Of a stretch of DNA of 64,000 nucleotides, positions 1-64,000 are shown piece after piece. Position numbers and translations under genes: made by a program. Source of the DNA: Candidatus Ruminimicrobiellum bubulum (lineage in GTDB: Bacteria > Elusimicrobiota > Endomicrobiia > Endomicrobiales > Endomicrobiaceae). The first letter of the stretch is position 1. Every line of letters starts with the position of its first letter. The notes under the pieces are model-generated. The model was not told the origin of the DNA, did not search any database, and saw only the letters and a list, made by a program, of their open reading frames with translations. The stretch is from NCBI GenBank assembly GCA_017651625.1, contig JAGCCP010000047.1:1-64000 (forward strand), written 5' to 3'.

Positions 1-158
1 ATTTGCAAAGCAAATTTTACAATTTAACTTCAAATCTTCCAATCATCAAATCTTCCAATCTTCGGTAGTAAGTTTAAAGAATTTTGTAATAAAAGAAGAA
101 ATGTAGTTAATAATAAGAATAAAAGTATTAAAAAATAATTAATTAGGAGGACAAGAAA
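1..158. other. Upstream region of dnaK with a 15-bp palindrome and a short tandem repeat
   Basis: Bases 1-15 form a perfect palindrome (6-bp arms ATTTGC/GCAAAT around AAA), possibly the tail of a terminator for a gene left of the window. Bases 31-44 and 47-60 are two identical 14-bp copies with a 16-bp period. A strong ribosome site (AGGAGG, near 145-150) precedes dnaK. I see no CIRCE-type inverted repeat (HrcA operator) here, so heat-shock control of dnaK, if any, is not visible. Confidence 0.5.
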
Positions 159-2033
159 ATGTCTAAGATTATTGGAATTGATTTAGGTACATCGAACTCG
201 GCAGCTGCGGTTATGGAAGGTGGTAAAGTAACACTTATCCCTTCAGCAGAAGGAACAACATTGGGGGGAAAAGCATTTCCTTCTTACGTAGCATTTACAA
301 AAGACGGTCAATTGTTGGTTGGTGAACCTGCAAGAAGACAGGCAGTAACAAATCCTGAAGGAACAGTTTCTGCATTTAAAAGAAGAATGGGAGAAGATTA
401 CAAATACAAAATTAACGGTAAGGAATTTACTCCTCAACAACTTTCAGGTTTTATTTTACAGAAAATAAAAAAAGATGCTGAAGCATATTTGGGAACAACA
501 GTAGATAAAGCAGTTATTACCGTTCCTGCATACTTTAACGATCACCAAAGACAAGCAACAAAAGATGCAGGTGCAATTGCAGGACTTGAAGTTGTAAGAC
601 TTGTTAACGAACCTACGGCAGCATCACTTGCTTACGGTATAGATAAAGTTGGTAAAGAACAAAAAATATTGGTATTCGATCTTGGCGGCGGAACATTGGA
701 TTGTACAATAATGGAAATGGGTAGTGAGGGAACATTTGAAGTATTATCTACATCCGGAGATACAAAACTCGGCGGAACCGATATGGATAAAGCAATTATA
801 GATTATATCGCTGAAACATTTAAGAAAGAAAACGGTATAGATTTAAGAAACGATAAAATGGCTGTTCAAAGATTGCAGGAAGCTGCAGAAAAAGCAAAAA
901 TCGAGCTTTCTAATATTCTTGAAACAGATATCAATTTGCCGTTTATTACAGCAGATGCTACAGGCCCGAAACATTTGGCAATGAAACTTACAAGAGCAAC
1001 ACTTGAAAACTTGGTAGATCCTATAGTTCAAAGATGTAAAGCATCTATCGACCAGGCAATAAGCGACGCAAAACTTACAAGTGCGGATTTAACAAAAGTT
1101 ATTCTCGTCGGCGGACCTACAAGAATGCCTATAGTTCAAAAATTTGTTGAAAATTATGTAGGTAAAATTGTTGAAAGAGGAATTGACCCGATGGAATGTG
1201 TTTCCAACGGTGCGGCAGTTCAAGCTGCAGTTTTAACCGGAGATGTAAAAGATATTCTTTTACTCGATGTTACACCTTTAACATTAGGTCTTGAAACTTT
1301 AGGAAATGTTAGAACACCTATCATCGATAGAAATACAACAATTCCTGTAAAGAAATCTCAAGTATTTTCTACCGCACAAGATAATCAGCCGGGAGTGGAA
1401 ATACATATTTTGCAAGGTGAAAGACCTATGGCAAAAGATAACGTTTCTTTGGGAAGATTTACTCTTGACGGAATACCACCTGCTCCGAGAGGAGTTCCTC
1501 AAATTGAAGTTACATTCGATATAGATGCAAGCGGTATTTTGCATGTATCTGCAAAAGATTTGGGAACAGGTAAAGAACAGTCTATTAAGATTACATCTTC
1601 AACGAAACTTTCTAAAGAAGATATAGATAAATATGTTAAAGAAGCAGAACAATATGCTGCAGACGATAAGAAGAAAAAAGAAGAAATTGAAGCTAAAAAC
1701 GAAGCAGACAATTTAGTTTATGCAACAGAAAAGAGTTTGAAAGAACATGGTGATAAAATTTCTCAAGATGAAAGATTGAAAATCGAACAAGCTATTAATG
1801 ACACAAAAGAAGCTATTAAAGGCGGCGATATAGCAAAAATTAAAGAAGCTAAAGATAAACTTTCAGATGCTTCACATAAATTAGCTGAAGAAGTTTATAA
1901 AGCGGCACAACAACAGCAACAAGCAGGTGCACAAGGTGCTCAAGCAAATGCAGGAGCACAGGCAAATAATAATGCCGGTGGAAATAATGACGATAATGTT
2001 GTAGATGCTGAAGTAGTTGACGATAAAAAATAA
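159..2033 (+). CDS. dnaK: Molecular chaperone DnaK (Hsp70)
   Basis: ATP-driven Hsp70 chaperone that binds exposed hydrophobic segments of unfolded cytosolic proteins and works with DnaJ and GrpE. The 624 residues have the usual length and order: an N-terminal ATPase with the phosphate loop GIDLGTSNS (6-14), [11 protein letters not shown] from N150 and the second phosphate motif DLGGGTLD from D174; a substrate-binding beta domain at about 390-505; then a helical lid. The tail is a Gln/Ala/Asn-rich linker ending in the acidic [14 protein letters not shown] typical of bacterial DnaK. The start is fixed by AGGAGG 8-13 bases upstream. dnaJ would normally follow, but a restriction-modification island lies between them. 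Confidence 0.98.
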
Positions 2034-2048
2034 GGCGATATAGCGACA

Positions 2049-2149
2049 GCATAGTTTGGGCTACACTTTTGTATTTTAAAATCTTATGTACCGCTCTCGC
2101 GAAAAGTACACTGCGACTTTAAAATACTTCAGTTCGCTCCAAACTATGC
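2049..2149. repeat. Imperfect 101-bp hairpin at the left border of the accessory island
   Basis: Three matching blocks are arranged symmetrically around a 14-base centre: GCATAGTTTGG (2049-2059) with CCAAACTATGC (2139-2149), GTATTTTAAA (2071-2080) with TTTAAAATAC (2118-2127), and GTAC (2088-2091) with GTAC (2106-2109). Between the blocks are internal loops of nearly equal length. It is locally richer in GC than the genes to its right. It could end the dnaK transcript or be an interspersed repeat. A similar GTAC-centred hairpin lies at 7060-7125. Confidence 0.6.
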
Positions 2150-2190
2150 AGCCTTTAACGACAATAGAAGATTATTTATGTTGAGAGTTT

Positions 2191-4008
2191 ATGCAAAAGA
2201 AAGAATTGATAATAGGTAAAATAGATAATTTTATAAAAGAAATAGAAAAGAATATCATTGACTTAAATGAAATTACTATCTTAAAGATATTTTTTGAGAT
2301 AGTAACTTCAATTTTTGAAGAAATAAAAATAGAGTATACCACTAAACCAAAACACATAGATTTATCTAGTAGAGTAATAAGACAAATAAGAATTAAAGAA
2401 CCTAAAATTATTGATGATTTTCTTAAAGAGTACATAATTAAAAATTGGGCAGGAAAGAATATTGGTATTAATGATACAATTATCGGTGAAAAATTTAACG
2501 ATGTTGTTCAAAAAAAAATATTAAGTGAAATGTGGACTTCAACTTCTGTAAATAGAATTATTAATATTCGAAAAACTCTATTTACCTCAGATTTTACTAG
2601 TTTTAAAGAAACGTTGGAAAAGATAGATAAGAACATCAAAGATATTGAAATAAAAAGAGTGTACGATTTTGTAAGTGAAAAAAAATATAATTTTTCTGTT
2701 TTAATAAACTTTATGAACTTTGTTAAAGATAAAGTATATATTACCAGTGATAAAAATTCTATCTTTTATGAGTTCTTTGATATTATGCGAAAAGTTTGTT
2801 TTTACATAAGCCATACATACAGTGGGTATAATTCTAAAGAACGAGAAGAAATATCTTTTATTATAGAGAAATTTGTAGGTTTACAAAAAAGAAATGTTAC
2901 AGAAAAAGAAAGTTTACAGCATTTTATTGATGAGATAAAAAAAATCTATATATATTTTAAAAATAAACATGAATATGAAATAGTATTTAGAGCAGCTACT
3001 AAAAAGAGGGGATATAACGAAAAAGAGGAATATTTAATTGAGAATGAGAAACCAAGTATATTCCATGGAAATAATAAGCATACTAATTTAATTTATAATG
3101 AAGATATTGTGTACAATAGTTTTATTGCAACAAATCCTAAAGAATTTGAAAATATGACAACTTTTGACCAATTAACAAAAATGAGACATTATGAAGTTCA
3201 AAATAGATTACTGGATGTAACAAAAGATCCTTTACTTGCATTATTGTTTGCATGTGGAGAAAACAATGATGGAACAGGAAAAATCTTTTTATATAAAGTG
3301 AAAAAAGAAAACACAAAGGAATATAATTCTGATACAGTTACCATATTATCAACATTGACGAAATTAAAAAAACATCATAAGGAACAATTAAAACAGATAT
3401 TGAATATTTTTAAAAAAGGGAAAGATTATTATATTTCCGAAGATATTATTGATATGTGTTATTATAAAAATGGAAACAAAAGAAATATAACTTTTGATAA
3501 TTCTTCTTCGTTGATGATGATTGATGGAAAAAAATGCGATTTTAAATATTCTAAAGAGTTAAATAGAACGATAATGGAATGTGATAATGAAAAAATAGAT
3601 ATAGATAAAATAATTCCAAATTATAATGGTATTGAGAAGAAAATAAGAGTAAAAGAATTTTTTAATTACCTAGTGTCTAAAATTGTTGGTGAATTAAATT
3701 GGCAACTTAAAAAAGAAATTCCTGGTTGGCATGAAGGTATTTTTGATTTGGAAACATTTACACAATGTTATTTAGTGAAACCAAAAATGAATAATCCGAG
3801 AATTGTAGCACAGAGCGGGGCTTTTTTTATTTATCCGTTTGAAGATACGGATATAAGAAAATCGCTAGTAGATGGTGCTATCTATCAGATAGATATAGAT
3901 GAAATAAAAAAAGAATTGAGTTTGTTAAATATAGGAGAGACAAAATATATCCCCGATGATTTAACAAAATATGCTGTTGAAATAAGAGAAAAATATAAAA
4001 ATGCATAG
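2191..4008 (+). CDS. FRG domain-containing protein, probable defence accessory
   Basis: The 605-residue protein has a largely helical, unrecognised N-terminal region (about 1-255) and a C-terminal FRG domain (about 260-570). FRG hallmarks are FRAA at 266-269 (the family usually has FRG, so the glycine is changed), MRHYEVQNRLLDVT at 331-344 followed by DPLLALLFAC at 346-355, and the late NPRIVAQSGAFFIYP block near 535-549. The function of FRG domains is not firmly established, and they are often found in mobile or defence regions. It is first in a four-gene cluster with a DUF2971 gene and a HinfI-like R-M pair. Base composition is much more AT-rich than dnaK and dnaJ on either side, pointing to transfer. 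No signal peptide or membrane segment is visible. Confidence 0.75.
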   Translation: MQKKELIIGKIDNFIKEIEKNIIDLNEITILKIFFEIVTSIFEEIKIEYTTKPKHIDLSSRVIRQIRIKEPKIIDDFLKEYIIKNWAGKNIGINDTIIGEKFNDVVQKKILSEMWTSTSVNRIINIRKTLFTSDFTSFKETLEKIDKNIKDIEIKRVYDFVSEKKYNFSVLINFMNFVKDKVYITSDKNSIFYEFFDIMRKVCFYISHTYSGYNSKEREEISFIIEKFVGLQKRNVTEKESLQHFIDEIKKIYIYFKNKHEYEIVFRAATKKRGYNEKEEYLIENEKPSIFHGNNKHTNLIYNEDIVYNSFIATNPKEFENMTTFDQLTKMRHYEVQNRLLDVTKDPLLALLFACGENNDGTGKIFLYKVKKENTKEYNSDTVTILSTLTKLKKHHKEQLKQILNIFKKGKDYYISEDIIDMCYYKNGNKRNITFDNSSSLMMIDGKKCDFKYSKELNRTIMECDNEKIDIDKIIPNYNGIEKKIRVKEFFNYLVSKIVGELNWQLKKEIPGWHEGIFDLETFTQCYLVKPKMNNPRIVAQSGAFFIYPFEDTDIRKSLVDGAIYQIDIDEIKKELSLLNIGETKYIPDDLTKYAVEIREKYKNA

Positions 4009-4047
4009 GGCTTTTTAAAAAAGAAGAACTTTTTACAAGTAATTAAT

Positions 4048-4956
4048 ATGGAGAATAATATAATTTATCACTATACATCACCAGAAGGTTTAAAAGCTAT
4101 ATTAGAAAATCGTTCTCTAAGATTTACAAATTATAGATTTTTAAATGATAAAAAGGAGGGACTTTGTAAGGAGAATGATATTAGTGCTAAAATAGAAGAG
4201 CTTAAAGAAAAAGATACTAATTCAAAGGGAAGGGATTTTTTTGAGTTACTAAAACAGCAGATAATAGATATAAATATAGATGATTGTTTGATAGATAAAA
4301 GTGTAAGTGGCGAATATTGTGAAATAAAAAATGATTATTATGTTTTGTCTTTATCTAAAGAATTAGATTCCTTATCGATGTGGAACTATTATATAAAAAA
4401 TAGAAAATATGAAGGATATAATATTGGTTTTAAACTTGAAGTATTACAAAAAATTTTTTCTAAAGTTGCTAAGGATTCTAAGGGTGTTAAATTTGAAGAT
4501 AAAGATATAAATTATATGAATATGCAAGATGAGAATAATGAATTTGAAAATATTATATTATCTTTTAAAGAACAATATGTGAGAACATATAGTGGAAAAA
4601 TGAAAATTGTATTTGAATGTAGAGATAAAATATTAAGGAATTATATTTTTTCCAAGAATAATTGTTTTAGACATGAAAATGAATATAGATTTGTATTAAT
4701 GAAAAACAGAAATTCAGAAATCAAAGAACAATTTTATATAAAGAACGGTATAATTACTCCATATATAGATATTCCATTAAACGATGAAGATGTTGTAAAA
4801 GCAATAAAATCTATAACAATATCTCCATTATTAGAAGAAGAAATTGCAAAGAAGGGGTTAGAGTTTTTTTTAATAAGTAAAGGATATGAATTGTATGACA
4901 AAAAAGATCAAACTGGTATAAGAATAGAAAAATCAAAATGCCCAGTTAGATATTAG
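4048..4956 (+). CDS. DUF2971 domain protein
   Basis: This 302-residue protein matches the DUF2971 pattern: an N-terminal IYHYTS with H8 and T10, then a leucine/isoleucine-rich helix and a block with NDKKEG near residue 33; a central LSMWNYY (W112) followed by EGYNIGFKL; and a C-terminal HENEYRF (H209, E212). The family has no settled activity. The H-x-T start and the late conserved glutamate are reminiscent of ADP-ribosyltransferase-like folds, but that is inference. There is no obvious ribosome site. It lies 39 bases after the FRG gene and its stop overlaps the first possible start of the next ORF, so it is probably translated as part of the island operon. The sequence is very AT-rich. Confidence 0.72.
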   Translation: MENNIIYHYTSPEGLKAILENRSLRFTNYRFLNDKKEGLCKENDISAKIEELKEKDTNSKGRDFFELLKQQIIDINIDDCLIDKSVSGEYCEIKNDYYVLSLSKELDSLSMWNYYIKNRKYEGYNIGFKLEVLQKIFSKVAKDSKGVKFEDKDINYMNMQDENNEFENIILSFKEQYVRTYSGKMKIVFECRDKILRNYIFSKNNCFRHENEYRFVLMKNRNSEIKEQFYIKNGIITPYIDIPLNDEDVVKAIKSITISPLLEEEIAKKGLEFFLISKGYELYDKKDQTGIRIEKSKCPVRY

Positions 4957-4997
4957 TGTTTGTGGCCAAATATAAAAAATATAACATGGGAAAAAAT

Positions 4998-5795
4998 ATG
5001 AACCAACAAATTAAAAATTTAATTAACCGAGCTGTTATTAAAATTATTGAGAATTCTTCAAGTACAAAGAAAATAAATCATTTGAAGAAAAAACATAATG
5101 TTAAAATTCATTTTATTCCAAAAAGATACAGAATTTTTGGTGGGATTTTGCAAAGCATGAACATTCAATTTGGGAATTTTGTCGAACAGTTGATGAACTT
5201 ATTAATAGATAATGATGAAAGATATGAAATAATTAAAAACTATAGTGGAAAGAAAAGTAACAAGTTTACATTGTCTTCAAATAATGAGGCATTGATTGAT
5301 AATTATATTACTCGTTGCCAAACTGAGAATATAAATATTGAAACAGAATTTCCTAAGTTACTAAATAAAATAGTTTCTGATACAGACACTAAAACTAGTA
5401 AATTTAATCATGATATAGATTTATTATTTAAAGATAGACAAACAGGTGACATTTACTATTTGGAGTGCAAATATAATGATGATCATGATACAGGAAAATT
5501 TGTGGATATAAACAGAAAATTTATAAAAACATATGCATATTTAGCAAAAGAACTTGATATAAAAGATAATAACAAATTAGTTCCAATATTATTTTTCTTT
5601 ACAAATAAAAAAATGAAAGGGAATATCTATGTTCCTGAAGCAACTAATATTTATAGAGGGAAAAAGTTTTTTGAGAAATTTTTAAACATAAAATATGAAG
5701 AAGTTGACGAATATTTATCTAATTTATCGGAAGATGAAGAAACAATAAAATCGTTCAAAACTTTGTATAACAAAATAATGAATATAGGACTATAG
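4998..5795 (+). CDS. HinfI-like type II restriction endonuclease
   Basis: The probable endonuclease of a GANTC-type R-M pair. From the chosen ATG it has 265 residues, close to the size I recall for HinfI. A PD-(D/E)XK active site is visible: D141, then 14 residues, then E156-C157-K158 in the strand IYYLECK. The open frame reaches back to a GTG at 4956 that overlaps the DUF2971 stop. The ATG at 4986 is another option, and 4998 is preferred because it has a weak GGGA upstream and gives the expected length. The methylase gene starts two bases downstream. The family call rests on the active-site pattern plus the partner enzyme, because restriction enzymes diverge quickly. Confidence 0.72.
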   Translation: MNQQIKNLINRAVIKIIENSSSTKKINHLKKKHNVKIHFIPKRYRIFGGILQSMNIQFGNFVEQLMNLLIDNDERYEIIKNYSGKKSNKFTLSSNNEALIDNYITRCQTENINIETEFPKLLNKIVSDTDTKTSKFNHDIDLLFKDRQTGDIYYLECKYNDDHDTGKFVDINRKFIKTYAYLAKELDIKDNNKLVPILFFFTNKKMKGNIYVPEATNIYRGKKFFEKFLNIKYEEVDEYLSNLSEDEETIKSFKTLYNKIMNIGL

Positions 5796-5797
5796 AA

Positions 5798-7003
5798 ATG
5801 GCTGAATTAAAGATAAATAACATTTACAAAGGCGACAGTTTGGAAATATTAAAAACATTTCCAAGTAAATCAGTTGATTTAATTTTTGCAGATCCTCCGT
5901 ATAATATGCAATTAAAAAATGATTTGTATAGACCAAACAATACAAAAGTTGATGGCGTTAACGATGAATGGGATAAATTTTCATCTTTTGAAGATTATGA
6001 TAATTTTTGCAAGTCTTGGCTTAAAGAATGTAAAAGGATTTTAAAGGATACAGGTTCTATTTGGGTTATAGGTTCTTATCATAATATTTATAGAGTTGGA
6101 AATATTATGTTGAATTTGGGATATTGGATATTAAATGATGTTACTTGGTATAAAACAAATCCTATGCCAAATTTTTTGGGAACAAGATTTACGAATGCAA
6201 CAGAAACTCTTTTATGGTGTTCAAAGGGAGAAAACTATAAAAAGTATACCTTTAATCATAAGTTAATGAAAAAATATAATGGTGGAAAACAGATGACATC
6301 TGTCTGGAATATTGGGCTTTGCATTGGTAGTGAAAGAATAAAAGGTGAAGATGGTAAAAAAGCGCATTCCACACAAAAACCTGAAGAATTATTAAAAAGA
6401 GTAATACTATCCACTACAAATAAATATGATATCGTATTAGATCCTTTTTTTGGCACAGGAACGACCGGTGCTGTTGCTAAAAAATTAGGCAGAAATTTTA
6501 TAGGTATAGAACAGGAACAAAAATACATTAATATTGCACAAAAAAGAATAGATAGTATTAACTTTACATTACCTGAAGCAGATTGGATAGAAGAAGAAAA
6601 AGAACAGCAAATAAAAGTTCCATTTACAGATTTGATAAAAGATAAAATTATTTCAGCTGGTGATATCTTATATACAAGGAAAAGATATAACAAAAAAGCA
6701 AAAGTTTTAGATAATGGTAATTTGCTATATGAAAATAATATAACAGGTTCTATTCATAGAATAGGTTCTTTAATTCAACAGACAGTTTCTTGTAATGGTT
6801 GGAAATTTTGGTATATCATAAAAAATAACAAAGTTATACTTTTGGATGATTTGAGAAGCAAATATTTACAAACCCATTACAACGTAGGTAAAAAGTTGGA
6901 AACAAGCGATAATTTTGAATTGGAACTTAACGAAGAACCAAAAATTTTAAAAAGTAAAAAACAAAAGAAAAATAATAAGAAAATATTAAAAAAGAAAAAA
7001 TAA
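5798..7003 (+). CDS. Adenine-specific DNA methyltransferase, M.HinfI/CcrM type (predicted GANTC)
   Basis: Beta-class N6-adenine methyltransferase. The catalytic DPPY (D32-Y35) precedes the S-adenosylmethionine motif DPFFGTGTTG near residue 215, which is the beta-class order. The blocks DEWDKF, WVIGSYHNIYRVG, LNDVTWYKTNPMPNF and RFTNATETLLW are those of the CcrM/M.HinfI group, whose members methylate GANTC. The C-terminal part (about 265-370) fits the RAMA domain found in that group. A lysine-rich tail ends the 401-residue protein. It pairs with the endonuclease just upstream, so it is a protective methylase and not a solitary cell-cycle enzyme like CcrM. The site specificity is inferred from the family. 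Confidence 0.9.
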   Translation: MAELKINNIYKGDSLEILKTFPSKSVDLIFADPPYNMQLKNDLYRPNNTKVDGVNDEWDKFSSFEDYDNFCKSWLKECKRILKDTGSIWVIGSYHNIYRVGNIMLNLGYWILNDVTWYKTNPMPNFLGTRFTNATETLLWCSKGENYKKYTFNHKLMKKYNGGKQMTSVWNIGLCIGSERIKGEDGKKAHSTQKPEELLKRVILSTTNKYDIVLDPFFGTGTTGAVAKKLGRNFIGIEQEQKYINIAQKRIDSINFTLPEADWIEEEKEQQIKVPFTDLIKDKIISAGDILYTRKRYNKKAKVLDNGNLLYENNITGSIHRIGSLIQQTVSCNGWKFWYIIKNNKVILLDDLRSKYLQTHYNVGKKLETSDNFELELNEEPKILKSKKQKKNNKKILKKKK

Positions 7004-7059
7004 TATTTATATAGTCGTTGTTGGCTTTCAAAGACTTTTAAGTTTTTAGTTTAGAACGA

Positions 7060-7125
7060 GCAATTTACTGACTGCGGTGTACTGAAGGAAAAACGAAGTG
7101 TCTGGTACATAAAGGAAGTAAATGC
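7060..7125. repeat. Imperfect hairpin at the right border of the accessory island
   Basis: Outer arms GCAATTTACT (7060-7069) and AGTAAATGC (7117-7125) and inner arms TGTAC (7078-7082) and GTACA (7105-7109) form a broken stem. The strand carrying GCGGTGTACT...GGTACATAAAG resembles the bottom strand of 2049-2149 (GCAGTGTACT...GGTACATAAG), so the two borders seem to carry related elements. The rest of the 170-base gap before dnaJ shows only the dnaJ ribosome site and a small TTTAGCTAAA palindrome. Confidence 0.5.
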
Positions 7126-7173
7126 GAAGGTATAAACAAAAAATAAAAGTTGTTTAGCTAAAACAGGAGCAAG

Positions 7174-8310
7174 ATGATGAAAAAAGATTTTTATGAGGTT
7201 CTTGGTGTTCAAAAAGGAGCATCGGCCGACGAAATAAAAAAAGCATACAGACACTTGGCAATAAAATATCATCCCGACAGAAACCCGGGAAACAAAGAGG
7301 CTGAAGAAAAATTTAAAGAGATAAACGAAGCTTACGATGTTTTATCTAATCCGCAAAAGAAACAACAATACGATGCTTTCGGTCATGAAGGTATGAACGG
7401 TATGGGCGGAGCGGGTACCGGCGGTTTCGGAAACATGGGTGATATGGGCGATATATTCGGTGACATATTCGGTGATATTTTCGGCGGTGGCAGAGCGGGA
7501 AGATCTTCAGGTGGTGGTGCTCAAAGACAATACAGAAAAGGTGCGGATTTAAGATATGATTTAGATATATCTATGCTTGATGCAATGACAGGCAAAGAAG
7601 TATCTTTAGATGTTACAAAAAGAGATACTTGCCAAACTTGCGGCGGAACCGGTGCAAAAGCGGGAACAAGTCCCAAAACATGTCCTCAATGTAAAGGCAG
7701 AGGTCAAGTTAGAGTAAGTCAGGGCTTTTTCTCTTTCAGTCAAACTTGTCCGAGATGTCATGGTGAAGGTCAAATTATAGATGATCCTTGCCCTACTTGT
7801 AGAGGAACAGGAACTATAAGAACAAATAAAACAATAAAGGTAAGAATACCTCAAGGTGTTAACGACGGCAGCACATTGAGAGTTTCCGGTGCGGGAGATG
7901 CAGGTCCGAAAGGAGCACAACCCGGAGATTTGTACGTTGTTATACATTTGAAAAAACAACCGGGATTTGTAAGAGATGGCGACGATTTACATACGGAAAT
8001 AAAACTTACATTTGCACAAGCATCGTTGGGAATGGAATACGATGTCCCTGTATTAGACGGAAAAGTTAAAGTTAAAATAGCTCCGGGAACACAACCTGGA
8101 ACGACTTTAAGAGTTAGAGATCAAGGTTTCCCTAAACTCGGCAGAAGAGGAGTAAGGGGAGATTTGTATGTTAAAGTAAACATAAATGTTCCTAAAAGCT
8201 TAAATTCCGAGCAGAAAAAAGCATTGTTTGAATTTGCAAAAACTATGGGTGAAGTTCCGAAAGATGCTGTTCAAAAAAATGATAGTTTCTTTAAAAAGTT
8301 TTTCAGTTAG
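7174..8310 (+). CDS. dnaJ: Chaperone DnaJ (Hsp40)
   Basis: Co-chaperone that delivers substrates to DnaK and stimulates its ATPase. The 378-residue protein is a type I DnaJ: J domain (about 5-70) with HPD at 33-35, a Gly/Phe-rich stretch (about 78-115), four CxxCxGxG zinc motifs between about 153 and 211 ([32 protein letters not shown]), then two client-binding beta domains. The ATG follows AGGAG by a few bases; a second ATG in frame directly after it is equally possible. A diverged fragment of the 3' end of dnaJ recurs at 9518-9568 on the far side of the next gene. Confidence 0.98.
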
Positions 8311-8322
8311 TAAGCTTTGCAT

Positions 8323-9447
8323 CTATTTTTTTGAATAATTCTTTAAAGCATCTGTTATGGCCGGAATGAAAACTGCCTTTCTGGATGCATATGGCTCAAT
8401 CTTGTATGCCATATCATCAAAAACAACTTTGTCACCAAAAGTATTTTTAAGAATTTCGTTTGCCGCGGCATTAGAAGGTACAATATAGGTGACCGAAATA
8501 TCATCATGTAATATACTTATTAGTGTAAAAGACATATCCATTCCCGTCGATGACATTGTTAAAGACATTGTTGCTTTCATACGATCAATCATTTCTTTTG
8601 CTTCTTCTTCGGTGTATGTACCGACACAGCTGACAGAAATGTGTTTATCACCAATATTATATTCTTTATGGTCACTAAAAAATATTTCTTCGTCTGACAT
8701 ACCTTCATAAGAAATTAATGCTTTATACATCTTGCGACAGAAATCATCCGTATCTGAAATTCCGCCCAGTTTGCTAAGTTCTTTTACTGCTTCTCTATCA
8801 GCATAAGTTGTTGTGTTGTTTCTAAGGTTTTTCGTGTCCGATAAAATCGCACCTAACATTGCGATTGCGGCTTGTTTATCAGGCTCAATACCGTAATTGC
8901 GGTAACGAATCCAAGTGACTGTCGCTGCTGAACCTATTGGTCTGGCATCATAAATCAAAGGATTGGCAGTACTTACAGATCCGTCTCCGTGATGATCGAT
9001 AATACTGATGACTTTTGCATCCTTTAGTCCGTCAGCCGAATGCATGTAATCACTATGATCTACTAAAATCATATTTAGGCCTGAAGCATTTTTCAACAAT
9101 TTGGGCGTTTCCAGTCCTGCAGTTTTTAGAATAAAAGCTGTTTCGTGATTTATATTTCCGAGAACAACCGGAATTGCATTATAGCCCAGAGTTTGAAGTA
9201 AGTGTGCATATGCTATGGAACTACAGACACTATCCGAATCAGGACTTTTGTGCCCGGTTACATAGATTGGTCCATCGATTTTTCCTAATCCTTCTAAATC
9301 ACTACGATTCAAAAGAATATCGAAATTTTTTTCCGCTTGAAAATGTTCGGCTTCTATATTTTTACCTATATAGAAACCTCCGAGTCCTACCATGGCAAGA
9401 AGTATGAGAATATATCCGAATGTTATCCAACGATTTTTTTGTTTCAT
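8323..9447 (-). CDS. Membrane-anchored family II (DHH/DHHA2) inorganic pyrophosphatase-like protein
   Basis: The enzyme family hydrolyses pyrophosphate using Mn2+. The visible metal-binding motifs are GHKSPDSDS (65-73; H66, D70, D72), D130-H131, D151-H152-H153 and LSDT, and the C-terminal DHHA2 signature YASRK is present. Unlike the usual cytosolic enzymes it begins with a basic stretch and a single membrane segment (about 10-27), which by the positive-inside rule would place the catalytic part outside the cytoplasm. The gene is less AT-rich than its neighbours, has its own promoter, is convergent with dnaJ (12-base gap), and is followed by a dnaJ remnant. All of this indicates recent acquisition. 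A DHH phosphoesterase acting on another substrate is an alternative. Confidence 0.82.
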   Translation of the reverse strand: MKQKNRWITFGYILILLAMVGLGGFYIGKNIEAEHFQAEKNFDILLNRSDLEGLGKIDGPIYVTGHKSPDSDSVCSSIAYAHLLQTLGYNAIPVVLGNINHETAFILKTAGLETPKLLKNASGLNMILVDHSDYMHSADGLKDAKVISIIDHHGDGSVSTANPLIYDARPIGSAATVTWIRYRNYGIEPDKQAAIAMLGAILSDTKNLRNNTTTYADREAVKELSKLGGISDTDDFCRKMYKALISYEGMSDEEIFFSDHKEYNIGDKHISVSCVGTYTEEEAKEMIDRMKATMSLTMSSTGMDMSFTLISILHDDISVTYIVPSNAAANEILKNTFGDKVVFDDMAYKIEPYASRKAVFIPAITDALKNYSKK

Positions 9448-9476
9448 TTTATAATCCTCTCTTATTGATTGTGATG

Positions 9477-9505
9477 ATTATATCATATGCCTATTTTGAT
9501 AGCAA
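9477..9505 (-). promoter_or_regulatory. Sigma-70 type promoter of the pyrophosphatase gene
   Basis: On the minus strand TTGCTA (9505-9500) and TATAAT (9482-9477) are separated by 17 bases. Transcription would start about 20 bases before the ATG at 9447, which has AGAGG as its ribosome site. Confidence 0.65.
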
Positions 9506-9517
9506 CAGAAGAAATCA

Positions 9518-9568
9518 AAAAATTTTAACAATGAGCAAAAAAAAGCATTGTTTGAATTTGTAAAACCA
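9518..9568 (+). pseudogene. Remnant of the dnaJ 3' end
   Basis: Bases 9533-9567 match dnaJ bases 8209-8243 at 32 of 35 positions. In frame the remnant reads [17 protein letters not shown], compared with [17 protein letters not shown] in DnaJ. Similarity stops on both sides. It lies just beyond the pyrophosphatase gene, so it reads as a leftover of an older dnaJ tail displaced when that gene came in. Confidence 0.8.
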
Positions 9569-9597
9569 ATAATATGCTTATTTAAAATTAATAACTT

Positions 9598-9626
9598 TTG
9601 TTATTTTTTATATAAAATGATAAAAT
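9598..9626 (+). promoter_or_regulatory. Sigma-70 type promoter for the TPR-ispE-spoVG genes
   Basis: TTGTTA (9598-9603) and TAAAAT (9621-9626) are 17 bases apart and lie 27 bases before the ATG at 9654. A TATAAA starting at 9611 is an alternative -10 element. Confidence 0.5.
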
Positions 9627-9653
9627 AATACAAATTCATATTAAGAGAGAAAA

Positions 9654-11843
9654 ATGAAAAAAATATTAAGTTTAACAATTGCAATTTTATTTTGTTTTGA
9701 AAGCGCCGTGTTTGCTAACTATAGTGGGTACAAATCTTATATAAAGGGATTACTTGCTTTAAAAAACGGTAAAACAGATGTTGCTGTTTCCGAGTATGAA
9801 AGAACATTGTCTTACGATCCGGATGCTACAACCGTTTATAAAGATTTGGCACTTGTTTATTTACAACAAGGCGATGTTACAAAAGCTTTAGAGAGTGCGA
9901 AAAAACTTCAAGAACTTGAAAATGACAATGTAAAAACACAAATGTTTTTAGGTTCATTTTATCTTTCAATAAACGAAATGCTTTTAGCAAAACTTTGTTG
10001 GGAAAGAGTCTTGGAGCTTGAACCCGAAAACGAATCTGCAACAGTGTACTTGGCGGCATATTATTATTCCGATAACAAGTTAAAAGAATCAATTGATTAT
10101 TGGACAAAATTTTTGGAGCAACAACCTGAATCCGCAGAAGGATATTTTCAGCTCGGTTTAACACAAGAAAAACTTGGTATGCTCGATGAAGCATTACAAT
10201 CTTATAAAAAAGTTAATGAAATAAAATCCGAAGCACAAGAAGGATATTTGGCAAGAGCCAGAATTTACGAAAATAAAAAAGAATATAAACTTGCAATAGA
10301 TGAGTATAAAGAATATGCAAAACTTTTTTCCGGAAACGTTGCAATATTAACATATCTTGGCAAATGTTATTTTGAAGAAAAGAAATATGACGAAGCTGAA
10401 GAGGTAGTTTTAAAAGCAAAAGAAACTGCGCCTAACAATGTTGTTGTAAATTATCTTTTGGGAATGATATATGAGAAACAGGGTAAAATAGATGATGCAA
10501 TAGATGTTTTTGAATATATAATAAAATTGGAACCTACGGCATCGAATTATACGAGATTAGGTTATTATTATGCGTTGAAACAAAATTATAAAACAGCCGA
10601 AAAACAGTTCGATAAAGCATTAGAAAAAGAACCGTTAAATTCCGAAATTTTGTACTTGGCAGGACTGAATTATATAGATTCTAAAAAATATGAAAAAGCC
10701 AAAGAAGTATTGGAACAATCTTTATACTTGAGACCGGATTTTTCAGATGCAAAATTCTATTTAGCACTTGCTTATGATAAGTTGAAAAATTTCAATAAAA
10801 CCGAACAACTTTTAAAAGAGATAATAGAAGATGAACCGGATAATGTAAAAGCTTTAAATTATTTAGCTTATAGTTATACGGAAAAAACAATACATTTGGA
10901 TAAAGCAGAACAAATGCTCATAAAAGTTTTGAAATTGCAACCTACAGTTCCCGCATATTTAGATTCTATGGGTTGGTTGCATTATAAAAAAAGAAATTAT
11001 GAGTTAGCGGAAAAATATATATTTACTGCAATAAATTTAAAGCCACAGGTTTTCGATAAAGATTTGTATGAACATTTGGGAGATGTAAGTATAGAACTTA
11101 AAAAATTATCTCAATCGTGGTTAGCATATGCCGTAGCATACGATCTCGGTTCTTCTACAGCAAAGAAAAAATTGAATTTGTTGGATAAAAAATTTGCGCA
11201 AGAAAAAGAGTTGCAACAGGAAAAATTTAAAGTCATTGCCGAAAGAGCAATATTGAATTTTCACAGGATAGCATCTTTAAAAGCAGGTTATAAACTTAAT
11301 ATAAAAATGAGTGCCGCATCGGTATCTTCGTATATGACTGTTTCTTTTGCAAGAAGAATAGGGTTGAATTTCGATTTTCCTCCGAAATTATCTTTTCAAG
11401 GTGGCTCTGCTTTTGTAGATGAAGATACTGTGGAATTTTCACCTCAAGCAATTAAAGATAATATTCCAGATGAATTTGTTTCGATGTTTGATTTTGCAAA
11501 AATTGTTCAGTCCAAAAAATTTATAGAAATTCTTCTTTCTTCTCAAAAGAGTCAAAAGGGGAAAGATGTTATTTATAAAGGTGACGATTATACAATTAAA
11601 ATAGATTCAAGTACCGGAATGTTTAAAGAAATTTCAAAAAACAATAGCTTTATTTTGAAGTTAGGTAAATATAAAGAATTCAATACAATCTCAAAAATTC
11701 CGTCGACTGCAACATTTGAAGCAGAACAAACAAAGTTTAAATGTGTATGTACTTTAAACAAATCATCGTTGTTATCAAATCCGGAAATACAAAAATTAAT
11801 AAGGCAGTCTAAAAATGATAGTGAAAGCTCCGGCCAAGATTAA
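9654..11843 (+). CDS. Secreted TPR protein with possible LolA/LolB-like C-terminal domain
   Basis: A signal peptide (1-21, cleavage likely after SAVFA) precedes about a dozen tetratricopeptide repeats covering roughly 25-500. The last 190 residues are different: a predominantly beta region with YTIKIDSSTGMFKEI and a final alternating strand segment. That pattern resembles LolA/LolB-type lipoprotein carriers, although I cannot show homology by eye. In E. coli lolB lies directly upstream of ispE, and here this gene overlaps ispE by 29 bases, which fits the idea. No lipobox cysteine is present. It probably acts in the periplasm as an assembly scaffold. The TPR call is firm and the C-terminal call is speculative. 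Confidence 0.75.
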   Translation: MKKILSLTIAILFCFESAVFANYSGYKSYIKGLLALKNGKTDVAVSEYERTLSYDPDATTVYKDLALVYLQQGDVTKALESAKKLQELENDNVKTQMFLGSFYLSINEMLLAKLCWERVLELEPENESATVYLAAYYYSDNKLKESIDYWTKFLEQQPESAEGYFQLGLTQEKLGMLDEALQSYKKVNEIKSEAQEGYLARARIYENKKEYKLAIDEYKEYAKLFSGNVAILTYLGKCYFEEKKYDEAEEVVLKAKETAPNNVVVNYLLGMIYEKQGKIDDAIDVFEYIIKLEPTASNYTRLGYYYALKQNYKTAEKQFDKALEKEPLNSEILYLAGLNYIDSKKYEKAKEVLEQSLYLRPDFSDAKFYLALAYDKLKNFNKTEQLLKEIIEDEPDNVKALNYLAYSYTEKTIHLDKAEQMLIKVLKLQPTVPAYLDSMGWLHYKKRNYELAEKYIFTAINLKPQVFDKDLYEHLGDVSIELKKLSQSWLAYAVAYDLGSSTAKKKLNLLDKKFAQEKELQQEKFKVIAERAILNFHRIASLKAGYKLNIKMSAASVSSYMTVSFARRIGLNFDFPPKLSFQGGSAFVDEDTVEFSPQAIKDNIPDEFVSMFDFAKIVQSKKFIEILLSSQKSQKGKDVIYKGDDYTIKIDSSTGMFKEISKNNSFILKLGKYKEFNTISKIPSTATFEAEQTKFKCVCTLNKSSLLSNPEIQKLIRQSKNDSESSGQD

Positions 11844-12675
11844 TTTATATCTTGAAATTATAAACAAAAGATTCGATGGATATCACAATATAGAATCCGT
11901 TATGCATACGGTTTCCTTGTTTGATATTTTAGAATTTACACAAATTCCGGAAAACAAAATAGAACTGGTTTGTGATAATTTACAACTCTCGTTTGATATT
12001 AAAAAAAATCTTGTTTATAGAGCTGCGGAAAAAGTTAAAGAAAAATATAACATAAGTAGCGGTGTAAAAATAAAACTTACAAAAAATATTCCTATGGGTG
12101 CGGGATTGGGTGGCGGTTCTTCTGATGCCGCTGCTACAATTCTTGCTTTAAGTAAAATATGGAACATAAATGACGATATAAAAAATTTGGAATTGTTGGG
12201 TGCAAGTTTGGGAGCGGATGTTCCTTTTTTTATGACGGGTGGAACTGCAAAAATCTCAGGTATAGGGGACATTGTTGAAAAAATAAATACAAATTTTAAT
12301 GGTACTTTTGTGTTGGTGAAACCTAATTTTGGAGTATCAACACCATATGCTTATTCAAAGGTTAAATTCCCATTGACAAACCCCCATAAAATTAGTAAAA
12401 TCATCAACGACCTTGAAAAAGGTGTGTTTGATTTTGAAAGTGCAAAAGATCTTTTTTTTAATAGGTTTGAAGATTTTATCTTTGATGAATATCAAGAAAT
12501 AAAACAAATAAGGGAAGTTCTTGAAGATTTGGGATGTGCGAGTTTGATGTCGGGTTCTGGGGCTACTGTTTTTGGGTTAGTTCATGATAGAGAAAGTATA
12601 GATTTTATCTTAAATGAATTAAAAAAATGTGGCTGGAATGTTTGGGTTGCGAGCTCATTCGAAGTCAGCAAATAG
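11815..12675 (+). CDS. ispE: 4-diphosphocytidyl-2-C-methyl-D-erythritol kinase
   Basis: GHMP-family kinase that phosphorylates CDP-methylerythritol in the MEP pathway of isoprenoid synthesis. The 286-residue protein has the usual length, with the N-terminal KAPAKINLYL (K8, N10), the ATP-binding PMGAGLGGGSSDAAA at 93-107, the active-site aspartate in GADVPFF (D135) and a C-terminal SGSGATVFG. The start overlaps the end of the TPR gene, implying translational coupling. spoVG follows after 17 bases, an arrangement also seen near spoVG in Firmicutes. Confidence 0.96.
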   Translation: MIVKAPAKINLYLEIINKRFDGYHNIESVMHTVSLFDILEFTQIPENKIELVCDNLQLSFDIKKNLVYRAAEKVKEKYNISSGVKIKLTKNIPMGAGLGGGSSDAAATILALSKIWNINDDIKNLELLGASLGADVPFFMTGGTAKISGIGDIVEKINTNFNGTFVLVKPNFGVSTPYAYSKVKFPLTNPHKISKIINDLEKGVFDFESAKDLFFNRFEDFIFDEYQEIKQIREVLEDLGCASLMSGSGATVFGLVHDRESIDFILNELKKCGWNVWVASSFEVSK

Positions 12676-12692
12676 AGCTGAACGGAGGAGTT

Positions 12693-12977
12693 ATGAAAAT
12701 AACTGAGGTTAGAATTTTCCCAAAAGCAGAAGAAAAATTAAAAGCTTATGCGGCAATTACATTCGACAGTGTGTTTGTTGTTCACAATTTGAGAATTGTT
12801 AAAGGTGAGAAAGGTTTGATGGTTTGTATGCCTTCAAGAAAAAAGAACGATGGAACTTTCAAAGATATAGCTCATCCTATAACAAATGAGTTTAGAAGTG
12901 AGTTGGAAAAAGTTGTTTTGGATGCTTATGAAAAAAAGTTAGCTGAAGCACCGGCAACCGATACTCAAACAATATAA
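12693..12977 (+). CDS. spoVG: SpoVG family RNA/DNA-binding regulator
   Basis: Small regulator (94 residues from this start) with the family pattern MKITEVRIFP at the N-terminus, FVVHNLRIVKG in the middle and MPSRK, followed by the conserved FKDIAHPI. SpoVG proteins bind nucleic acids and affect septation and virulence genes in other bacteria; the role here is unknown. The ATG at 12693 is chosen because GGAGG lies just before it; the frame stays open back to 12627 but that part overlaps ispE. A tRNA-Gln gene starts seven bases after the stop. Confidence 0.95.
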   Translation: MKITEVRIFPKAEEKLKAYAAITFDSVFVVHNLRIVKGEKGLMVCMPSRKKNDGTFKDIAHPITNEFRSELEKVVLDAYEKKLAEAPATDTQTI

Positions 12978-12983
12978 TTTAAT

Positions 12984-13054
12984 TCCGAGATAGTGTAATG
13001 GTAGCACAAGGGAATTTGGATCCCTTCGTCTAGGTTCGAATCCTGGTCTCGGAG
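12984..13054 (+). tRNA. tRNA-Gln (anticodon TTG)
   Basis: A full cloverleaf can be drawn: acceptor arms TCCGAGA (12984-12990) and TCTCGGA (13047-13053) pair perfectly, the anticodon stem AGGGA/TCCCT closes a seven-base loop ATTTGGA with anticodon TTG, and the T loop contains GGTTCGAATCC. The discriminator base is G, as expected for glutamine. The CCA end is not encoded. Confidence 0.95.
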
Positions 13055-13067
13055 TTTTAAATATCTT

Positions 13068-13105
13068 AAAAAGAAACATTTTTTTATGAACTGTTTCTTT
13101 TTTTT
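13068..13105 (+). terminator. Intrinsic terminator after tRNA-Gln
   Basis: AAAAAGAAACA (13068-13078) pairs with TGTTTCTTTTT (from 13092) across a 13-base loop and runs into a T tract. It ends the TPR-ispE-spoVG-tRNA unit. Confidence 0.8.
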
Positions 13106-13120
13106 GTGTGTAAAAAAATA

Positions 13121-13149
13121 TTGAGTTTTTGATAAAAAAAATATATAAT
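13121..13149 (+). promoter_or_regulatory. Sigma-70 type promoter of the HIT/rpsU unit
   Basis: TTGAGT (13121-13126) and a perfect TATAAT (13144-13149) are spaced by 17 bases. The HIT gene starts at 13190. Confidence 0.7.
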
Positions 13150-13189
13150 TATTCAGTTAATTATTATATATATGTTTTTTGAGGTTTTT

Positions 13190-13531
13190 ATGGCGGATTG
13201 TCTCTTTTGTAAAATTATAGCCGGTGAAATACCTACAAATAAGGTTTATGAGGATGATAAAGTTTTGGCTTTTGGTGATATAAATCCTCAGGCTCCGGTT
13301 CATATTTTGATTATTCCTAAAAAACATATTAAAAGTCTCGATGATGTTTCCAGTGAAGATATTGAGTTGTTGGGACACATACAGCTTGTTGCAAGTAAGT
13401 TGGCAAAAGATAACAATTTGAACGATGGATATAGACTTGTAAACAATTGCGGAGTTGATGGCGGGCAGACGGTTGCTCATATTCATTATCATTTGCTTGG
13501 CGGCAGAACTTTCGGTTGGCCTCCGGGTTAG
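13190..13531 (+). CDS. HIT family nucleotide hydrolase/transferase (HinT-like)
   Basis: Histidine-triad protein that probably hydrolyses AMP-linked compounds such as adenosine phosphoramidates. With the ATG at 13190 it has 113 residues and begins MADCLFCKIIAGEIP, the standard opening of the HinT branch. The triad is HIHYH at 97-101, followed by LLGGR. The ATG at 13172 is less likely because GAGGT sits four bases before 13190. It lies 38 bases upstream of rpsU and likely shares its transcript. Confidence 0.93.
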   Translation: MADCLFCKIIAGEIPTNKVYEDDKVLAFGDINPQAPVHILIIPKKHIKSLDDVSSEDIELLGHIQLVASKLAKDNNLNDGYRLVNNCGVDGGQTVAHIHYHLLGGRTFGWPPG

Positions 13532-13569
13532 AATATTTAAGACGGAAAAAAAGGTGGTGTAAAACTTAA

Positions 13570-13776
13570 ATGGTTAGTGTTAAAGTAAGAGATGGCGAAT
13601 CAATAGAAGAAGCTATCAGAAGATTTAAAAGAGAATGTGAAAGAAACGGAATAATGCAAGAGATTAAAAAGAGAGAATTCTATAAATCTCCTAGTGTTAT
13701 AAAAAAAGAAAAACTTGCTGAAGCTAAAAGAAAAATTCGTCGTAAAATGATGAAAGACAACAATTGGTCAAGATAA
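13570..13776 (+). CDS. rpsU: 30S ribosomal protein S21
   Basis: Small basic ribosomal protein of 68 residues. The N-terminal MVSVKVRDGESIEEAIRRFK and the arginine/lysine-rich REFYKSPS region identify S21. It is the first gene of the macromolecular synthesis operon (rpsU, dnaG, rpoD), here with a nif3-like gene inserted. A ribosome site (GGTGGT) lies 11 bases upstream. Confidence 0.96.
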   Translation: MVSVKVRDGESIEEAIRRFKRECERNGIMQEIKKREFYKSPSVIKKEKLAEAKRKIRRKMMKDNNWSR

Positions 13777-13809
13777 TCAGTTGATAAATTTGTTGAAAAA
13801 TTATTAAAT

Positions 13810-13847
13810 AAAGGGGGATATTCGGTAGTATTGAGAATGTCCCCTTT
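13810..13847 (+). terminator. Hairpin between rpsU and the nif3-like gene (attenuator or terminator)
   Basis: AAAGGGGGATATTC (13810-13823) pairs with GAATGTCCCCTTTG (13834-13847) over a ten-base loop, followed by a T-rich run. In E. coli a terminator in the same place after rpsU uncouples S21 synthesis from dnaG and rpoD, so a similar role is plausible. Confidence 0.65.
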
Positions 13848-13876
13848 GTTTGCATTTTTGTTAAAGGGAGGTTTAT

Positions 13877-14833
13877 ATGAATTTGAAGCAAATGTACGAT
13901 TTTTTTGTACAAGCAGGAATAAACAATGATCCTCGTGGCAAAGATGAAGTTAATACAAAATTAAAAGAAATAAATGAAAAATATAATAAATTAGATAAAC
14001 AGGCAAAAGAAGATTTTGATGTTGATTTGTTGACCAATCCTTATGCGGATTCAAGAATAATTTTTGGAACCGGTGATGAAGAAATAAAAACAATAATGGT
14101 TGGTATTGATATAGAAGCTCCGGAACTTTTGATTGCTAATCAACTAAGGCTTTCCGGTAAAAAAATAGATGTAGTTTTAGGCCATCATCCTAAAGGAAAA
14201 GCTTTTTCTACTTTTTATCAGGTCATAGGTATGCAGGCAGAAATAAATGAAGTACAGGGAGTACCTATAAATGTTTCGGAAAAACTTATAGGTTCAAGAG
14301 CTGATGAAGTAGGAAGAAGTGTTGCGGGAAGTAATCATCAAAGAGTTTATGATGCTGCAAGACTTTTAAATATTCCGATGATGACAGCACATACTGTTGC
14401 CGATAATCATGTTGTAAAATTTTTGCAAAGCAGTTTGGATGCACTAAAACCGAGATATTTAAAAGATATAATGGAGTTCTTAAAAGATATTCCCGAATAT
14501 AAATATGCAAAAACATTCGGTAACGGACCGACTATATTGTGTGGAAGCAAAGATTCGAAATGCGGTAAAATTTTTGTTGATATGACAGGTGGAACGGAAG
14601 GTCCTATAGAAATGATAGAAAAACTTGCTAATGCAGGGGTAGGAACGATTGTTGGAATGCATTTTAGCGAGAAACATTATAAAGAGATGGGAAAATATAA
14701 AATAAATGCCGTTGTTGCAGGTCATATTTCTTCGGATAATCTCGGAGTAAACTTAATGCTCGACGGATTAGAAAAGAAATACGGGCAATTGGAATTTATT
14801 GAATGTTCAGGATTTAGAAGATTTAGAAGATAA
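13877..14833 (+). CDS. Nif3/DUF34-like dinuclear metal-binding protein
   Basis: The Nif3 (DUF34) family binds two metal ions and has been linked to GTP cyclohydrolase-like folds without an agreed function. The 318-residue protein shows the family motifs VLGHHPKGK near 100 and, near the C-terminus, a VVAGHISSDNLGVN block that supplies metal ligands, plus a histidine-containing GMHFSEKHYKE. It has an N-terminal extension compared with short Nif3 proteins. GGGAGG precedes the ATG. Its stop overlaps the dnaG start (TAATG), so it is coupled to the macromolecular synthesis operon. Confidence 0.82.
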   Translation: MNLKQMYDFFVQAGINNDPRGKDEVNTKLKEINEKYNKLDKQAKEDFDVDLLTNPYADSRIIFGTGDEEIKTIMVGIDIEAPELLIANQLRLSGKKIDVVLGHHPKGKAFSTFYQVIGMQAEINEVQGVPINVSEKLIGSRADEVGRSVAGSNHQRVYDAARLLNIPMMTAHTVADNHVVKFLQSSLDALKPRYLKDIMEFLKDIPEYKYAKTFGNGPTILCGSKDSKCGKIFVDMTGGTEGPIEMIEKLANAGVGTIVGMHFSEKHYKEMGKYKINAVVAGHISSDNLGVNLMLDGLEKKYGQLEFIECSGFRRFRR

Positions 14834-16617
14834 TGTCTATACCGGATCAAGTAATAGAACAAATAAGAACGGCTTCCGATATTGTATCCGTAATCGGGGA
14901 TTATGTACCCGATTTAAAGAAAGCCGGAAGAAATTTTAAATGCTGTTGTCCTTTCCACACGGAAAAGACACCTTCATTTATCGTTAGTCCGGAAAAGGGA
15001 ATTTTTAGATGCTTTGGTTGCGGTGTAGCGGGTGATGTATTTAAGTTTGTTATGCTCATTGAAAATATCTCGTGGATAGAATCTGTTAAAAAACTTGCCG
15101 AAAAAAACGGAATAACAATACAAGAAACTTTTAACGAGAAATATTCCGTATCAGAAAAAACAAAGATATTTGAATTGTTGGAAATGACGGCAAAATTTTA
15201 TAACAGATGCCTTTTGGAAACCAAGGCGGCTTCTTTTGCAAGAGATTATGTTAAACAAAGAGGTATGACCGACGCGACTATCGAAAAATTTATGATAGGT
15301 TATGCTCCAAAAGGAAAACTACTTGAATCTGCTAAAAAAAAGGGCTATGCTTATGACATACTTTCAAAAGCGGGTCTTTTTACGAAAACCGATTTTGGAA
15401 GTATTTTTGAATATATGTCAGAGAGACTTGTATTTCCTATACTGGACATACAAGGCAGGGTTGTTGCTTTTGGTGGAAGGACATTAGCAGATAGTAAAGC
15501 AAAATATTTGAATACGCCTGAAACAATTGTGTATTCAAAGTCGTCTAATTTGTATGGACTTTATCAAACTTTACCTGAACTAAGGAAAGAAAAGTCTATA
15601 ATTGTCGTTGAAGGTTATATGGATGTTGTTCTTTCTCAACAATATGGAGTATCCGGAGCAGTTGCTCCGTTAGGAACGGCATTTACACAGCAACAGGCAA
15701 AACTTATAAACAGATATGCTGATTCTGTTACGTTGTTGTTTGATCCCGACGATGCCGGAAGAACGGCAACTCAAAGAGCATTGGAAATTTGTGCGGAAAA
15801 CAATATGTCCGTTAAAACATCAAGTTTGCCCGAGGGCGTAGATCCAGACGAATATTTGTTGGAAAACGGGAAAGATAGTTTTTATAATTTGATAAATAAA
15901 AATTCTAAAACCGCAATAGAGTTTGTGGTAGATAGGGTTTTGGCACATACGGATATTAAGACGGCACAAAATAAAGCAAAAGCTGTATCTTTGCTGTTGG
16001 ATTTCGTTGAGAAAAATAAAAATGTAATTGTGCAAAGAGAATACGTTAAATTTATTGCACAAAAATTAAATATAGAAGAAGATGTTGTTTGGCAGGAATT
16101 TAAAAGAAAAACTGTTTTTAAAGTAAATATACAAGAAGATAAATTTGTAGAGAAAAATGATTTTAAACAAAAAACATCTTTGGAAGAAAAATTATTAAAA
16201 TTTTTGTTGGATATAAGTAACAGACAATATATAAAAAAAGTAAATAAAGATTGTTTTAGCGATACCAATTGTATTGCTATATACAATATGCTCTTAGAAA
16301 ACGAAAATATTTCGATACCACAGATTTTGTCTAAAATAAATGATAAAAGACAGGAACAGTGGTTTTCTAAGATAGCAATTGTAAACGAACAAACAGCAGC
16401 CGAAGACGGCAATGGAAAAGATGAAAATTCTGTAGAACTATACGAAACTTTTAATATTTTGTGTAGGGATGTAGAATTGGAAAAATTGAAAAAAGAAAGA
16501 AAGTTACTTGAAAAAGAAGTATTGTTGATGACCGAGGGAAAAATTGCATCCGATAAGGATAAAATAAATAGGTACCTCAGGTTAACATCTCAAATTAAGG
16601 GATCGGGGAAAAAGTAA
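14833..16617 (+). CDS. dnaG: DNA primase
   Basis: Makes RNA primers at the replication fork. The 594 residues contain the CHC2 zinc finger (C39, H42, C60, C63), the primase core, and the TOPRIM domain with VVEGYMDV and the acidic [10 protein letters not shown]. The C-terminal helicase-binding region is diverged but of normal length. The start codon overlaps the previous stop, and the rpoD ATG overlaps the dnaG stop (TAATGG), so the three genes are translationally linked. Confidence 0.98.
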
Positions 16618-18359
16618 TGGCTAGAAAAGAAATGTTTAAAGATTTAGTATCAATCGGTAAAAAGCAAGGGTATCTTACTTATGATCAGATAAACGAAAAA
16701 TTATCTGAAAAAGATGTAAGTGCGGATAAACTTGATAATTTTTATATTAGGCTTGCAGAATTAGGTATAAAAACCGTCGATAAAAATTCTGCGGTTACCG
16801 TAACTACAAATACAACATCAAAAAAAGAAAAGAATACACCTGAAACTGCGGATATTGTCGTTAAAAGCAACGAAGATGAAGAAATCAATCCGGTAAGAAT
16901 GTATCTTACCGAGATGGCAAAAGTTCCTTTGCTTGAAAGAAACGTTGAGGTCGAACTTGCAAAAAATGTAAAAGAAAACGAGAAAAAACTTACACATATA
17001 GTTTTGGAATCTCCTTTAATCATTAAAGAAATAAAAAGTTGGGATACATTGATAGAACAAGAAGAAATGACTCCGAAAGAGCTTATGCCAAGAGGAAGAA
17101 AGTCTACCACTCAGCTTAGAAATATGAGAATAAAGGTTAAACAAACCGTTCAAAGAATAGGACAACTTGAAAAAAATATCGCTAAAGTAGATTTGAAAGC
17201 AAAACAAAGAGGCTTGTCTCAGAAGGAAAAATTAAAACTTGAAACAAAAAGACAACAGATAAGAGCAGAAATAATTTCTTTGATAGTAGGTTTAAATCTT
17301 AACCAAGATAAAATAAAAAGACTTATAAATAAAATAAAAACAACGGCAAATAAGCTTAATGAAATAAATTCCGAACTTGAAAGAATAGAAAGAAAGTATA
17401 AAATGCCTGTTTCAAAGTTGCAGACATTGTACAAACAGTATGTTTCCGGAAAAATAACCGCTGCAAATTTCAGAAAAATGTCCGGTGGCTTTGTTGCTGC
17501 AAATATGGCTGAGAATATAGAACATATTCAAAGTTTGGTTTCAAAACAAACTCATATTAAAGAAGGTATTTCCATATCCCCGAAAGAACTGATAGAAACG
17601 GATAGAAAAATAAGAGATTTGGAAGAACTTATACATAGAGATAAAATGAAATTGATAGAAGCCAATTTCAGGTTGGTTGTTTCTATAGCAAAAAAACATG
17701 TCGGAATAAGTAATTTGGAATTATCCGATTTAATACAGGAAGGAAATTTAGGATTGTCGAAAGCCGTTGAAAAATTCGAATGGAAAAGAGGTTTTAAATT
17801 TTCAACTTATGCTACATGGTGGATAAGACAATCTATAAATAGAGCAATTGCAGATCAGGCAAGAACTATAAGAATTCCTGTTCATATGAAAGAATTAATT
17901 TCCAAATTAACAAAGTTAAAGAAGAAATTCCAACAAGAACAAGGTAGAGAACCGTTAATAGAAGAATATAGTAAATTCTTAAAGATGTCTACCGATAGAG
18001 TAAGAAAAATATTAAAAATGATGCAGGAACCGGTTTCTCTTGCTACACCTGTAGGAGAGGAAGAAGATTCTAAGTTGGAAGATTTTATAGAAGATCAAAA
18101 TAGTCCGAATCCTGTAACTAAAACATATCAGTATAGATTGCAGTTGGAATTAGAAAAAGTTTTGAATACTTTAACGCCGAGAGAATCTGAGATTATAAGG
18201 TTAAGATATGGTATAGGAATAGGTTATCCTTCTACTCTCGAAGAAGTAGGTAAAAAATTCGGTGTTACAAGAGAAAGAGTAAGACAAATTGAAGCAAAAG
18301 CTATAAGAAAACTCAGACATCCGAGTAAATGTAAATCTTTGAAGGAATATTTAAGTTAG
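16617..18359 (+). CDS. rpoD: RNA polymerase primary sigma factor RpoD
   Basis: Principal sigma factor, 580 residues. An N-terminal region 1.1-like segment leads to [16 protein letters not shown] (region 1.2), followed by a long charged helical non-conserved region (about 110-330). Region 2 has [17 protein letters not shown] and [16 protein letters not shown], which melt and bind the -10 element. Region 4 has [14 protein letters not shown] and the helix-turn-helix [13 protein letters not shown]. The length and the long spacer match primary, not alternative, sigma factors. It closes the rpsU-dnaG-rpoD operon, with a strong terminator 18 bases downstream. Confidence 0.98.
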
Positions 18360-18376
18360 TTTCTTTATTATATTTC

Positions 18377-18414
18377 AGAGGAGACGTATATAAAAACGTC
18401 TCCTCTTTTTTTTT
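18377..18414 (+). terminator. Strong intrinsic terminator after rpoD
   Basis: AGAGGAGACGT (18377-18387) and ACGTCTCCTCT (18396-18406) form a perfect 11-bp stem followed by eight more T residues. Confidence 0.95.
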
Positions 18415-18487
18415 GTTTCCCTATTGAAACTTTTTTTGATACTTTTTCGTCTAATGAATATATATATTTTTATAAGGGTGTTTTTTA

Positions 18488-18516
18488 TTGATTATTTAGT
18501 TATTTTTTAATAAAAT
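18488..18516 (+). promoter_or_regulatory. Putative promoter of the bamA-lpx operon
   Basis: TTGATT (18488-18493) and TAAAAT (18511-18516) are 17 bases apart, with the bamA ATG 39 bases further on. A second possible pair (TTGATA at 18436, TATATA at 18459) lies upstream. Confidence 0.5.
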
Positions 18517-18555
18517 TAATAGAATATTTATATTGATTTTAACAGGATTTTAATT

Positions 18556-21500
18556 ATGATAAAAAAATTTTTGACAACTATATTGCTTACTATATTTTGT
18601 GTGCCGTTTGTTTTTGCACAAGAAGATGTTATTTTTAGAATAAGAGATGTTGTTTTTGACGGATTACAAAATGTGAAACCGAAAACGGTTCGTTCCGAAA
18701 TTCAATTAAAAAAAGGTAAGGTATATGCCGAATCAATAGCAAGGGACGATTTAAGAACCGTTTTAGGATTGGGTTATTTTGATAATGCGGAGATCTCAGT
18801 AGACAAAGAAAGTAAAATAGTTAAGTTTACCGTAGTAGAAAAGCCATACATAAAAAAAATCGTTTTTAAAGGAAATAAACAGTTTTCTGAAGGTAAATTG
18901 AAAGGAGAACTAACTTTAAAAGAAAAAGATTTTTATAATTTTGTTGAATTGGAAGAATCAAAAAGAAAAATCCTCGCATTATATAAGGATAAAGGGTACG
19001 CCGATTGTCAAATGGAAGTATATCCTACTACCGATGAAGATACAAACACAATGACGATAACTTTTCTTATTACCGAAAATAATAAAGTTTTGATTGGCGA
19101 TTTGTATGTTGAAGGTGTAAGAAGTTTCAAAAATAAGAAAATCAAAAAATTAGCTAAAACAAAAAAGAAAAAAGTTTTTAAAGAAGAAACATTGAAAAAC
19201 GATATGTTATCTATAAAGAGATTTTATGTGAACAGAGGATTTATGGATTTTTCCGTTGATGAACCGGAAATAACCTATAACGAGATGAGAACGAAGATGT
19301 TCATAACTTTAAGAGTGAATGAAGGTGTAAGATATAAAATGGGAGATATAAATTTTGATGGTAATTCTGTTATATCTTCTAAAGATTTATCAAAACACTC
19401 TACTATAAAAAGAAACGAAATTTTTAGCCAAGAAAAGATACTCGAACTGTTAAATAAGGTGTACGATGATTATTCAAACAGAGGTTATTTACATTCTTAT
19501 ATCGAACCGGACTTTTCAAAGAGCACCGATAATTTAATGCAAGAACAAATGGGGTCCAAAAAAACGGAAAAAGAAATTTTGATACAAGATGATATCAATA
19601 ATATAGATGAACAAATAGATACGAATATAAACAGAACCTCGGCTAATAAAAAACTAAAAAAATTAAACAGAAAACTTGAAAGGACAAAATATCAAACAAG
19701 AAATAGAGAAAACGAAGTATTGAATCAAAACAGCAAAGAACAAAATATAAAAGATAAAATAGCAAATATCGAAGAGGAATTGGAATATAAAGATTATAAA
19801 GAACAAAAATATGTCGCAAAGTTGGAAAAGAAAAAAGCAAAGTTGGAAAAGAAATTATTAAAAGCGCATAAAGAATTGGAAAAGAGAGAACAAAAAGTCG
19901 TAAATCAAAAAAACAAAGAGCAATTGGTACAAAATGATATAGATGAAGTTAATCAAAAAATAGAAAACGGAGAAATCTTTGTTCTTACTGAAAGACAAGC
20001 AAAAAAGCTTGAAAAGAAAAAAAATAAATTAGAAAAAAAATTAGTAAAAGCAGAAAAAGAGAAAGAAAAATTAATTGTAAAAGAAGAAAAGAAAGTAAAA
20101 AAGCAAGAAAAGAAATTGGAAAAACAAAATAAGAAAGAAGAAAAATTACAAGCAAATCTAGATGAAGTTAAACAGCAATTAACAGAGATGAATGCGGATA
20201 ATTTGCTGGAAATGCAAGGGGAAAAACAGATAATTGAAATAGATGACAGAGAGATTGAGAATAATAGTGCTGATTATAAGAAAATAAAGAAACTTCAAAA
20301 GAAAAAAACTAAATTAGAAAATAAAATAGCAAAATTACAAACTAAAAAAATAATAGATAATGTTGTTAATGTGGATTTTAATATACAAGAAAATAGCATA
20401 GTTTACGTTGGAGATCTTTATATAGATGGCTTAACAAATACAAAAGACAATACAATAAGAAGAGAAGTCTTGCTTAGACCCGGAGATGTTTTTTCATCCG
20501 GTAAAGTAAGAAGAAGTATGGAAAAAATTTATAATTTGGGATTTATTGACGGAGCAGAACCGAATATTGCTCCTACAGGACAACCTGATATTATGAATTT
20601 AGCTTTTGCGATAACGGAAGGTAAGCCTGGTATGATAACTGCAGGAGCAGGATATTCTTCCGTTGATAAATTTGTCGGTTCTGTTCAATTGCAACATATG
20701 AATTTATTCGGTAGAGCACAGAAATTGAATTTGTTGTGGGAATTTGGTGCAAGAAGACAGAATTACGAAATAGATTGGACGGAACCTTGGTTTTTAGGAA
20801 AAGCCATGAGTTTAGGTTTGTCTTTGTATAACATAGAAAGATTGAGAGATTATCATAACACAAGCGATGCTTACAAAGAAGGAAGACTCGGAGGTTCTGT
20901 TTCGATAAGTCCGAGAGTAGATGATAAGATAGCTTTATTATTCGGTTATACTTATGAACATGTTAGAATTTTTGATATAGATGATGATGAACTTAAAGAA
21001 GAAATTATGAATGATCCTGATTTGGCAAAAGATAGAACATCCAGTGTCAGAGCACAAATAGTTTACGATACAAGAGACTATATTTACGATGCATCAAAAG
21101 GTGCAAGATATTCTTACGGTATAAATGTTGCCGGCGGACCGTTAGGTGGAAATGTTAACTATGTAAGGAATTCCGTTAGAGGAACATGGTTCTTCCCTAC
21201 GTTTTGGAAATTTGTCTTGTCAATTAATATTAATACCGGTTGGATAGAAAGTTATGGCTCTTCTTCGGACGTACCTTTATATGAAAAATATTATGTCGGC
21301 GGAGCAGATACTATAAGAGGATACAAATATAGAACAGAAGTTGGACCTTACAATGGCGGTAAAGTAATGGCTGTTGCAAATGTTGAATATAAGTTCCCTA
21401 TAGTTCAGGAAAATAAGAGAACAATATTACAGGGAGCATTCTTCTATGATATCGGTGGAACATGGAAAGATATAAATCATGTTAATTTCTGTTTCGGAAC

Positions 21501-21666
21501 AGATAACGATGAGACAAATTCTTATTATTTGAAGTCCGGTTTTGGTTTTGGTATAAGATTTGCAACTCCCGTATTCCCGTTAAGACTTGATTGGGGATAT
21601 GGTTTGAATCATAAGAGAGGGGAAGATTTACAACAATTCTACTTTACCATAGGAAACGTTTTTTAA
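18556..21666 (+). CDS. bamA: Outer membrane protein assembly factor BamA with a coiled-coil insertion
   Basis: BamA folds and inserts outer membrane beta-barrels. After a signal peptide (1-22, cut before QEDV) come five POTRA domains and a C-terminal 16-strand barrel (about 680-1036) with the VRGYKY-type motif (here TIRGYKYRTE) and an aromatic C-terminus (NVF). Typical BamA proteins are near 800 residues; this one has 1036 because residues about 325-602 are a Lys/Glu-rich coiled coil inserted before the last strand of POTRA4 (NVVNVDFNIQENS). The insert has internal repeats of about 56-62 residues (K366, K422 and K484 start similar LEKKK-type units). lpxD follows after 14 bases. The usual skp/ompH gene between bamA and lpxD is absent. 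Confidence 0.95.
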   Translation: MIKKFLTTILLTIFCVPFVFAQEDVIFRIRDVVFDGLQNVKPKTVRSEIQLKKGKVYAESIARDDLRTVLGLGYFDNAEISVDKESKIVKFTVVEKPYIKKIVFKGNKQFSEGKLKGELTLKEKDFYNFVELEESKRKILALYKDKGYADCQMEVYPTTDEDTNTMTITFLITENNKVLIGDLYVEGVRSFKNKKIKKLAKTKKKKVFKEETLKNDMLSIKRFYVNRGFMDFSVDEPEITYNEMRTKMFITLRVNEGVRYKMGDINFDGNSVISSKDLSKHSTIKRNEIFSQEKILELLNKVYDDYSNRGYLHSYIEPDFSKSTDNLMQEQMGSKKTEKEILIQDDINNIDEQIDTNINRTSANKKLKKLNRKLERTKYQTRNRENEVLNQNSKEQNIKDKIANIEEELEYKDYKEQKYVAKLEKKKAKLEKKLLKAHKELEKREQKVVNQKNKEQLVQNDIDEVNQKIENGEIFVLTERQAKKLEKKKNKLEKKLVKAEKEKEKLIVKEEKKVKKQEKKLEKQNKKEEKLQANLDEVKQQLTEMNADNLLEMQGEKQIIEIDDREIENNSADYKKIKKLQKKKTKLENKIAKLQTKKIIDNVVNVDFNIQENSIVYVGDLYIDGLTNTKDNTIRREVLLRPGDVFSSGKVRRSMEKIYNLGFIDGAEPNIAPTGQPDIMNLAFAITEGKPGMITAGAGYSSVDKFVGSVQLQHMNLFGRAQKLNLLWEFGARRQNYEIDWTEPWFLGKAMSLGLSLYNIERLRDYHNTSDAYKEGRLGGSVSISPRVDDKIALLFGYTYEHVRIFDIDDDELKEEIMNDPDLAKDRTSSVRAQIVYDTRDYIYDASKGARYSYGINVAGGPLGGNVNYVRNSVRGTWFFPTFWKFVLSININTGWIESYGSSSDVPLYEKYYVGGADTIRGYKYRTEVGPYNGGKVMAVANVEYKFPIVQENKRTILQGAFFYDIGGTWKDINHVNFCFGTDNDETNSYYLKSGFGFGIRFATPVFPLRLDWGYGLNHKRGEDLQQFYFTIGNVF

Positions 21667-21680
21667 TATAAGAGGATAAA

Positions 21681-22703
21681 ATGAACTTAACTTTAAAAGA
21701 AATTGCAGGAATTGTTAATGGTAAGTTGATAGGGCAGGAAGATTGCGTTATTGTAGGTGTTGGCGCAATACAAGATGCTGAATATGGTCATATTTCTTTT
21801 TTAGGAAATAAAAAATATACACATTTTTTAAAAGATACTAAGGCAAGTGCTGTTTTTGTTACCGAGGATATAAATGTTGAAGATTACAAAGATAAAAATC
21901 TTATAGTTGTTAAAGATCCTCAACTTGCTTTTTCAAAGATGTTGGTGATAATAGATAAACAGAGACTAGATAAAATAAAACCGGGTATTAGTCCGAAAGC
22001 TACAATAGAATCAACGGTTGTTTTAGGAAAAGATATTACTATTGGACATAATGTGGTTATTGAAGAAAACACAAAAATTGGTGACAATACAAAAATATTA
22101 GCCAATACGTTTATAGGGAGTGATGTCGTTATCGGTAAAAATTGTCTTATTTATCCGAATGTTACCATAAGAGAAAAAACGATAATAGGTGACAATTGTA
22201 TAATTCATCCGGGGGTTGTTATTGGTGGAGACGGATTTGGTTTTGCTGCTACCGGAGAAAAAATTCCGCAAATAGGTCACGTTGAAATAGGTAATAATGT
22301 TGAAATAGGTTCTAATACTACAATCGATAGAGCGGCAATAGGAAAGACATCAATAGGGAATAACACAAAGATAGATAATTTAGTAATGATTGCACACAAT
22401 GTTCAGGTCGGTGAAAATACAATAATTGTTTCTCAGGTAGGTATTGCCGGTTCAACAAAAATAGGTAATAGAGTAACCCTTGGCGGCCAAGTAGGTGTTG
22501 TCGGTCACATAACTGTTGGTGATAATGTGATGGTTGGTGCAAAAAGCGGTATAAGCGGTAATTTGAAAGGTAATCAGGTCGTTGTTGGTCATCCCTTGCA
22601 ACCATATAGAAAACACTTGGAATCTCAGGCTTTAATAAAAAGATTACCGGAGTTATTTTCTCAAGTTAGAAAGATAATAAAAAAGTTAAATATAGAGGAA
22701 TAA
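21681..22703 (+). CDS. lpxD: UDP-3-O-(3-hydroxyacyl)glucosamine N-acyltransferase
   Basis: Third enzyme of lipid A synthesis; adds the N-linked hydroxyacyl chain to UDP-acylglucosamine. The 340-residue protein has the N-terminal uridine-binding domain (ending near 100), then a left-handed beta helix of hexapeptide repeats (I-G-x-N patterns, about 105-300) and a C-terminal helix. [11 protein letters not shown] carries the catalytic histidine. A ribosome site (AGAGGA) precedes the ATG. Two bases separate it from the lpxC-fabZ fusion. Confidence 0.97.
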
Positions 22704-22705
22704 TC

Positions 22706-24052
22706 ATGGCAAAACAAACCACCATTGAAAAAGAATTTAGTATTGAGGGTGTAGGTTTACATACCGGAAATAAAAGTAAAATGGTATTTAAACCTGCTGA
22801 AAAAAATACAGGTATACATTTTGTTAGAGTCGATTTACCGAACAAGCCTGACATAAAAGCAGATTGGAATAGTTTGTCTACAGGTACCGCAATAAGAGGT
22901 ACAACTGTTCAGTCCGGAGATGTTCAGATTCACACTATAGAACATATTTTGTCGGCATGTTTTGCATTAGAACTAGATAACCTGATAATAGAAATAGATA
23001 ATAACGAACCTCCTATTATGGATGGAAGTGCAAAAATTATTGCACAAAAAATTTTAGAATCCGGTATAAAAGAATTAGATGCTGATAAAGATTTTTACAC
23101 AATAAAGGACCCTGTTACCTTTATATCAGGAAATACGAAAATAGTTGCTTATCCGAGTGATAAACTGGAAATAGATTGCACGATAGGATATGATCATCCG
23201 TTTTTATCTCACCAACAAGCTAAGTTTGAGATAACAAAAGAGTCTTATCTTAACGATATTGCTCCTGCAAGAACTTTTTGCTTTGATTTTGAAATTGAAG
23301 CTTTACAGTCAAACGGACTTGCTAAAGGTGGAACCTTAGATAATGCAATAGTTATAGGTCCCAGTGGTATATATAATAAAGAACCATTAAGATTTGATAA
23401 TGAATTTGTAAGGCATAAAATATTAGATTTAATTGGGGATATTTCTTTGGCAGGAAAACCTATAAAAGCAAAGCTTGTTGCTGAAAAACCCGGACATAAA
23501 AGTAATATTAGTTTTGTAAAGGAGTTTGTTTCCAAAGCTATTATAGACAAAGGAGAGCCAAAAGTGGAAGTACCAAAAAAAGAAGAAACTGTTGTTTCTG
23601 ATGAAGAAGTAAAGGTTTATAATTGTGCCGAAATTCAGCAAATTATTCCTCATAGATTCCCTATCCTTATGATAGATAGAGTCAAATTATATGGTGCCGG
23701 AGATAAAAAAGCAACCGGTTATAAATGTGTAAGCGGTAATGAACCATTTTTCCAAGGACATTTCCCAGGGCAACCTATAATGCCTGGAGTTTTAATTGTC
23801 GAAGCAATGGCACAAACATCTTGTGTTATGTTTTTATCAAGACCGACATTAAGAAATTGTTTGGCATATTTTATGGGAATAGATAAAGTAAAATTCAGAA
23901 AAACGGTTATTCCCGGAGATATGTTGGAATTAAGAGTTGAAGTTATAAGAGATAGCGGAAGAAAAGGTAAAGTTAGAGGTGAAGCTTTTGTGGAAGGTAA
24001 ACTTGTAGCAGAAGCGGAATTTATGTTTATTATAGTAGATAGGGAGAAATAA
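22706..24052 (+). CDS. lpxC/fabZ: Bifunctional UDP-3-O-acyl-GlcNAc deacetylase / 3-hydroxyacyl-ACP dehydratase
   Basis: A natural fusion of LpxC (committed zinc-dependent deacetylation of lipid A synthesis) and FabZ (fatty-acid dehydration). LpxC residues are visible at H80 (TIEHILS), H237 and D241 (HKILDLIGD) as zinc ligands and H264 (PGHKSN) as catalytic base. After a charged linker (about 285-303) the FabZ hot-dog domain has IPHRFPILMIDRV, H352 in GHFPGQPIMPG and E366 in VEAMAQ. The frame is continuous across the join. Such fusions are known in Bacteroidota and some other diderms. Joining the two may balance hydroxyacyl-ACP use between lipid A and phospholipids. lpxA starts two bases later. 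Confidence 0.97.
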   Translation: MAKQTTIEKEFSIEGVGLHTGNKSKMVFKPAEKNTGIHFVRVDLPNKPDIKADWNSLSTGTAIRGTTVQSGDVQIHTIEHILSACFALELDNLIIEIDNNEPPIMDGSAKIIAQKILESGIKELDADKDFYTIKDPVTFISGNTKIVAYPSDKLEIDCTIGYDHPFLSHQQAKFEITKESYLNDIAPARTFCFDFEIEALQSNGLAKGGTLDNAIVIGPSGIYNKEPLRFDNEFVRHKILDLIGDISLAGKPIKAKLVAEKPGHKSNISFVKEFVSKAIIDKGEPKVEVPKKEETVVSDEEVKVYNCAEIQQIIPHRFPILMIDRVKLYGAGDKKATGYKCVSGNEPFFQGHFPGQPIMPGVLIVEAMAQTSCVMFLSRPTLRNCLAYFMGIDKVKFRKTVIPGDMLELRVEVIRDSGRKGKVRGEAFVEGKLVAEAEFMFIIVDREK

Positions 24053-24053
24053 T

Positions 24054-24824
24054 ATGATACATAGTACAGCAATAATAGACAAATCAGCAGTAATCGGACA
24101 AAATGTAGAAATAGGACCTTATGCTGTAATAGGTGAGGATGTTACAATAGGAGATGGAACATTTATAGGAGCTCATGCAACAATAGAACGTGCAAGAATA
24201 GGGAATAATTGTAAGATATTTTCTCATGCATCGATAGGTGCAGCTCCTCAAGATTTAAAATATGCAGGAGAAAAAACGATTGCTATAATAGGTGACGGTA
24301 CAACAATAAGAGAATTTGCAACGGTTAACAGAGGAACATCAGCAAGCGGACAAACAGTTGTAGGTAAAAATTGTCTTATTATGACGTGTGCACATGTTGC
24401 TCATGATTGTATTTTGGGAGATAATTGTATAATTGCAAACTGTTGTGCAATTGCCGGTCATGTTGAAGTAGGTGACGGTGTTGTTATGGGCGGACTTACC
24501 GCTGTTCATCAATTTGTTAAAATCGGTAAAAATGTTGTTACCGGCGGCGGTTCTATGGTAAGTATGGATATAATTCCTTATATGCAGGCACAAGGCGACA
24601 GAGCAACTTTGTTTGGTTTAAATTTGGTAGGTCTTAAGAGAAAAAGAGTCCCTATTGCGGAAATAGAAAATATAAAACATGCCTATAAAATTTTGTTTGC
24701 TTCTCATTTAACATTAAACGATGCCGTAGCAAAAATAGAGGAAGAATTAGGTAATTCTATTTATGTTCGAGATATAATCGATTTTATTAAAAAATCTCAA
24801 AGAGGAATTTGCAGACCTAAATAA
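24054..24824 (+). CDS. lpxA: Acyl-ACP--UDP-N-acetylglucosamine O-acyltransferase
   Basis: First enzyme of lipid A synthesis; transfers a 3-hydroxyacyl chain to UDP-GlcNAc. The 256-residue protein is nearly all left-handed beta helix (about 1-190) with VIGxxxxIG repeats and a C-terminal helical domain. The catalytic histidine lies in MTCAHVAHDC, and GDRATLFGLNLVGLKRK is the substrate-binding block specific to LpxA. It is placed between lpxC-fabZ and lpxI with only two-base gaps. Confidence 0.97.
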   Translation: MIHSTAIIDKSAVIGQNVEIGPYAVIGEDVTIGDGTFIGAHATIERARIGNNCKIFSHASIGAAPQDLKYAGEKTIAIIGDGTTIREFATVNRGTSASGQTVVGKNCLIMTCAHVAHDCILGDNCIIANCCAIAGHVEVGDGVVMGGLTAVHQFVKIGKNVVTGGGSMVSMDIIPYMQAQGDRATLFGLNLVGLKRKRVPIAEIENIKHAYKILFASHLTLNDAVAKIEEELGNSIYVRDIIDFIKKSQRGICRPK

Positions 24825-24826
24825 TT

Positions 24827-25627
24827 ATGAAAAATATAGGAATGATTGCAGGTAACGGAAGATTTCCTTTTCTTGTCGCTCAAGAGATAAAAAAACAGGG
24901 TGACAGGGTTATTGCCGTTGCTTTAAAAGAAGAAGCCGACAAAGATATTGAAAATTTTTGTGATGAAACCATATGGCTATCCGTCGGCAAAATCCAGAAA
25001 ATTATAGATGCATTCAAGGATAGAAATGTAGATACTGCCATAATGGTAGGGCAGGTCAAACATGCAAAAATTTATTCTGCAATAACCATGGATTTAAGAG
25101 CTCTTAAAATAATGACGTCATTAGTAAATAAAAAAACAGACACTATTTTAGGTGCTGTTGTTAAAGAATTTGAAAAAGATGGTATAAAATTTTTACCTTC
25201 ACATATATATTTGCAACATCTGTTAGCACAAAAAGGTGTTATTGTCGGTAAAAAATTAAATTCAGATGAAAATAAAGATGCTCAATTTGGCTTTAAAATG
25301 GCAAAAAGTATAGCAGGACTTGATATAGGACAGACCGTAGTCGTTAAAGATAAATCTGTTTTAGCTGTTGAATCAATAGAAGGAACAGATGAGTGTATAA
25401 AAAGGGCATATTCTTTAGGTGGAGAGAATGCAATAGTTGTAAAAGTTGCAAAACCGAACCAAGATTTTAGGTTTGATGTTCCGGTGATAGGTACAAGAAC
25501 AATAGATACTTTAAAAAACAATAAAATAAGAGCAATGATAATAGAAGCGGGTTCAACTTTAATATTGGATAAAGAAGAGGTAATATCAAAAGCAAAACAA
25601 GCAGGTGTTACAATTATTGCATTATAG
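24827..25627 (+). CDS. lpxI: UDP-2,3-diacylglucosamine pyrophosphatase LpxI
   Basis: Hydrolyses UDP-2,3-diacylglucosamine to lipid X, replacing LpxH. The 266-residue protein begins with IGMIAGNGRFPFLVA and contains MVGQVKHAKI and, towards the end, EAGSTLILDKEEVI, all diagnostic of the LpxI (formerly DUF1009) family. Its location straight after lpxA supports the call. It is the last gene of the bamA-lpx unit; an AT-only hairpin lies 25 bases downstream. Confidence 0.95.
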   Translation: MKNIGMIAGNGRFPFLVAQEIKKQGDRVIAVALKEEADKDIENFCDETIWLSVGKIQKIIDAFKDRNVDTAIMVGQVKHAKIYSAITMDLRALKIMTSLVNKKTDTILGAVVKEFEKDGIKFLPSHIYLQHLLAQKGVIVGKKLNSDENKDAQFGFKMAKSIAGLDIGQTVVVKDKSVLAVESIEGTDECIKRAYSLGGENAIVVKVAKPNQDFRFDVPVIGTRTIDTLKNNKIRAMIIEAGSTLILDKEEVISKAKQAGVTIIAL

Positions 25628-25652
25628 TCAAAAATTTTTAATATTTTTGTTT

Positions 25653-25690
25653 AAAGAGATATATTATATATATAATATATCTCTTTTTTT
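25653..25690 (+). terminator. Palindromic terminator after lpxI
   Basis: AAAGAGATATATTATA and its exact reverse complement form a 34-bp palindrome (25653-25686) followed by more T residues. The base of the stem is AAAGAGAT/ATCTCTTT; the upper part is all A and T. Confidence 0.8.
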
Positions 25691-25717
25691 GCAAGAATAT
25701 GTCCAAAAATAGTAAAA

Positions 25718-25723
25718 TATAAT
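25718..25723 (+). promoter_or_regulatory. -10 element very close to the TMTC-like gene start
   Basis: A perfect TATAAT ends nine bases before the A of the ATG at 25732, and no ribosome site is present. The predicted transcript start is within a few bases of the ATG, so the message would be leaderless or nearly so. The -35 region is weak. Confidence 0.45.
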
Positions 25724-25731
25724 ATTAAGCT

Positions 25732-27810
25732 ATGATAAGAAAATATCAAATATTATTCTTAATATTGTTATCGTATGTTGTTGTACTATCTTTCTATCCG
25801 ACAATCACATCGGATTTTATAAATCTTGATGATCCCGTTATGGTTATAAAAAATCCCGATATTACAAGTTTATCTCTTAACAATATAAAGCATATTTTAT
25901 CTTCATATCATTATAAGCTCTATCATCCGATAGTTACATTGTCTTATGCTATAGAATATTCCATCTGTAAAATAGAACCGTATTTATATCATGTTGATAA
26001 TATCTTACTGCATTTGTTAAATGCTTTTTTTGTGTTTTTTATAATAAAATTTTTATCAAAATCTTTTGTTGTCGGTTTTATTAGTGCATTTATTTTTGCA
26101 TTACATCCTGCTCACGTTGAATCTGTATCTTGGGTGTCGGCAAGGAAAGATACCCTATATTCTTTTTTTTTCTTACTTTCAATATTGACATATTTAAGAT
26201 TTAATAAAATAAAACATAAGCCTTTTTTATATGTTTTATCCGTGGTTTTTTTCTTGTTGTCTTGTATGTCTAAACCAATGGCTGTGATTTTGCCGATAGT
26301 TCTTATATTGATTGATTTTTATGAAGATAAATTTAGATTTAAGTATGATGTTTTAAAAAAATATATACCTTTCTTCTTTATTTCGTTTGTTTTTTCGTAT
26401 GTTGCCATTTTTGGCCATTATTCGGAACAGGAAAAGATTATTTCGACACTTTTTGCTAAGACTATTAATTTTTATGATGTACATTTGAATTATTTATTCT
26501 ATTTATATAAATTTTTCTTGCCGATAAAATTATCATGTTTTTATCCGAGTTTCTATAATCATAGCGGTATTACACCAAACTTTGTATTTTATTCATCAAC
26601 AATATTATATTTATTAATATTGTTGGTCGTGTTAAGTTTGAAAATAAATAAAAAAGTTTTTTTCGGATTTTTTTTCTTTGTAATAACATTATTTCCTTCA
26701 AGCGGTATTTTACCGACGGGTCTTGCTCCGGTAGCAGACCGATATACTTATATCCCTTACATAGGTTTATCTTTTATAGTCGCAGAACTTTTATGTTATA
26801 TTTATAAAGAAAATAAGAGATTACGATATATAATTGTTTTAATTTCATTATTCATTGCAACGTCGTTAGTGTATTTAACTTATCAAAGAAGTCTTTTATG
26901 GTCCGACAATAAAAATTTAATGACACAGGCTATAGATTATGCACCTGAAAAAGCGGACCAAGCTTATTTATTAAGAGGAATGATATATAAATCGGAAAGT
27001 GAATTGGATTTAGCAGAGAAGGATATTGTAAAAAGTTACTCCTTGAATAGAGACAATGCATATACTATTTTTCATTTAGCTCATTTAAAACAAGAGCAGA
27101 AAAAATATTTACAGGCAAAAGAATATTATTCTCTTGTGCCGTACACAAACACAGATTATGATGTAGTTCTTGTACAAAATATCGGGCTTATACTTGATAT
27201 TGAAGGAAACACGAGAAAAGCAATAGATTTTATGGAAGGAGAAAAAAGTAGAAAAGCTTTTTTTATTACGGATGGTTTCTTTAATACTTTAGCTTTGCTG
27301 TATTATAAAGAGAATAATATTGATAAAGCGATAGAAAATATGAAACAAGCTGTGGCAACAAATCCTCTTAACGGGGAATATTATATCCGTTTGATGACAC
27401 TTTACGATGAAAATAAAGATTTTATAAATTTTGAAAAAATCGCATTTGAAGGCTTAAAAAACAGTGATAATAAAACGGTTATACTTAACAAATTATCAGC
27501 GCATCTTTTTAAAAAGGGAAAATATGATGAATTGAAAAGTTTATTGATTTCACATTTTGATCTTTTTAATGATTTTAGTTATTTCCTGTTAGGTAATGTT
27601 TTTGCAATAAATGCGAATTATAAAAAAGCATTAACTTGTTATACAATGTCTATTATGTTACATCGGAATAACGGGGAATATTATTTTAAAAGAGCTGTTG
27701 TATGGTATATGTTGAATAAATATGATTTGGCACAAAAGGATGTTGAAAGAGCACAAAAATATAATTTTATTGTAGATAAAGATTTTAAAGAAAAATTAGA
27801 AAGAGTATAA
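25732..27810 (+). CDS. TMTC/PMT-like integral membrane protein with C-terminal TPR repeats
   Basis: The N-terminal half (about 1-385) has roughly ten membrane segments. The first extracytoplasmic loop contains INLDDPVMV (D33-D34) and a later one ALHPAHVESVSWVSARKD, both typical of GT-C glycosyltransferases related to the TMTC/protein O-mannosyltransferase group. The C-terminal half (about 395-690) is tetratricopeptide repeats. Such proteins probably glycosylate or assemble envelope components using lipid-linked sugars; the substrate here is unknown. It heads a unit that includes a small secreted protein, a peptide-binding lipoprotein, the SprA-like protein and comF. The message seems to have a very short leader. 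Confidence 0.75.
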   Translation: MIRKYQILFLILLSYVVVLSFYPTITSDFINLDDPVMVIKNPDITSLSLNNIKHILSSYHYKLYHPIVTLSYAIEYSICKIEPYLYHVDNILLHLLNAFFVFFIIKFLSKSFVVGFISAFIFALHPAHVESVSWVSARKDTLYSFFFLLSILTYLRFNKIKHKPFLYVLSVVFFLLSCMSKPMAVILPIVLILIDFYEDKFRFKYDVLKKYIPFFFISFVFSYVAIFGHYSEQEKIISTLFAKTINFYDVHLNYLFYLYKFFLPIKLSCFYPSFYNHSGITPNFVFYSSTILYLLILLVVLSLKINKKVFFGFFFFVITLFPSSGILPTGLAPVADRYTYIPYIGLSFIVAELLCYIYKENKRLRYIIVLISLFIATSLVYLTYQRSLLWSDNKNLMTQAIDYAPEKADQAYLLRGMIYKSESELDLAEKDIVKSYSLNRDNAYTIFHLAHLKQEQKKYLQAKEYYSLVPYTNTDYDVVLVQNIGLILDIEGNTRKAIDFMEGEKSRKAFFITDGFFNTLALLYYKENNIDKAIENMKQAVATNPLNGEYYIRLMTLYDENKDFINFEKIAFEGLKNSDNKTVILNKLSAHLFKKGKYDELKSLLISHFDLFNDFSYFLLGNVFAINANYKKALTCYTMSIMLHRNNGEYYFKRAVVWYMLNKYDLAQKDVERAQKYNFIVDKDFKEKLERV

Positions 27811-27823
27811 AAGGAGAAAAGAA

Positions 27824-28183
27824 ATGAAAAAAATTGTGGCATTTTTGGTAGTGTGCAGTTTGTTTTGTGTTGTTGGCTCAAATACAATTTATGCGGAAGA
27901 GTTGTCTATTACTCAAAAGATAGAAAGAGGATACGATAAATTCATGCATAAACCTGCGGTTGTTAGATTTACAACATCTGTAAAAAACGGATGGGAGAAA
28001 TTTAAAGTTTGGTTCGGCAATTTGCCGGGAATAAAACAGTATAATAATTCCGTTTACTCAAGTAAAAACTGGAAGGCTGCAATGCATGATATGGGCGGAG
28101 AATATAGTCCGCATCTAAAGAAAGAAGGAGTAAGTGCACAAATGCTTAGAGAAGGTAAGCAGAAATGGGGTAACTTGAAATAA
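27824..28183 (+). CDS. Small secreted protein of unknown function
   Basis: I do not recognise a family. The 119-residue product has a signal peptide (1-24, likely cut after IYA) and a basic, tryptophan-containing mature part of about 95 residues with helices near 30-70 and a glycine-rich middle (DMGGEYSP). The mature protein has no cysteine. AAGGAG precedes the ATG. It lies 13 bases after the TMTC-like gene and five before the lipoprotein gene, so it is probably co-expressed with the outer membrane genes downstream. Confidence 0.8.
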   Translation: MKKIVAFLVVCSLFCVVGSNTIYAEELSITQKIERGYDKFMHKPAVVRFTTSVKNGWEKFKVWFGNLPGIKQYNNSVYSSKNWKAAMHDMGGEYSPHLKKEGVSAQMLREGKQKWGNLK

Positions 28184-28188
28184 AGACA

Positions 28189-29805
28189 ATGAAGTTAAAT
28201 AAAATTATTTTTTTATTGGCTTTTTCGATTTTTTTGTTCTCTTGCGATAATATGAACGAAATAATTATCGATACCGAAGATACAGATTCGAAAGATATGT
28301 ATGTTGTTTCTTCTATAGGAGATGCAATATTTTTGAATCCTATTTTGGCTTCTGATTCTGCATCTTCTACCGTGAATTCTTTTATATATAACGGTTTATT
28401 AAAATACGATAAGGATTTGAATTTGATTTGTGATTTAGCAGAAGATTATAATGTGTCGGAAGATGGTTTAAAAATAAAATTTAATTTAAAGAAAAATATA
28501 TTGTGGCATGACGGACAAAAATTTACCGTCAGAGATGTTAAATTTACTTTTGACAAATTAACGGATCCGAATACAAGAACACCTTTTTCTTCGGATTATT
28601 TAATGGTAAAAGATTTTGAAATATTAGATGATTATTCTTTTGTTGTTACTTATGAACAACCTTTTGCACCGATACTTGAAAGTTGGGCAATGGGAATAAT
28701 TCCTGAACATATTTTTAAAAACGAGGATATAAATACATCCGAATATAACAGAAAACCGGTTGGAACAGGTCCGTATATTTTCAAGAAATGGATTACCGAT
28801 CAAAAAATAGTTTTAGAATCTAACCCGAATTATTATGAAGGTACACCTAAAATAAAAATTTTATTGTTTAGAGTAATCCCGGATCAATCTGTTCAATTTT
28901 TAGAATTAAGAACACAAACAATAGACGAGTTATCTTTAACACCGGATCAATGGAATGCATATGATTCTTTTTTTAAAAACTATACAAAATTTCGTTATCC
29001 TGCTTTTAGTTTTACTTTTTTAGGGTTTAATCTTGAAAAACAGCCATATAGTAATATTAAGTTTAGACAGGCAATAAATTATGCAATAGATAAAAAAGAT
29101 ATTATAACCGGAGTATTGTCGGGAATGGCAAAATCTGCACAAGGTATTTTTCCACCACAGTCTTGGGCATACAAAGAAGTAGAACCTTACGAATATAATC
29201 CTCAAAAAGCTATAGAACTTTTATTATCCATAGGCTTTAGTAAAACTCAAGAGGGGAAATTTTTGTACAATGGCAAAGATTTTGAAATTAACATAATTAC
29301 AAATCAAGGTAATAAATCGAGGGAGCTAACGGCTCAAATTATACAGGAGCAATTGAAGAAAATAGGACTTGTTGTTAATATAAGAATTTTAGAGTGGAGT
29401 ACGTTTTTAAACCAATATGTGAATAAGAAGAATTTTGATGCTCTTATATTAGGTTGGAATACTGCAGTTGATCCGGATCAATTTTCTTTGTGGCATTCTT
29501 CTCAAGTGGGAGAAGGACAATATAATTTTATGTCTTACAAAAATGGTGAAGTAGATGAATTGTTGGTGAAAGCAAGAACTACTTTTGATAAAAAAGAAAG
29601 AGTTAATTGTTATCATAAGATCCAAGATATTATGCGAGAAGATCCGCCGTGTATATTTCTATATTACCCGGAAAATCTTGTTTGCGTCCATAAACGATTT
29701 AATAATGTTGAACTTGCTCCGGCAGGTATAGGTTGGAATTTTTATCAATGGTATGTTGATAAAGAGAATATAAAATATAAAAATACAAATTTGTTAGTTC
29801 AGTAA
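28189..29805 (+). CDS. Peptide ABC transporter substrate-binding lipoprotein (SBP_bac_5 family)
   Basis: Extracytoplasmic binding protein of the DppA/OppA class. The N-terminus is a lipoprotein signal (lipobox LFSC, C19), and the mature part shows family features: NSFIYNGLLKYDKDL, LKKNILWHDGQKFTVRDVKFTFD and YNRKPVGTGPYIFKKW. At 538 residues the length is normal. No permease or ATPase genes are adjacent, so it either uses a transporter encoded elsewhere or has another role. It sits directly upstream of the SprA-like gene (three-base gap). Confidence 0.92.
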   Translation: MKLNKIIFLLAFSIFLFSCDNMNEIIIDTEDTDSKDMYVVSSIGDAIFLNPILASDSASSTVNSFIYNGLLKYDKDLNLICDLAEDYNVSEDGLKIKFNLKKNILWHDGQKFTVRDVKFTFDKLTDPNTRTPFSSDYLMVKDFEILDDYSFVVTYEQPFAPILESWAMGIIPEHIFKNEDINTSEYNRKPVGTGPYIFKKWITDQKIVLESNPNYYEGTPKIKILLFRVIPDQSVQFLELRTQTIDELSLTPDQWNAYDSFFKNYTKFRYPAFSFTFLGFNLEKQPYSNIKFRQAINYAIDKKDIITGVLSGMAKSAQGIFPPQSWAYKEVEPYEYNPQKAIELLLSIGFSKTQEGKFLYNGKDFEINIITNQGNKSRELTAQIIQEQLKKIGLVVNIRILEWSTFLNQYVNKKNFDALILGWNTAVDPDQFSLWHSSQVGEGQYNFMSYKNGEVDELLVKARTTFDKKERVNCYHKIQDIMREDPPCIFLYYPENLVCVHKRFNNVELAPAGIGWNFYQWYVDKENIKYKNTNLLVQ

Positions 29806-29808
29806 TTA

Positions 29809-32800
29809 ATGAAAAGAATATATTTAATAATTATTTTTTTATTTTGTTCCATATATCTAATTGCAGAAAACAATGTTTCTGTAAGTAGCAGTACGACTGA
29901 TACAATAAATACTTCTACAAATACATTACAAATAAACAAATCTACAGATACAATAAATATTTCTACAAATACAACTCAAGTAAACAAATCTACAGATACA
30001 ATAAATATTTCTACAAGTACAACTCAAGTAAACCAATCTAATGATACGATAAAAATTTCAACAAATACCATAAATGGAAATGATACAGTAAATGTTTCAA
30101 GTCCCACAATAGATATAACTAAACCTTTAACATATAAGGAAGCAAAGGAAAATAAAGATATTGTGGTATCATCAACAACGGTTATACCGGATGAAAATGA
30201 TTTAGGTACATATTATTCTTCCGGCGCAATTGTCGAAAAGCCTCAAAAAGATTCTAATTACGATTTAAATATACCTACAACTACGGCACTTGGTATAGCA
30301 GGTGAAAAAGTTCTTGATAAATTAAATTTAAATAAATCAACGGATACGGCAAATACCGAACTTAATCAATCTACGACAACAGTTTCATCAGATTCATCAA
30401 AGATTGAAAATAGTGAAAATAAAGATACAAAAGAAAATAAAAAGCAGGATGATGAAAAACAATCTGAAGATAAAGATGAATCTTTTGCAAAAAAAATATT
30501 AAATAAAATACCTTTTGATTCTAAATTATTGTTGTCCGGAAGAAAGTTGATAGGAGTAAATTTTTCGGGAACAATTTACGATGAAGAAGAGTCCGGAAAA
30601 AGGGCAAACTCTACAGATTTTTCTATGGAACAAGAATTACAAATGAAAATAAAGGGAACGGTGGGAGACAGGCTTGAATTAAATGTTGATTTCGATGATA
30701 CACAAGACGATAAAAAAGATATATATATTCTTTATAAGGGAAAAGGAAATGAATTTGTAAGAGAAGCGGCTTTTGGAGATATTAATGTAGAATTACCAAG
30801 TACCGAATTTTCCGGATATTCAAAAGAACTGTTCGGTGCAAAAATAGATACTCAATATAAGGGATTAAAAACAAGAGCTTTTTTCTCTAAAACCAAAGGT
30901 TATTCAGAAAGTAAACAATTTAAAGGCAGCAGTAAAACCGAGAAAAAAATTATAGCTGATACTTCTTATATAAAATATAAATATTATTCGATCATTAAAG
31001 AGGGTAGTACAAAAACAATAAAGAATGATACTGCAAAAGTATATTTGGATAAAATAAAAACTACCGCCAGCGATTATGTCGTAATAACAATGGATACGGA
31101 ATTGCATTATATGAAAAATTTATCGTATACCCCTCTGTATAAAGGAAATTTTATAAAACTTACCGCAGGAACGGATTATACGATAGATTATACTACCGGT
31201 ATACTTACATTTAAAAGTACTTTGTCTGCACAGTATGTTGTAGCTATCGACTACCAATATACGGATGGTACTTGGTTATCCGATGAAACAGGAGGAAATC
31301 CTCAAGTAATAAAGGATACAAATAATACAGATGCACTATCTACGGAAGTTCATACTTTTTACAGCTTGGGAAACTATCAAATTACAAAATACAACGGAAG
31401 AGATAATTTTATATTGGAAGTTAGGGATTTGAATGATACTATTCCTTCTGTTATAGATGGAGGGAAACTTGTTCCTAAGTTTCCGAATATTGATGGCTAT
31501 GATGCAAATATCATAGTTGATTATGATAACGGAGTATTTAATTTACAACCCGTAACCGGTAAACCTTTACACGATGATTTATATACATCAAATACACATA
31601 AATATAATTTTGTGGCACAATATGAATATAAAGTGAAAATTTTTAATTTGAGAACAGGTATTGTCCCGATGTCGGAAAAAGTTGTTGCAAACGGTAAAAC
31701 TTTAAAAATAAACGAAGATTATATGTTGGACTACGATGTTGGTATATTAACTATTTTAAAAGACGAATATATTAACAATGATACTGTTATAGATGTATCT
31801 TACGATTATTCTCCGTTGGGGGGCGCTTCTGCCGGTTCTACTCTTGTCGGTGTTCGCTCGCAATATGATTTTACCGATAAAATTTCATTGGGAGGAAGTT
31901 TTATTTATGAGTTTGCGGCGGAAGATACAAAACTTCCGGATATATATTCCGCACCTTCAAGCACCCTTGTAGGTGAAGTTGATGCAAAAGTAAAAAATGT
32001 AAAAATAACGGATAGCTTAAGTATATCCGCAAATGCCGAATATGCAACGAGTAAATATGTTCAAAATACTACAGGCAAAGCTATTATAGAATCTATGGAA
32101 AGTGCAAAACAAGATGACAGCTTTTCTTTAATAGACGATAACTGGTTTTATGCTGCCACACCTAAAGATGATGTACATGAATACCATACAAATTCAATAA
32201 CTTGGAAAAATTATGATATAGAAAAGAAGGATATAGATAAAAATTTGGAAATTATATCCGGAGAAAAACAACAAGTTATGGATGTGAATTATAATTTAAC
32301 TTCATATGCTTATGCATCAATAGGTCAGATTGTTTCTGCCGCAGGGTATGATTTTTCAAAAAAATTATATTTGGAAGTTTGGATAAAAGCAAATTTCGCA
32401 CAAGTGAATGTAAGACTCGATTTGGCATCTTCCATAGATGAAGATTCTGATCAGAATAATCAACTCGGAACAGAAGATACAAACGGTGACGGAATAATAA
32501 GTCCTTGGGAAGATATAGGTAGAGACTTTATAAATCCGGATCATTCAATATCAAAAATCGGAGCAAATAACGGAAGACTCGATACCGAAGATTTGAACGG
32601 CAATAACAGGTTAGACAGGTATGAAACGATTATAAAAACTTTCAATTTAGAAGCATATGCCGATATTACAAAAACTTCTTGGCAAAGAATACAAATTCCG
32701 CTTGATATTACTGACACCGATATAGAAAAATGGAAAACTGTAAGAATTACAAGATTAACTATTAGTCGTAATATTTCGGAATGCGAAGGCAAATTAACAA

Positions 32801-35415
32801 TTGGTAAAATTTCGGTTGTAGGAAATAAATGGACAAAAGAACTGTCTGATTCTTCAAATGAGAGTGAAATTTTTTCCATAGGTAGGGATAATCCTCAATA
32901 TGTTTCACTTTTAACAAATTCATATTACAGAGACTTATATGATATAGATAGTGACTCAAAAAGGGACGAACAAGCATTGGCAATCACTTATGAGTCGAAT
33001 AAAAGTTCCGATACTTTTTTTGCAAGAGCAACATATAGTTCCGGTTTTGATATATCGAATTATGAAAAATTTAAATTCTTCTTGTATATTAAAGAAACAA
33101 CTGCAATAACTCCCGATGAAAGTCGTTTCATAATGAGAGTCGGAGGAGATAATGCCAATTATTTTGAATATTCTATCCCGATAACCGATGACATGAAAGG
33201 TAAATGGAATGTGTTAGAAATTAAACAACCGGGGTATGGTGTAAATACGGAATGGGCTACGGACGATCCTAATGCAGAAATTACAAAAGTCGGTGAGCCG
33301 AGTTTACAGAAAGTTGCATTTATTGAAACCGGAGTCATAACAAATGGCGCGGATAAAGGTGAAATTTGGGTAAATGAAATACATGTTACCGACGCAAAAA
33401 GTAAAGATGGTAACGCATGGAAAACTGATTTTAGTATAAATTGGGCAGGTAGAGGAGCAATAGGGGCTTTAAATGTTAATTTGTATAGAAAAGGAATAGG
33501 CCAAGATTTTGAAACTTTTGCACCGGGAACTTACGATAGAGAATTGTTGGAAGATTCCGCAGAACTTAATTTTAATGGTATTAATATTGCAGGAACTCAA
33601 GTCTTACCGATAAAAGCTTCGCTGACAAAAACAAAAACAGTTACACCTCTTGCTTTGCAGAATACATCGGATCAGGTTTCCGTATTGGATGAAGGTAAAG
33701 TTATTTCCTATGTCGGAAATGTTAACACCGTATTATCTGCAGGAACAGATTTGCCTAAAGTTACGCTTGAATATAACAGGTTTATTAAAGATACGGAAAA
33801 TATAGAAAGACTTGAAGATAAAGAAACTATTTCCGCAAATGTGGTTTATTTAAATCCTTTGGAATTTGAATTCTTACCTACAAGTCTTGTTGGAGATTAC
33901 AAAATAAGTAATTCTACATATAAGGTTTATCCGACGGAAAAAATAGAAGATACTAATGCTTTTCTTGATTTGGATACAATGAGAAAATATATGGAAGTAG
34001 AAGATTTTCTAACGTTGGAAAAAACAGAAACCTGGGGATTAAAAGCACCTTTTTCTTTCTTTGATAAAGTTATTTTTTCACCGGCATATCTTATATCGAG
34101 AGTTAACGAAAAAAACAAAGAATATTTTGAAAATGAAGAAATTTTTTATGATAAATCTTTGAACCAAGATATAGGTGCAAGTTTAAATTTTAAAGTTGCA
34201 AAATGGTTCCAACCGAATATAATTTATAGTTTAAATACCGTGGAAACTTACGATTTAACTTACAGCAGTACTTCATTAAATAAAGTTTATCCCGGACAAA
34301 CAAAAGCTATAGACAGAGTCGGAACAACGGAATTTACATGGAACCTTCAAGCAAGAGATATTGTTAACAGCAAATATTTGAAGAGCTTAACATTTACTAC
34401 ATCTTACAGATTGCAGGATTCGGATTCTTATACAAATATTGAAAAAGGATTTTCTTCTATAGGTATTGCAACCGATAAATTGTGGATAAGAGATAATCTT
34501 TTAAAAGAAATACAACCGGTTTATTCAACATCATCTTATACCGTTAAAACAGTTTTGAAAAGAGATGATAGAAGAATTATGGGAAGATATAATCCTTTTG
34601 AGGCTTTTGATTTGAAAGGAAAACTTTTACCGATAAAAACAATGACTATGAGTTTTACTTTTACAGATGGAGAAGAAGAATCGTACAGTACAGGAACAAC
34701 AAAAGATTCTTATACGAAAACTTGGCCTGATATTCTTATAGGTATGAGTAGATTTGAAAAATTGTTCGGTAAAAGTTGGATGAGTGATACACAGCTTAAT
34801 TTAAAATACAATAAAAAAACAACTACTGTTTCAGGTGTGTCGTATGGTGATAGTGTTATGTTCGGAGGAGATTATAAATTAAAAGTTATAAAAAAGTATG
34901 ATTTGCTTTTTTCCGCTGATGTTACATCAAGTCAGGAATATGATACCGAACAAAATGTTTTAAAACAAGAGGGGAAAATAACTAATTGGGCCGTGCAGAT
35001 TGCCACATATGTTAAACAATGGAGATTTAGTTTGAGATATGATAATTCTCAAAATTGGACCAAGAATTCTAAAGGAAATCTTGCCACACAGATTTTTTCA
35101 AATGCTGTAAACGGTCAAGCGACATCAGATTTATTATTCCCGACGGGAATAAAATTGCCTTTAATAGGAAATATTCCGTTAAAAAACAGATTGTTATTTG
35201 AATCTAATGTGTTTTATAATACACAAAGTTCTGCAGTAGATGTTGAAGCTGCAAATTATCAAAATTTCGGATTGAAATTGGCTGGAGATTATGAGATATC
35301 CAAAAACTTTAGGTTTGCTTTGGGAGCCAGTTTTTCAAGATTTTTGTATACCTATGTTCCGGAACAAAATTATACAAATATAGAGCTTTCTAGTAAGTTA
35401 ACCATACAATTCTAA
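29809..35415 (+). CDS. SprA-like giant outer membrane protein
   Basis: A 1868-residue secreted protein. After a signal peptide (about 1-20) comes a low-complexity Ser/Thr/Asn region with four 16-residue repeats, then an acidic stretch (about 200-225). The block at about 285-365 matches the SprA family: QELQMKIKGTVGDRLELNVD, DDTQDDKKDIYILYKG, REAAFGDINVELPSTEFSGYSKELFGAK. The remainder is beta-rich and the protein ends with an aromatic residue (TIQF), like an outer membrane barrel. In Bacteroidota SprA is the very large type IX secretion translocon. Related proteins exist in other phyla, where the function is not established. No other T9SS gene is visible nearby. An EF-hand-like Asp/Asn repeat region is present near 900-935. 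Confidence 0.75.
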   Translation: MKRIYLIIIFLFCSIYLIAENNVSVSSSTTDTINTSTNTLQINKSTDTINISTNTTQVNKSTDTINISTSTTQVNQSNDTIKISTNTINGNDTVNVSSPTIDITKPLTYKEAKENKDIVVSSTTVIPDENDLGTYYSSGAIVEKPQKDSNYDLNIPTTTALGIAGEKVLDKLNLNKSTDTANTELNQSTTTVSSDSSKIENSENKDTKENKKQDDEKQSEDKDESFAKKILNKIPFDSKLLLSGRKLIGVNFSGTIYDEEESGKRANSTDFSMEQELQMKIKGTVGDRLELNVDFDDTQDDKKDIYILYKGKGNEFVREAAFGDINVELPSTEFSGYSKELFGAKIDTQYKGLKTRAFFSKTKGYSESKQFKGSSKTEKKIIADTSYIKYKYYSIIKEGSTKTIKNDTAKVYLDKIKTTASDYVVITMDTELHYMKNLSYTPLYKGNFIKLTAGTDYTIDYTTGILTFKSTLSAQYVVAIDYQYTDGTWLSDETGGNPQVIKDTNNTDALSTEVHTFYSLGNYQITKYNGRDNFILEVRDLNDTIPSVIDGGKLVPKFPNIDGYDANIIVDYDNGVFNLQPVTGKPLHDDLYTSNTHKYNFVAQYEYKVKIFNLRTGIVPMSEKVVANGKTLKINEDYMLDYDVGILTILKDEYINNDTVIDVSYDYSPLGGASAGSTLVGVRSQYDFTDKISLGGSFIYEFAAEDTKLPDIYSAPSSTLVGEVDAKVKNVKITDSLSISANAEYATSKYVQNTTGKAIIESMESAKQDDSFSLIDDNWFYAATPKDDVHEYHTNSITWKNYDIEKKDIDKNLEIISGEKQQVMDVNYNLTSYAYASIGQIVSAAGYDFSKKLYLEVWIKANFAQVNVRLDLASSIDEDSDQNNQLGTEDTNGDGIISPWEDIGRDFINPDHSISKIGANNGRLDTEDLNGNNRLDRYETIIKTFNLEAYADITKTSWQRIQIPLDITDTDIEKWKTVRITRLTISRNISECEGKLTIGKISVVGNKWTKELSDSSNESEIFSIGRDNPQYVSLLTNSYYRDLYDIDSDSKRDEQALAITYESNKSSDTFFARATYSSGFDISNYEKFKFFLYIKETTAITPDESRFIMRVGGDNANYFEYSIPITDDMKGKWNVLEIKQPGYGVNTEWATDDPNAEITKVGEPSLQKVAFIETGVITNGADKGEIWVNEIHVTDAKSKDGNAWKTDFSINWAGRGAIGALNVNLYRKGIGQDFETFAPGTYDRELLEDSAELNFNGINIAGTQVLPIKASLTKTKTVTPLALQNTSDQVSVLDEGKVISYVGNVNTVLSAGTDLPKVTLEYNRFIKDTENIERLEDKETISANVVYLNPLEFEFLPTSLVGDYKISNSTYKVYPTEKIEDTNAFLDLDTMRKYMEVEDFLTLEKTETWGLKAPFSFFDKVIFSPAYLISRVNEKNKEYFENEEIFYDKSLNQDIGASLNFKVAKWFQPNIIYSLNTVETYDLTYSSTSLNKVYPGQTKAIDRVGTTEFTWNLQARDIVNSKYLKSLTFTTSYRLQDSDSYTNIEKGFSSIGIATDKLWIRDNLLKEIQPVYSTSSYTVKTVLKRDDRRIMGRYNPFEAFDLKGKLLPIKTMTMSFTFTDGEEESYSTGTTKDSYTKTWPDILIGMSRFEKLFGKSWMSDTQLNLKYNKKTTTVSGVSYGDSVMFGGDYKLKVIKKYDLLFSADVTSSQEYDTEQNVLKQEGKITNWAVQIATYVKQWRFSLRYDNSQNWTKNSKGNLATQIFSNAVNGQATSDLLFPTGIKLPLIGNIPLKNRLLFESNVFYNTQSSAVDVEAANYQNFGLKLAGDYEISKNFRFALGASFSRFLYTYVPEQNYTNIELSSKLTIQF
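29896..30087 (+). repeat. Four tandem 48-bp repeats within the SprA-like gene
   Basis: Units begin at 29896, 29944, 29992 and 30040 and encode variants of TDTINISTNTTQVNKS. Units two and three are nearly identical at the DNA level and the fourth is degenerate. The 48-bp period keeps the frame, so copy-number change would lengthen or shorten the exposed N-terminal linker without breaking the gene. Confidence 0.85.
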
Positions 35416-35416
35416 T

Positions 35417-36130
35417 ATGAAAAAATTTTTAAATTTTATTATATCAATAATATTCCCGAGAACATGTTCTCTTTGCGGTAAAACTTTACCATTTAGTTCG
35501 GAAAAGAGTATTTGTAATAATTGTTTAGAGAAAATTCCGAAATTAGAAGGGCTAATATGTCATAAATGCTCTTTGCCGTTGCCGGATGGTGGTGCAACTT
35601 GTTCCGATTGTAAAAGCAATAAAGATATTTATTTTGAAATCTTAAAATCTCCTTATACATATTCGACTCAAATGAAAAAATTAATAAAAAAGTTAAAATA
35701 TTCGAGAAAAACTTTTTTATCAAAAGATTTATCATCTCTGTTAGCAGATTTTATAATAAAAGAAAATATTGATAAAAATATAGATGTTGTTGTTCCTGTT
35801 CCTATGCATTGGTTAAAAAAATGGAAAAGAGGTTATAATCAAGCAGAACTTCTTGCAAAAGATGTTTCTCAAATTATAAATAAACCGATGTATAATGCTT
35901 TAGTGAGAACAAAATATACGAAACCTCAATTTAATCTCAAAAAAGGACAACGAAAAGAAAATTTAGAGGATATGTTTGTCATAAATAAAAAATATATTGA
36001 TGAAATAAAAGGAAAAAATATTCTTCTAATAGATGACATTGCCACAACTTGCTCTACATCCAACCAATGTGCCAAGGTATTGAAAAATTTAAAAGTAAAA
36101 ACGATTGTAGTAACACTTGCTCGAGCGTAA
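35417..36130 (+). CDS. ComF family phosphoribosyltransferase-like protein
   Basis: ComF proteins take part in DNA uptake or processing in competent bacteria. The 237-residue protein has an N-terminal zinc-finger-like part with two Cys pairs (CSLCGKTLP, ICNNC) and a second set (CHKC, CSDC), VVPVPMHWLKKWKRGYNQAELLAK in the middle, and the PRPP-binding ILLIDDIATTCST near the C-terminus. It starts one base after the SprA-like gene stop. Its end meets the end of surE, coming from the other strand, with one base between, so the two transcripts must overlap. Confidence 0.93.
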   Translation: MKKFLNFIISIIFPRTCSLCGKTLPFSSEKSICNNCLEKIPKLEGLICHKCSLPLPDGGATCSDCKSNKDIYFEILKSPYTYSTQMKKLIKKLKYSRKTFLSKDLSSLLADFIIKENIDKNIDVVVPVPMHWLKKWKRGYNQAELLAKDVSQIINKPMYNALVRTKYTKPQFNLKKGQRKENLEDMFVINKKYIDEIKGKNILLIDDIATTCSTSNQCAKVLKNLKVKTIVVTLARA

Positions 36131-36131
36131 A

Positions 36132-36878
36132 TTATTTGTTTTCCAAAAATTTATAGGTTTTTATTTTTGTAAAACTTGTTTGGTCAAGTTCTAACGGAGT
36201 AATTGAAATAAAACCCTGTTCTATGGCGTCAATATCTGATTGTTTATTTTTTTTACCGGAAATAAATCTTCCTGCAAGTTTATAATAAGTTCCTTTTATT
36301 GTTTTCTTTTCTACGATTGTTTCATCGTAACATCTTATACCCAACGGAACAACTTTTATTCCTTTATAGTTGGGGGGGATATTGATATTTAAGCATAGTG
36401 CAGGTCTTCCCTTTTTTTCTTTTTTCAAAACTTCTTTTGCTATTTTCAGTGCGGCTTTTGCAACTTGATTATAACAAGGATTTGCTTCGTTACTTGCGGA
36501 AACGGACATTGATGGTATTCCCAAATATGCCCCTTCGCGAGCAGAAGCGACTGTTCCCGAATAAACGACATCCTGTGCTAAGTTTGCACAGGTATTTATT
36601 CCGGATACAACTAAATCTATTTTATCTTTGAAAAAGGAATATAATGCATATTTTACACAATCTGCCGGAGTTCCTCCGACAAGAGCATAAATATTATGTT
36701 TTATTTTTTCGAGTTTTAAATATTTCTTTAAGTGTATGGAATGACTTGTTCCGGACATTTCGTGTTTTGGAACAATAACATAAATGTTTGCAATAGAAGA
36801 TAATTCTTTTATTAAAGGTCTTAATCCGGGACCATTTATTCCATCATCGTTTGATATCAAAATATTATATTTTTTCAT
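36132..36878 (-). CDS. surE: 5'/3'-nucleotidase SurE
   Basis: Metal-dependent phosphatase of nucleoside monophosphates and polyphosphate, linked to stationary-phase survival. The 248-residue protein has ISNDDGINGPGLRPL (metal-binding D-D near residue 11), the GTSHSIHL loop, SGINTCANLAQDVVYSGTVASA and the late EQGFISITPL. Its start overlaps the end of murG by 14 bases, so it is the last gene of the long minus-strand division and murein unit. Confidence 0.96.
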   Translation of the reverse strand: MKKYNILISNDDGINGPGLRPLIKELSSIANIYVIVPKHEMSGTSHSIHLKKYLKLEKIKHNIYALVGGTPADCVKYALYSFFKDKIDLVVSGINTCANLAQDVVYSGTVASAREGAYLGIPSMSVSASNEANPCYNQVAKAALKIAKEVLKKEKKGRPALCLNINIPPNYKGIKVVPLGIRCYDETIVEKKTIKGTYYKLAGRFISGKKNKQSDIDAIEQGFISITPLELDQTSFTKIKTYKFLENK

Positions 36879-37956
36879 TTGCTAATTTTAGAACCTCTTT
36901 TGCCAATATTTCTTGAGGGAAAAATTCCGGGATAATTGTTCTTTCAATATCTATAACATTTGATATATATTGCTCTATGAATTTTATTATTTCTTGTTCT
37001 GTAATATCTTGCTCTTTTATAACCAATCTGAAATTAGGTACTTCTACCGATTTTGCATTAAAGTATTGATGATTATCGGTAGCATAAGGGAAAGGTATAA
37101 AAAGTGCCGGTAAATTGTAGTTTTCAACTTCTTTTACCGTTCCTGCTCCGGCTCTGCAAACCAATAAATCACTGCAAGCATAAGCATTTCCTATATCGTT
37201 CATGTATTTCGTTATAAATTTTTTCGTGTTAAGTTTTTTGTATTTGTTATTTAAATTTTCAAAATCATTGTTTCCGGTAATATGGATAAATTGTATTTTA
37301 TTTTTATGTCTATTAAATAAATATTCGTTAACATTAAACATAATGTTATTTAACTTTGTTGCTCCCAAACTACCGCCGAAAACAAATATCGTAAAGATAT
37401 CTGCATCAAGATCTAATTTTTTTGCTGCTTCCGTTCTTGAAATATTAAAGATATCTTTCCTTATAGGATTAGATGTAAATATTGTTTTTTTTCTGTTGAA
37501 AAATTTTTCGGAATTTTTAAAACTTATTGCGACTTTTGTAACTATCTTAGATAATAGTTTGTTTGCAAGTCCCGGTATAGAATTTTGTTCATGAATTAAT
37601 GTAGGAATCTTTTTTATTCTTGCCATAAGTAATACAGGAAAAGATAAGTAAGCACCCATGCCCACTACTGCTATAGGAGAAAATTTATTTAATATTTTTT
37701 TTGCTTCAGATAAAGTTTTAATAAATTTAAACGGAAATAAAAATAAATTTATCGACAATTTTCTTGGAGGAGCTTTGAAATCTAATATTTCATAATCGTA
37801 TCCAGAAGTACTTACTATCTTTAAAGATACCCCGTTTTTATTGTTATTTACTACAAAAACGGGATTGTATTCCTTTTGCTTAAGTTCGTAAGCAAGTGCT
37901 ATTCCCGGATAAACATGACCGCCTGTACCGCTGACAGCTATAAGTATATTTTTCAT
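36865..37956 (-). CDS. murG: Undecaprenyldiphospho-muramoylpentapeptide beta-N-acetylglucosaminyltransferase
   Basis: Adds GlcNAc to lipid I to make lipid II on the inner face of the cytoplasmic membrane. The 363-residue GT-B enzyme has the N-terminal GTGGHVYPGIALA, HEQNSIPGLANK in the first domain, and in the second FGGSLGATKLN and CRAGAGTVKEV, the UDP-GlcNAc site, plus PFPYATDNHQ. It overlaps ftsW by four bases. Confidence 0.97.
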   Translation of the reverse strand: MKNILIAVSGTGGHVYPGIALAYELKQKEYNPVFVVNNNKNGVSLKIVSTSGYDYEILDFKAPPRKLSINLFLFPFKFIKTLSEAKKILNKFSPIAVVGMGAYLSFPVLLMARIKKIPTLIHEQNSIPGLANKLLSKIVTKVAISFKNSEKFFNRKKTIFTSNPIRKDIFNISRTEAAKKLDLDADIFTIFVFGGSLGATKLNNIMFNVNEYLFNRHKNKIQFIHITGNNDFENLNNKYKKLNTKKFITKYMNDIGNAYACSDLLVCRAGAGTVKEVENYNLPALFIPFPYATDNHQYFNAKSVEVPNFRLVIKEQDITEQEIIKFIEQYISNVIDIERTIIPEFFPQEILAKEVLKLANEKI

Positions 37957-39134
37957 AATAATCTACTATTGCTCCTTGCAATATTAACAAGTATTCCTAC
38001 CATATAACAATTTAAAAGCATTGCAGATCCGCCGTAAGAAATAAAAGGTAGCGGTATCCCTTTGGAAGGAAAAATTCCTGTTGTCATTCCCATATTAATA
38101 ATGGCTTGTCCCGTTATTGTTAATATTATTCCTAAAGATAAGAATTTCCCGAAATCATCCTTACATTTAGCATTTATGGTTAAAGCCGTTTTTGTAAAAA
38201 ATATAAATAGAAAAACTGTAATTAATGTTCCGACAAGCCCGTATTCTTCTCCTATTATCGGAAAAATATAGTCTGTGTGTTTTTCCGGCAGGTATCTTAA
38301 TTTTGTATCGCTTTTACCTGCACCCTTTCCGCTAAAACCTCCGGAGCCGAACGCGGCAAAAGCTATATCGGTATTATATGAATCGGAATCCTTAATTTTT
38401 TCTATCTTTGTTTTTACGTTTTCCGTATCGACATTTTTGTTTCCTAAAAACATTTGAATTACCGGCCTGCAATAAGTTATTACTCTTTTTCTTCTGTATG
38501 GCTTTATTAAAATCGCAACAGATATAGCTAATATGCAAGCCAAGAAAATTATAAGGATTCTTTTAGTGTCTATTTTTGCAATAAAAAGCAATGATGACCA
38601 TATGCAAAACAACAAAAATGCTGTTCCGAAATCACTTTGTAAAATAAAAATAATAAAGCAAAAAACGGTTAAATATATGCATGGAAAAACATTTGCACTC
38701 CAAGTGTTAATATGATGCTTGTGACGTGTTAAAAAATCCGACATTACTATTATCATTACCAGTTTTGCCATTTCCGACGGTTGAAAATTAAAAAAACCGA
38801 GATTTATCCATCTGTGAGCACCATTTATTTCTCTAAAGAAAGGGGTTGATAACATTAATAGTGTTGTTAGTATAAAAAGAAATAAAGATGATTTTTTATA
38901 TTTATTATAATTAAAAAAAGAAGCAATAATAAATAATATGCAACCTAAACCTATATTTATAAGGTGTTTTGTTATACAATCCAAAGGTGAATTTATTTTT
39001 ACCATGGCACTGCAAGAAGAAACAGCTAATACTCCTACAACAATAAGTCCTAAAGTAAAATACAAAAGATGTCTTGCATCTTTGTTTTTTCTTAAGCCAT
39101 TTATAATAGTGTTGTTAAAAAATAAATTCGCCAT
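37953..39134 (-). CDS. ftsW: Peptidoglycan glycosyltransferase FtsW
   Basis: SEDS-family polymerase that builds septal glycan from lipid II together with FtsI. The 393-residue protein has about ten membrane segments and the family motifs GAHRWINLGFFNFQPSEMAK and, near the end, GIPLPFISYGGSAML. RodA would look similar; the location between murD and murG argues for FtsW. It is tightly packed with both neighbours. Confidence 0.95.
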   Translation of the reverse strand: MANLFFNNTIINGLRKNKDARHLLYFTLGLIVVGVLAVSSCSAMVKINSPLDCITKHLINIGLGCILFIIASFFNYNKYKKSSLFLFILTTLLMLSTPFFREINGAHRWINLGFFNFQPSEMAKLVMIIVMSDFLTRHKHHINTWSANVFPCIYLTVFCFIIFILQSDFGTAFLLFCIWSSLLFIAKIDTKRILIIFLACILAISVAILIKPYRRKRVITYCRPVIQMFLGNKNVDTENVKTKIEKIKDSDSYNTDIAFAAFGSGGFSGKGAGKSDTKLRYLPEKHTDYIFPIIGEEYGLVGTLITVFLFIFFTKTALTINAKCKDDFGKFLSLGIILTITGQAIINMGMTTGIFPSKGIPLPFISYGGSAMLLNCYMVGILVNIARSNSRLL

Positions 39135-39135
39135 A

Positions 39136-40470
39136 TTATTTTATAGCCGCGACAAATTTTTTAAATTCTCTGCCTCTGTGTTCAAAATCATTAAATTGAT
39201 CGAAGGATGCACATGCAGGAGAAAATAAAACTATATCACCTTTTTGTGCAACGGAATGTATTTTTTTAATTGCATTTGATAATGTTTTACATTCTACCAT
39301 CGGTGCAGAGCCTTTAAGTTGTTTCTTTATTATACTTGTGGCTTCGCCTATAAGAAATATATTTTTCACTTTTTTCTTAATGAGATTAAAAATAGGTTTA
39401 TAAGGGCTGCCTTTGTCTTGTCCACCGAGTATAAGTTGAATGTTTTTATCAAAAGATTCGAGAGCAACTTTTGTGGAATCGACATTTGTTCCTTTTGAAT
39501 CATTATAATATTTAACACCGCTTATTTCTTTCACGAATTCTATTCTGTGCTCTACGCCTTTAAATTTTGATATTACTTTTTCAATTACGGATATCTTTGT
39601 TCCTGCAAGATAACTTGCCGCAACAGAAGCAAGAATATTATCTATATTATGTTTTCCGGGAATATTTATTTTCGGATTGAGTTTTAATGTTTTTTTATTT
39701 TTCTTTAAATAAATAGTTTCGTTATCATAGTAAATACAATTTTGAGCTTTATTAGAATTAAATTCAACCTTATTTGCTTTTGTCTTTAACACAGCTTTTT
39801 TCAAATATTTATCGGTATAATTATATATTGCATAATCCTGTTTTTTTTGATTTATAAAAACATTAGCTTTAGCTTTTATATAATTAGCCATTGTGTGATG
39901 ATGTTTCAAATGATCAGGAGTAATATTCATACTAACGCTGATGTTAGGCCTAAAAAAAGGGGAATCTTCAAGTTGATAAGAAGATAATTCCAATACTAAA
40001 ATAGATTTCGGATTTAATTTTGTTACAACTTCGGATATCGGAAAACCTATATTTCCGGCAACGAAAGTGTTTTTGTATCCTTTCTTTATTATTTCATAAA
40101 TTAAAGTTGTTGTCGTCGTTTTTCCGTTGGTTCCCGTTACAGCAATTATTTTTTTAGGTTTTGCAAAATTCAATGCAAAATCGAGTTCGCTTAAGATAGG
40201 TATTTCTCTTTTTCGGGCCTGTTTAAGAATTTCAAGATCGTTAGGTAAGCCAGGACTTTTTATTATTATGTCACTATCAAGAACTTTAGAAGAATGTTTC
40301 CCGAACTCAATCTCAACTTTTTTATTTAAGTTCATTTCTTTATGAGTTCTTCTTTTCCCGCTGTCACTGGCAAACACCTTATAACCTTTTGATGTTGCTA
40401 AATTTGCGCAAGCAATACCGGATTTTCCTAATCCCAAAACCGCAATTCTAATGTCTTTGTTTTTAAGCAT
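39136..40470 (-). CDS. murD: UDP-N-acetylmuramoylalanine--D-glutamate ligase
   Basis: Cytosolic Mur ligase that adds D-glutamate to UDP-MurNAc-L-Ala. The 444 residues have the N-terminal Rossmann part (VLGLGKSGIACANLA), the ATP loop AVTGTNGKTTTTTLI near 115-130, NITPDHLKHH and the C-terminal NDSKGTNVDSTKVALES. It is followed by ftsW after one base. Confidence 0.97.
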   Translation of the reverse strand: MLKNKDIRIAVLGLGKSGIACANLATSKGYKVFASDSGKRRTHKEMNLNKKVEIEFGKHSSKVLDSDIIIKSPGLPNDLEILKQARKREIPILSELDFALNFAKPKKIIAVTGTNGKTTTTTLIYEIIKKGYKNTFVAGNIGFPISEVVTKLNPKSILVLELSSYQLEDSPFFRPNISVSMNITPDHLKHHHTMANYIKAKANVFINQKKQDYAIYNYTDKYLKKAVLKTKANKVEFNSNKAQNCIYYDNETIYLKKNKKTLKLNPKINIPGKHNIDNILASVAASYLAGTKISVIEKVISKFKGVEHRIEFVKEISGVKYYNDSKGTNVDSTKVALESFDKNIQLILGGQDKGSPYKPIFNLIKKKVKNIFLIGEATSIIKKQLKGSAPMVECKTLSNAIKKIHSVAQKGDIVLFSPACASFDQFNDFEHRGREFKKFVAAIK

Positions 40471-40474
40471 GATT

Positions 40475-41548
40475 TTATCTTAATTTAAGAGAAGCAATTG
40501 ATATAATAGCAAGAACGATTCCTATTATCCAAAATCTTATCGTTACTTTTGTTTCTGCAAGACCGCCCAACTCAAAATGATGATGTAGCGGTGCCATTCT
40601 GAAAACTCTTTTTTGAGTTCTTTTAAAAACAGAAACTTGTATCATAACAGATAATGCTTCTGCTACAAATATTCCTCCCAATATAAAAAGAATAAGTTCT
40701 TGTTTAATAAATACCGCAGATAACCCCAAAAGACCGCCTAAACATAAACTTCCCGTATCTCCCATAAAAATTTCTGCAGGATATGAATTATACCATAAAA
40801 AACCAAGTCCTGCTCCGAATAATGCCATTAAGAATACGGAAATTTCTCCTGCACCGGCAACATAAGGAACTTTTAAGTAAGAACTTATGTGGGAATGTCC
40901 TATAAGATAAGAAAATATTGCTAATGTTACGGCCGCAATTATAATATTTCCCGTTGCAAGTCCATCAAGCCCGTCGGTTAGATTCACTGCATTTGAACTT
41001 CCTACTATAACAAGGAATATCAACACAAAATATAAAAATGACATTTCTATAAAGGTTGTTTTTAAATATGGGATATTTAAAGATGTTGCGTACTGTGCAT
41101 TTGTCGGATACAAATATAAATATGCTATTACGAGTATTGCAAATAAAGATTGAAATAATAATTTTTTCTTAGCGGATAATCCTTTAGGATTTTTTTTCAC
41201 TAATTTTAAATAATCATCTACAAATCCTATCATACCGAAATATATTGTAGCCGCTATTAACCACATAATAAAATTATTATCCAATCTTGCCCATAGAAGA
41301 GTTGATATCAATAAAGATAATAAAATTATTATTCCGCCCATGGTTGTGGTTCCGGATTTTACCTGATGAGTTTTCGGACCGTCGTTTCTTACGACTTGTC
41401 CGATTTTATATTTCTTTAAATTTCTTATTATTGCAGGTGCTATTAAAAATGTTATTATCAAACTTGTTAAAATTGCTCCGCCCGCTCTAAAAGTTATGTA
41501 CTGGAAAAGGTTTACGTCAAGTAATGTGTAGAAAATATGATAAAACAT
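40475..41548 (-). CDS. mraY: Phospho-N-acetylmuramoyl-pentapeptide-transferase
   Basis: Membrane enzyme that moves phospho-MurNAc-pentapeptide onto undecaprenyl phosphate, forming lipid I. The 357-residue protein has about ten membrane segments and the family motifs GPKTHQVKSGTTTMGG, FVDDYLK (catalytic Asp pair), NAVNLTDGLDGLATG and MAPLHHHFELGG (histidine triad). The order murF-mraY-murD is the standard one. Confidence 0.98.
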   Translation of the reverse strand: MFYHIFYTLLDVNLFQYITFRAGGAILTSLIITFLIAPAIIRNLKKYKIGQVVRNDGPKTHQVKSGTTTMGGIIILLSLLISTLLWARLDNNFIMWLIAATIYFGMIGFVDDYLKLVKKNPKGLSAKKKLLFQSLFAILVIAYLYLYPTNAQYATSLNIPYLKTTFIEMSFLYFVLIFLVIVGSSNAVNLTDGLDGLATGNIIIAAVTLAIFSYLIGHSHISSYLKVPYVAGAGEISVFLMALFGAGLGFLWYNSYPAEIFMGDTGSLCLGGLLGLSAVFIKQELILFILGGIFVAEALSVMIQVSVFKRTQKRVFRMAPLHHHFELGGLAETKVTIRFWIIGIVLAIISIASLKLR

Positions 41549-41549
41549 A

Positions 41550-42956
41550 TTATTTAATTCCTCTTTTTATTTTATCAACGGCAATTATTTCATTGTAAAC
41601 TTCGTCAAGTTTCATACCTCTCGATCCTTTTATGAATACCAATGAGTTTTCCGTTATATCTTGCATTAATTCTTCGCAAAGAATTGTTTTGGATATGAAA
41701 TATTTTGATTTTTTATCCGTAAGTTCTCTTTTTAAATGGTTAACTAAATCTCCCAATAAATAAACGACTTTGATATTCGGTAGTGAATTTATGTATTTGC
41801 CGAGTTGTGCGTGATAATTCGGGGAATTTTCACCTAATTCCAACATGTCTCCCAAAACCAAAATTACATCCCTGTTCGGATAAGATTGCGAAAGACTGTT
41901 GATTGATACTTGCATTGAAGTTGGGTTTGCATTGTAAGCATCGTTTACGACTATGCCTCCGTTACCCAACGTATACGGTTGCATTCTCATTTTGGGAGGA
42001 GTACAACTTGCAAGACCGTCTTTTATTTCCTGAAGAGAAAAACCTAAACCATAAGCAACCGCAGCTGCACCTAATGCATTAAAAATATTAAATTTGCCTT
42101 TCATAGGAAGTTCTATGGTTTCTTTTTCTCCGTCGATATACATATCGAAAAGCGGTTTGTCTAGCCACAATTTTATATTTTTTGCATAAACATCGGCACC
42201 ATTATATAAGCCGAAGGTTATAACTTTTTTTGTTATTTGAGGAATTATTGATTTTAAATATTGATTTTCGTTGTTTAAAACTATAAAACCGTCATCATCT
42301 ATACCGTCTATTAAAGTTCTTTTTTCTTTTAAAACATTTTCGGGCGTTTTAAAAAATTCCAAATGAGAACTTCCGATATTTGTTATTATTCCGCAGTGGG
42401 GGGCTATAATATCCGTTAAGACCTTTATTTCTCCGAATTCCGATGTTCCTATTTCAAACGCAGCATATTCGGTATCGCTTGTAAGATTAAATACTGTTAA
42501 AGGTACTCCTATTCTGTTGTTAAAGTTTCCCTTATTGGATAATGTTCTTCCTCTTTGTTTAAAAATTGATGCCAACATTTCTTTTGTGGTTGTTTTTCCG
42601 TTTGAACCCGTGATTGCAACCGAATGTAAAAGATTGAATCTTTTTCTGTACGCCTTGGCAAGTTTTTCCAATGCTATAGACGTATCTTGAACTTTTACCA
42701 ACGATGGTATTGTGGGAAACATATTTTCAAAATTTATATCATCTCTGGAATAAACAATAGCCGAGACTTTTTTCTCTATCGCTTCTCTAATATAATCGTG
42801 ACCGTCTAAATTCTTACCTTTTATTGCAAAAAATAAAGAATCTTGTTTTATCGTTCTTGTATCTATACCTATTTCATTTATCGGCAAGTGGGGATTACCT
42901 ATTACAAAAGAACCGTTAACTGCATTTATTAAATCTATTAAGTAGAAATTTTCCAT
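41550..42956 (-). CDS. murF: UDP-N-acetylmuramoyl-tripeptide--D-alanyl-D-alanine ligase
   Basis: Mur ligase that attaches D-Ala-D-Ala. The 468-residue protein has the ATP loop ITGSNGKTTTKEM, the GNFNNRIGVPLT substrate motif, GTSEFGEI, NIGSSHLEFF and VVNDAYNANPTSM, all in the expected order. It lies between murE (six-base gap) and mraY (one-base gap). Confidence 0.97.
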   Translation of the reverse strand: MENFYLIDLINAVNGSFVIGNPHLPINEIGIDTRTIKQDSLFFAIKGKNLDGHDYIREAIEKKVSAIVYSRDDINFENMFPTIPSLVKVQDTSIALEKLAKAYRKRFNLLHSVAITGSNGKTTTKEMLASIFKQRGRTLSNKGNFNNRIGVPLTVFNLTSDTEYAAFEIGTSEFGEIKVLTDIIAPHCGIITNIGSSHLEFFKTPENVLKEKRTLIDGIDDDGFIVLNNENQYLKSIIPQITKKVITFGLYNGADVYAKNIKLWLDKPLFDMYIDGEKETIELPMKGKFNIFNALGAAAVAYGLGFSLQEIKDGLASCTPPKMRMQPYTLGNGGIVVNDAYNANPTSMQVSINSLSQSYPNRDVILVLGDMLELGENSPNYHAQLGKYINSLPNIKVVYLLGDLVNHLKRELTDKKSKYFISKTILCEELMQDITENSLVFIKGSRGMKLDEVYNEIIAVDKIKRGIK

Positions 42957-42962
42957 TTTATA

Positions 42963-44450
42963 TTACCTAAAGTTTTTTAATATTTCCGAAGCAGTTTCTC
43001 TGTCGTCAAAATGAATCTTTGTCCTTCCTATTATTTGATAATTTTCATGTCCTTTACCGGCTATTAAAACCACATCGTTTTTATTCGCTCCGAGAATAGC
43101 CTGTTTTATTGCTTCTTTTCTGTCTGCTACCGTTCTATAGTTTGTCTTGTTTATTTCTTTTGCACCGACCACAATATCTTTAATTATTTCGTCGGGATCT
43201 TCTTCTCTCGGGTTATCGGAAGTAATAAAAACGAAATCACTCATTGAACAAGCTACTTTTGCCATTTTGGGCCTTTTGGTTTTATCTCTGTTTCCTCCGC
43301 AACCGAATACCGTAATAATTTTTGCGGGATTTAAATTTTTTATTGCGGATAACACATTTTTTAAAGCATCATCGGTATGAGCATAATCAACTATAACCGA
43401 AAAATCTTTACTGCCGTTTACTCTTTCAAGTCGTCCGGGAGCTCCGGATATTTCTCTCAAGCAATCAACAACTTTGATAAATTCAAGTCCGATCGATGTA
43501 CAGATACAGAAAACCGCGAGAATATTGTATATATTGTGCAGACCTATCTGATTCACATTTATCTGTGCATTGCCGAAAGAAGATTCCAAATCAAAACAAC
43601 TGCCCGTGCTGTTTAATAAAATATTTTTTGCCAAACAAAACAAAGAACCTGTTTTAGAAGAAGCAGAATAAGAAATTTTATTTGCCGTGATATTTGAATC
43701 TTCTAAAAGTTGTTTTCCGTAAAAATCATCGGAATTAATTATAGCAAACTTTTTGTTGTTTTTTAAATTAACGGATAACGAATAAAACAGTATTTTTTTT
43801 GCATCAAAGTAATTATCCATGCTTTTATGAAAATCAAGATGATCTTGAGTCAAGTTCGTGAAAACAGCTATATCAAATTCTATTCCGGAAACTCTTCCCA
43901 ATGCTAAAGAATGAGAAGAAACTTCCATTATTAAATATTTTATGTTTAATTTAACCATTTCCGACATCATCTTGTATAAATCCAAGGATTGAGGGGTTGT
44001 GTTCGGAGCATCAATAACAACGTTTGCATATCTGTAGCTTATGGTTCCTATAACACCTATATCAATATTTAATTTTTTGAATATTGATTCCGTCATATAT
44101 GTTATTGATGTTTTTCCGTTGGTTCCCGTAACACCGATAATTGTTAATTTTTTGTCGGGATAATCATAAAATTTTGCACTGATTTTTGACATACAGGAAA
44201 AGACATCATCGACAATTAAGTTTGTACACTTGCAATTATCTATTTTGGTATCAGAAATAATACAAACAGCCCCTTTCGAAATAGCTTGATCAGCAAATTC
44301 TATTCCGTTTGTGTGTGCACCATTCAAAGCAAAAAAAATATCTCCCTCGGAAACTTTTCTTGAATCGTAAGACAAACCTCGTATATCTATATCCGTATTT
44401 CCGAAAATTTTTTTAACTTTTATTGAGTCAATTAAATTTTTTAAATTCAT
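42963..44450 (-). CDS. murE: UDP-N-acetylmuramoyl-L-alanyl-D-glutamate--2,6-diaminopimelate ligase
   Basis: Mur ligase that adds the third residue of the peptide stem. The ATP loop is GVTGTNGKTSITYM, followed by NLTQDHLDFH and VDYAHTDDAL. The specificity loop reads SDNPREEDP; the arginine in DNPR is characteristic of meso-diaminopimelate enzymes, whereas lysine enzymes have a different residue there, so the peptidoglycan is predicted to be DAP type. Length is 495 residues. It overlaps ftsI by four bases. Confidence 0.97.
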   Translation of the reverse strand: MNLKNLIDSIKVKKIFGNTDIDIRGLSYDSRKVSEGDIFFALNGAHTNGIEFADQAISKGAVCIISDTKIDNCKCTNLIVDDVFSCMSKISAKFYDYPDKKLTIIGVTGTNGKTSITYMTESIFKKLNIDIGVIGTISYRYANVVIDAPNTTPQSLDLYKMMSEMVKLNIKYLIMEVSSHSLALGRVSGIEFDIAVFTNLTQDHLDFHKSMDNYFDAKKILFYSLSVNLKNNKKFAIINSDDFYGKQLLEDSNITANKISYSASSKTGSLFCLAKNILLNSTGSCFDLESSFGNAQINVNQIGLHNIYNILAVFCICTSIGLEFIKVVDCLREISGAPGRLERVNGSKDFSVIVDYAHTDDALKNVLSAIKNLNPAKIITVFGCGGNRDKTKRPKMAKVACSMSDFVFITSDNPREEDPDEIIKDIVVGAKEINKTNYRTVADRKEAIKQAILGANKNDVVLIAGKGHENYQIIGRTKIHFDDRETASEILKNFR

Positions 44451-46363
44451 TTTTTCTTTCCTTTTTTTGTTTTTTTCTCAACAAAATCTTCCGGATTATC
44501 CGGCGGTATATTCAAATATTCCGCCGCTCTTTGTGCTATTTTTGAAAATACCGGCGCTGCAACTGTAGAAGCATAATATTCATCTCCGTAAGGTTCATCA
44601 TATACGACGAGAATAACAATTTCCGGATTCATTGCCGGTAGCATTCCGCAGAAAGATGCTAAGTAATTTTTCTTTGAATATTTCCTTAATTGTTGATCAA
44701 ACTTCTGAGCTGTTCCTGTTTTACCACCTACCGTGTATCCCGGGACTTTTGCTGATTTTCCGGTTCCGTTTTTTACAACTCCCGCTAAAGCTTGTCTTAC
44801 TTTATAAGCGGTATCTTCGCTTATTACGTGCTTCCTTACTATTTCTTTCTCTGCGCATTCTTTATCCGCAATTGCTTTTATGATTTTAGGCTTTAAAAGA
44901 GTTCCGCCGTTAGCTATGGTTGAATATGCTCCTATTGTTTGTAATGGAGTAACAAACAATTCCTGACCGAACGATAATGAACACGGACTTAGTTTACTCC
45001 ATTTTTTTACGGGTGACAAAATTCCTTTTTCTTCTCCGGTTAATTCTATTCCGGTTCTGGAATTGAATCCGAAATCCAAGATATATTTATAGAAAACATC
45101 AGGATCTGTCTTTAATGCAAGTTTTGACGTGCCTACGTTTGAAGATTGTTCTAATATTTGTTGAACGGTTATTGTTTTTTGACCATCGTGATCATGTATT
45201 GTTTGTCCGAAAATTTTAAAATTTCCGTTTTCACAATAGATTTTATCCGTTAATTTAAAAATTCCTCTATCAAGAACCGTTGACAATATAACGACTTTAA
45301 ATGTTGAACCCGGTTCTGCAGATAACGATATTGCATTATTATGTAAATATTCTTGCTTTCCGACTTTTTCTTCGGGATTGTACGTAGGTAAAGATGCCAT
45401 TGCAAGAATTTCACCGTTGTGCGGATTTTGTATTATGGCAACTCCTCTTTTTGATTTTGTTCTAATTAATCCTTTTTCAAGTTCATCTTCGGCAATAAAT
45501 TGTAATTTTCTATCGATTGTTAAAGTAACGTTATTGGATTGTTCGATATCTTCATCCTCTAAAGAATCCAAATATACGCTTTTATAATTGTTTATTATCA
45601 TTTTTTGTCTTTTTATGTTTTCACCGTTAAGTTGTTCTTCGCAGGATTTTTCTATACCGTTCGTTCCTACATTTTCGGAATTTACTTTTCCTATAACATG
45701 TGCCGCAAGTTCTTTTTCGGGGTAAACTCTTTTATAGTTTCCTTGAATCTTTATACAAACAAATTTATCTTCTTTTATGCTGTTAAGTTCCGAACGAATT
45801 TGTTCTTTCTTTTGCGGATCTTTTTTATAAAGTTTTAAATCTTTCTTTAATTGTCTCGTTCGTTCTCTTATTTTCTTTCTTTCCGTTGAGATATCTTTTT
45901 TTAATTCAAGTATTGTAAGTTCCGAAATATTTTTCTTTATTTCAATGTGTCGTTTACCTGCCTTTATCGAATTATAGTTTGAGGATGTTAAACGAATGTC
46001 ATATTTTGATAATAGTTGTTCCACTGCATTAATATCAGACATCATTTTTGCATCAAGAGCTATTGTATATGTTTTTATACTCATGGCCAGAATATCTTTG
46101 TTCCTGTCTAAAATAAATCCTCTTTGTTGCAGCTCTTCACTTTCTTTATATGCCATACTATTAACAAATTGATCTTGATTGGAGTGTTGAAATACCTGCA
46201 AGTTGATTAATTTTATTATTATCAAGGTGAAAAATACAAACAAACCACCTATGATGATTTTTTGTCTTGTTGCCGATGAAAAAAGATTCGTGTTAAGAAT
46301 TTTTTTTAATGTAGCAAAGCTAAAAAATGATGATTTTTGTTTACTCTTCTTTATCTTTATCAT
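44447..46363 (-). CDS. ftsI: Septal peptidoglycan transpeptidase FtsI (PBP3-like)
   Basis: Class B penicillin-binding protein that cross-links septal murein. One membrane segment (about 34-53) anchors a periplasmic pedestal and a transpeptidase domain with S353-T-F-K356, SSN in EQSSNVGTSK, and K548-T-G. The 638 residues exceed many FtsI proteins, and part of the excess is a Lys/Glu-rich helical stretch (about 125-185) inserted in the pedestal. A lysine-rich C-terminal tail is present. There are no PASTA domains. Overlap with ftsL (23 bases) and murE (four bases) indicates a coupled operon. Confidence 0.96.
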   Translation of the reverse strand: MIKIKKSKQKSSFFSFATLKKILNTNLFSSATRQKIIIGGLFVFFTLIIIKLINLQVFQHSNQDQFVNSMAYKESEELQQRGFILDRNKDILAMSIKTYTIALDAKMMSDINAVEQLLSKYDIRLTSSNYNSIKAGKRHIEIKKNISELTILELKKDISTERKKIRERTRQLKKDLKLYKKDPQKKEQIRSELNSIKEDKFVCIKIQGNYKRVYPEKELAAHVIGKVNSENVGTNGIEKSCEEQLNGENIKRQKMIINNYKSVYLDSLEDEDIEQSNNVTLTIDRKLQFIAEDELEKGLIRTKSKRGVAIIQNPHNGEILAMASLPTYNPEEKVGKQEYLHNNAISLSAEPGSTFKVVILSTVLDRGIFKLTDKIYCENGNFKIFGQTIHDHDGQKTITVQQILEQSSNVGTSKLALKTDPDVFYKYILDFGFNSRTGIELTGEEKGILSPVKKWSKLSPCSLSFGQELFVTPLQTIGAYSTIANGGTLLKPKIIKAIADKECAEKEIVRKHVISEDTAYKVRQALAGVVKNGTGKSAKVPGYTVGGKTGTAQKFDQQLRKYSKKNYLASFCGMLPAMNPEIVILVVYDEPYGDEYYASTVAAPVFSKIAQRAAEYLNIPPDNPEDFVEKKTKKGKKK

Positions 46364-46631
46364 TTTTTAATATTATTTTTTGTTCTTTTGTCGGTTTATT
46401 AAAATTTTTTTCTTTGGCAATTTTTTCAAGATTTTTTATTGAAAGCAAAGATTTTATTTCTGCTTTCATGGAATTAGATTTGTTTTCCAATATATCGTAG
46501 TTTTCCTTAAGATCGGTAATCTTTATTCTTAAATCTGTTAATTTGTTGTTTATTTGACCCGTAACAATAAAATAAAAAATGAAACAAGTTAATATAAGAA
46601 TAAAAATAGTTTTTATTTGTTTTCCGTTCAT
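46341..46631 (-). CDS. ftsL: FtsL-like cell division protein
   Basis: Short bitopic protein of 96 residues: a brief cytoplasmic start, one membrane segment (about 8-25) and a periplasmic leucine-zipper-like coiled coil (about 28-75). Sequence is poorly conserved in this family, so the call rests on size, topology and the position between rsmH and ftsI. It overlaps both neighbours. Confidence 0.85.
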   Translation of the reverse strand: MNGKQIKTIFILILTCFIFYFIVTGQINNKLTDLRIKITDLKENYDILENKSNSMKAEIKSLLSIKNLEKIAKEKNFNKPTKEQKIILKNDKDKEE

Positions 46632-47512
46632 ATTGTTTTTTCCGCAACCCTTAATTTTGCACTTCTGCTTCTGGGATTCGCTTTTATTTCTTCTTCGCTG
46701 GCAATTATAACTTTTTTGTTTATTATTTTTAAATTTTCATTTTCTTTAAAACTTTGTTTAACAAGCCTGTCTTCCAAAGAATGATAAGTTAAAAAAACTG
46801 CTCTCATACCGATATTCAACACATCCGAAAGACTATTTAAAAGTTCTTGTAAACTTCCCAATTCGTCATTTACATAAATTCTTAAAGCTTGAAAAATTTT
46901 TGTAGCGGGGTTAATTTTTCCTTTAGCCCATTTTATTTTACAAACGATATCTTTTAATTGATTGCAGGTTTTAATATCTCCTTTTACTCTCTCTTCGATT
47001 ATCTTTTGTGCAATTTGTTTTGAAAAAGATTCTTCACCATATTTGAAAAAAATATCCTGCAAATTCTCTTTACTGAAAGTGTTTACGACGGTATAAGCGG
47101 TTAGTTCTTGTTCTTTGTTCATTCTCATATCAAGAAAGTCATCGGAATTAAATGAAAAGCCTCTTGCCTTATCATCAAGTTGTTTGGAAGATACTCCCAA
47201 ATCTGCAAGTACTCCGTTAATTTTTTCTATGTTTAGCTTTTGCAGGTTTGTTTTAATGTTTCTAAAATTATCATGGCAAAAAATTATTCTGTCTTTAAAT
47301 TTTTGCAGTTCCGAATTTTCGTTAAATCTTTTTAGTGAATCATTATCTTGGTCGAAAGCAATAATTTTAATATCCGTATATTTGTTTAAAAGATATGAAC
47401 TATGGCCACCGCCTCCGAAGGTACAATCGACATAATAACCGGTATCTTTGGTTATAAGATACTGATCTATTTCCTTTACCATAACCGGCAGATGATAAAA
47501 ATTTTTATCCAT
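46628..47512 (-). CDS. rsmH: 16S rRNA (cytosine(1402)-N(4))-methyltransferase
   Basis: Methylates N4 of C1402 in 16S rRNA. From the ATG at 47512 it has 294 residues and starts MDKNFYHLPVMVKEI, the usual MraW opening. The SAM-binding VDCTFGGGGHS, the AFDQDNDSL block, NGVLADLGVSSKQLDD and RGFSFNSDDFLDMRM are present, as is YHSLEDRLVK near the C-terminus. The frame stays open to a TTG at 47542, but that overlaps the RNase P RNA, so the ATG is preferred. No mraZ gene precedes it; rnpB takes that place, with about 28 bases between. Confidence 0.96.
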   Translation of the reverse strand: MDKNFYHLPVMVKEIDQYLITKDTGYYVDCTFGGGGHSSYLLNKYTDIKIIAFDQDNDSLKRFNENSELQKFKDRIIFCHDNFRNIKTNLQKLNIEKINGVLADLGVSSKQLDDKARGFSFNSDDFLDMRMNKEQELTAYTVVNTFSKENLQDIFFKYGEESFSKQIAQKIIEERVKGDIKTCNQLKDIVCKIKWAKGKINPATKIFQALRIYVNDELGSLQELLNSLSDVLNIGMRAVFLTYHSLEDRLVKQSFKENENLKIINKKVIIASEEEIKANPRSRSAKLRVAEKTI

Positions 47513-47540
47513 TTTCGGAGTGCTATATCTTAAGAATAAC

Positions 47541-47872
47541 AAAACAGATGGCTATACACCGAATTCTGTATGTTTACAAGTAAACATTGTGGTCATTTCT
47601 CTGCCATATAAATTACTCTATATGGTCAAGCGATAACAACTGCTATCTTGCTTTCCGGTAAGGATTTAGCCGTTTCACCTCTTACCTTGGTTATAGTAAG
47701 AGCTATTCCTTTGTTAAGGAACATTTTTTCTTTTCAGAAAAAATCGTCTCTGCTCGCACCTCTATCCTCGCGGACTGTGGGAGTTGCCCACTACCGTTTT
47801 TCTCCCGAAGGAGAGTAAAGTTCGGACTTTCCTCTTTACAACAAATGTAAAGCGACCACGAACCATCTGCTT
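47541..47872 (-). ncRNA. rnpB: RNase P RNA (bacterial type A)
   Basis: Catalytic RNA that trims tRNA 5' ends. On the minus strand the 5' universal core GAGGAAAGTCCGAACT (complement of 47819-47834) and the 3' core ACAGAATTCGGTGTATAGCC (complement of 47550-47569) are both present. The P1 helix closes the molecule: CCATCTG/CAGATGG at 47863-47869 and 47545-47551. The length of about 330 bases fits. It starts only a few bases after the stop of the zinc-ribbon gene and ends about 28 bases before rsmH, so its 5' end is probably produced by a promoter inside the upstream gene or by processing. Confidence 0.95.
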
Positions 47873-47875
47873 ATG

Positions 47876-48604
47876 TTATTCTTGAAATCCTTTTTTATTA
47901 AATAATATTCTTGAACAATTATCACAATATACCAATTCTTTACACTTTGTAGCTTGAACTATCAATTGAGGTCTTAAAACCATATTGCAACCGCTGCAGC
48001 TTTCTCCGTCAATTGTTGCAATTCCTTGTCCGTTTCTGCTTTCTCTTATTCTTTCATATTGTGACAAAATATTTTTATCTATTGTTTTAGAAAATTCGTC
48101 TCTTTCTTTTTGTATCGTTTCAATGTTTTCTTTAGCTTTTTCAACTGTTAATTTCGCTTCGGAAATTTCTTTGTTTATTTCCATTTCCTTTGCTTTCATT
48201 TCTTCTTCATATTTTTTTAAATTAACCATTTCTTTGTCTATGTCTTCCATAAGTTGAAGAATTTCGTCTTCGACAACACTTTTATCGGCTTTAGCTTTTT
48301 CTATTTCCAGTAAGCAATTTTTGTACATATCGTTTGCTTTAATCGTACTTAAATCTGAAGTATGTTTTGCTATTGCCGCTTCTTTTGTAGATAAAAGAGC
48401 TTCTTTTTCTTTTTTTAATGAATTTAATCTTACATACTCTGCTTTTTTATTTTCAAAACTTGCCTTTAATTCTGTAATCTTTTTTTGCTTTTCTTCAACA
48501 ATCTTAGGTAAATTTGTGAGATTTTCTTTCAATTCAAAAATTTTTACATCTTTTTCTTGTAATTGATATAAAAGTTCTAAGGTTTCTTTTAAATTTTCCA
48601 TCAT
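47876..48604 (-). CDS. Coiled-coil protein with C4 zinc ribbon (CT398-like)
   Basis: The 242-residue protein is a long coiled coil (about 5-190) ending in a four-cysteine zinc ribbon (CSGCNMVLRP and CDNCSRILF). This is the architecture of the family typified by Chlamydia CT398, some members of which have been connected to sigma-54 or secretion functions; the role here is unknown. A clear promoter and GGAG ribosome site lie upstream. The gene ends immediately before rnpB, which makes it the first gene of the large minus-strand unit. Confidence 0.9.
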   Translation of the reverse strand: MMENLKETLELLYQLQEKDVKIFELKENLTNLPKIVEEKQKKITELKASFENKKAEYVRLNSLKKEKEALLSTKEAAIAKHTSDLSTIKANDMYKNCLLEIEKAKADKSVVEDEILQLMEDIDKEMVNLKKYEEEMKAKEMEINKEISEAKLTVEKAKENIETIQKERDEFSKTIDKNILSQYERIRESRNGQGIATIDGESCSGCNMVLRPQLIVQATKCKELVYCDNCSRILFNKKGFQE

Positions 48605-48632
48605 ATCTCCAATAAAACTATAAATTTAGTTA

Positions 48633-48661
48633 ATTATAGCAAGTTTAAAAATATTAGACAA
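48633..48661 (-). promoter_or_regulatory. Sigma-70 type promoter for the zinc ribbon-rnpB-division unit
   Basis: On the minus strand TTGTCT (48661-48656) and TATAAT (48638-48633) are 17 bases apart, ending 29 bases before the ATG at 48604. It is the best promoter I can see for the division and murein genes that follow. Confidence 0.7.
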
Positions 48662-48691
48662 TACAAATAATTACAAAAAAAACAATTTACT

Positions 48692-48719
48692 TTGACACTA
48701 TGAGGCTTTTTTTTATAAA
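48692..48719 (+). promoter_or_regulatory. Sigma-70 type promoter of tmk with almost no leader
   Basis: Consensus TTGACA (48692-48697) and TATAAA (48714-48719) are 16 bases apart. The tmk ATG is only 12 bases beyond the -10 element and has no ribosome site, so the transcript leader would be about six bases. Confidence 0.7.
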
Positions 48720-48731
48720 ATTTCAAGATAT

Positions 48732-49391
48732 ATGAAATATAAGAAACCGATTTTTATTACAATAGAAGGATGTGAGGGTTGCGGAAAAACCACACAATCC
48801 GAATTACTTAAAAAATATTTGGAAAGCAAAGGATTAACGGTTGTTTTAACAAGAGAACCGGGTGGGAGTATTGTTGCCGAACAAGTAAGAAACATTTTGC
48901 TCAATCCTAAATTTAATGTTGCTCCTTATTGTGAATTAATGTTGTACGAAGCCTCAAGAGCACAACATTTGGAAGATATAATAAAACCTAATTTACAGAA
49001 AGGGTGTGTCGTCATTTGCGATAGATTTACGGATTCTACACTTGCTTATCAAGGTTTTGCAAGAGGAATAGATAAAAAAATAATAGAAAAATTAAATAAT
49101 ATCGCTACATCAGGATTAAAGCCGGATTTAACGATTTATTTGGATATAAATCCCAACAAAGGTATAAAAAAAGCAAAAACCGTTAACAAAGGAAAACTTA
49201 CCGGTGGGGATAGAATAGAAAGAGAAAGTTTAAAGTTTCACAATAATGTAAGAAAAGGTTTTCTTGAACTTGCAAAGAAATATCCTAATAGAATAAAAAA
49301 AGTGAAGACAAGTGAAGTTATAGAAAAAACTCAAAAAGAAATAAATAAGGAAATAGATAAGTTTTTTAAGAAGAAAAAAATATATGTTTGA
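48732..49391 (+). CDS. tmk: dTMP kinase
   Basis: Phosphorylates dTMP to dTDP. The 219 residues have the P-loop EGCEGCGKTTQSE (12-24), the LTREPGGS substrate motif, CDRFTDSTLAYQG and a lysine-rich lid region. The two cysteines in the P-loop are slightly unusual but the glycines and lysine are kept. It overlaps holB by eight bases, the classic tmk-holB pairing. Confidence 0.97.
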   Translation: MKYKKPIFITIEGCEGCGKTTQSELLKKYLESKGLTVVLTREPGGSIVAEQVRNILLNPKFNVAPYCELMLYEASRAQHLEDIIKPNLQKGCVVICDRFTDSTLAYQGFARGIDKKIIEKLNNIATSGLKPDLTIYLDINPNKGIKKAKTVNKGKLTGGDRIERESLKFHNNVRKGFLELAKKYPNRIKKVKTSEVIEKTQKEINKEIDKFFKKKKIYV

Positions 49392-50337
49392 AAAAATAAT
49401 AGCACAAAATAAAGCAAAAAAAATTCTTTCCGAACAAATAAGAAATAATAAGATTCCGCATGCTTATATTTTTATGGGTGAAGAAGGAACCGGTAAAATG
49501 CTTACCGCAATAGAATTTGCCAAGATTTTAAATTGCACGATTAACGACTATACAAAAGTTGACGCCGGCCCTTGCAATCATTGTTTATCTTGTGAACATA
49601 TTGATAAAGGAACGTTTCCCGATTTACATATAATAAATTTTGAAAAACAAGATGAAATTGCCGAAAAAGAAAGTGAAAAAGGCAAAACAAAACTCGGTAT
49701 AAAACTTATAAGATACATGCAGGAAAAAGTATATATTAAAGCAACCGACGGTAAATGGAAATTTTTTATTATAGAACCTGCTGAAAAAATGACAATAGAA
49801 GCTTTTAATTGTTTGTTAAAGACGCTTGAAGAACCGCCTAATAATACAATAATTATATTGATAGCTAAACATAAAGAAACAATTCCGGTAACTATTTTAT
49901 CAAGGTCGCAAACTGTTTTTTTTCAGCCATTGCATGTTGAAGAAGTATCGAAATATTTACAGGAAAAACATTTTTTATCACAGGAAAATGCCAATAAAAT
50001 TGCAGAAATGTCCGACGGTTCTATAGAAAAAGCCGAAACTTTAATGCTAAATACACAGAACGAATATTCAACTTTATGGACAGAATTAACAAGCAAAAAA
50101 TTGGCATTGGCGGATATTCTTATAAAAAGTAAATCTGTTGCTAAAGATAGAGATAGTGCTATAGAGGCAGTTGGTATTATTACGGAAAATGCAACTAAAT
50201 TTTTTAGACAAAATCCCGGTAAGTATGCTAATATTATTGAACAGTTGTCACAGAGTAAAAAATATTTGGAACAAAATGCTAACCCTACAAATGTGTTAGA
50301 TAATTTGTTCATATATATAAATTCTAAAATAAAATAA
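49384..50337 (+). CDS. holB: DNA polymerase III delta' subunit
   Basis: Part of the clamp loader. The 317-residue AAA+ protein has a P-loop (GEEGTGKM, 32-39), a four-cysteine zinc module (CTINDY...CNHCLSC, about 51-70), the ATPase-like LLKTLEEPPNNTIIIL and SRSQTVFFQPL sensor region. dnaX-derived gamma/tau proteins look similar, but the length and the place between tmk and ricT favour delta'. Confidence 0.92.
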   Translation: MFEKIIAQNKAKKILSEQIRNNKIPHAYIFMGEEGTGKMLTAIEFAKILNCTINDYTKVDAGPCNHCLSCEHIDKGTFPDLHIINFEKQDEIAEKESEKGKTKLGIKLIRYMQEKVYIKATDGKWKFFIIEPAEKMTIEAFNCLLKTLEEPPNNTIIILIAKHKETIPVTILSRSQTVFFQPLHVEEVSKYLQEKHFLSQENANKIAEMSDGSIEKAETLMLNTQNEYSTLWTELTSKKLALADILIKSKSVAKDRDSAIEAVGIITENATKFFRQNPGKYANIIEQLSQSKKYLEQNANPTNVLDNLFIYINSKIK

Positions 50338-50353
50338 ACGGAGATATAAAGTT

Positions 50354-51148
50354 ATGCCTATGGTAGTTGGAGTAATAGTTAGAAGAATAAAAGATAAAGT
50401 TTATGCTCAAACGGGGAAATATACAGTAAATTTAAACGATAAAGTTATACTTGAAACCGAGCACGGAACGGAATTCGGTGTAGTTTGCGAAAAAGAAAAG
50501 AATATGCAGCCGACGAAAGATGTGTATATCGGAAAAATTTTAAGAATAGCTACGGAAAACGATTTAAAAAGACTAGTTAACAATGAAAATAAAAATGCAC
50601 AAGCAAGGGTAACGGTTTCAAAAAAAGTTCAAGAACATAAGCTTGATATGAAATTGACTTGTGTTCAATATACTTTTGACAGAACAAAACTTTTTATTTA
50701 TTACACTTCCGAAACAAGAGTTGATTTTAGAGAACTTATAAAAGATTTGGCGCATTCTTTAAAAACAAGAATACAGATGGTTCAAATAGGTGTTAGAGAT
50801 GAATCTAAAATCGTCGGTGGAGTCGGAGTTTGCGGTAAACAATTATGTTGTCAAATATTTTTAAAAGATTTTTCGTCGGTAACCATAGATATGGCAAAAG
50901 ATCAGGATTTATCTTTAAATACTTCAAAACTTTCAGGTCTTTGCGGAAGGTTGATGTGTTGCTTGGCTTACGAATATGATAATTATGTTTGTTTTAAAAA
51001 CAAACATCCGAAGATCGGTGAAATGGTAATTACGCCTAATGGTAAAGGTAAAATAGTTTCGATTGATTGTATCAAAGAAACTTTTAATGTTGAACTTTCG
51101 GAAAACAATATAAAAACTTTTAAAGCATCGCAAATAAAAAAGGCTTAA
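50354..51148 (+). CDS. PSP1 domain protein (RicT/YaaT-like)
   Basis: The 264-residue protein carries the PSP1 domain: VGVIVRRIKDKVYAQ at the start, YTFDRTKLFIYYTSETRVDFRELIKDLA in the middle and a cysteine-rich end (GVCGKQLCCQIFL, GLCGRLMCCLAYE). In Bacillus the homologue RicT (YaaT) acts with RicA and RicF in RNA maturation via RNase Y, and the protein binds Fe-S clusters. The tmk-holB-ricT order is also seen in Firmicutes. Confidence 0.93.
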   Translation: MPMVVGVIVRRIKDKVYAQTGKYTVNLNDKVILETEHGTEFGVVCEKEKNMQPTKDVYIGKILRIATENDLKRLVNNENKNAQARVTVSKKVQEHKLDMKLTCVQYTFDRTKLFIYYTSETRVDFRELIKDLAHSLKTRIQMVQIGVRDESKIVGGVGVCGKQLCCQIFLKDFSSVTIDMAKDQDLSLNTSKLSGLCGRLMCCLAYEYDNYVCFKNKHPKIGEMVITPNGKGKIVSIDCIKETFNVELSENNIKTFKASQIKKA

Positions 51149-51152
51149 ATGT

Positions 51153-51181
51153 TTGAATATTGTTAGTCAATATGATAGAAT
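51153..51181 (+). promoter_or_regulatory. Putative promoter of psd-pssA
   Basis: TTGAAT (51153-51158) and TAGAAT (51176-51181) are 17 bases apart, 40 bases before the psd ATG, which has AAGGAG upstream. Confidence 0.5.
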
Positions 51182-51221
51182 AAACGTTTAGATTTATAGT
51201 TGTTTTTAAGGAGAATAATTT

Positions 51222-51827
51222 ATGAAAATAGTTAAAGAGGGTTATCCCTTTATTTTAGGCTTTTTTATAGCAGGTATTATTTTTCATTTTATTTTTGCTC
51301 CCGTAGCAATTATTTGTTATCTTTTAGCAGTATGTTGTCTTATGTTTTTTAGAGATCCGAACTTAACAATTAATGCTGATAAAAATTTTATTTTATCACC
51401 ATGCAACGGAACAGTAATGAACGTAATTGAAAATGAGAATGGTCAAACAGAAGTTAGAGTTTTTATGTCTGTTGCTAATGTTCATTTACAAAGATCACCA
51501 ATTTCCGGAACGGTAAAGTCGGTTGAACATAAACCGGGTAAATTTTTAAAAGCTCATTTACCGGAAGCATATATAGAAAACGAGCAAAATATTATTACGA
51601 TAGAAAACGAAAATGGAACTTATATAGTTAAACAAATTGCCGGTATTCTTGCGAGAAGATGTGTTGCTTGGGTAAAACCGGGCGATGTTGTAAGTCAAGG
51701 TGATAAAATAGGTGTTATTAAGTTTAGTTCTCAAGTAGATTTGATTATGCCTGCAGGTTATGATGTTAGAGTAAAAGTAGGGGATAAAGTAACTTCAGGC
51801 CTTAGTATATTTGCAATAATAAAATAA
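51222..51827 (+). CDS. psd: Phosphatidylserine decarboxylase (short, archaetidylserine-type)
   Basis: Pyruvoyl enzyme that makes phosphatidylethanolamine from phosphatidylserine. The 201-residue protein has two N-terminal membrane segments and the family motifs MSVANVHLQRSPISG, PGKFLKAHLPEAYIENEQN and IARRCVAW-like ARRCVAWVKPGD. The self-cleavage site, normally Gly-Ser, reads Ser169-Ser170 in IKFSSQVDL; the serine that forms the pyruvoyl group is kept. It is followed by pssA, which supplies its substrate. Confidence 0.93.
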   Translation: MKIVKEGYPFILGFFIAGIIFHFIFAPVAIICYLLAVCCLMFFRDPNLTINADKNFILSPCNGTVMNVIENENGQTEVRVFMSVANVHLQRSPISGTVKSVEHKPGKFLKAHLPEAYIENEQNIITIENENGTYIVKQIAGILARRCVAWVKPGDVVSQGDKIGVIKFSSQVDLIMPAGYDVRVKVGDKVTSGLSIFAIIK

Positions 51828-51861
51828 AAGCGCAAAACGATTTTTTATAATGGAGAAAAAA

Positions 51862-52674
51862 ATGCCTTCTTTAAGAAAAGGATTGTATGTTTTACCGAGC
51901 ATGTTTACTGCCGGGAATTTAGCTTCCGGATTTATTTCGGTTATATGTGCAATAAACGGAAATTTTAATGCAGCCGCATGGTTTATAATACTTGCAATTG
52001 CTTTTGATATGAGTGACGGTAGAGTTGCAAGACTTACAAAAACGATGAGTAAATTCGGTATGGAATTCGATTCGTTGTGCGATTTGGTTTCTTTCGGTGT
52101 TGCTCCTGCGGTGTTAATGTATCAGTTGGTTTTAAATACTATGGGAAATGCAGGTATAGCAATTGCAGTTATTTTTGTTGTTGCAAGTGCTACAAGACTT
52201 GCAAAATTTAATGTTAAAGCTATGGAGCCGCCCGATGAAAACAAAGCAAAAAGTGACACTTTTTCAGGTCTTCCCACACCTGCATCAGCCGGACTTATTG
52301 CATCTTTTGTTTTAAGTTACGAAATATTTGACGGAACGGTTTTAAATTTTAAAACGATTCCTTTACTTATGAAAAAGATGCCTTTTTTCTTTAATGCAAT
52401 GCCTGTAATAATGGTTATTTTGGCATTTTTGATGGTTTCTACCGTTCCTTACGGAGCATTTAAACATATTAAATGGACAAGACCGAAATCAATACAAGTA
52501 TTTTTTTTAGCGGTTGTGTTCGTTGCTTTAATTTGTACATATCCGCAAAACACTATTTTTATAATATTTTTACTCTATATACTTTCCGGATTTGTAGTTC
52601 TTTTGGTTAGAGGTTATAAAATAAGAAAAGCATTATCTAAGAATAAAAAAGAAAAGAAAAATGAAAACGAATAA
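51862..52674 (+). CDS. pssA: CDP-diacylglycerol--serine O-phosphatidyltransferase
   Basis: Integral membrane enzyme that makes phosphatidylserine. The CDP-alcohol phosphotransferase signature DGRVAR...G...D...D is complete within DMSDGRVARLTKTMSKFGME and the following FDSLCD. About eight membrane segments are visible, with a lysine-rich C-terminal tail. The ATG at 51862 is chosen (271 residues, MPSLRKGLYVLPS) because GGAG lies seven bases upstream; the earlier ATG at 51850 overlaps that ribosome site. Confidence 0.95.
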   Translation: MPSLRKGLYVLPSMFTAGNLASGFISVICAINGNFNAAAWFIILAIAFDMSDGRVARLTKTMSKFGMEFDSLCDLVSFGVAPAVLMYQLVLNTMGNAGIAIAVIFVVASATRLAKFNVKAMEPPDENKAKSDTFSGLPTPASAGLIASFVLSYEIFDGTVLNFKTIPLLMKKMPFFFNAMPVIMVILAFLMVSTVPYGAFKHIKWTRPKSIQVFFLAVVFVALICTYPQNTIFIIFLLYILSGFVVLLVRGYKIRKALSKNKKEKKNENE

Positions 52675-52798
52675 AATTATATTGAAAATATTACATATAG
52701 GCTTTTTAGGAAATTGGCGATTACAATAGCTGATTATTTATTTGTTTGTATAACAAAAAAAAGACGAGAATAAAAGTAAATAATTGGAGAAAACAAAA

Positions 52799-54352
52799 AT
52801 GGTAAAGAAAAGTAAAAAAGATACAGTGGTTTTTTTTGATACGACATTAAGAGACGGAGAACAATCTCCGGGAGCAAGTTTAACATTTCAAGAAAAGTTA
52901 TTGGTTGCTCAACAACTTGCCGCTATGAATGTAGATATTATAGAAGCGGGTTTTCCTATATCGAGCCAAGGTGATTTCGATTCCGTAAAATCAATTGCAC
53001 AACAAGTTAAAGGCCCCGTAATTTGCGGTCTTTGCAGAGCAAATACAAAAGATATTACAACTTGTTGGAATGCAATAAAATATTCAAAAAAGCCGAGAAT
53101 TCATACTTTTATCGCAACATCTGATTTACACATAGAAAAGAAATTACAAAAAACAAGACAACAAGTATTTGATATGGCAGTTAATGCCGTAAAACTTGCA
53201 AAAAGTTTTTGTGACGATGTGGAATTTTCCGCTGAAGATGCAAGCAGAAGTGATATAGATTATTTATGCTCGATAGTAGAAGCTGTTATTGATGCAGGTG
53301 CAACAACGGTAAATATTCCCGACACAGTAGGCTATGCAATTCCTTCTGAGTTCGGAAAATTAATTGCAACAATTAAACAGAGAGTAAAAAATATAGAAAA
53401 AGCTGTTATAAGTGTTCATTGTCACAACGATTTGGGTTTAGGTGTTGCGAATTCTTTGGCTGCAATAGAAAACGGAGCAAGACAGATAGAATGCACCGTT
53501 AACGGTATAGGAGAAAGAGCAGGTAATGCCGCAATAGAAGAGATTGTAATGGCAATAAAAACAAAACCATTGTTTTACCCTGTAAATTATAACATTAAAA
53601 CGAAAGAAATTTATAAATCAAGTAAGTTAGTTTCTAATTTAACTGGAATAACAGTTCAGCCTAACAAAGCAATTGTAGGTATAAATGCTTTTGCACATGA
53701 ATCAGGTATTCACCAGGACGGAATGTTAAAAGATAAAAGAACTTACGAAATTATGTCTCCGCAAGACGTTGGAGTTCCCGAAAGTTTGTTAGTATTGGGA
53801 AAACATTCCGGAAGACATGCTTTCTTTAAAAGATTAAAAGATTTGGGCTATAACAAGCTACAACCTGAAGTAATGGAACAATTGTTTGAAAAATTTAAAC
53901 TTTTGGCAGATAAGAAAAAATGTGTTTTTGATGATGATATAAATTCGTTAGTAGAACAGTCCGTTTCCGGAGTTAAAGAAGTATATACCATAGATTATGT
54001 AAATGTTACTTCCGGTGTAGGTGTAATTCCTACGGCAACAATAAGACTTATAAAAACCGTTAAAAATAAAAAAGAAGTTATACAGGAAGCTGCCTGCGGT
54101 TCAGGTCCTGTAGATGCTGCGTATAAAGCGATAGATAAAATTACTGGAATAACGGTTGATTTGGAAGATTATACTTTAAGAGCTGTTTCGAGCGGTGAAG
54201 ATGCACAAGGTGAAGTAAATGTTAAAGTAAAATATAATGGAGCTAAGTATATAGGTAAAGGTATGTCTACCGATATAGTTGAAGCAAGTATAAATGCTTA
54301 CATTCATGCGGTGAACAAAATAGTTATAATGCAATTTGGAGGAAAGAAATAA
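52799..54352 (+). CDS. leuA: 2-isopropylmalate synthase
   Basis: First step of leucine synthesis, condensing acetyl-CoA with 2-oxoisovalerate. The 517 residues (from this ATG) contain [50 protein letters not shown]-type metal motifs (HCHND), GIGERAGNA and HESGIHQDG, plus a C-terminal allosteric domain (about 390-510) that would bind leucine. The ATG at 52799 is chosen over a TTG at 52784 because GGAGA overlaps the latter. I see no T-box or leader peptide in the 124 bases before it. leuC follows directly. Confidence 0.95.
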
Positions 54353-54353
54353 A

Positions 54354-55616
54354 ATGGGTCAAACAATAACCGAAAAAATATTGGCTGCTCATTGCGGTAA
54401 AAAAGTTGTAGTTCCGGGTGAATTTATAGAGCCTAAAGTTGATATTTCATTGTCTAACGATGTTACTGCTCCTCTTGCAATAAAAGAATATTTGAAAACA
54501 GGTAAAAAACACGTTTTCGATAAAAATAAAATAGCACTTGTTATGGATCATTTCACTCCTAACAAGGATATAAAATCCGCGGAAAATGTTAAATTCGTCA
54601 GAGAATTTGCAAAAAAAGAAAAAATAAAACATTACTACGAAGGTGGTAATGTAGGTATAGAACATGCTTTGCTTCCCGAGAAAGGTATCGTTGTTCCGGG
54701 AGACATTGTTATCGGAGCAGATTCGCATACTTGTACTTACGGAGCACTTGGAGCATTTTCTACCGGTGTAGGTTCAACAGATGTCGGAGCTTCACTTGCT
54801 ACAGGTAAAGTTTGGTTGAAAGTTCCTCAAACAATAAAGTTTATTTATAAAGGAAAATTGAATAAGTTCGTTAGCGGTAAAGATTTAATTCTTTACACGA
54901 TAGGTAAAATCGGTGTTGACGGTGCATTGTATCAAACAATGGAATTTACAGGTGAAGTGGTAAAGAAATTAAAGATGGCAGACAGACTTACAATGGCAAA
55001 TATGGCTATTGAAGCAGGTGGAAAATCCGGCATTTTTCCTGTAGATAAAACTACATTAGATTATGTATCAAAAAGGGCATTAAGAAAATTTAAAGTTTAT
55101 GAAAGTGATAAAGATGCAAAATATGCAAATGTTATCGAGATAGATTGTTCAAAAATTTATCCTCAAATATCGTTGCCGTTTTTACCGGAAAATGCAAAGG
55201 CCGCAAAGTCTATGAAAAAGACTTATATAGATCAAGTTGTTATCGGTTCTTGTACAAACGGAAGAATTGAAGATTTGAGAGTTGCCGCATCAATTTTAAA
55301 AGGTAAAAAAGTTAACAGCAATGTTAGAACGATTATTATACCAGCAACACCTCAAGTTTATGCAGATGCATTGAAAGAAGGTTTAATGAAAATATTTATA
55401 GAAGCAGGTGCGATAATTTCTGCACCTACTTGCGGACCTTGTTTGGGCGGACATATGGGAATTCTTGCAAATGGGGAAAAATGTGTTTCAACAACAAACA
55501 GAAATTTTGTAGGTAGAATGGGAAATACAAAATCCGAACTCTTTTTGGCAAGTCCTGCAGTAGCTGCAGCATCTGCAATCAAAGGATATATTGCAGACCC
55601 TACGACAATAAAATAA
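54354..55616 (+). CDS. leuC: 3-isopropylmalate dehydratase large subunit
   Basis: Aconitase-family 4Fe-4S enzyme that isomerises isopropylmalate with LeuD. From the ATG at 54354 it has 420 residues, the short form found in archaea and many non-Proteobacteria. [26 protein letters not shown] and [12 protein letters not shown] supply the three cluster cysteines. GGAGG at 54338 marks the start; the TTG at 54336 lies inside it. No leuD or leuB gene follows here. HacA-type homoaconitase is a possible alternative, but leuA upstream favours leucine synthesis. Confidence 0.92.
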
Positions 55617-55647
55617 TTTTTGTGTAAGTTTTATCGGAGGTAATATT

Positions 55648-55890
55648 ATGGGTTTAGGATTTTCAGAAATAGTTGTAATTCTTATAGTAATAGTAATTTT
55701 GTTTTTCGGTGCAAAAAAGATTCCGGAATTGGTAAAAGCTATAGCAAGGGCCGGTCACGAATATAAAAAAGCAAAAGAAATGTTAAAGAAAGAATCCGAT
55801 GAAATAGCAAAAGCGGAATCTGAAAAGCCACAGTCCGAAAATAAACAACAAGTAACAGATGTAAAGTCGGAAGAAAAAACAGATAAGTAA
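55648..55890 (+). CDS. tatA: Sec-independent translocase TatA
   Basis: Forms the pore-like component of Tat export. The 80-residue protein has a short membrane segment (about 5-21), the FG hinge (FFGAKKIPEL), an amphipathic helix and a charged soluble tail. CGGAGG precedes the ATG. It is directly followed by tatC and no separate tatB is present, so TatA may serve both roles. Confidence 0.94.
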   Translation: MGLGFSEIVVILIVIVILFFGAKKIPELVKAIARAGHEYKKAKEMLKKESDEIAKAESEKPQSENKQQVTDVKSEEKTDK

Positions 55891-55895
55891 ATTAA

Positions 55896-56609
55896 ATGGC
55901 GGATTTAGATCAGGAAACTTTAACTTATCATTTATCCGAACTAAGAAAAACAATCCTTTCAATAGTTGTTTGTTTAGTTGTTTTATTTCCTATAGGTTAT
56001 TTTTTAGCTCCATATTGTATCGATTGGTTGGTACAGTGGAGCTTTCCTGTTGATAATGTACAATTGAATTTTTTCTCTCCGATGGAAGTTTTTATTCTAA
56101 ATTTGAAAATAGGTTTTGTTCTTGCTCTTGTTTTAGGCTTTCCTTATATAATTTATAAGATATGGCAATTTTTGCTTCCTGCGTTATACGATAAAGAAAA
56201 AAAATTTGTAAAAACAGCAGTATTTTGTTCAACTTTCCTTTTTATTTTAGGTGCGGCAATGTGTATCAGTTTTGTGTTACCGTTGATAATGAAGTTTTCC
56301 ATGAGCTTTGCAACCGAACAAATTAAACCTATCTTGGGAATAAGTAACTTTGTAGTTCTTTCCGGTTGGCTTATTTTGGCATTCGGTTTAATGTTCCAAT
56401 TTCCGATAGCAATATACTTTTTGGTTAGGTTTGATATTGTATCGTTGGACAGTTTAAAAAATAAAAGGCCTTATATTGTAGTAATACTTCTTATTATTGC
56501 GGCAATCCTTACTCCTCCTGATGTTGTTTCTCAAATTTTATTATTTATTCCGACTTATCTTTTATTTGAGTTGGGACTTTTTTTTGCAAAGTTTCCGAAA
56601 CAAAAATAA
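55896..56609 (+). CDS. tatC: Sec-independent translocase TatC
   Basis: Receptor for twin-arginine signal peptides. The 237-residue protein has six membrane segments, the N-terminal HLSELRKTIL with the conserved glutamate, the SPMEVFILNLKIGFVLALVL region and the late RPYIVVILLIIAAILTPPD motif. Spacing to tatA is five bases and there is no clear ribosome site, so translation may be coupled. Confidence 0.96.
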   Translation: MADLDQETLTYHLSELRKTILSIVVCLVVLFPIGYFLAPYCIDWLVQWSFPVDNVQLNFFSPMEVFILNLKIGFVLALVLGFPYIIYKIWQFLLPALYDKEKKFVKTAVFCSTFLFILGAAMCISFVLPLIMKFSMSFATEQIKPILGISNFVVLSGWLILAFGLMFQFPIAIYFLVRFDIVSLDSLKNKRPYIVVILLIIAAILTPPDVVSQILLFIPTYLLFELGLFFAKFPKQK

Positions 56610-56678
56610 TTGTTTTTAATCTTTAAACTTTAATACAAAAATAGTAAAATATTAGTCATAAAATATTGGGATTTTATT

Positions 56679-57245
56679 ATGTTAAAAGTTATAGCGGGAA
56701 CTGCAAGAGGCAGACAACTAAAAACATTACCGAAAGAAGATTTTTCAATCAGACCTATGCTCGGTATGATGAAAAAATCTGTATTCGATATTATTACACC
56801 TATATTGTCCGACAGCTTGTTTCTTGATTTATATGCAGGTGTTGGATCTGTAGGTATAGAAGCTCTTTCCAGAGGAGCAAAAAGAGTAGTTTTTGCCGAA
56901 ATCAGCGATAAATCGATAGCACTTGTAAAATATAATTTGAAAATGCTCGGATTTGAAGATAAAGCCGACATTGTAAAATGTGATGTCGTAAAAGGATTTC
57001 CGAAATTCCAAAATAAATACGATATTATTTTTATGGGACCGCCTTATAAAGACGGAGACAAAAAAGCATTGGCTTTAACATATCCTACACTGAAAAATGT
57101 TGTTTTGTTCTCTATGCTTAAAGAAAATGGGATAGTTATTTCTCAAAGGCATATGAAAGAACCGGTAGGAGATGTTGCAGGATTAAACAATTACAGAACG
57201 GAAAAGTACGGTGATACCGTAGTTGCTTTTTATAGGATGATATAA
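56679..57245 (+). CDS. rsmD: RsmD-like 16S rRNA methyltransferase with altered catalytic motif
   Basis: RsmD methylates N2 of G966 in 16S rRNA. The 188-residue protein keeps the family N-terminus (LKVIAGTARGRQLKTL), RPMLGMMKKSVFDII, and the SAM loop LDLYAGVGSVGIEALSRGA. The catalytic tetrapeptide, normally DPPY/F, reads GPPY at 120-123 (IIFMGPPYKDG), so the residue that contacts the target base is missing; activity is uncertain. It starts 69 bases after tatC and ends two bases before the nuclease gene. Confidence 0.9.
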   Translation: MLKVIAGTARGRQLKTLPKEDFSIRPMLGMMKKSVFDIITPILSDSLFLDLYAGVGSVGIEALSRGAKRVVFAEISDKSIALVKYNLKMLGFEDKADIVKCDVVKGFPKFQNKYDIIFMGPPYKDGDKKALALTYPTLKNVVLFSMLKENGIVISQRHMKEPVGDVAGLNNYRTEKYGDTVVAFYRMI

Positions 57246-57247
57246 TA

Positions 57248-58012
57248 GTGAGAGATAATTCTTTTAAAATCAGTTATTCAAGAATAAATACATATTTATT
57301 CTGTCCGCATAAATATAAATTGATATATTTGGAAAACAAATATATTCCTTTAAACGGAGATATTTCTTTCGGGAACTCGGTTCACAAAACATTAGATGAT
57401 TTTTATAAGAAAGGTAAATATTCTTTTGAAGATTTAACGGATAGCTTAAATACATGTTGGGAAAGCAGCGGTTATGAAAATAATCAGGAAGCATATGTTA
57501 ATTATTTAAGAGCTGCAAAAGTTTTGAAGGATTTTTGGGAAACATACGGGAAATATACTCCTAAAAAAATATCTACGGAACATAATTTTAAGTCTGAAAT
57601 AGGAAAATATCCGTTTATAGGAATAATAGACAGAATTGATGAGTATGATGATGGAACAAGAGAACTTGTAGATTACAAGACACATAAAATAATTTGGGAG
57701 CAGGAAAAAGTCGACAGTGATTTGCAGTTAAGTTTATATTGCTATGCTTGTAAAGTAGCACTTGGTTTTATTCCCGATAGAATTGCAATTTACTTTTTAT
57801 CTCACAATAAAAAAATATATACGACAAGAAATGAAGAACAAATAAATAATGCAATAAAACTTTCTGTTGATGTTGCAGAAAAAATTAACAACAATGAATT
57901 CGAACCTAACAAAGATAAATGTTCTTATTGTGATTTTAAATCTTCTTGTAAATATAGTTCTCTAAAAACAAGAGAAGATGATTTTAAAGTAACAATTGCA
58001 GATCTTATATAA
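57248..58012 (+). CDS. RecB/Cas4/AddB-like PD-(D/E)XK nuclease with Fe-S cysteines
   Basis: The 254-residue protein has all parts of the RecB-type nuclease fold: H46 (SVHKTLDDF), E111, D128 (IIDRID), D142-Y-K144 (VDYKT) and Q160 (DLQLSLYCYA). Four cysteines, C19 (LFCPHKYK) and C225, C228, C234 (CSYCDFKSSC), are placed like the 4Fe-4S ligands of AddB and Cas4. It likely cuts or trims single-stranded DNA. There is no CRISPR array or helicase gene nearby. The start is GTG, two bases after rsmD. Confidence 0.88.
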   Translation: MRDNSFKISYSRINTYLFCPHKYKLIYLENKYIPLNGDISFGNSVHKTLDDFYKKGKYSFEDLTDSLNTCWESSGYENNQEAYVNYLRAAKVLKDFWETYGKYTPKKISTEHNFKSEIGKYPFIGIIDRIDEYDDGTRELVDYKTHKIIWEQEKVDSDLQLSLYCYACKVALGFIPDRIAIYFLSHNKKIYTTRNEEQINNAIKLSVDVAEKINNNEFEPNKDKCSYCDFKSSCKYSSLKTREDDFKVTIADLI

Positions 58013-58024
58013 GGAGATAAATTT

Positions 58025-58993
58025 ATGAAAATTATTTTGTTTGTAATAATGATGTTTCTTGCTATACCTTGTTTTTGCCAAGATGAAGATTTTCAAGAAG
58101 AGTATATAGATTTTGAACCTAAAGCACAATTTCAGATGGAAAGGATAAAAGAAGAAGATACAATAGAAGATGAACAATATATCGAGAAAGAGAATGAATT
58201 AAAAAAACTTAAAGAACAAAATGAAAAAGATTTAGTAAAGTTAAAAATAAGATTTGATATGGAAGAAGATGGTATAAAAAGAATAGAAATCGAAAATCAA
58301 ATCAAAGCAAAAAAAATAGAATATAAGGCAAAAAAATATATAATTGATTGGCCTAACGTGACAACAGACGATTCAATTCAAAAAATATTAAAAGAAGCTA
58401 CGGAAATAAAGAGAGAAGTGGCGACTTTATTAAATGAGTATGAATCTTTGTTGGAAGCAGATAACGAAAGATTTTTGGACAGTGATACCGGATTGGATTT
58501 TTTACAATACGAATCTTCGGATCGTTCTGAGGAAATAAATACCAACGGCAGTAAACATAAAGTGTTGGAATTAATGTCGGAGACAATGAATCCGTATATT
58601 GAAAGATTAAAATTTTTCCAGAAAAATTATTTTAGAAGCGAAAGTAGCGAGAGAGTAAAAATAGTTTCTTTAAGTAAAGTTAATAACAAATATATGATAA
58701 TAAAAATAGTTTATTCCGGAGACGCGACGGTAGTGTATAACTTAAAATATGATTGTTCGAATATGAGTAAAGAAGATTTTGCCGTAACAAATAAGACAAA
58801 CTTAAAAGTAATTCCGCAATTTTCCGTAGGACAAAATAATAACGGAACTTTGGCAAAAGTGTTAACGGGTTTTTATGTAAGGAATACAAGTGCAAACGAT
58901 GGTAAAGTTATAAAAGTTTCGGCAAATATAGACGAAATTTCAGAGATAGCAAGGTATAAAAAAATATTTAAACAACATAATGCAGATAAATAA
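58025..58993 (+). CDS. Secreted coiled-coil protein of unknown function
   Basis: I do not recognise a family. The 322-residue product has a signal peptide (1-19, likely cut near CFCQ), a strongly charged helical coiled-coil region (about 40-155), and a more globular C-terminal half with beta character (about 180-310) that includes VKIVSLSKVNNKYMIIKIVY. AAGGAG precedes the ATG. It sits between the nuclease and argB and is probably periplasmic. Confidence 0.8.
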   Translation: MKIILFVIMMFLAIPCFCQDEDFQEEYIDFEPKAQFQMERIKEEDTIEDEQYIEKENELKKLKEQNEKDLVKLKIRFDMEEDGIKRIEIENQIKAKKIEYKAKKYIIDWPNVTTDDSIQKILKEATEIKREVATLLNEYESLLEADNERFLDSDTGLDFLQYESSDRSEEINTNGSKHKVLELMSETMNPYIERLKFFQKNYFRSESSERVKIVSLSKVNNKYMIIKIVYSGDATVVYNLKYDCSNMSKEDFAVTNKTNLKVIPQFSVGQNNNGTLAKVLTGFYVRNTSANDGKVIKVSANIDEISEIARYKKIFKQHNADK

Positions 58994-59024
58994 TAAATAG
59001 ATGAAAATATGTGTGGGGGATTAG

Positions 59025-59774
59025 ATGAATGATATTACGGTAATTAAATTCGGAGGAAGTTTAACAAAAAATAAAGACGCTCAGAAAAAATTTATAAAAG
59101 AGTTGGCGGAAATTTCTAATACACAAAAAATAGTTCTTGTTCATGGCGGAGGACCGGAAATAAATAATTTACTTTCCAGATTGAACATAGAATCTAAATT
59201 TGTTAATGGTTTAAGATTTACCGATGAACAAACTTTGGAAGCAGTAGAAATGGCTTTAAGCGGTAAAGTAAACAAAATGCTTACGGCAGAACTTATAAGA
59301 TACGGGGTTAAGGCTGTAGGTATATCGGCAAGAGACGGTTCTATTGCGGTTTGTGATGTAAGAAAAGAGTTAGGCTTTGTAGGAGAGCCGGTAAAAATAG
59401 ATATAAGTTTAATAAAAACTTTGATAAACGGAGGGTTCTTCCCTGTAATATCTTCCGTTGGTATGTCAGAAGATACACATGCTTTAAATATAAATGCGGA
59501 TACACTTGCAACAAATATAGCAATATCTTTTAAAGCATCTAAACTTATTTTCTTAACAGATGTTGCGGGTGTTCTTGATAAAAATAAGCAGACTATAAAA
59601 GAAATAAAAATAAATGAAGTCGATAATCTTATAAAAACGGAAGTTATTACAGGTGGAATGATACCAAAAATAAATAGTTGTAAGCAGGCTGTAGAAAAAG
59701 GAGTAAAAGAAGTTTTAATTGTTGATGGAATTAGCGGTATAAAACAACTTAACGGAACAGTTATAAAAAATTAA
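59025..59774 (+). CDS. argB: Acetylglutamate kinase
   Basis: Second step of arginine synthesis. The 249-residue amino-acid kinase has IKFGGSLTK, VHGGGPEIN, the FVNGLRFTDEQTLE substrate loop and the late TEVITGGMIPKINSCKQAVEKG. It lacks the N-terminal helix of arginine-inhibited hexameric enzymes, suggesting the smaller E. coli-like dimeric type. No other arg genes are near. A LysW-dependent kinase is a less likely alternative since no lysW is seen. Confidence 0.93.
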   Translation: MNDITVIKFGGSLTKNKDAQKKFIKELAEISNTQKIVLVHGGGPEINNLLSRLNIESKFVNGLRFTDEQTLEAVEMALSGKVNKMLTAELIRYGVKAVGISARDGSIAVCDVRKELGFVGEPVKIDISLIKTLINGGFFPVISSVGMSEDTHALNINADTLATNIAISFKASKLIFLTDVAGVLDKNKQTIKEIKINEVDNLIKTEVITGGMIPKINSCKQAVEKGVKEVLIVDGISGIKQLNGTVIKN

Positions 59775-59783
59775 TAAAAATGA

Positions 59784-59789
59784 TATAAT
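59784..59789 (+). promoter_or_regulatory. -10 element close to the PHP gene start
   Basis: A perfect TATAAT ends nine bases before the ATG at 59799. There is no ribosome site, so a leaderless or near-leaderless message is likely. The -35 is not clear, and it may be an internal start behind argB. Confidence 0.4.
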
Positions 59790-59798
59790 ATTTTAATT

Positions 59799-60452
59799 AT
59801 GATAGATTTGCATACGCATACATTATTTTCGGATGGGGTTTTGTTACCAAGTGAGTTGGTATATAGAGCAAAGTTTAAAGGATATAAGACTATTGCTTTA
59901 ACTGATCATGTTGATTATTCGACTTATGATTATGTTATTCCTAGAATTATAAAAGTATCTGAAATATTGCAGGAACAGTATGATATTCAAGTTCTTCCCG
60001 GAGTAGAGATAACATATGTGCCTCCGAAACTTATAAAAGATATGGCTGATAAATGTAAAAATTTAGGTGCAAAAATTATTGTGGTTCACGGGGAAACAGT
60101 AGCTGAAACAGTGCCTCCTTTAACAAATCATTATGCTGTGCAAGCAGGTATAGATATTCTTGCTCATCCCGGACATATAACAAAAGAGGATGTTTTGCTT
60201 GCCAAGGAAAATAATGTTTGTTTGGAAATTACTACAAGATGTGGACATAATGCTACAAATAAAGAAGTTGCTTCTTTAGCTTTGGAATGCGGTGCAAAAC
60301 TCGTGTTAAATACGGACTCTCACGAGCCTGAAAATTTGATGGATAGAATAAAAATAGAAAATACTCTTAAACAATCCGGTTTGGATTTAGAATATTTTAA
60401 TATTATGCAACAAAATTCTTACGATATTGTTGCTTTAAAAAGCAGAGGATAA
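59799..60452 (+). CDS. PHP domain phosphoesterase (histidinol phosphatase-like)
   Basis: The 217-residue protein has the PHP metal motifs DLHTHTLFSDG (H5, H7), LTDHVDYS, the PGVEITY strand, VVHGE, ILAHPGH and NTDSHEPENL. Proteins of this kind hydrolyse phosphate esters; the substrate cannot be told from the sequence (histidinol phosphate and nucleotide 3'-phosphates are both known for the superfamily). It lies between argB and the TPR gene. Confidence 0.85.
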   Translation: MIDLHTHTLFSDGVLLPSELVYRAKFKGYKTIALTDHVDYSTYDYVIPRIIKVSEILQEQYDIQVLPGVEITYVPPKLIKDMADKCKNLGAKIIVVHGETVAETVPPLTNHYAVQAGIDILAHPGHITKEDVLLAKENNVCLEITTRCGHNATNKEVASLALECGAKLVLNTDSHEPENLMDRIKIENTLKQSGLDLEYFNIMQQNSYDIVALKSRG

Positions 60453-60454
60453 AA

Positions 60455-61108
60455 ATGGAAATGGAAAAACAAGAAAATTCGGCAATTGTTGATGTTATTA
60501 AATGGGTAAAAAGAAATAAAAAACCTTTTTTCAGTACGATTATAACAGTGTTGGTTGTAGCTTTATTGATAACATTTGTTTGTGTCAGAATACAAATGGT
60601 AAATGCTGCTGCATCCGACAAATTAGATATGGCTACAAAAATTATCGCTTCGGGAAATTTGGATCAAGGCCTTTCTTTGGTCGACGATGTTATTAATACA
60701 TATAATGATACTCCTGCAGCATATAGAGCAATTATAATTAAAGCAAGCAATTTATTGTTTCAAAAAAAATATGATGAAGCTGAAGGATTGTTGAAAAGTT
60801 ACATAGAAAAAGCAAAACCTTCTATAGTAAAACCAATAGGCTATCCGTTGTTGATTTCTTTGTATGATGATAACAATAATTTGGAACAGGCTATTTCTGT
60901 TTCAAAAGATTTCTTGGCAAAATATCCCAATAACTATTTAGTTCCGTCAGTAATGGAAAATATGGCAAGGTTATACAAATTATCCGGAAAAGAAGATGAA
61001 GCTAAAGAGGTATACGGAGAATTGTTAATGAAATTTCCGGAAAAATTAAAAGCAGAACAGATAGAAACAGAACAAGAAGAAACAGAACAAAGTGCTGAGG
61101 CAGAATAG
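60455..61108 (+). CDS. Single-pass membrane TPR protein, YfgM-like
   Basis: The 217-residue protein has a cytoplasmic start, one membrane segment (about 26-49) and a periplasmic region of three or four tetratricopeptide-like repeats (about 60-195), then a Glu-rich tail (QTEQEETEQ-type). This architecture resembles YfgM, a Sec-associated periplasmic helper, but homology is not proven. It follows the PHP gene after two bases. Confidence 0.75.
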   Translation: MEMEKQENSAIVDVIKWVKRNKKPFFSTIITVLVVALLITFVCVRIQMVNAAASDKLDMATKIIASGNLDQGLSLVDDVINTYNDTPAAYRAIIIKASNLLFQKKYDEAEGLLKSYIEKAKPSIVKPIGYPLLISLYDDNNNLEQAISVSKDFLAKYPNNYLVPSVMENMARLYKLSGKEDEAKEVYGELLMKFPEKLKAEQIETEQEETEQSAEAE

Positions 61109-61123
61109 TTTTTGGGGCCTACA

Positions 61124-63325
61124 ATGAAGAAAGTTTATTTAGCTTTTTTATGGCATCAACATCAACCTATATACAAAAATCCGTTAAATAATACCTACGA
61201 ATTGCCGTGGGTAAGACTTCATGCAACCAAAGACTATTACGATATGGTCGCAATTTTGGAAGATTATCCCAGAGTAAAAGCAAACATAAATTTGGTACCG
61301 TCTTTGTTGGTTCAACTTGACGAATATTCAAAAGGTATAGCTAAAGATAAATTTTTGGAATTAACATTAAAACCGGTTTTGGAATTATCTGATGAAGAAA
61401 AAGTTTTTATTTTAATGAACTTTTTTATGGCTAACTGGGAAACGATGGTTTTCCCGTATAACAGATATTATCAATTACTTGAAAAAAGAGGGAAACAAAC
61501 CAGCGAAGCTGACATCAAAAGAATTTTAAGTTATTTTAAAAATGAGGATATTAGAGATTTACAGGTATGGTTTAATTTGTCTTGGTTTGATCCGTATTGG
61601 AGACAACAAGATGAGTTTATTAATTATCTATACATAAAGGGCAGAGATTTTACCGAAGATGAAAAACATAAATTGATAGATAAACAACTTGAAATTTGTG
61701 GAAAAATTGTTCAAAAGCATAAAGAACTACAAGATCGAGGACAAATAGAAGTTTCCGTAACGCCTTTTTATCATCCTATACTTCCTTTATTGTGTGATAC
61801 AAATAATGCATTAGATGCGACACCGAACATCGTTTTACCTAAAAAAAGATTTTCTCACAGAGAAGATGCCGTATGGCATGTGCAGTCTGCGATTAATTAT
61901 TATGAAAAAATATTCGGAAGAAAACCTACAGGAATGTGGCCTTCCGAAGGTTCTGTTTGCGATGAAGTAGTAAAAATAGTATCAGATAACGGAATAAAGT
62001 GGATCGCAACTGATGAGGCGATATTGAATGGTAGTTATAGAAGAGCTTGTGAGAACAGAAGGTGCTTGTTTAGACCTTATAATGTGACGGTTGACGGGAA
62101 CAATGTAAATATTATTTTTAGAGATCATGGATTATCAGACTCTATAGGTTTTGTTTATTCAAAGTGGAATCCCGATGATGCTGTAAGAGATTTCGTTACA
62201 AAAATAAAAAATATAGGCGAATACGTTTCGCAGGAATATGAGAACCCGTTGGTTTCCGTAATACTTGATGGAGAAAATTGTTGGGAATATTATAAAAACG
62301 ATGGTAGAGATTTCTTATCGAAATTATACTCCGCATTGAATAATGATTATGAGATCGAAACGGTAACAATAACGGATTATCTAAACAGATTTCCGCCGAA
62401 AGATACACTTACACACTTAATGGCCGGTTCTTGGATAAACGGAAATTTCGGTATATGGATCGGACATAACGAAGATAATACTTCTTGGCAATATGTAGGA
62501 CAAACAAGAGATTTTATAGTTGAATACACAAAAAATCATCCTGAGTTTGTAGGTAGCGATTTGGAAAAACAGGTATGGAAAATTTTATATGCTGCGGAAG
62601 GGTCAGACTGGAACTGGTGGTACGGAGATGACCATTCTTCCGGTAATGACGGAATGTTTGATTTACTATTTAGAAAACATTTAATGGCAATATATTCTTT
62701 GTTAAATGAAAAAATTCCTGACTATTTACATAAAGCTATTAAAGGTCAGCAACACATGGCTAATAGTCGTAGCGGTAATTTTATGATGCCGACATCTTTG
62801 ATAACGCCAGTTATAGACGGAGAGATTACAAATTTCTTTGAGTGGAAAAGAGCAGGTTTGTATATAGTAGGACAAACCGGCGGTTCTATGCATCAGGTTG
62901 CCAGCACGATAAAATCCTTTAATTTCGGTTTTGATTTGGAAAATATATATTTGGCATTGGAACTAAACATTGAACAAAAGTCTAAAGAAATAGAAAATTT
63001 TAGTTTTAATGTTAACTTTCTAGAACCTGCAAAGACTAAAGTTTCTTTTAAGTTTGATATAGAACATAATATAACCGGATTTGATGTTTATTACGAAGAT
63101 ATAAAGGAAAAGAAAGCTTTGTCGATAGATAATATAAAATTCAATTCAATAATAGAGTTAAAAATTCCTTTAGAAGTTTTGGGATTTCCTAAAGATTATA
63201 ACAATATGGAGTTTACGGTTAGTGTAGATAAAGATAGTATGGAAGTTGAAAGATGGCCGTATCAATCTTCTGTTATTTTGCCTAAACCTGTTAAAAACTT
63301 TAATATTTTGTCGTGGACGGTATAA
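61124..63325 (+). CDS. Glycoside hydrolase family 57 (alpha-amylase/glucanotransferase-like)
   Basis: A retaining alpha-glucan enzyme, 733 residues from this ATG. It opens with YLAFLWHQHQPIY, the GH57 first motif, and contains RVKANINLVPSLL, GMWPSEGSVCDEV with nucleophile E275, and SVILDGENCWEYY with acid/base D382; further back come HLMAGSWINGNFGIWIG and AAEGSDWNWWYGDDH. The C-terminal 200 residues form a beta domain. No signal peptide, so it probably acts on cytosolic glycogen-like polymers. The frame opens at a TTG (61112), but the ATG at 61124 gives the typical start. Confidence 0.94.
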   Translation: MKKVYLAFLWHQHQPIYKNPLNNTYELPWVRLHATKDYYDMVAILEDYPRVKANINLVPSLLVQLDEYSKGIAKDKFLELTLKPVLELSDEEKVFILMNFFMANWETMVFPYNRYYQLLEKRGKQTSEADIKRILSYFKNEDIRDLQVWFNLSWFDPYWRQQDEFINYLYIKGRDFTEDEKHKLIDKQLEICGKIVQKHKELQDRGQIEVSVTPFYHPILPLLCDTNNALDATPNIVLPKKRFSHREDAVWHVQSAINYYEKIFGRKPTGMWPSEGSVCDEVVKIVSDNGIKWIATDEAILNGSYRRACENRRCLFRPYNVTVDGNNVNIIFRDHGLSDSIGFVYSKWNPDDAVRDFVTKIKNIGEYVSQEYENPLVSVILDGENCWEYYKNDGRDFLSKLYSALNNDYEIETVTITDYLNRFPPKDTLTHLMAGSWINGNFGIWIGHNEDNTSWQYVGQTRDFIVEYTKNHPEFVGSDLEKQVWKILYAAEGSDWNWWYGDDHSSGNDGMFDLLFRKHLMAIYSLLNEKIPDYLHKAIKGQQHMANSRSGNFMMPTSLITPVIDGEITNFFEWKRAGLYIVGQTGGSMHQVASTIKSFNFGFDLENIYLALELNIEQKSKEIENFSFNVNFLEPAKTKVSFKFDIEHNITGFDVYYEDIKEKKALSIDNIKFNSIIELKIPLEVLGFPKDYNNMEFTVSVDKDSMEVERWPYQSSVILPKPVKNFNILSWTV

Positions 63326-63411
63326 AATTTGTTTTGTAATAAAATATAAAAAAGTAACAAAGTAAGTAATGGGATAGTCTAAAAAATTGTAGTGAGGGAA
63401 AATTTAATAAG

Positions 63412-63705
63412 ATGATAACAAAAGAAATAAAAATAAAAGATACCATATTTAAAGGTATAGAGTTAGAATTAAGCAAGGGAACTAAATTATTAGCAATAAC
63501 CGGAGATAAAGGATATATTATGTGCGGTTATTTGAACATAAATACAGCTCAAAAGAGAAATGATGTTGCCTGCATGGTTACGGGAGTAAAAACAATAGAA
63601 GATATTCTTAATTCTAATGTTGTTGCAATTACGGCAAAAGCTCAAGAACTTGGTATAAGTATGAATATGCCTGTAAAAGAAGTCCTTGAAATATTGGCCG
63701 AGTAA
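63412..63705 (+). CDS. DUF1805 (YunC-like) protein
   Basis: Short protein of 97 residues with the DUF1805 pattern: an N-terminal strand pair, GDKGYIMCGYLNINTAQKRND in the middle (cysteine and glycine conserved) and VKTIEDILNSNV. Function is unknown. A long AT-rich gap of 86 bases precedes it, with a plausible AGGGAAAA upstream of the ATG. Confidence 0.82.
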   Translation: MITKEIKIKDTIFKGIELELSKGTKLLAITGDKGYIMCGYLNINTAQKRNDVACMVTGVKTIEDILNSNVVAITAKAQELGISMNMPVKEVLEILAE

Positions 63706-63769
63706 ATATAAGGCGTCAATGGCTTAAAATATTTAATTAATATGCAATATAGAGAGGTGGGGAGCAAAA

Positions 63770-64000
63770 ATGGCAGAAAGTATTGATATTAAAAGTTTAA
63801 ACGAGAAAGTAAAACAACAATCTTTGTCCATAATGGGGCTTTTAAGTGAAGTGTCGAAAGTTATTGTAGGTCAAAGCTATATTCTTGAAAGAATGTTGGT
63901 AGGATTGTTGTCTGACGGACATATTTTATTGGAAGGTGTTCCGGGACTTGCAAAGACGTTAGCTGTAAATACAATGGCAAAGGCTGTGTCGGGAGATTTT
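63770..64000 (+). CDS. MoxR family AAA+ ATPase, 5' part only
   Basis: The reading frame starts at an ATG preceded by GGTGGGGAG and runs off the window end after 77 codons. The visible part has VIVGQSYILERML and the P-loop LLEGVPGLAKT, the standard start of MoxR ATPases, which act as chaperones for metal-enzyme or envelope assembly and are often followed by DUF58 and VWA genes. The rest lies outside the window. Confidence 0.92.
   Translation, partial: MAESIDIKSLNEKVKQQSLSIMGLLSEVSKVIVGQSYILERMLVGLLSDGHILLEGVPGLAKTLAVNTMAKAVSGDF

Follow-up and report, generated by a model that had tools for sequence, protein, structure and literature searches.

A predicted coiled-coil domain within POTRA4 of BamA in Ruminimicrobiellum, a lineage that has lost Skp

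BamA is an essential protein and an antibiotic target, and few outer-membrane proteins are as conserved; Skp (OmpH) is a coiled-coil periplasmic chaperone of outer-membrane proteins (OMPs). The tentacles of E. coli Skp are two-helix coiled coils with a positive charge, whose contacts with OMPs are both electrostatic and hydrophobic (PMC8573040), and BamA receives clients directly from Skp (PMC5692476). Bacteroidota possess lineage-specific BAM components, among them BamP, a separate protein whose linker enters the barrel (PMC12611786). Within the family Endomicrobiaceae, BamBCD have been reported absent from all members, and peptidoglycan pathways are conserved across most of them (PMC11257099).

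We analyzed a 64,000-nucleotide stretch of Candidatus Ruminimicrobiellum bubulum DNA (the window), whose close related loci come from sheep, goat and rumen genomes. The window contains a bamA gene in the order rpoD-bamA-lpxD-lpxC/fabZ-lpxA-lpxI, with the following features.

18556..21666, forward strand: bamA, encoding 1036 aa: signal peptide, five POTRAs, Omp85 barrel (ORF, Pfam, NCBIfam, Foldseek)
19333..19521, forward strand: first part of POTRA4 (beta1, alpha1, alpha2, beta2), residues 260-322 (AlphaFold secondary structure)
19522..20361, forward strand: predicted coiled-coil insert in the POTRA4 beta2-beta3 turn, residues 323-602 (from predicted strand boundaries)
20362..20388, forward strand: POTRA4 beta3 after the insert, residues 603-611 (AlphaFold)
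20401..20619, forward strand: POTRA5, residues 616-688 (Pfam, AlphaFold)
20701..21663, forward strand: Omp85 barrel, residues 716-1036 (Pfam)
21667..21680, forward strand: bamA-lpxD junction of 14 bp, the position of skp (ompH) in most relatives (gene order, profile searches)
21681..22703, forward strand: lpxD, followed by lpxC-fabZ, lpxA and lpxI (Pfam)

Judged from its sequence, the product of 18556-21666 is a genuine and complete BamA, with a role in OMP assembly in vivo that is assigned from homology. The full-length protein scores 477.9 bits against the NCBIfam equivalog model TIGR03303 (OM_YaeT; curated cut-off 297), and the best Foldseek matches of its model are BamA proteins of the BAM complex (E about 2e-50). 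Pfam recovers five POTRA domains and Omp85, and signal peptide, POTRAs and barrel are all intact; Pfam, model strands and BAM-complex matches together indicate five POTRAs and a 16-stranded Omp85 barrel, an assignment made on the overall fold and not on a strand-by-strand count. The protein resembles BamA of E. coli and Neisseria (YaeT, Omp85 family) in its five POTRAs and barrel, its whole-protein Foldseek match and its lpxD/lipid A neighborhood, but has 280 extra residues in the POTRA4 turn that are absent from the comparable BamAs examined.

AlphaFold places the elements of POTRA4 at residues 261-268 (strand), 275-279 and 292-308 (helices) and 315-322 (strand). Since beta2 (315-322) is followed by the insert and then by beta3 (603-611), the insert sits in the beta2-beta3 turn, which elsewhere has 5-6 residues (outgroup BamAs) or 4-5 residues (the other four POTRAs of the window BamA). 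A preliminary description had put a coiled coil at 19528-20361, which corresponds to residues 325-602 of the 1036-aa ORF at 18556-21666, ahead of the final POTRA4 strand and with POTRA and barrel parts otherwise intact; the model and the domain searches agree with it on each of these points.

Among the eight Ruminimicrobiellum species whose bamA locus could be read, seven carry the insert in frame, at a length of 260-285 residues, whereas the eighth (G006) has 24 residues at the POTRA4 turn. The earlier view that neither frameshift nor misassembly is involved is upheld by these same-genus species: with seven separately assembled species genomes sharing one frame, no internal stop and conserved POTRA4 strands on either side, an assembly error, frameshift or mis-called ORF is extremely improbable. 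The same turn has 5, 6, 22, 22 and 34 residues in sister genera and 5-6 in other relatives. Among the relatives compared, large growth of this turn is confined to the ruminant Endomicrobiaceae clade. A tree built without the insert places G006 as sister of the seven insert carriers (support 92/85), which supports a single, recent gain in the ancestor from which most Ruminimicrobiellum species descend. Among the matches listed for 160 genomes sampled across the phylum, only Ruminimicrobiellum has a BamA reading frame longer than 1000 aa, and the open literature searched (preprints and subscription papers lay outside its scope) describes no BamA whose POTRA domains contain an inserted coiled coil. 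The arm-bearing BamA is a new form of a known protein, with none like it in the open literature or the relatives sampled.

Comparison of five close species yields dN/dS values of 0.12-0.17 for the insert versus 0.03-0.08 for the remainder of BamA; values for the insert reach 0.52 in the most divergent pairs, where synonymous sites are near saturation. The insert is thus under purifying selection, yet less constrained than the rest of the protein. Its length stays at 260-285 residues while identity falls to about 35-40%, and heptad periodicity persists in the most diverged copies (G009, p = 0.001; G005, p = 0.019).

The composition noted earlier, rich in lysine and glutamate, is borne out by 66 K and 42 E among 278 residues, and across the seven species the net charge of the insert lies between about +15 and +32, with a pI of 9.4-9.8. 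K+E reaches 52% in the best 100-residue stretch of the insert and at most 38% in the other ORFs of the 46 window ORFs examined. A genome-wide expansion of Lys-rich sequence was rejected: no other window ORF shows a comparable K+E level, and the flanking dnaG, rpoD, lpxD and lpxC-fabZ have the same length as in relatives. Hydrophobic residues of the insert recur with a 3.5-residue period (shuffle p = 0.0025), in keeping with the heptad-like character first described. The repeats reported near K366, K422 and K484 also proved real: none of 1000 shuffles scores as high as the comparison of unit 1 with unit 2 or of unit 2 with unit 3. Near residue 576 lies an incomplete fourth unit that resembles unit 2 (p = 0.003) and unit 3 (p = 0.002). 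On these comparisons the units near 366, 422 and 484 share a common descent or have strongly converged, and they form a diverged internal repeat. A copy from a paralogue elsewhere was considered and rejected, as a search of the organism's own genome returns only the insert itself at E <= 0.001; growth within the gene by duplication is therefore favored. The insert has no sequence match in Pfam, NCBIfam or the PDB, apart from one sub-threshold match to an archaeal coiled-coil family.

AlphaFold2 was run on full-length BamA (28-sequence alignment, mean pLDDT 79) and on a fragment, where a shallow alignment led to loss of the POTRA4 fold, so only the helical part of that second model was used. 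The two models agree on five helices in the insert, with pLDDT up to 97.

19567..19623, forward strand: predicted insert helix 1, residues 338-356, net charge -6 (both AlphaFold models)
19633..19782, forward strand: predicted insert helix 2, residues 360-409, repeat unit 1 (pLDDT mostly 90-97, second model)
19804..19968, forward strand: predicted insert helix 3, residues 417-471, repeat unit 2 (pLDDT mostly 90-97, second model)
19990..20205, forward strand: predicted insert helix 4, residues 479-550, repeat unit 3, lengthened (confidence drops towards the end)
20257..20343, forward strand: predicted insert helix 5, residues 568-596, partial repeat unit 4 (both AlphaFold models)

In the fragment model pLDDT is mostly 90-97 for about residues 336-505 and lower towards 550; residues 551-570 have low confidence in both models. 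A continuous heptad fits the helices at 360-409 (p = 0.0012) and 417-471 (p = 0.0002), and is borderline in helices 1, 4 and 5 (p = 0.07-0.09; helix 4 continuous-heptad p = 0.07). Predicted helices of the insert carry the a/d hydrophobic pattern of coiled coils, and modeling of the whole protein makes the insert helical, not disordered. The insert is thus predicted to be a helical coiled-coil domain. Of the coiled-coil hairpin originally proposed, a long coiled-coil domain within the POTRA4 beta2-beta3 hairpin agrees with both models and with conservation, whereas a simple two-helix form does not: the predicted helices number five, of about 19, 50, 55, 72 and 29 residues. At a helix rise of 0.15 nm per residue, those of 55-72 residues span about 8-11 nm, so that the rod first envisaged could perhaps reach the cell wall but is unlikely to reach the inner membrane. 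Foldseek searches with the insert found nothing significant, just generic long coiled coils (tektins, PI3K p85 iSH2, SH3BP5; all E > 0.1) that share an elongated helical shape and imply no kinship.

We also compared the surroundings of bamA. By gene order and profiles, skp separates bamA from lpxD in Endomicrobium and in relatives at the level of order and class, and it is the usual gene at this site in the rest of the phylum. No Skp was found in the sampled Ruminimicrobiellum, Proruminimicrobium, Praeruminimicrobium and G013-genus genomes using the Pfam model, the family's own Skp profile (positive controls matched at 5e-52 to 3e-84) and gene order, and PF03938 (OmpH) has zero matches anywhere in the source genome. 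Throughout this Skp-less ruminant clade, as sampled, bamA directly adjoins lpxD. Sister genera and G006 have neither Skp nor arm; Skp was lost before the arm arose, and the arm evolved in a lineage already without it. In at least two Endomicrobiellum loci (L055, L057) Skp is undetected and BamA is ordinary, so loss of Skp is insufficient for an arm, and a single gain of the arm does not establish that loss as its cause.

The insert shares with Skp (PF03938) coiled-coil helical arms and, by inference for the insert, the step of OMP assembly, and it belongs to the protein that skp adjoins in relatives. It differs from Skp in having no trimerization beta-barrel (the models are helical only) and no sequence or profile similarity, and in being covalently part of BamA. 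That the insert is a fused skp was rejected because Skp loss predates it and because profile and fold do not match (hhalign probability of 0.1 against the family Skp; no Skp-like fold listed by Foldseek).

Other envelope-assembly components were surveyed as well. The YfiO/BamD model has no match in Ruminimicrobiellum. In order-level relatives, BamD was rejected for the YfiO-like matches of 230-250 aa that were read, which resemble CpoB. The YfiO matches at L105-L113, L115 and L117-L119 are coiled-coil and TPR proteins resembling CpoB/YbgF, and a BamD search with the YfiO model is therefore misleading in Elusimicrobiota. SurA-like proteins are present in all genomes compared and seem multiplied in Ruminimicrobiellum, whose most complete genomes (G000 included) have 5 SurA_N_3 matches, against mostly 3 (range mostly 2-4) in relatives. 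OmpA-type peptidoglycan-binding domain proteins occur in every genome tested.

Two further window genes deserve mention. The forward-strand ORF at 29809-35415 encodes a protein of 1868 aa that begins with a Ser/Thr-rich stretch and has no Pfam match; PF14349 gives no match, but its control is silent too. The protein matches the model of the T9SS outer-membrane translocon SprA/Sov (TIGR04189) at E 2e-36, with a score of 124.7 bits that falls short of the curated 200, and is by this match a divergent SprA-like protein in Elusimicrobiota. At 5798-7003 (forward strand) lies a gene for a DNA methylase (N6_N4_Mtase) that also carries a RAMA domain.

As to function, we tentatively favor, at somewhat less than an even chance, a reading in which the POTRA4 turn of BamA has grown into a basic coiled-coil arm of ~280 residues that contacts unfolded OMPs and partly covers the job of Skp. 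A helix-plus-turn unit of ~60 residues would have been duplicated within the turn, building a basic domain that is mostly coiled coil. The resulting periplasmic arm, fixed to BAM, would contact arriving unfolded OMPs, keep them from aggregating or guide them, and take up part of the work of Skp, whose gene had already been lost next door. Insertion, site, single origin, selective constraint and skp loss come from the analyses above, while substrate contact and the stand-in role are drawn by analogy from the charge and binding of Skp tentacles (PMC8573040) and from Skp-to-BamA client transfer (PMC5692476). Against a stand-in role, the insert is basic, unlike the Skp proteins of the family, which range from acidic to nearly neutral (pI 5.0-6.2), and statistically a single gain of an arm in a single clade without Skp says little for replacement. 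The extra SurA-like proteins are possibly another way to compensate for Skp loss. The chaperone idea of the preliminary description may be the one best backed by context, with the arm as a stand-in for lost Skp and not as a docking site. It is more doubtful that BamA internalized an OMP-chaperone function, with an arm that evolved from scratch inside POTRA4 after Skp loss and holds or delivers substrates in cis.

Other roles for the insert can be weighed against this chaperone-like one. The preliminary description saw a long rod and listed several functions that it might have; a stiff rod of ~8-11 nm might prop BAM against peptidoglycan or bind it electrostatically. Long predicted helices, a strongly basic arm that could bind the acidic cell wall and peptidoglycan pathways kept in most of the family (PMC11257099) are consistent with this, but Pfam detects no known peptidoglycan-binding domain in the insert, five helices with two low-confidence stretches fit a single straight rod poorly, and OmpA-type anchoring proteins are plentiful enough to make a rod unnecessary. 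We consider it unlikely. An arm that makes up for the reportedly missing BamB/C/D by holding partners or bracing the POTRA ring, or one that joins BamA molecules, seems similarly improbable. In its favor, coiled coils often mediate protein contacts, BamBCD are reported absent (PMC11257099) and the genus lacks a YfiO/BamD match. POTRA4-5 can bind lineage-specific subunits, as BamP does at POTRA4 and 5 in Bacteroidota (PMC12611786), likewise a clade-restricted addition at this site, although the Ruminimicrobiellum addition lies inside BamA and is a predicted coiled coil. Yet the reported absence of BamBCD (PMC11257099) is family-wide while the arm occurs in Ruminimicrobiellum only, and no partner gene was identified as gained or lost together with it.

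The insert may instead be a Lys-rich helical repeat that expanded with little benefit, its constraint reflecting only solubility and the avoidance of harm to BamA. The same turn varies among arm-less neighbors (22, 22, 24 and 34 residues), and the evolutionary rate of the insert is several times that of the remaining BamA. Linker insertions in E. coli POTRA4 were recovered, none of them severe (PMC3871556), which explains why growth was possible at all and also supports tolerated growth. Set against this are an insert dN/dS well below 1, a length held at 260-285 residues despite divergence, periodicity still significant in G009 and G005, and an arm that none of the seven species has lost since it arose; we likewise give tolerated growth a low probability.

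The original observation is confirmed and the structure of the arm appears well predicted by the models; its function, including the chaperone-like role that we favor, we infer. To our knowledge, the handover of unfolded proteins from chaperones to POTRA domains is still poorly understood. An arm-bearing BamA in a lineage that has lost Skp and reportedly lacks BamBCD offers a natural test of whether chaperone and POTRA functions are exchangeable, with the arm-less sister species G006 as a natural near-control.
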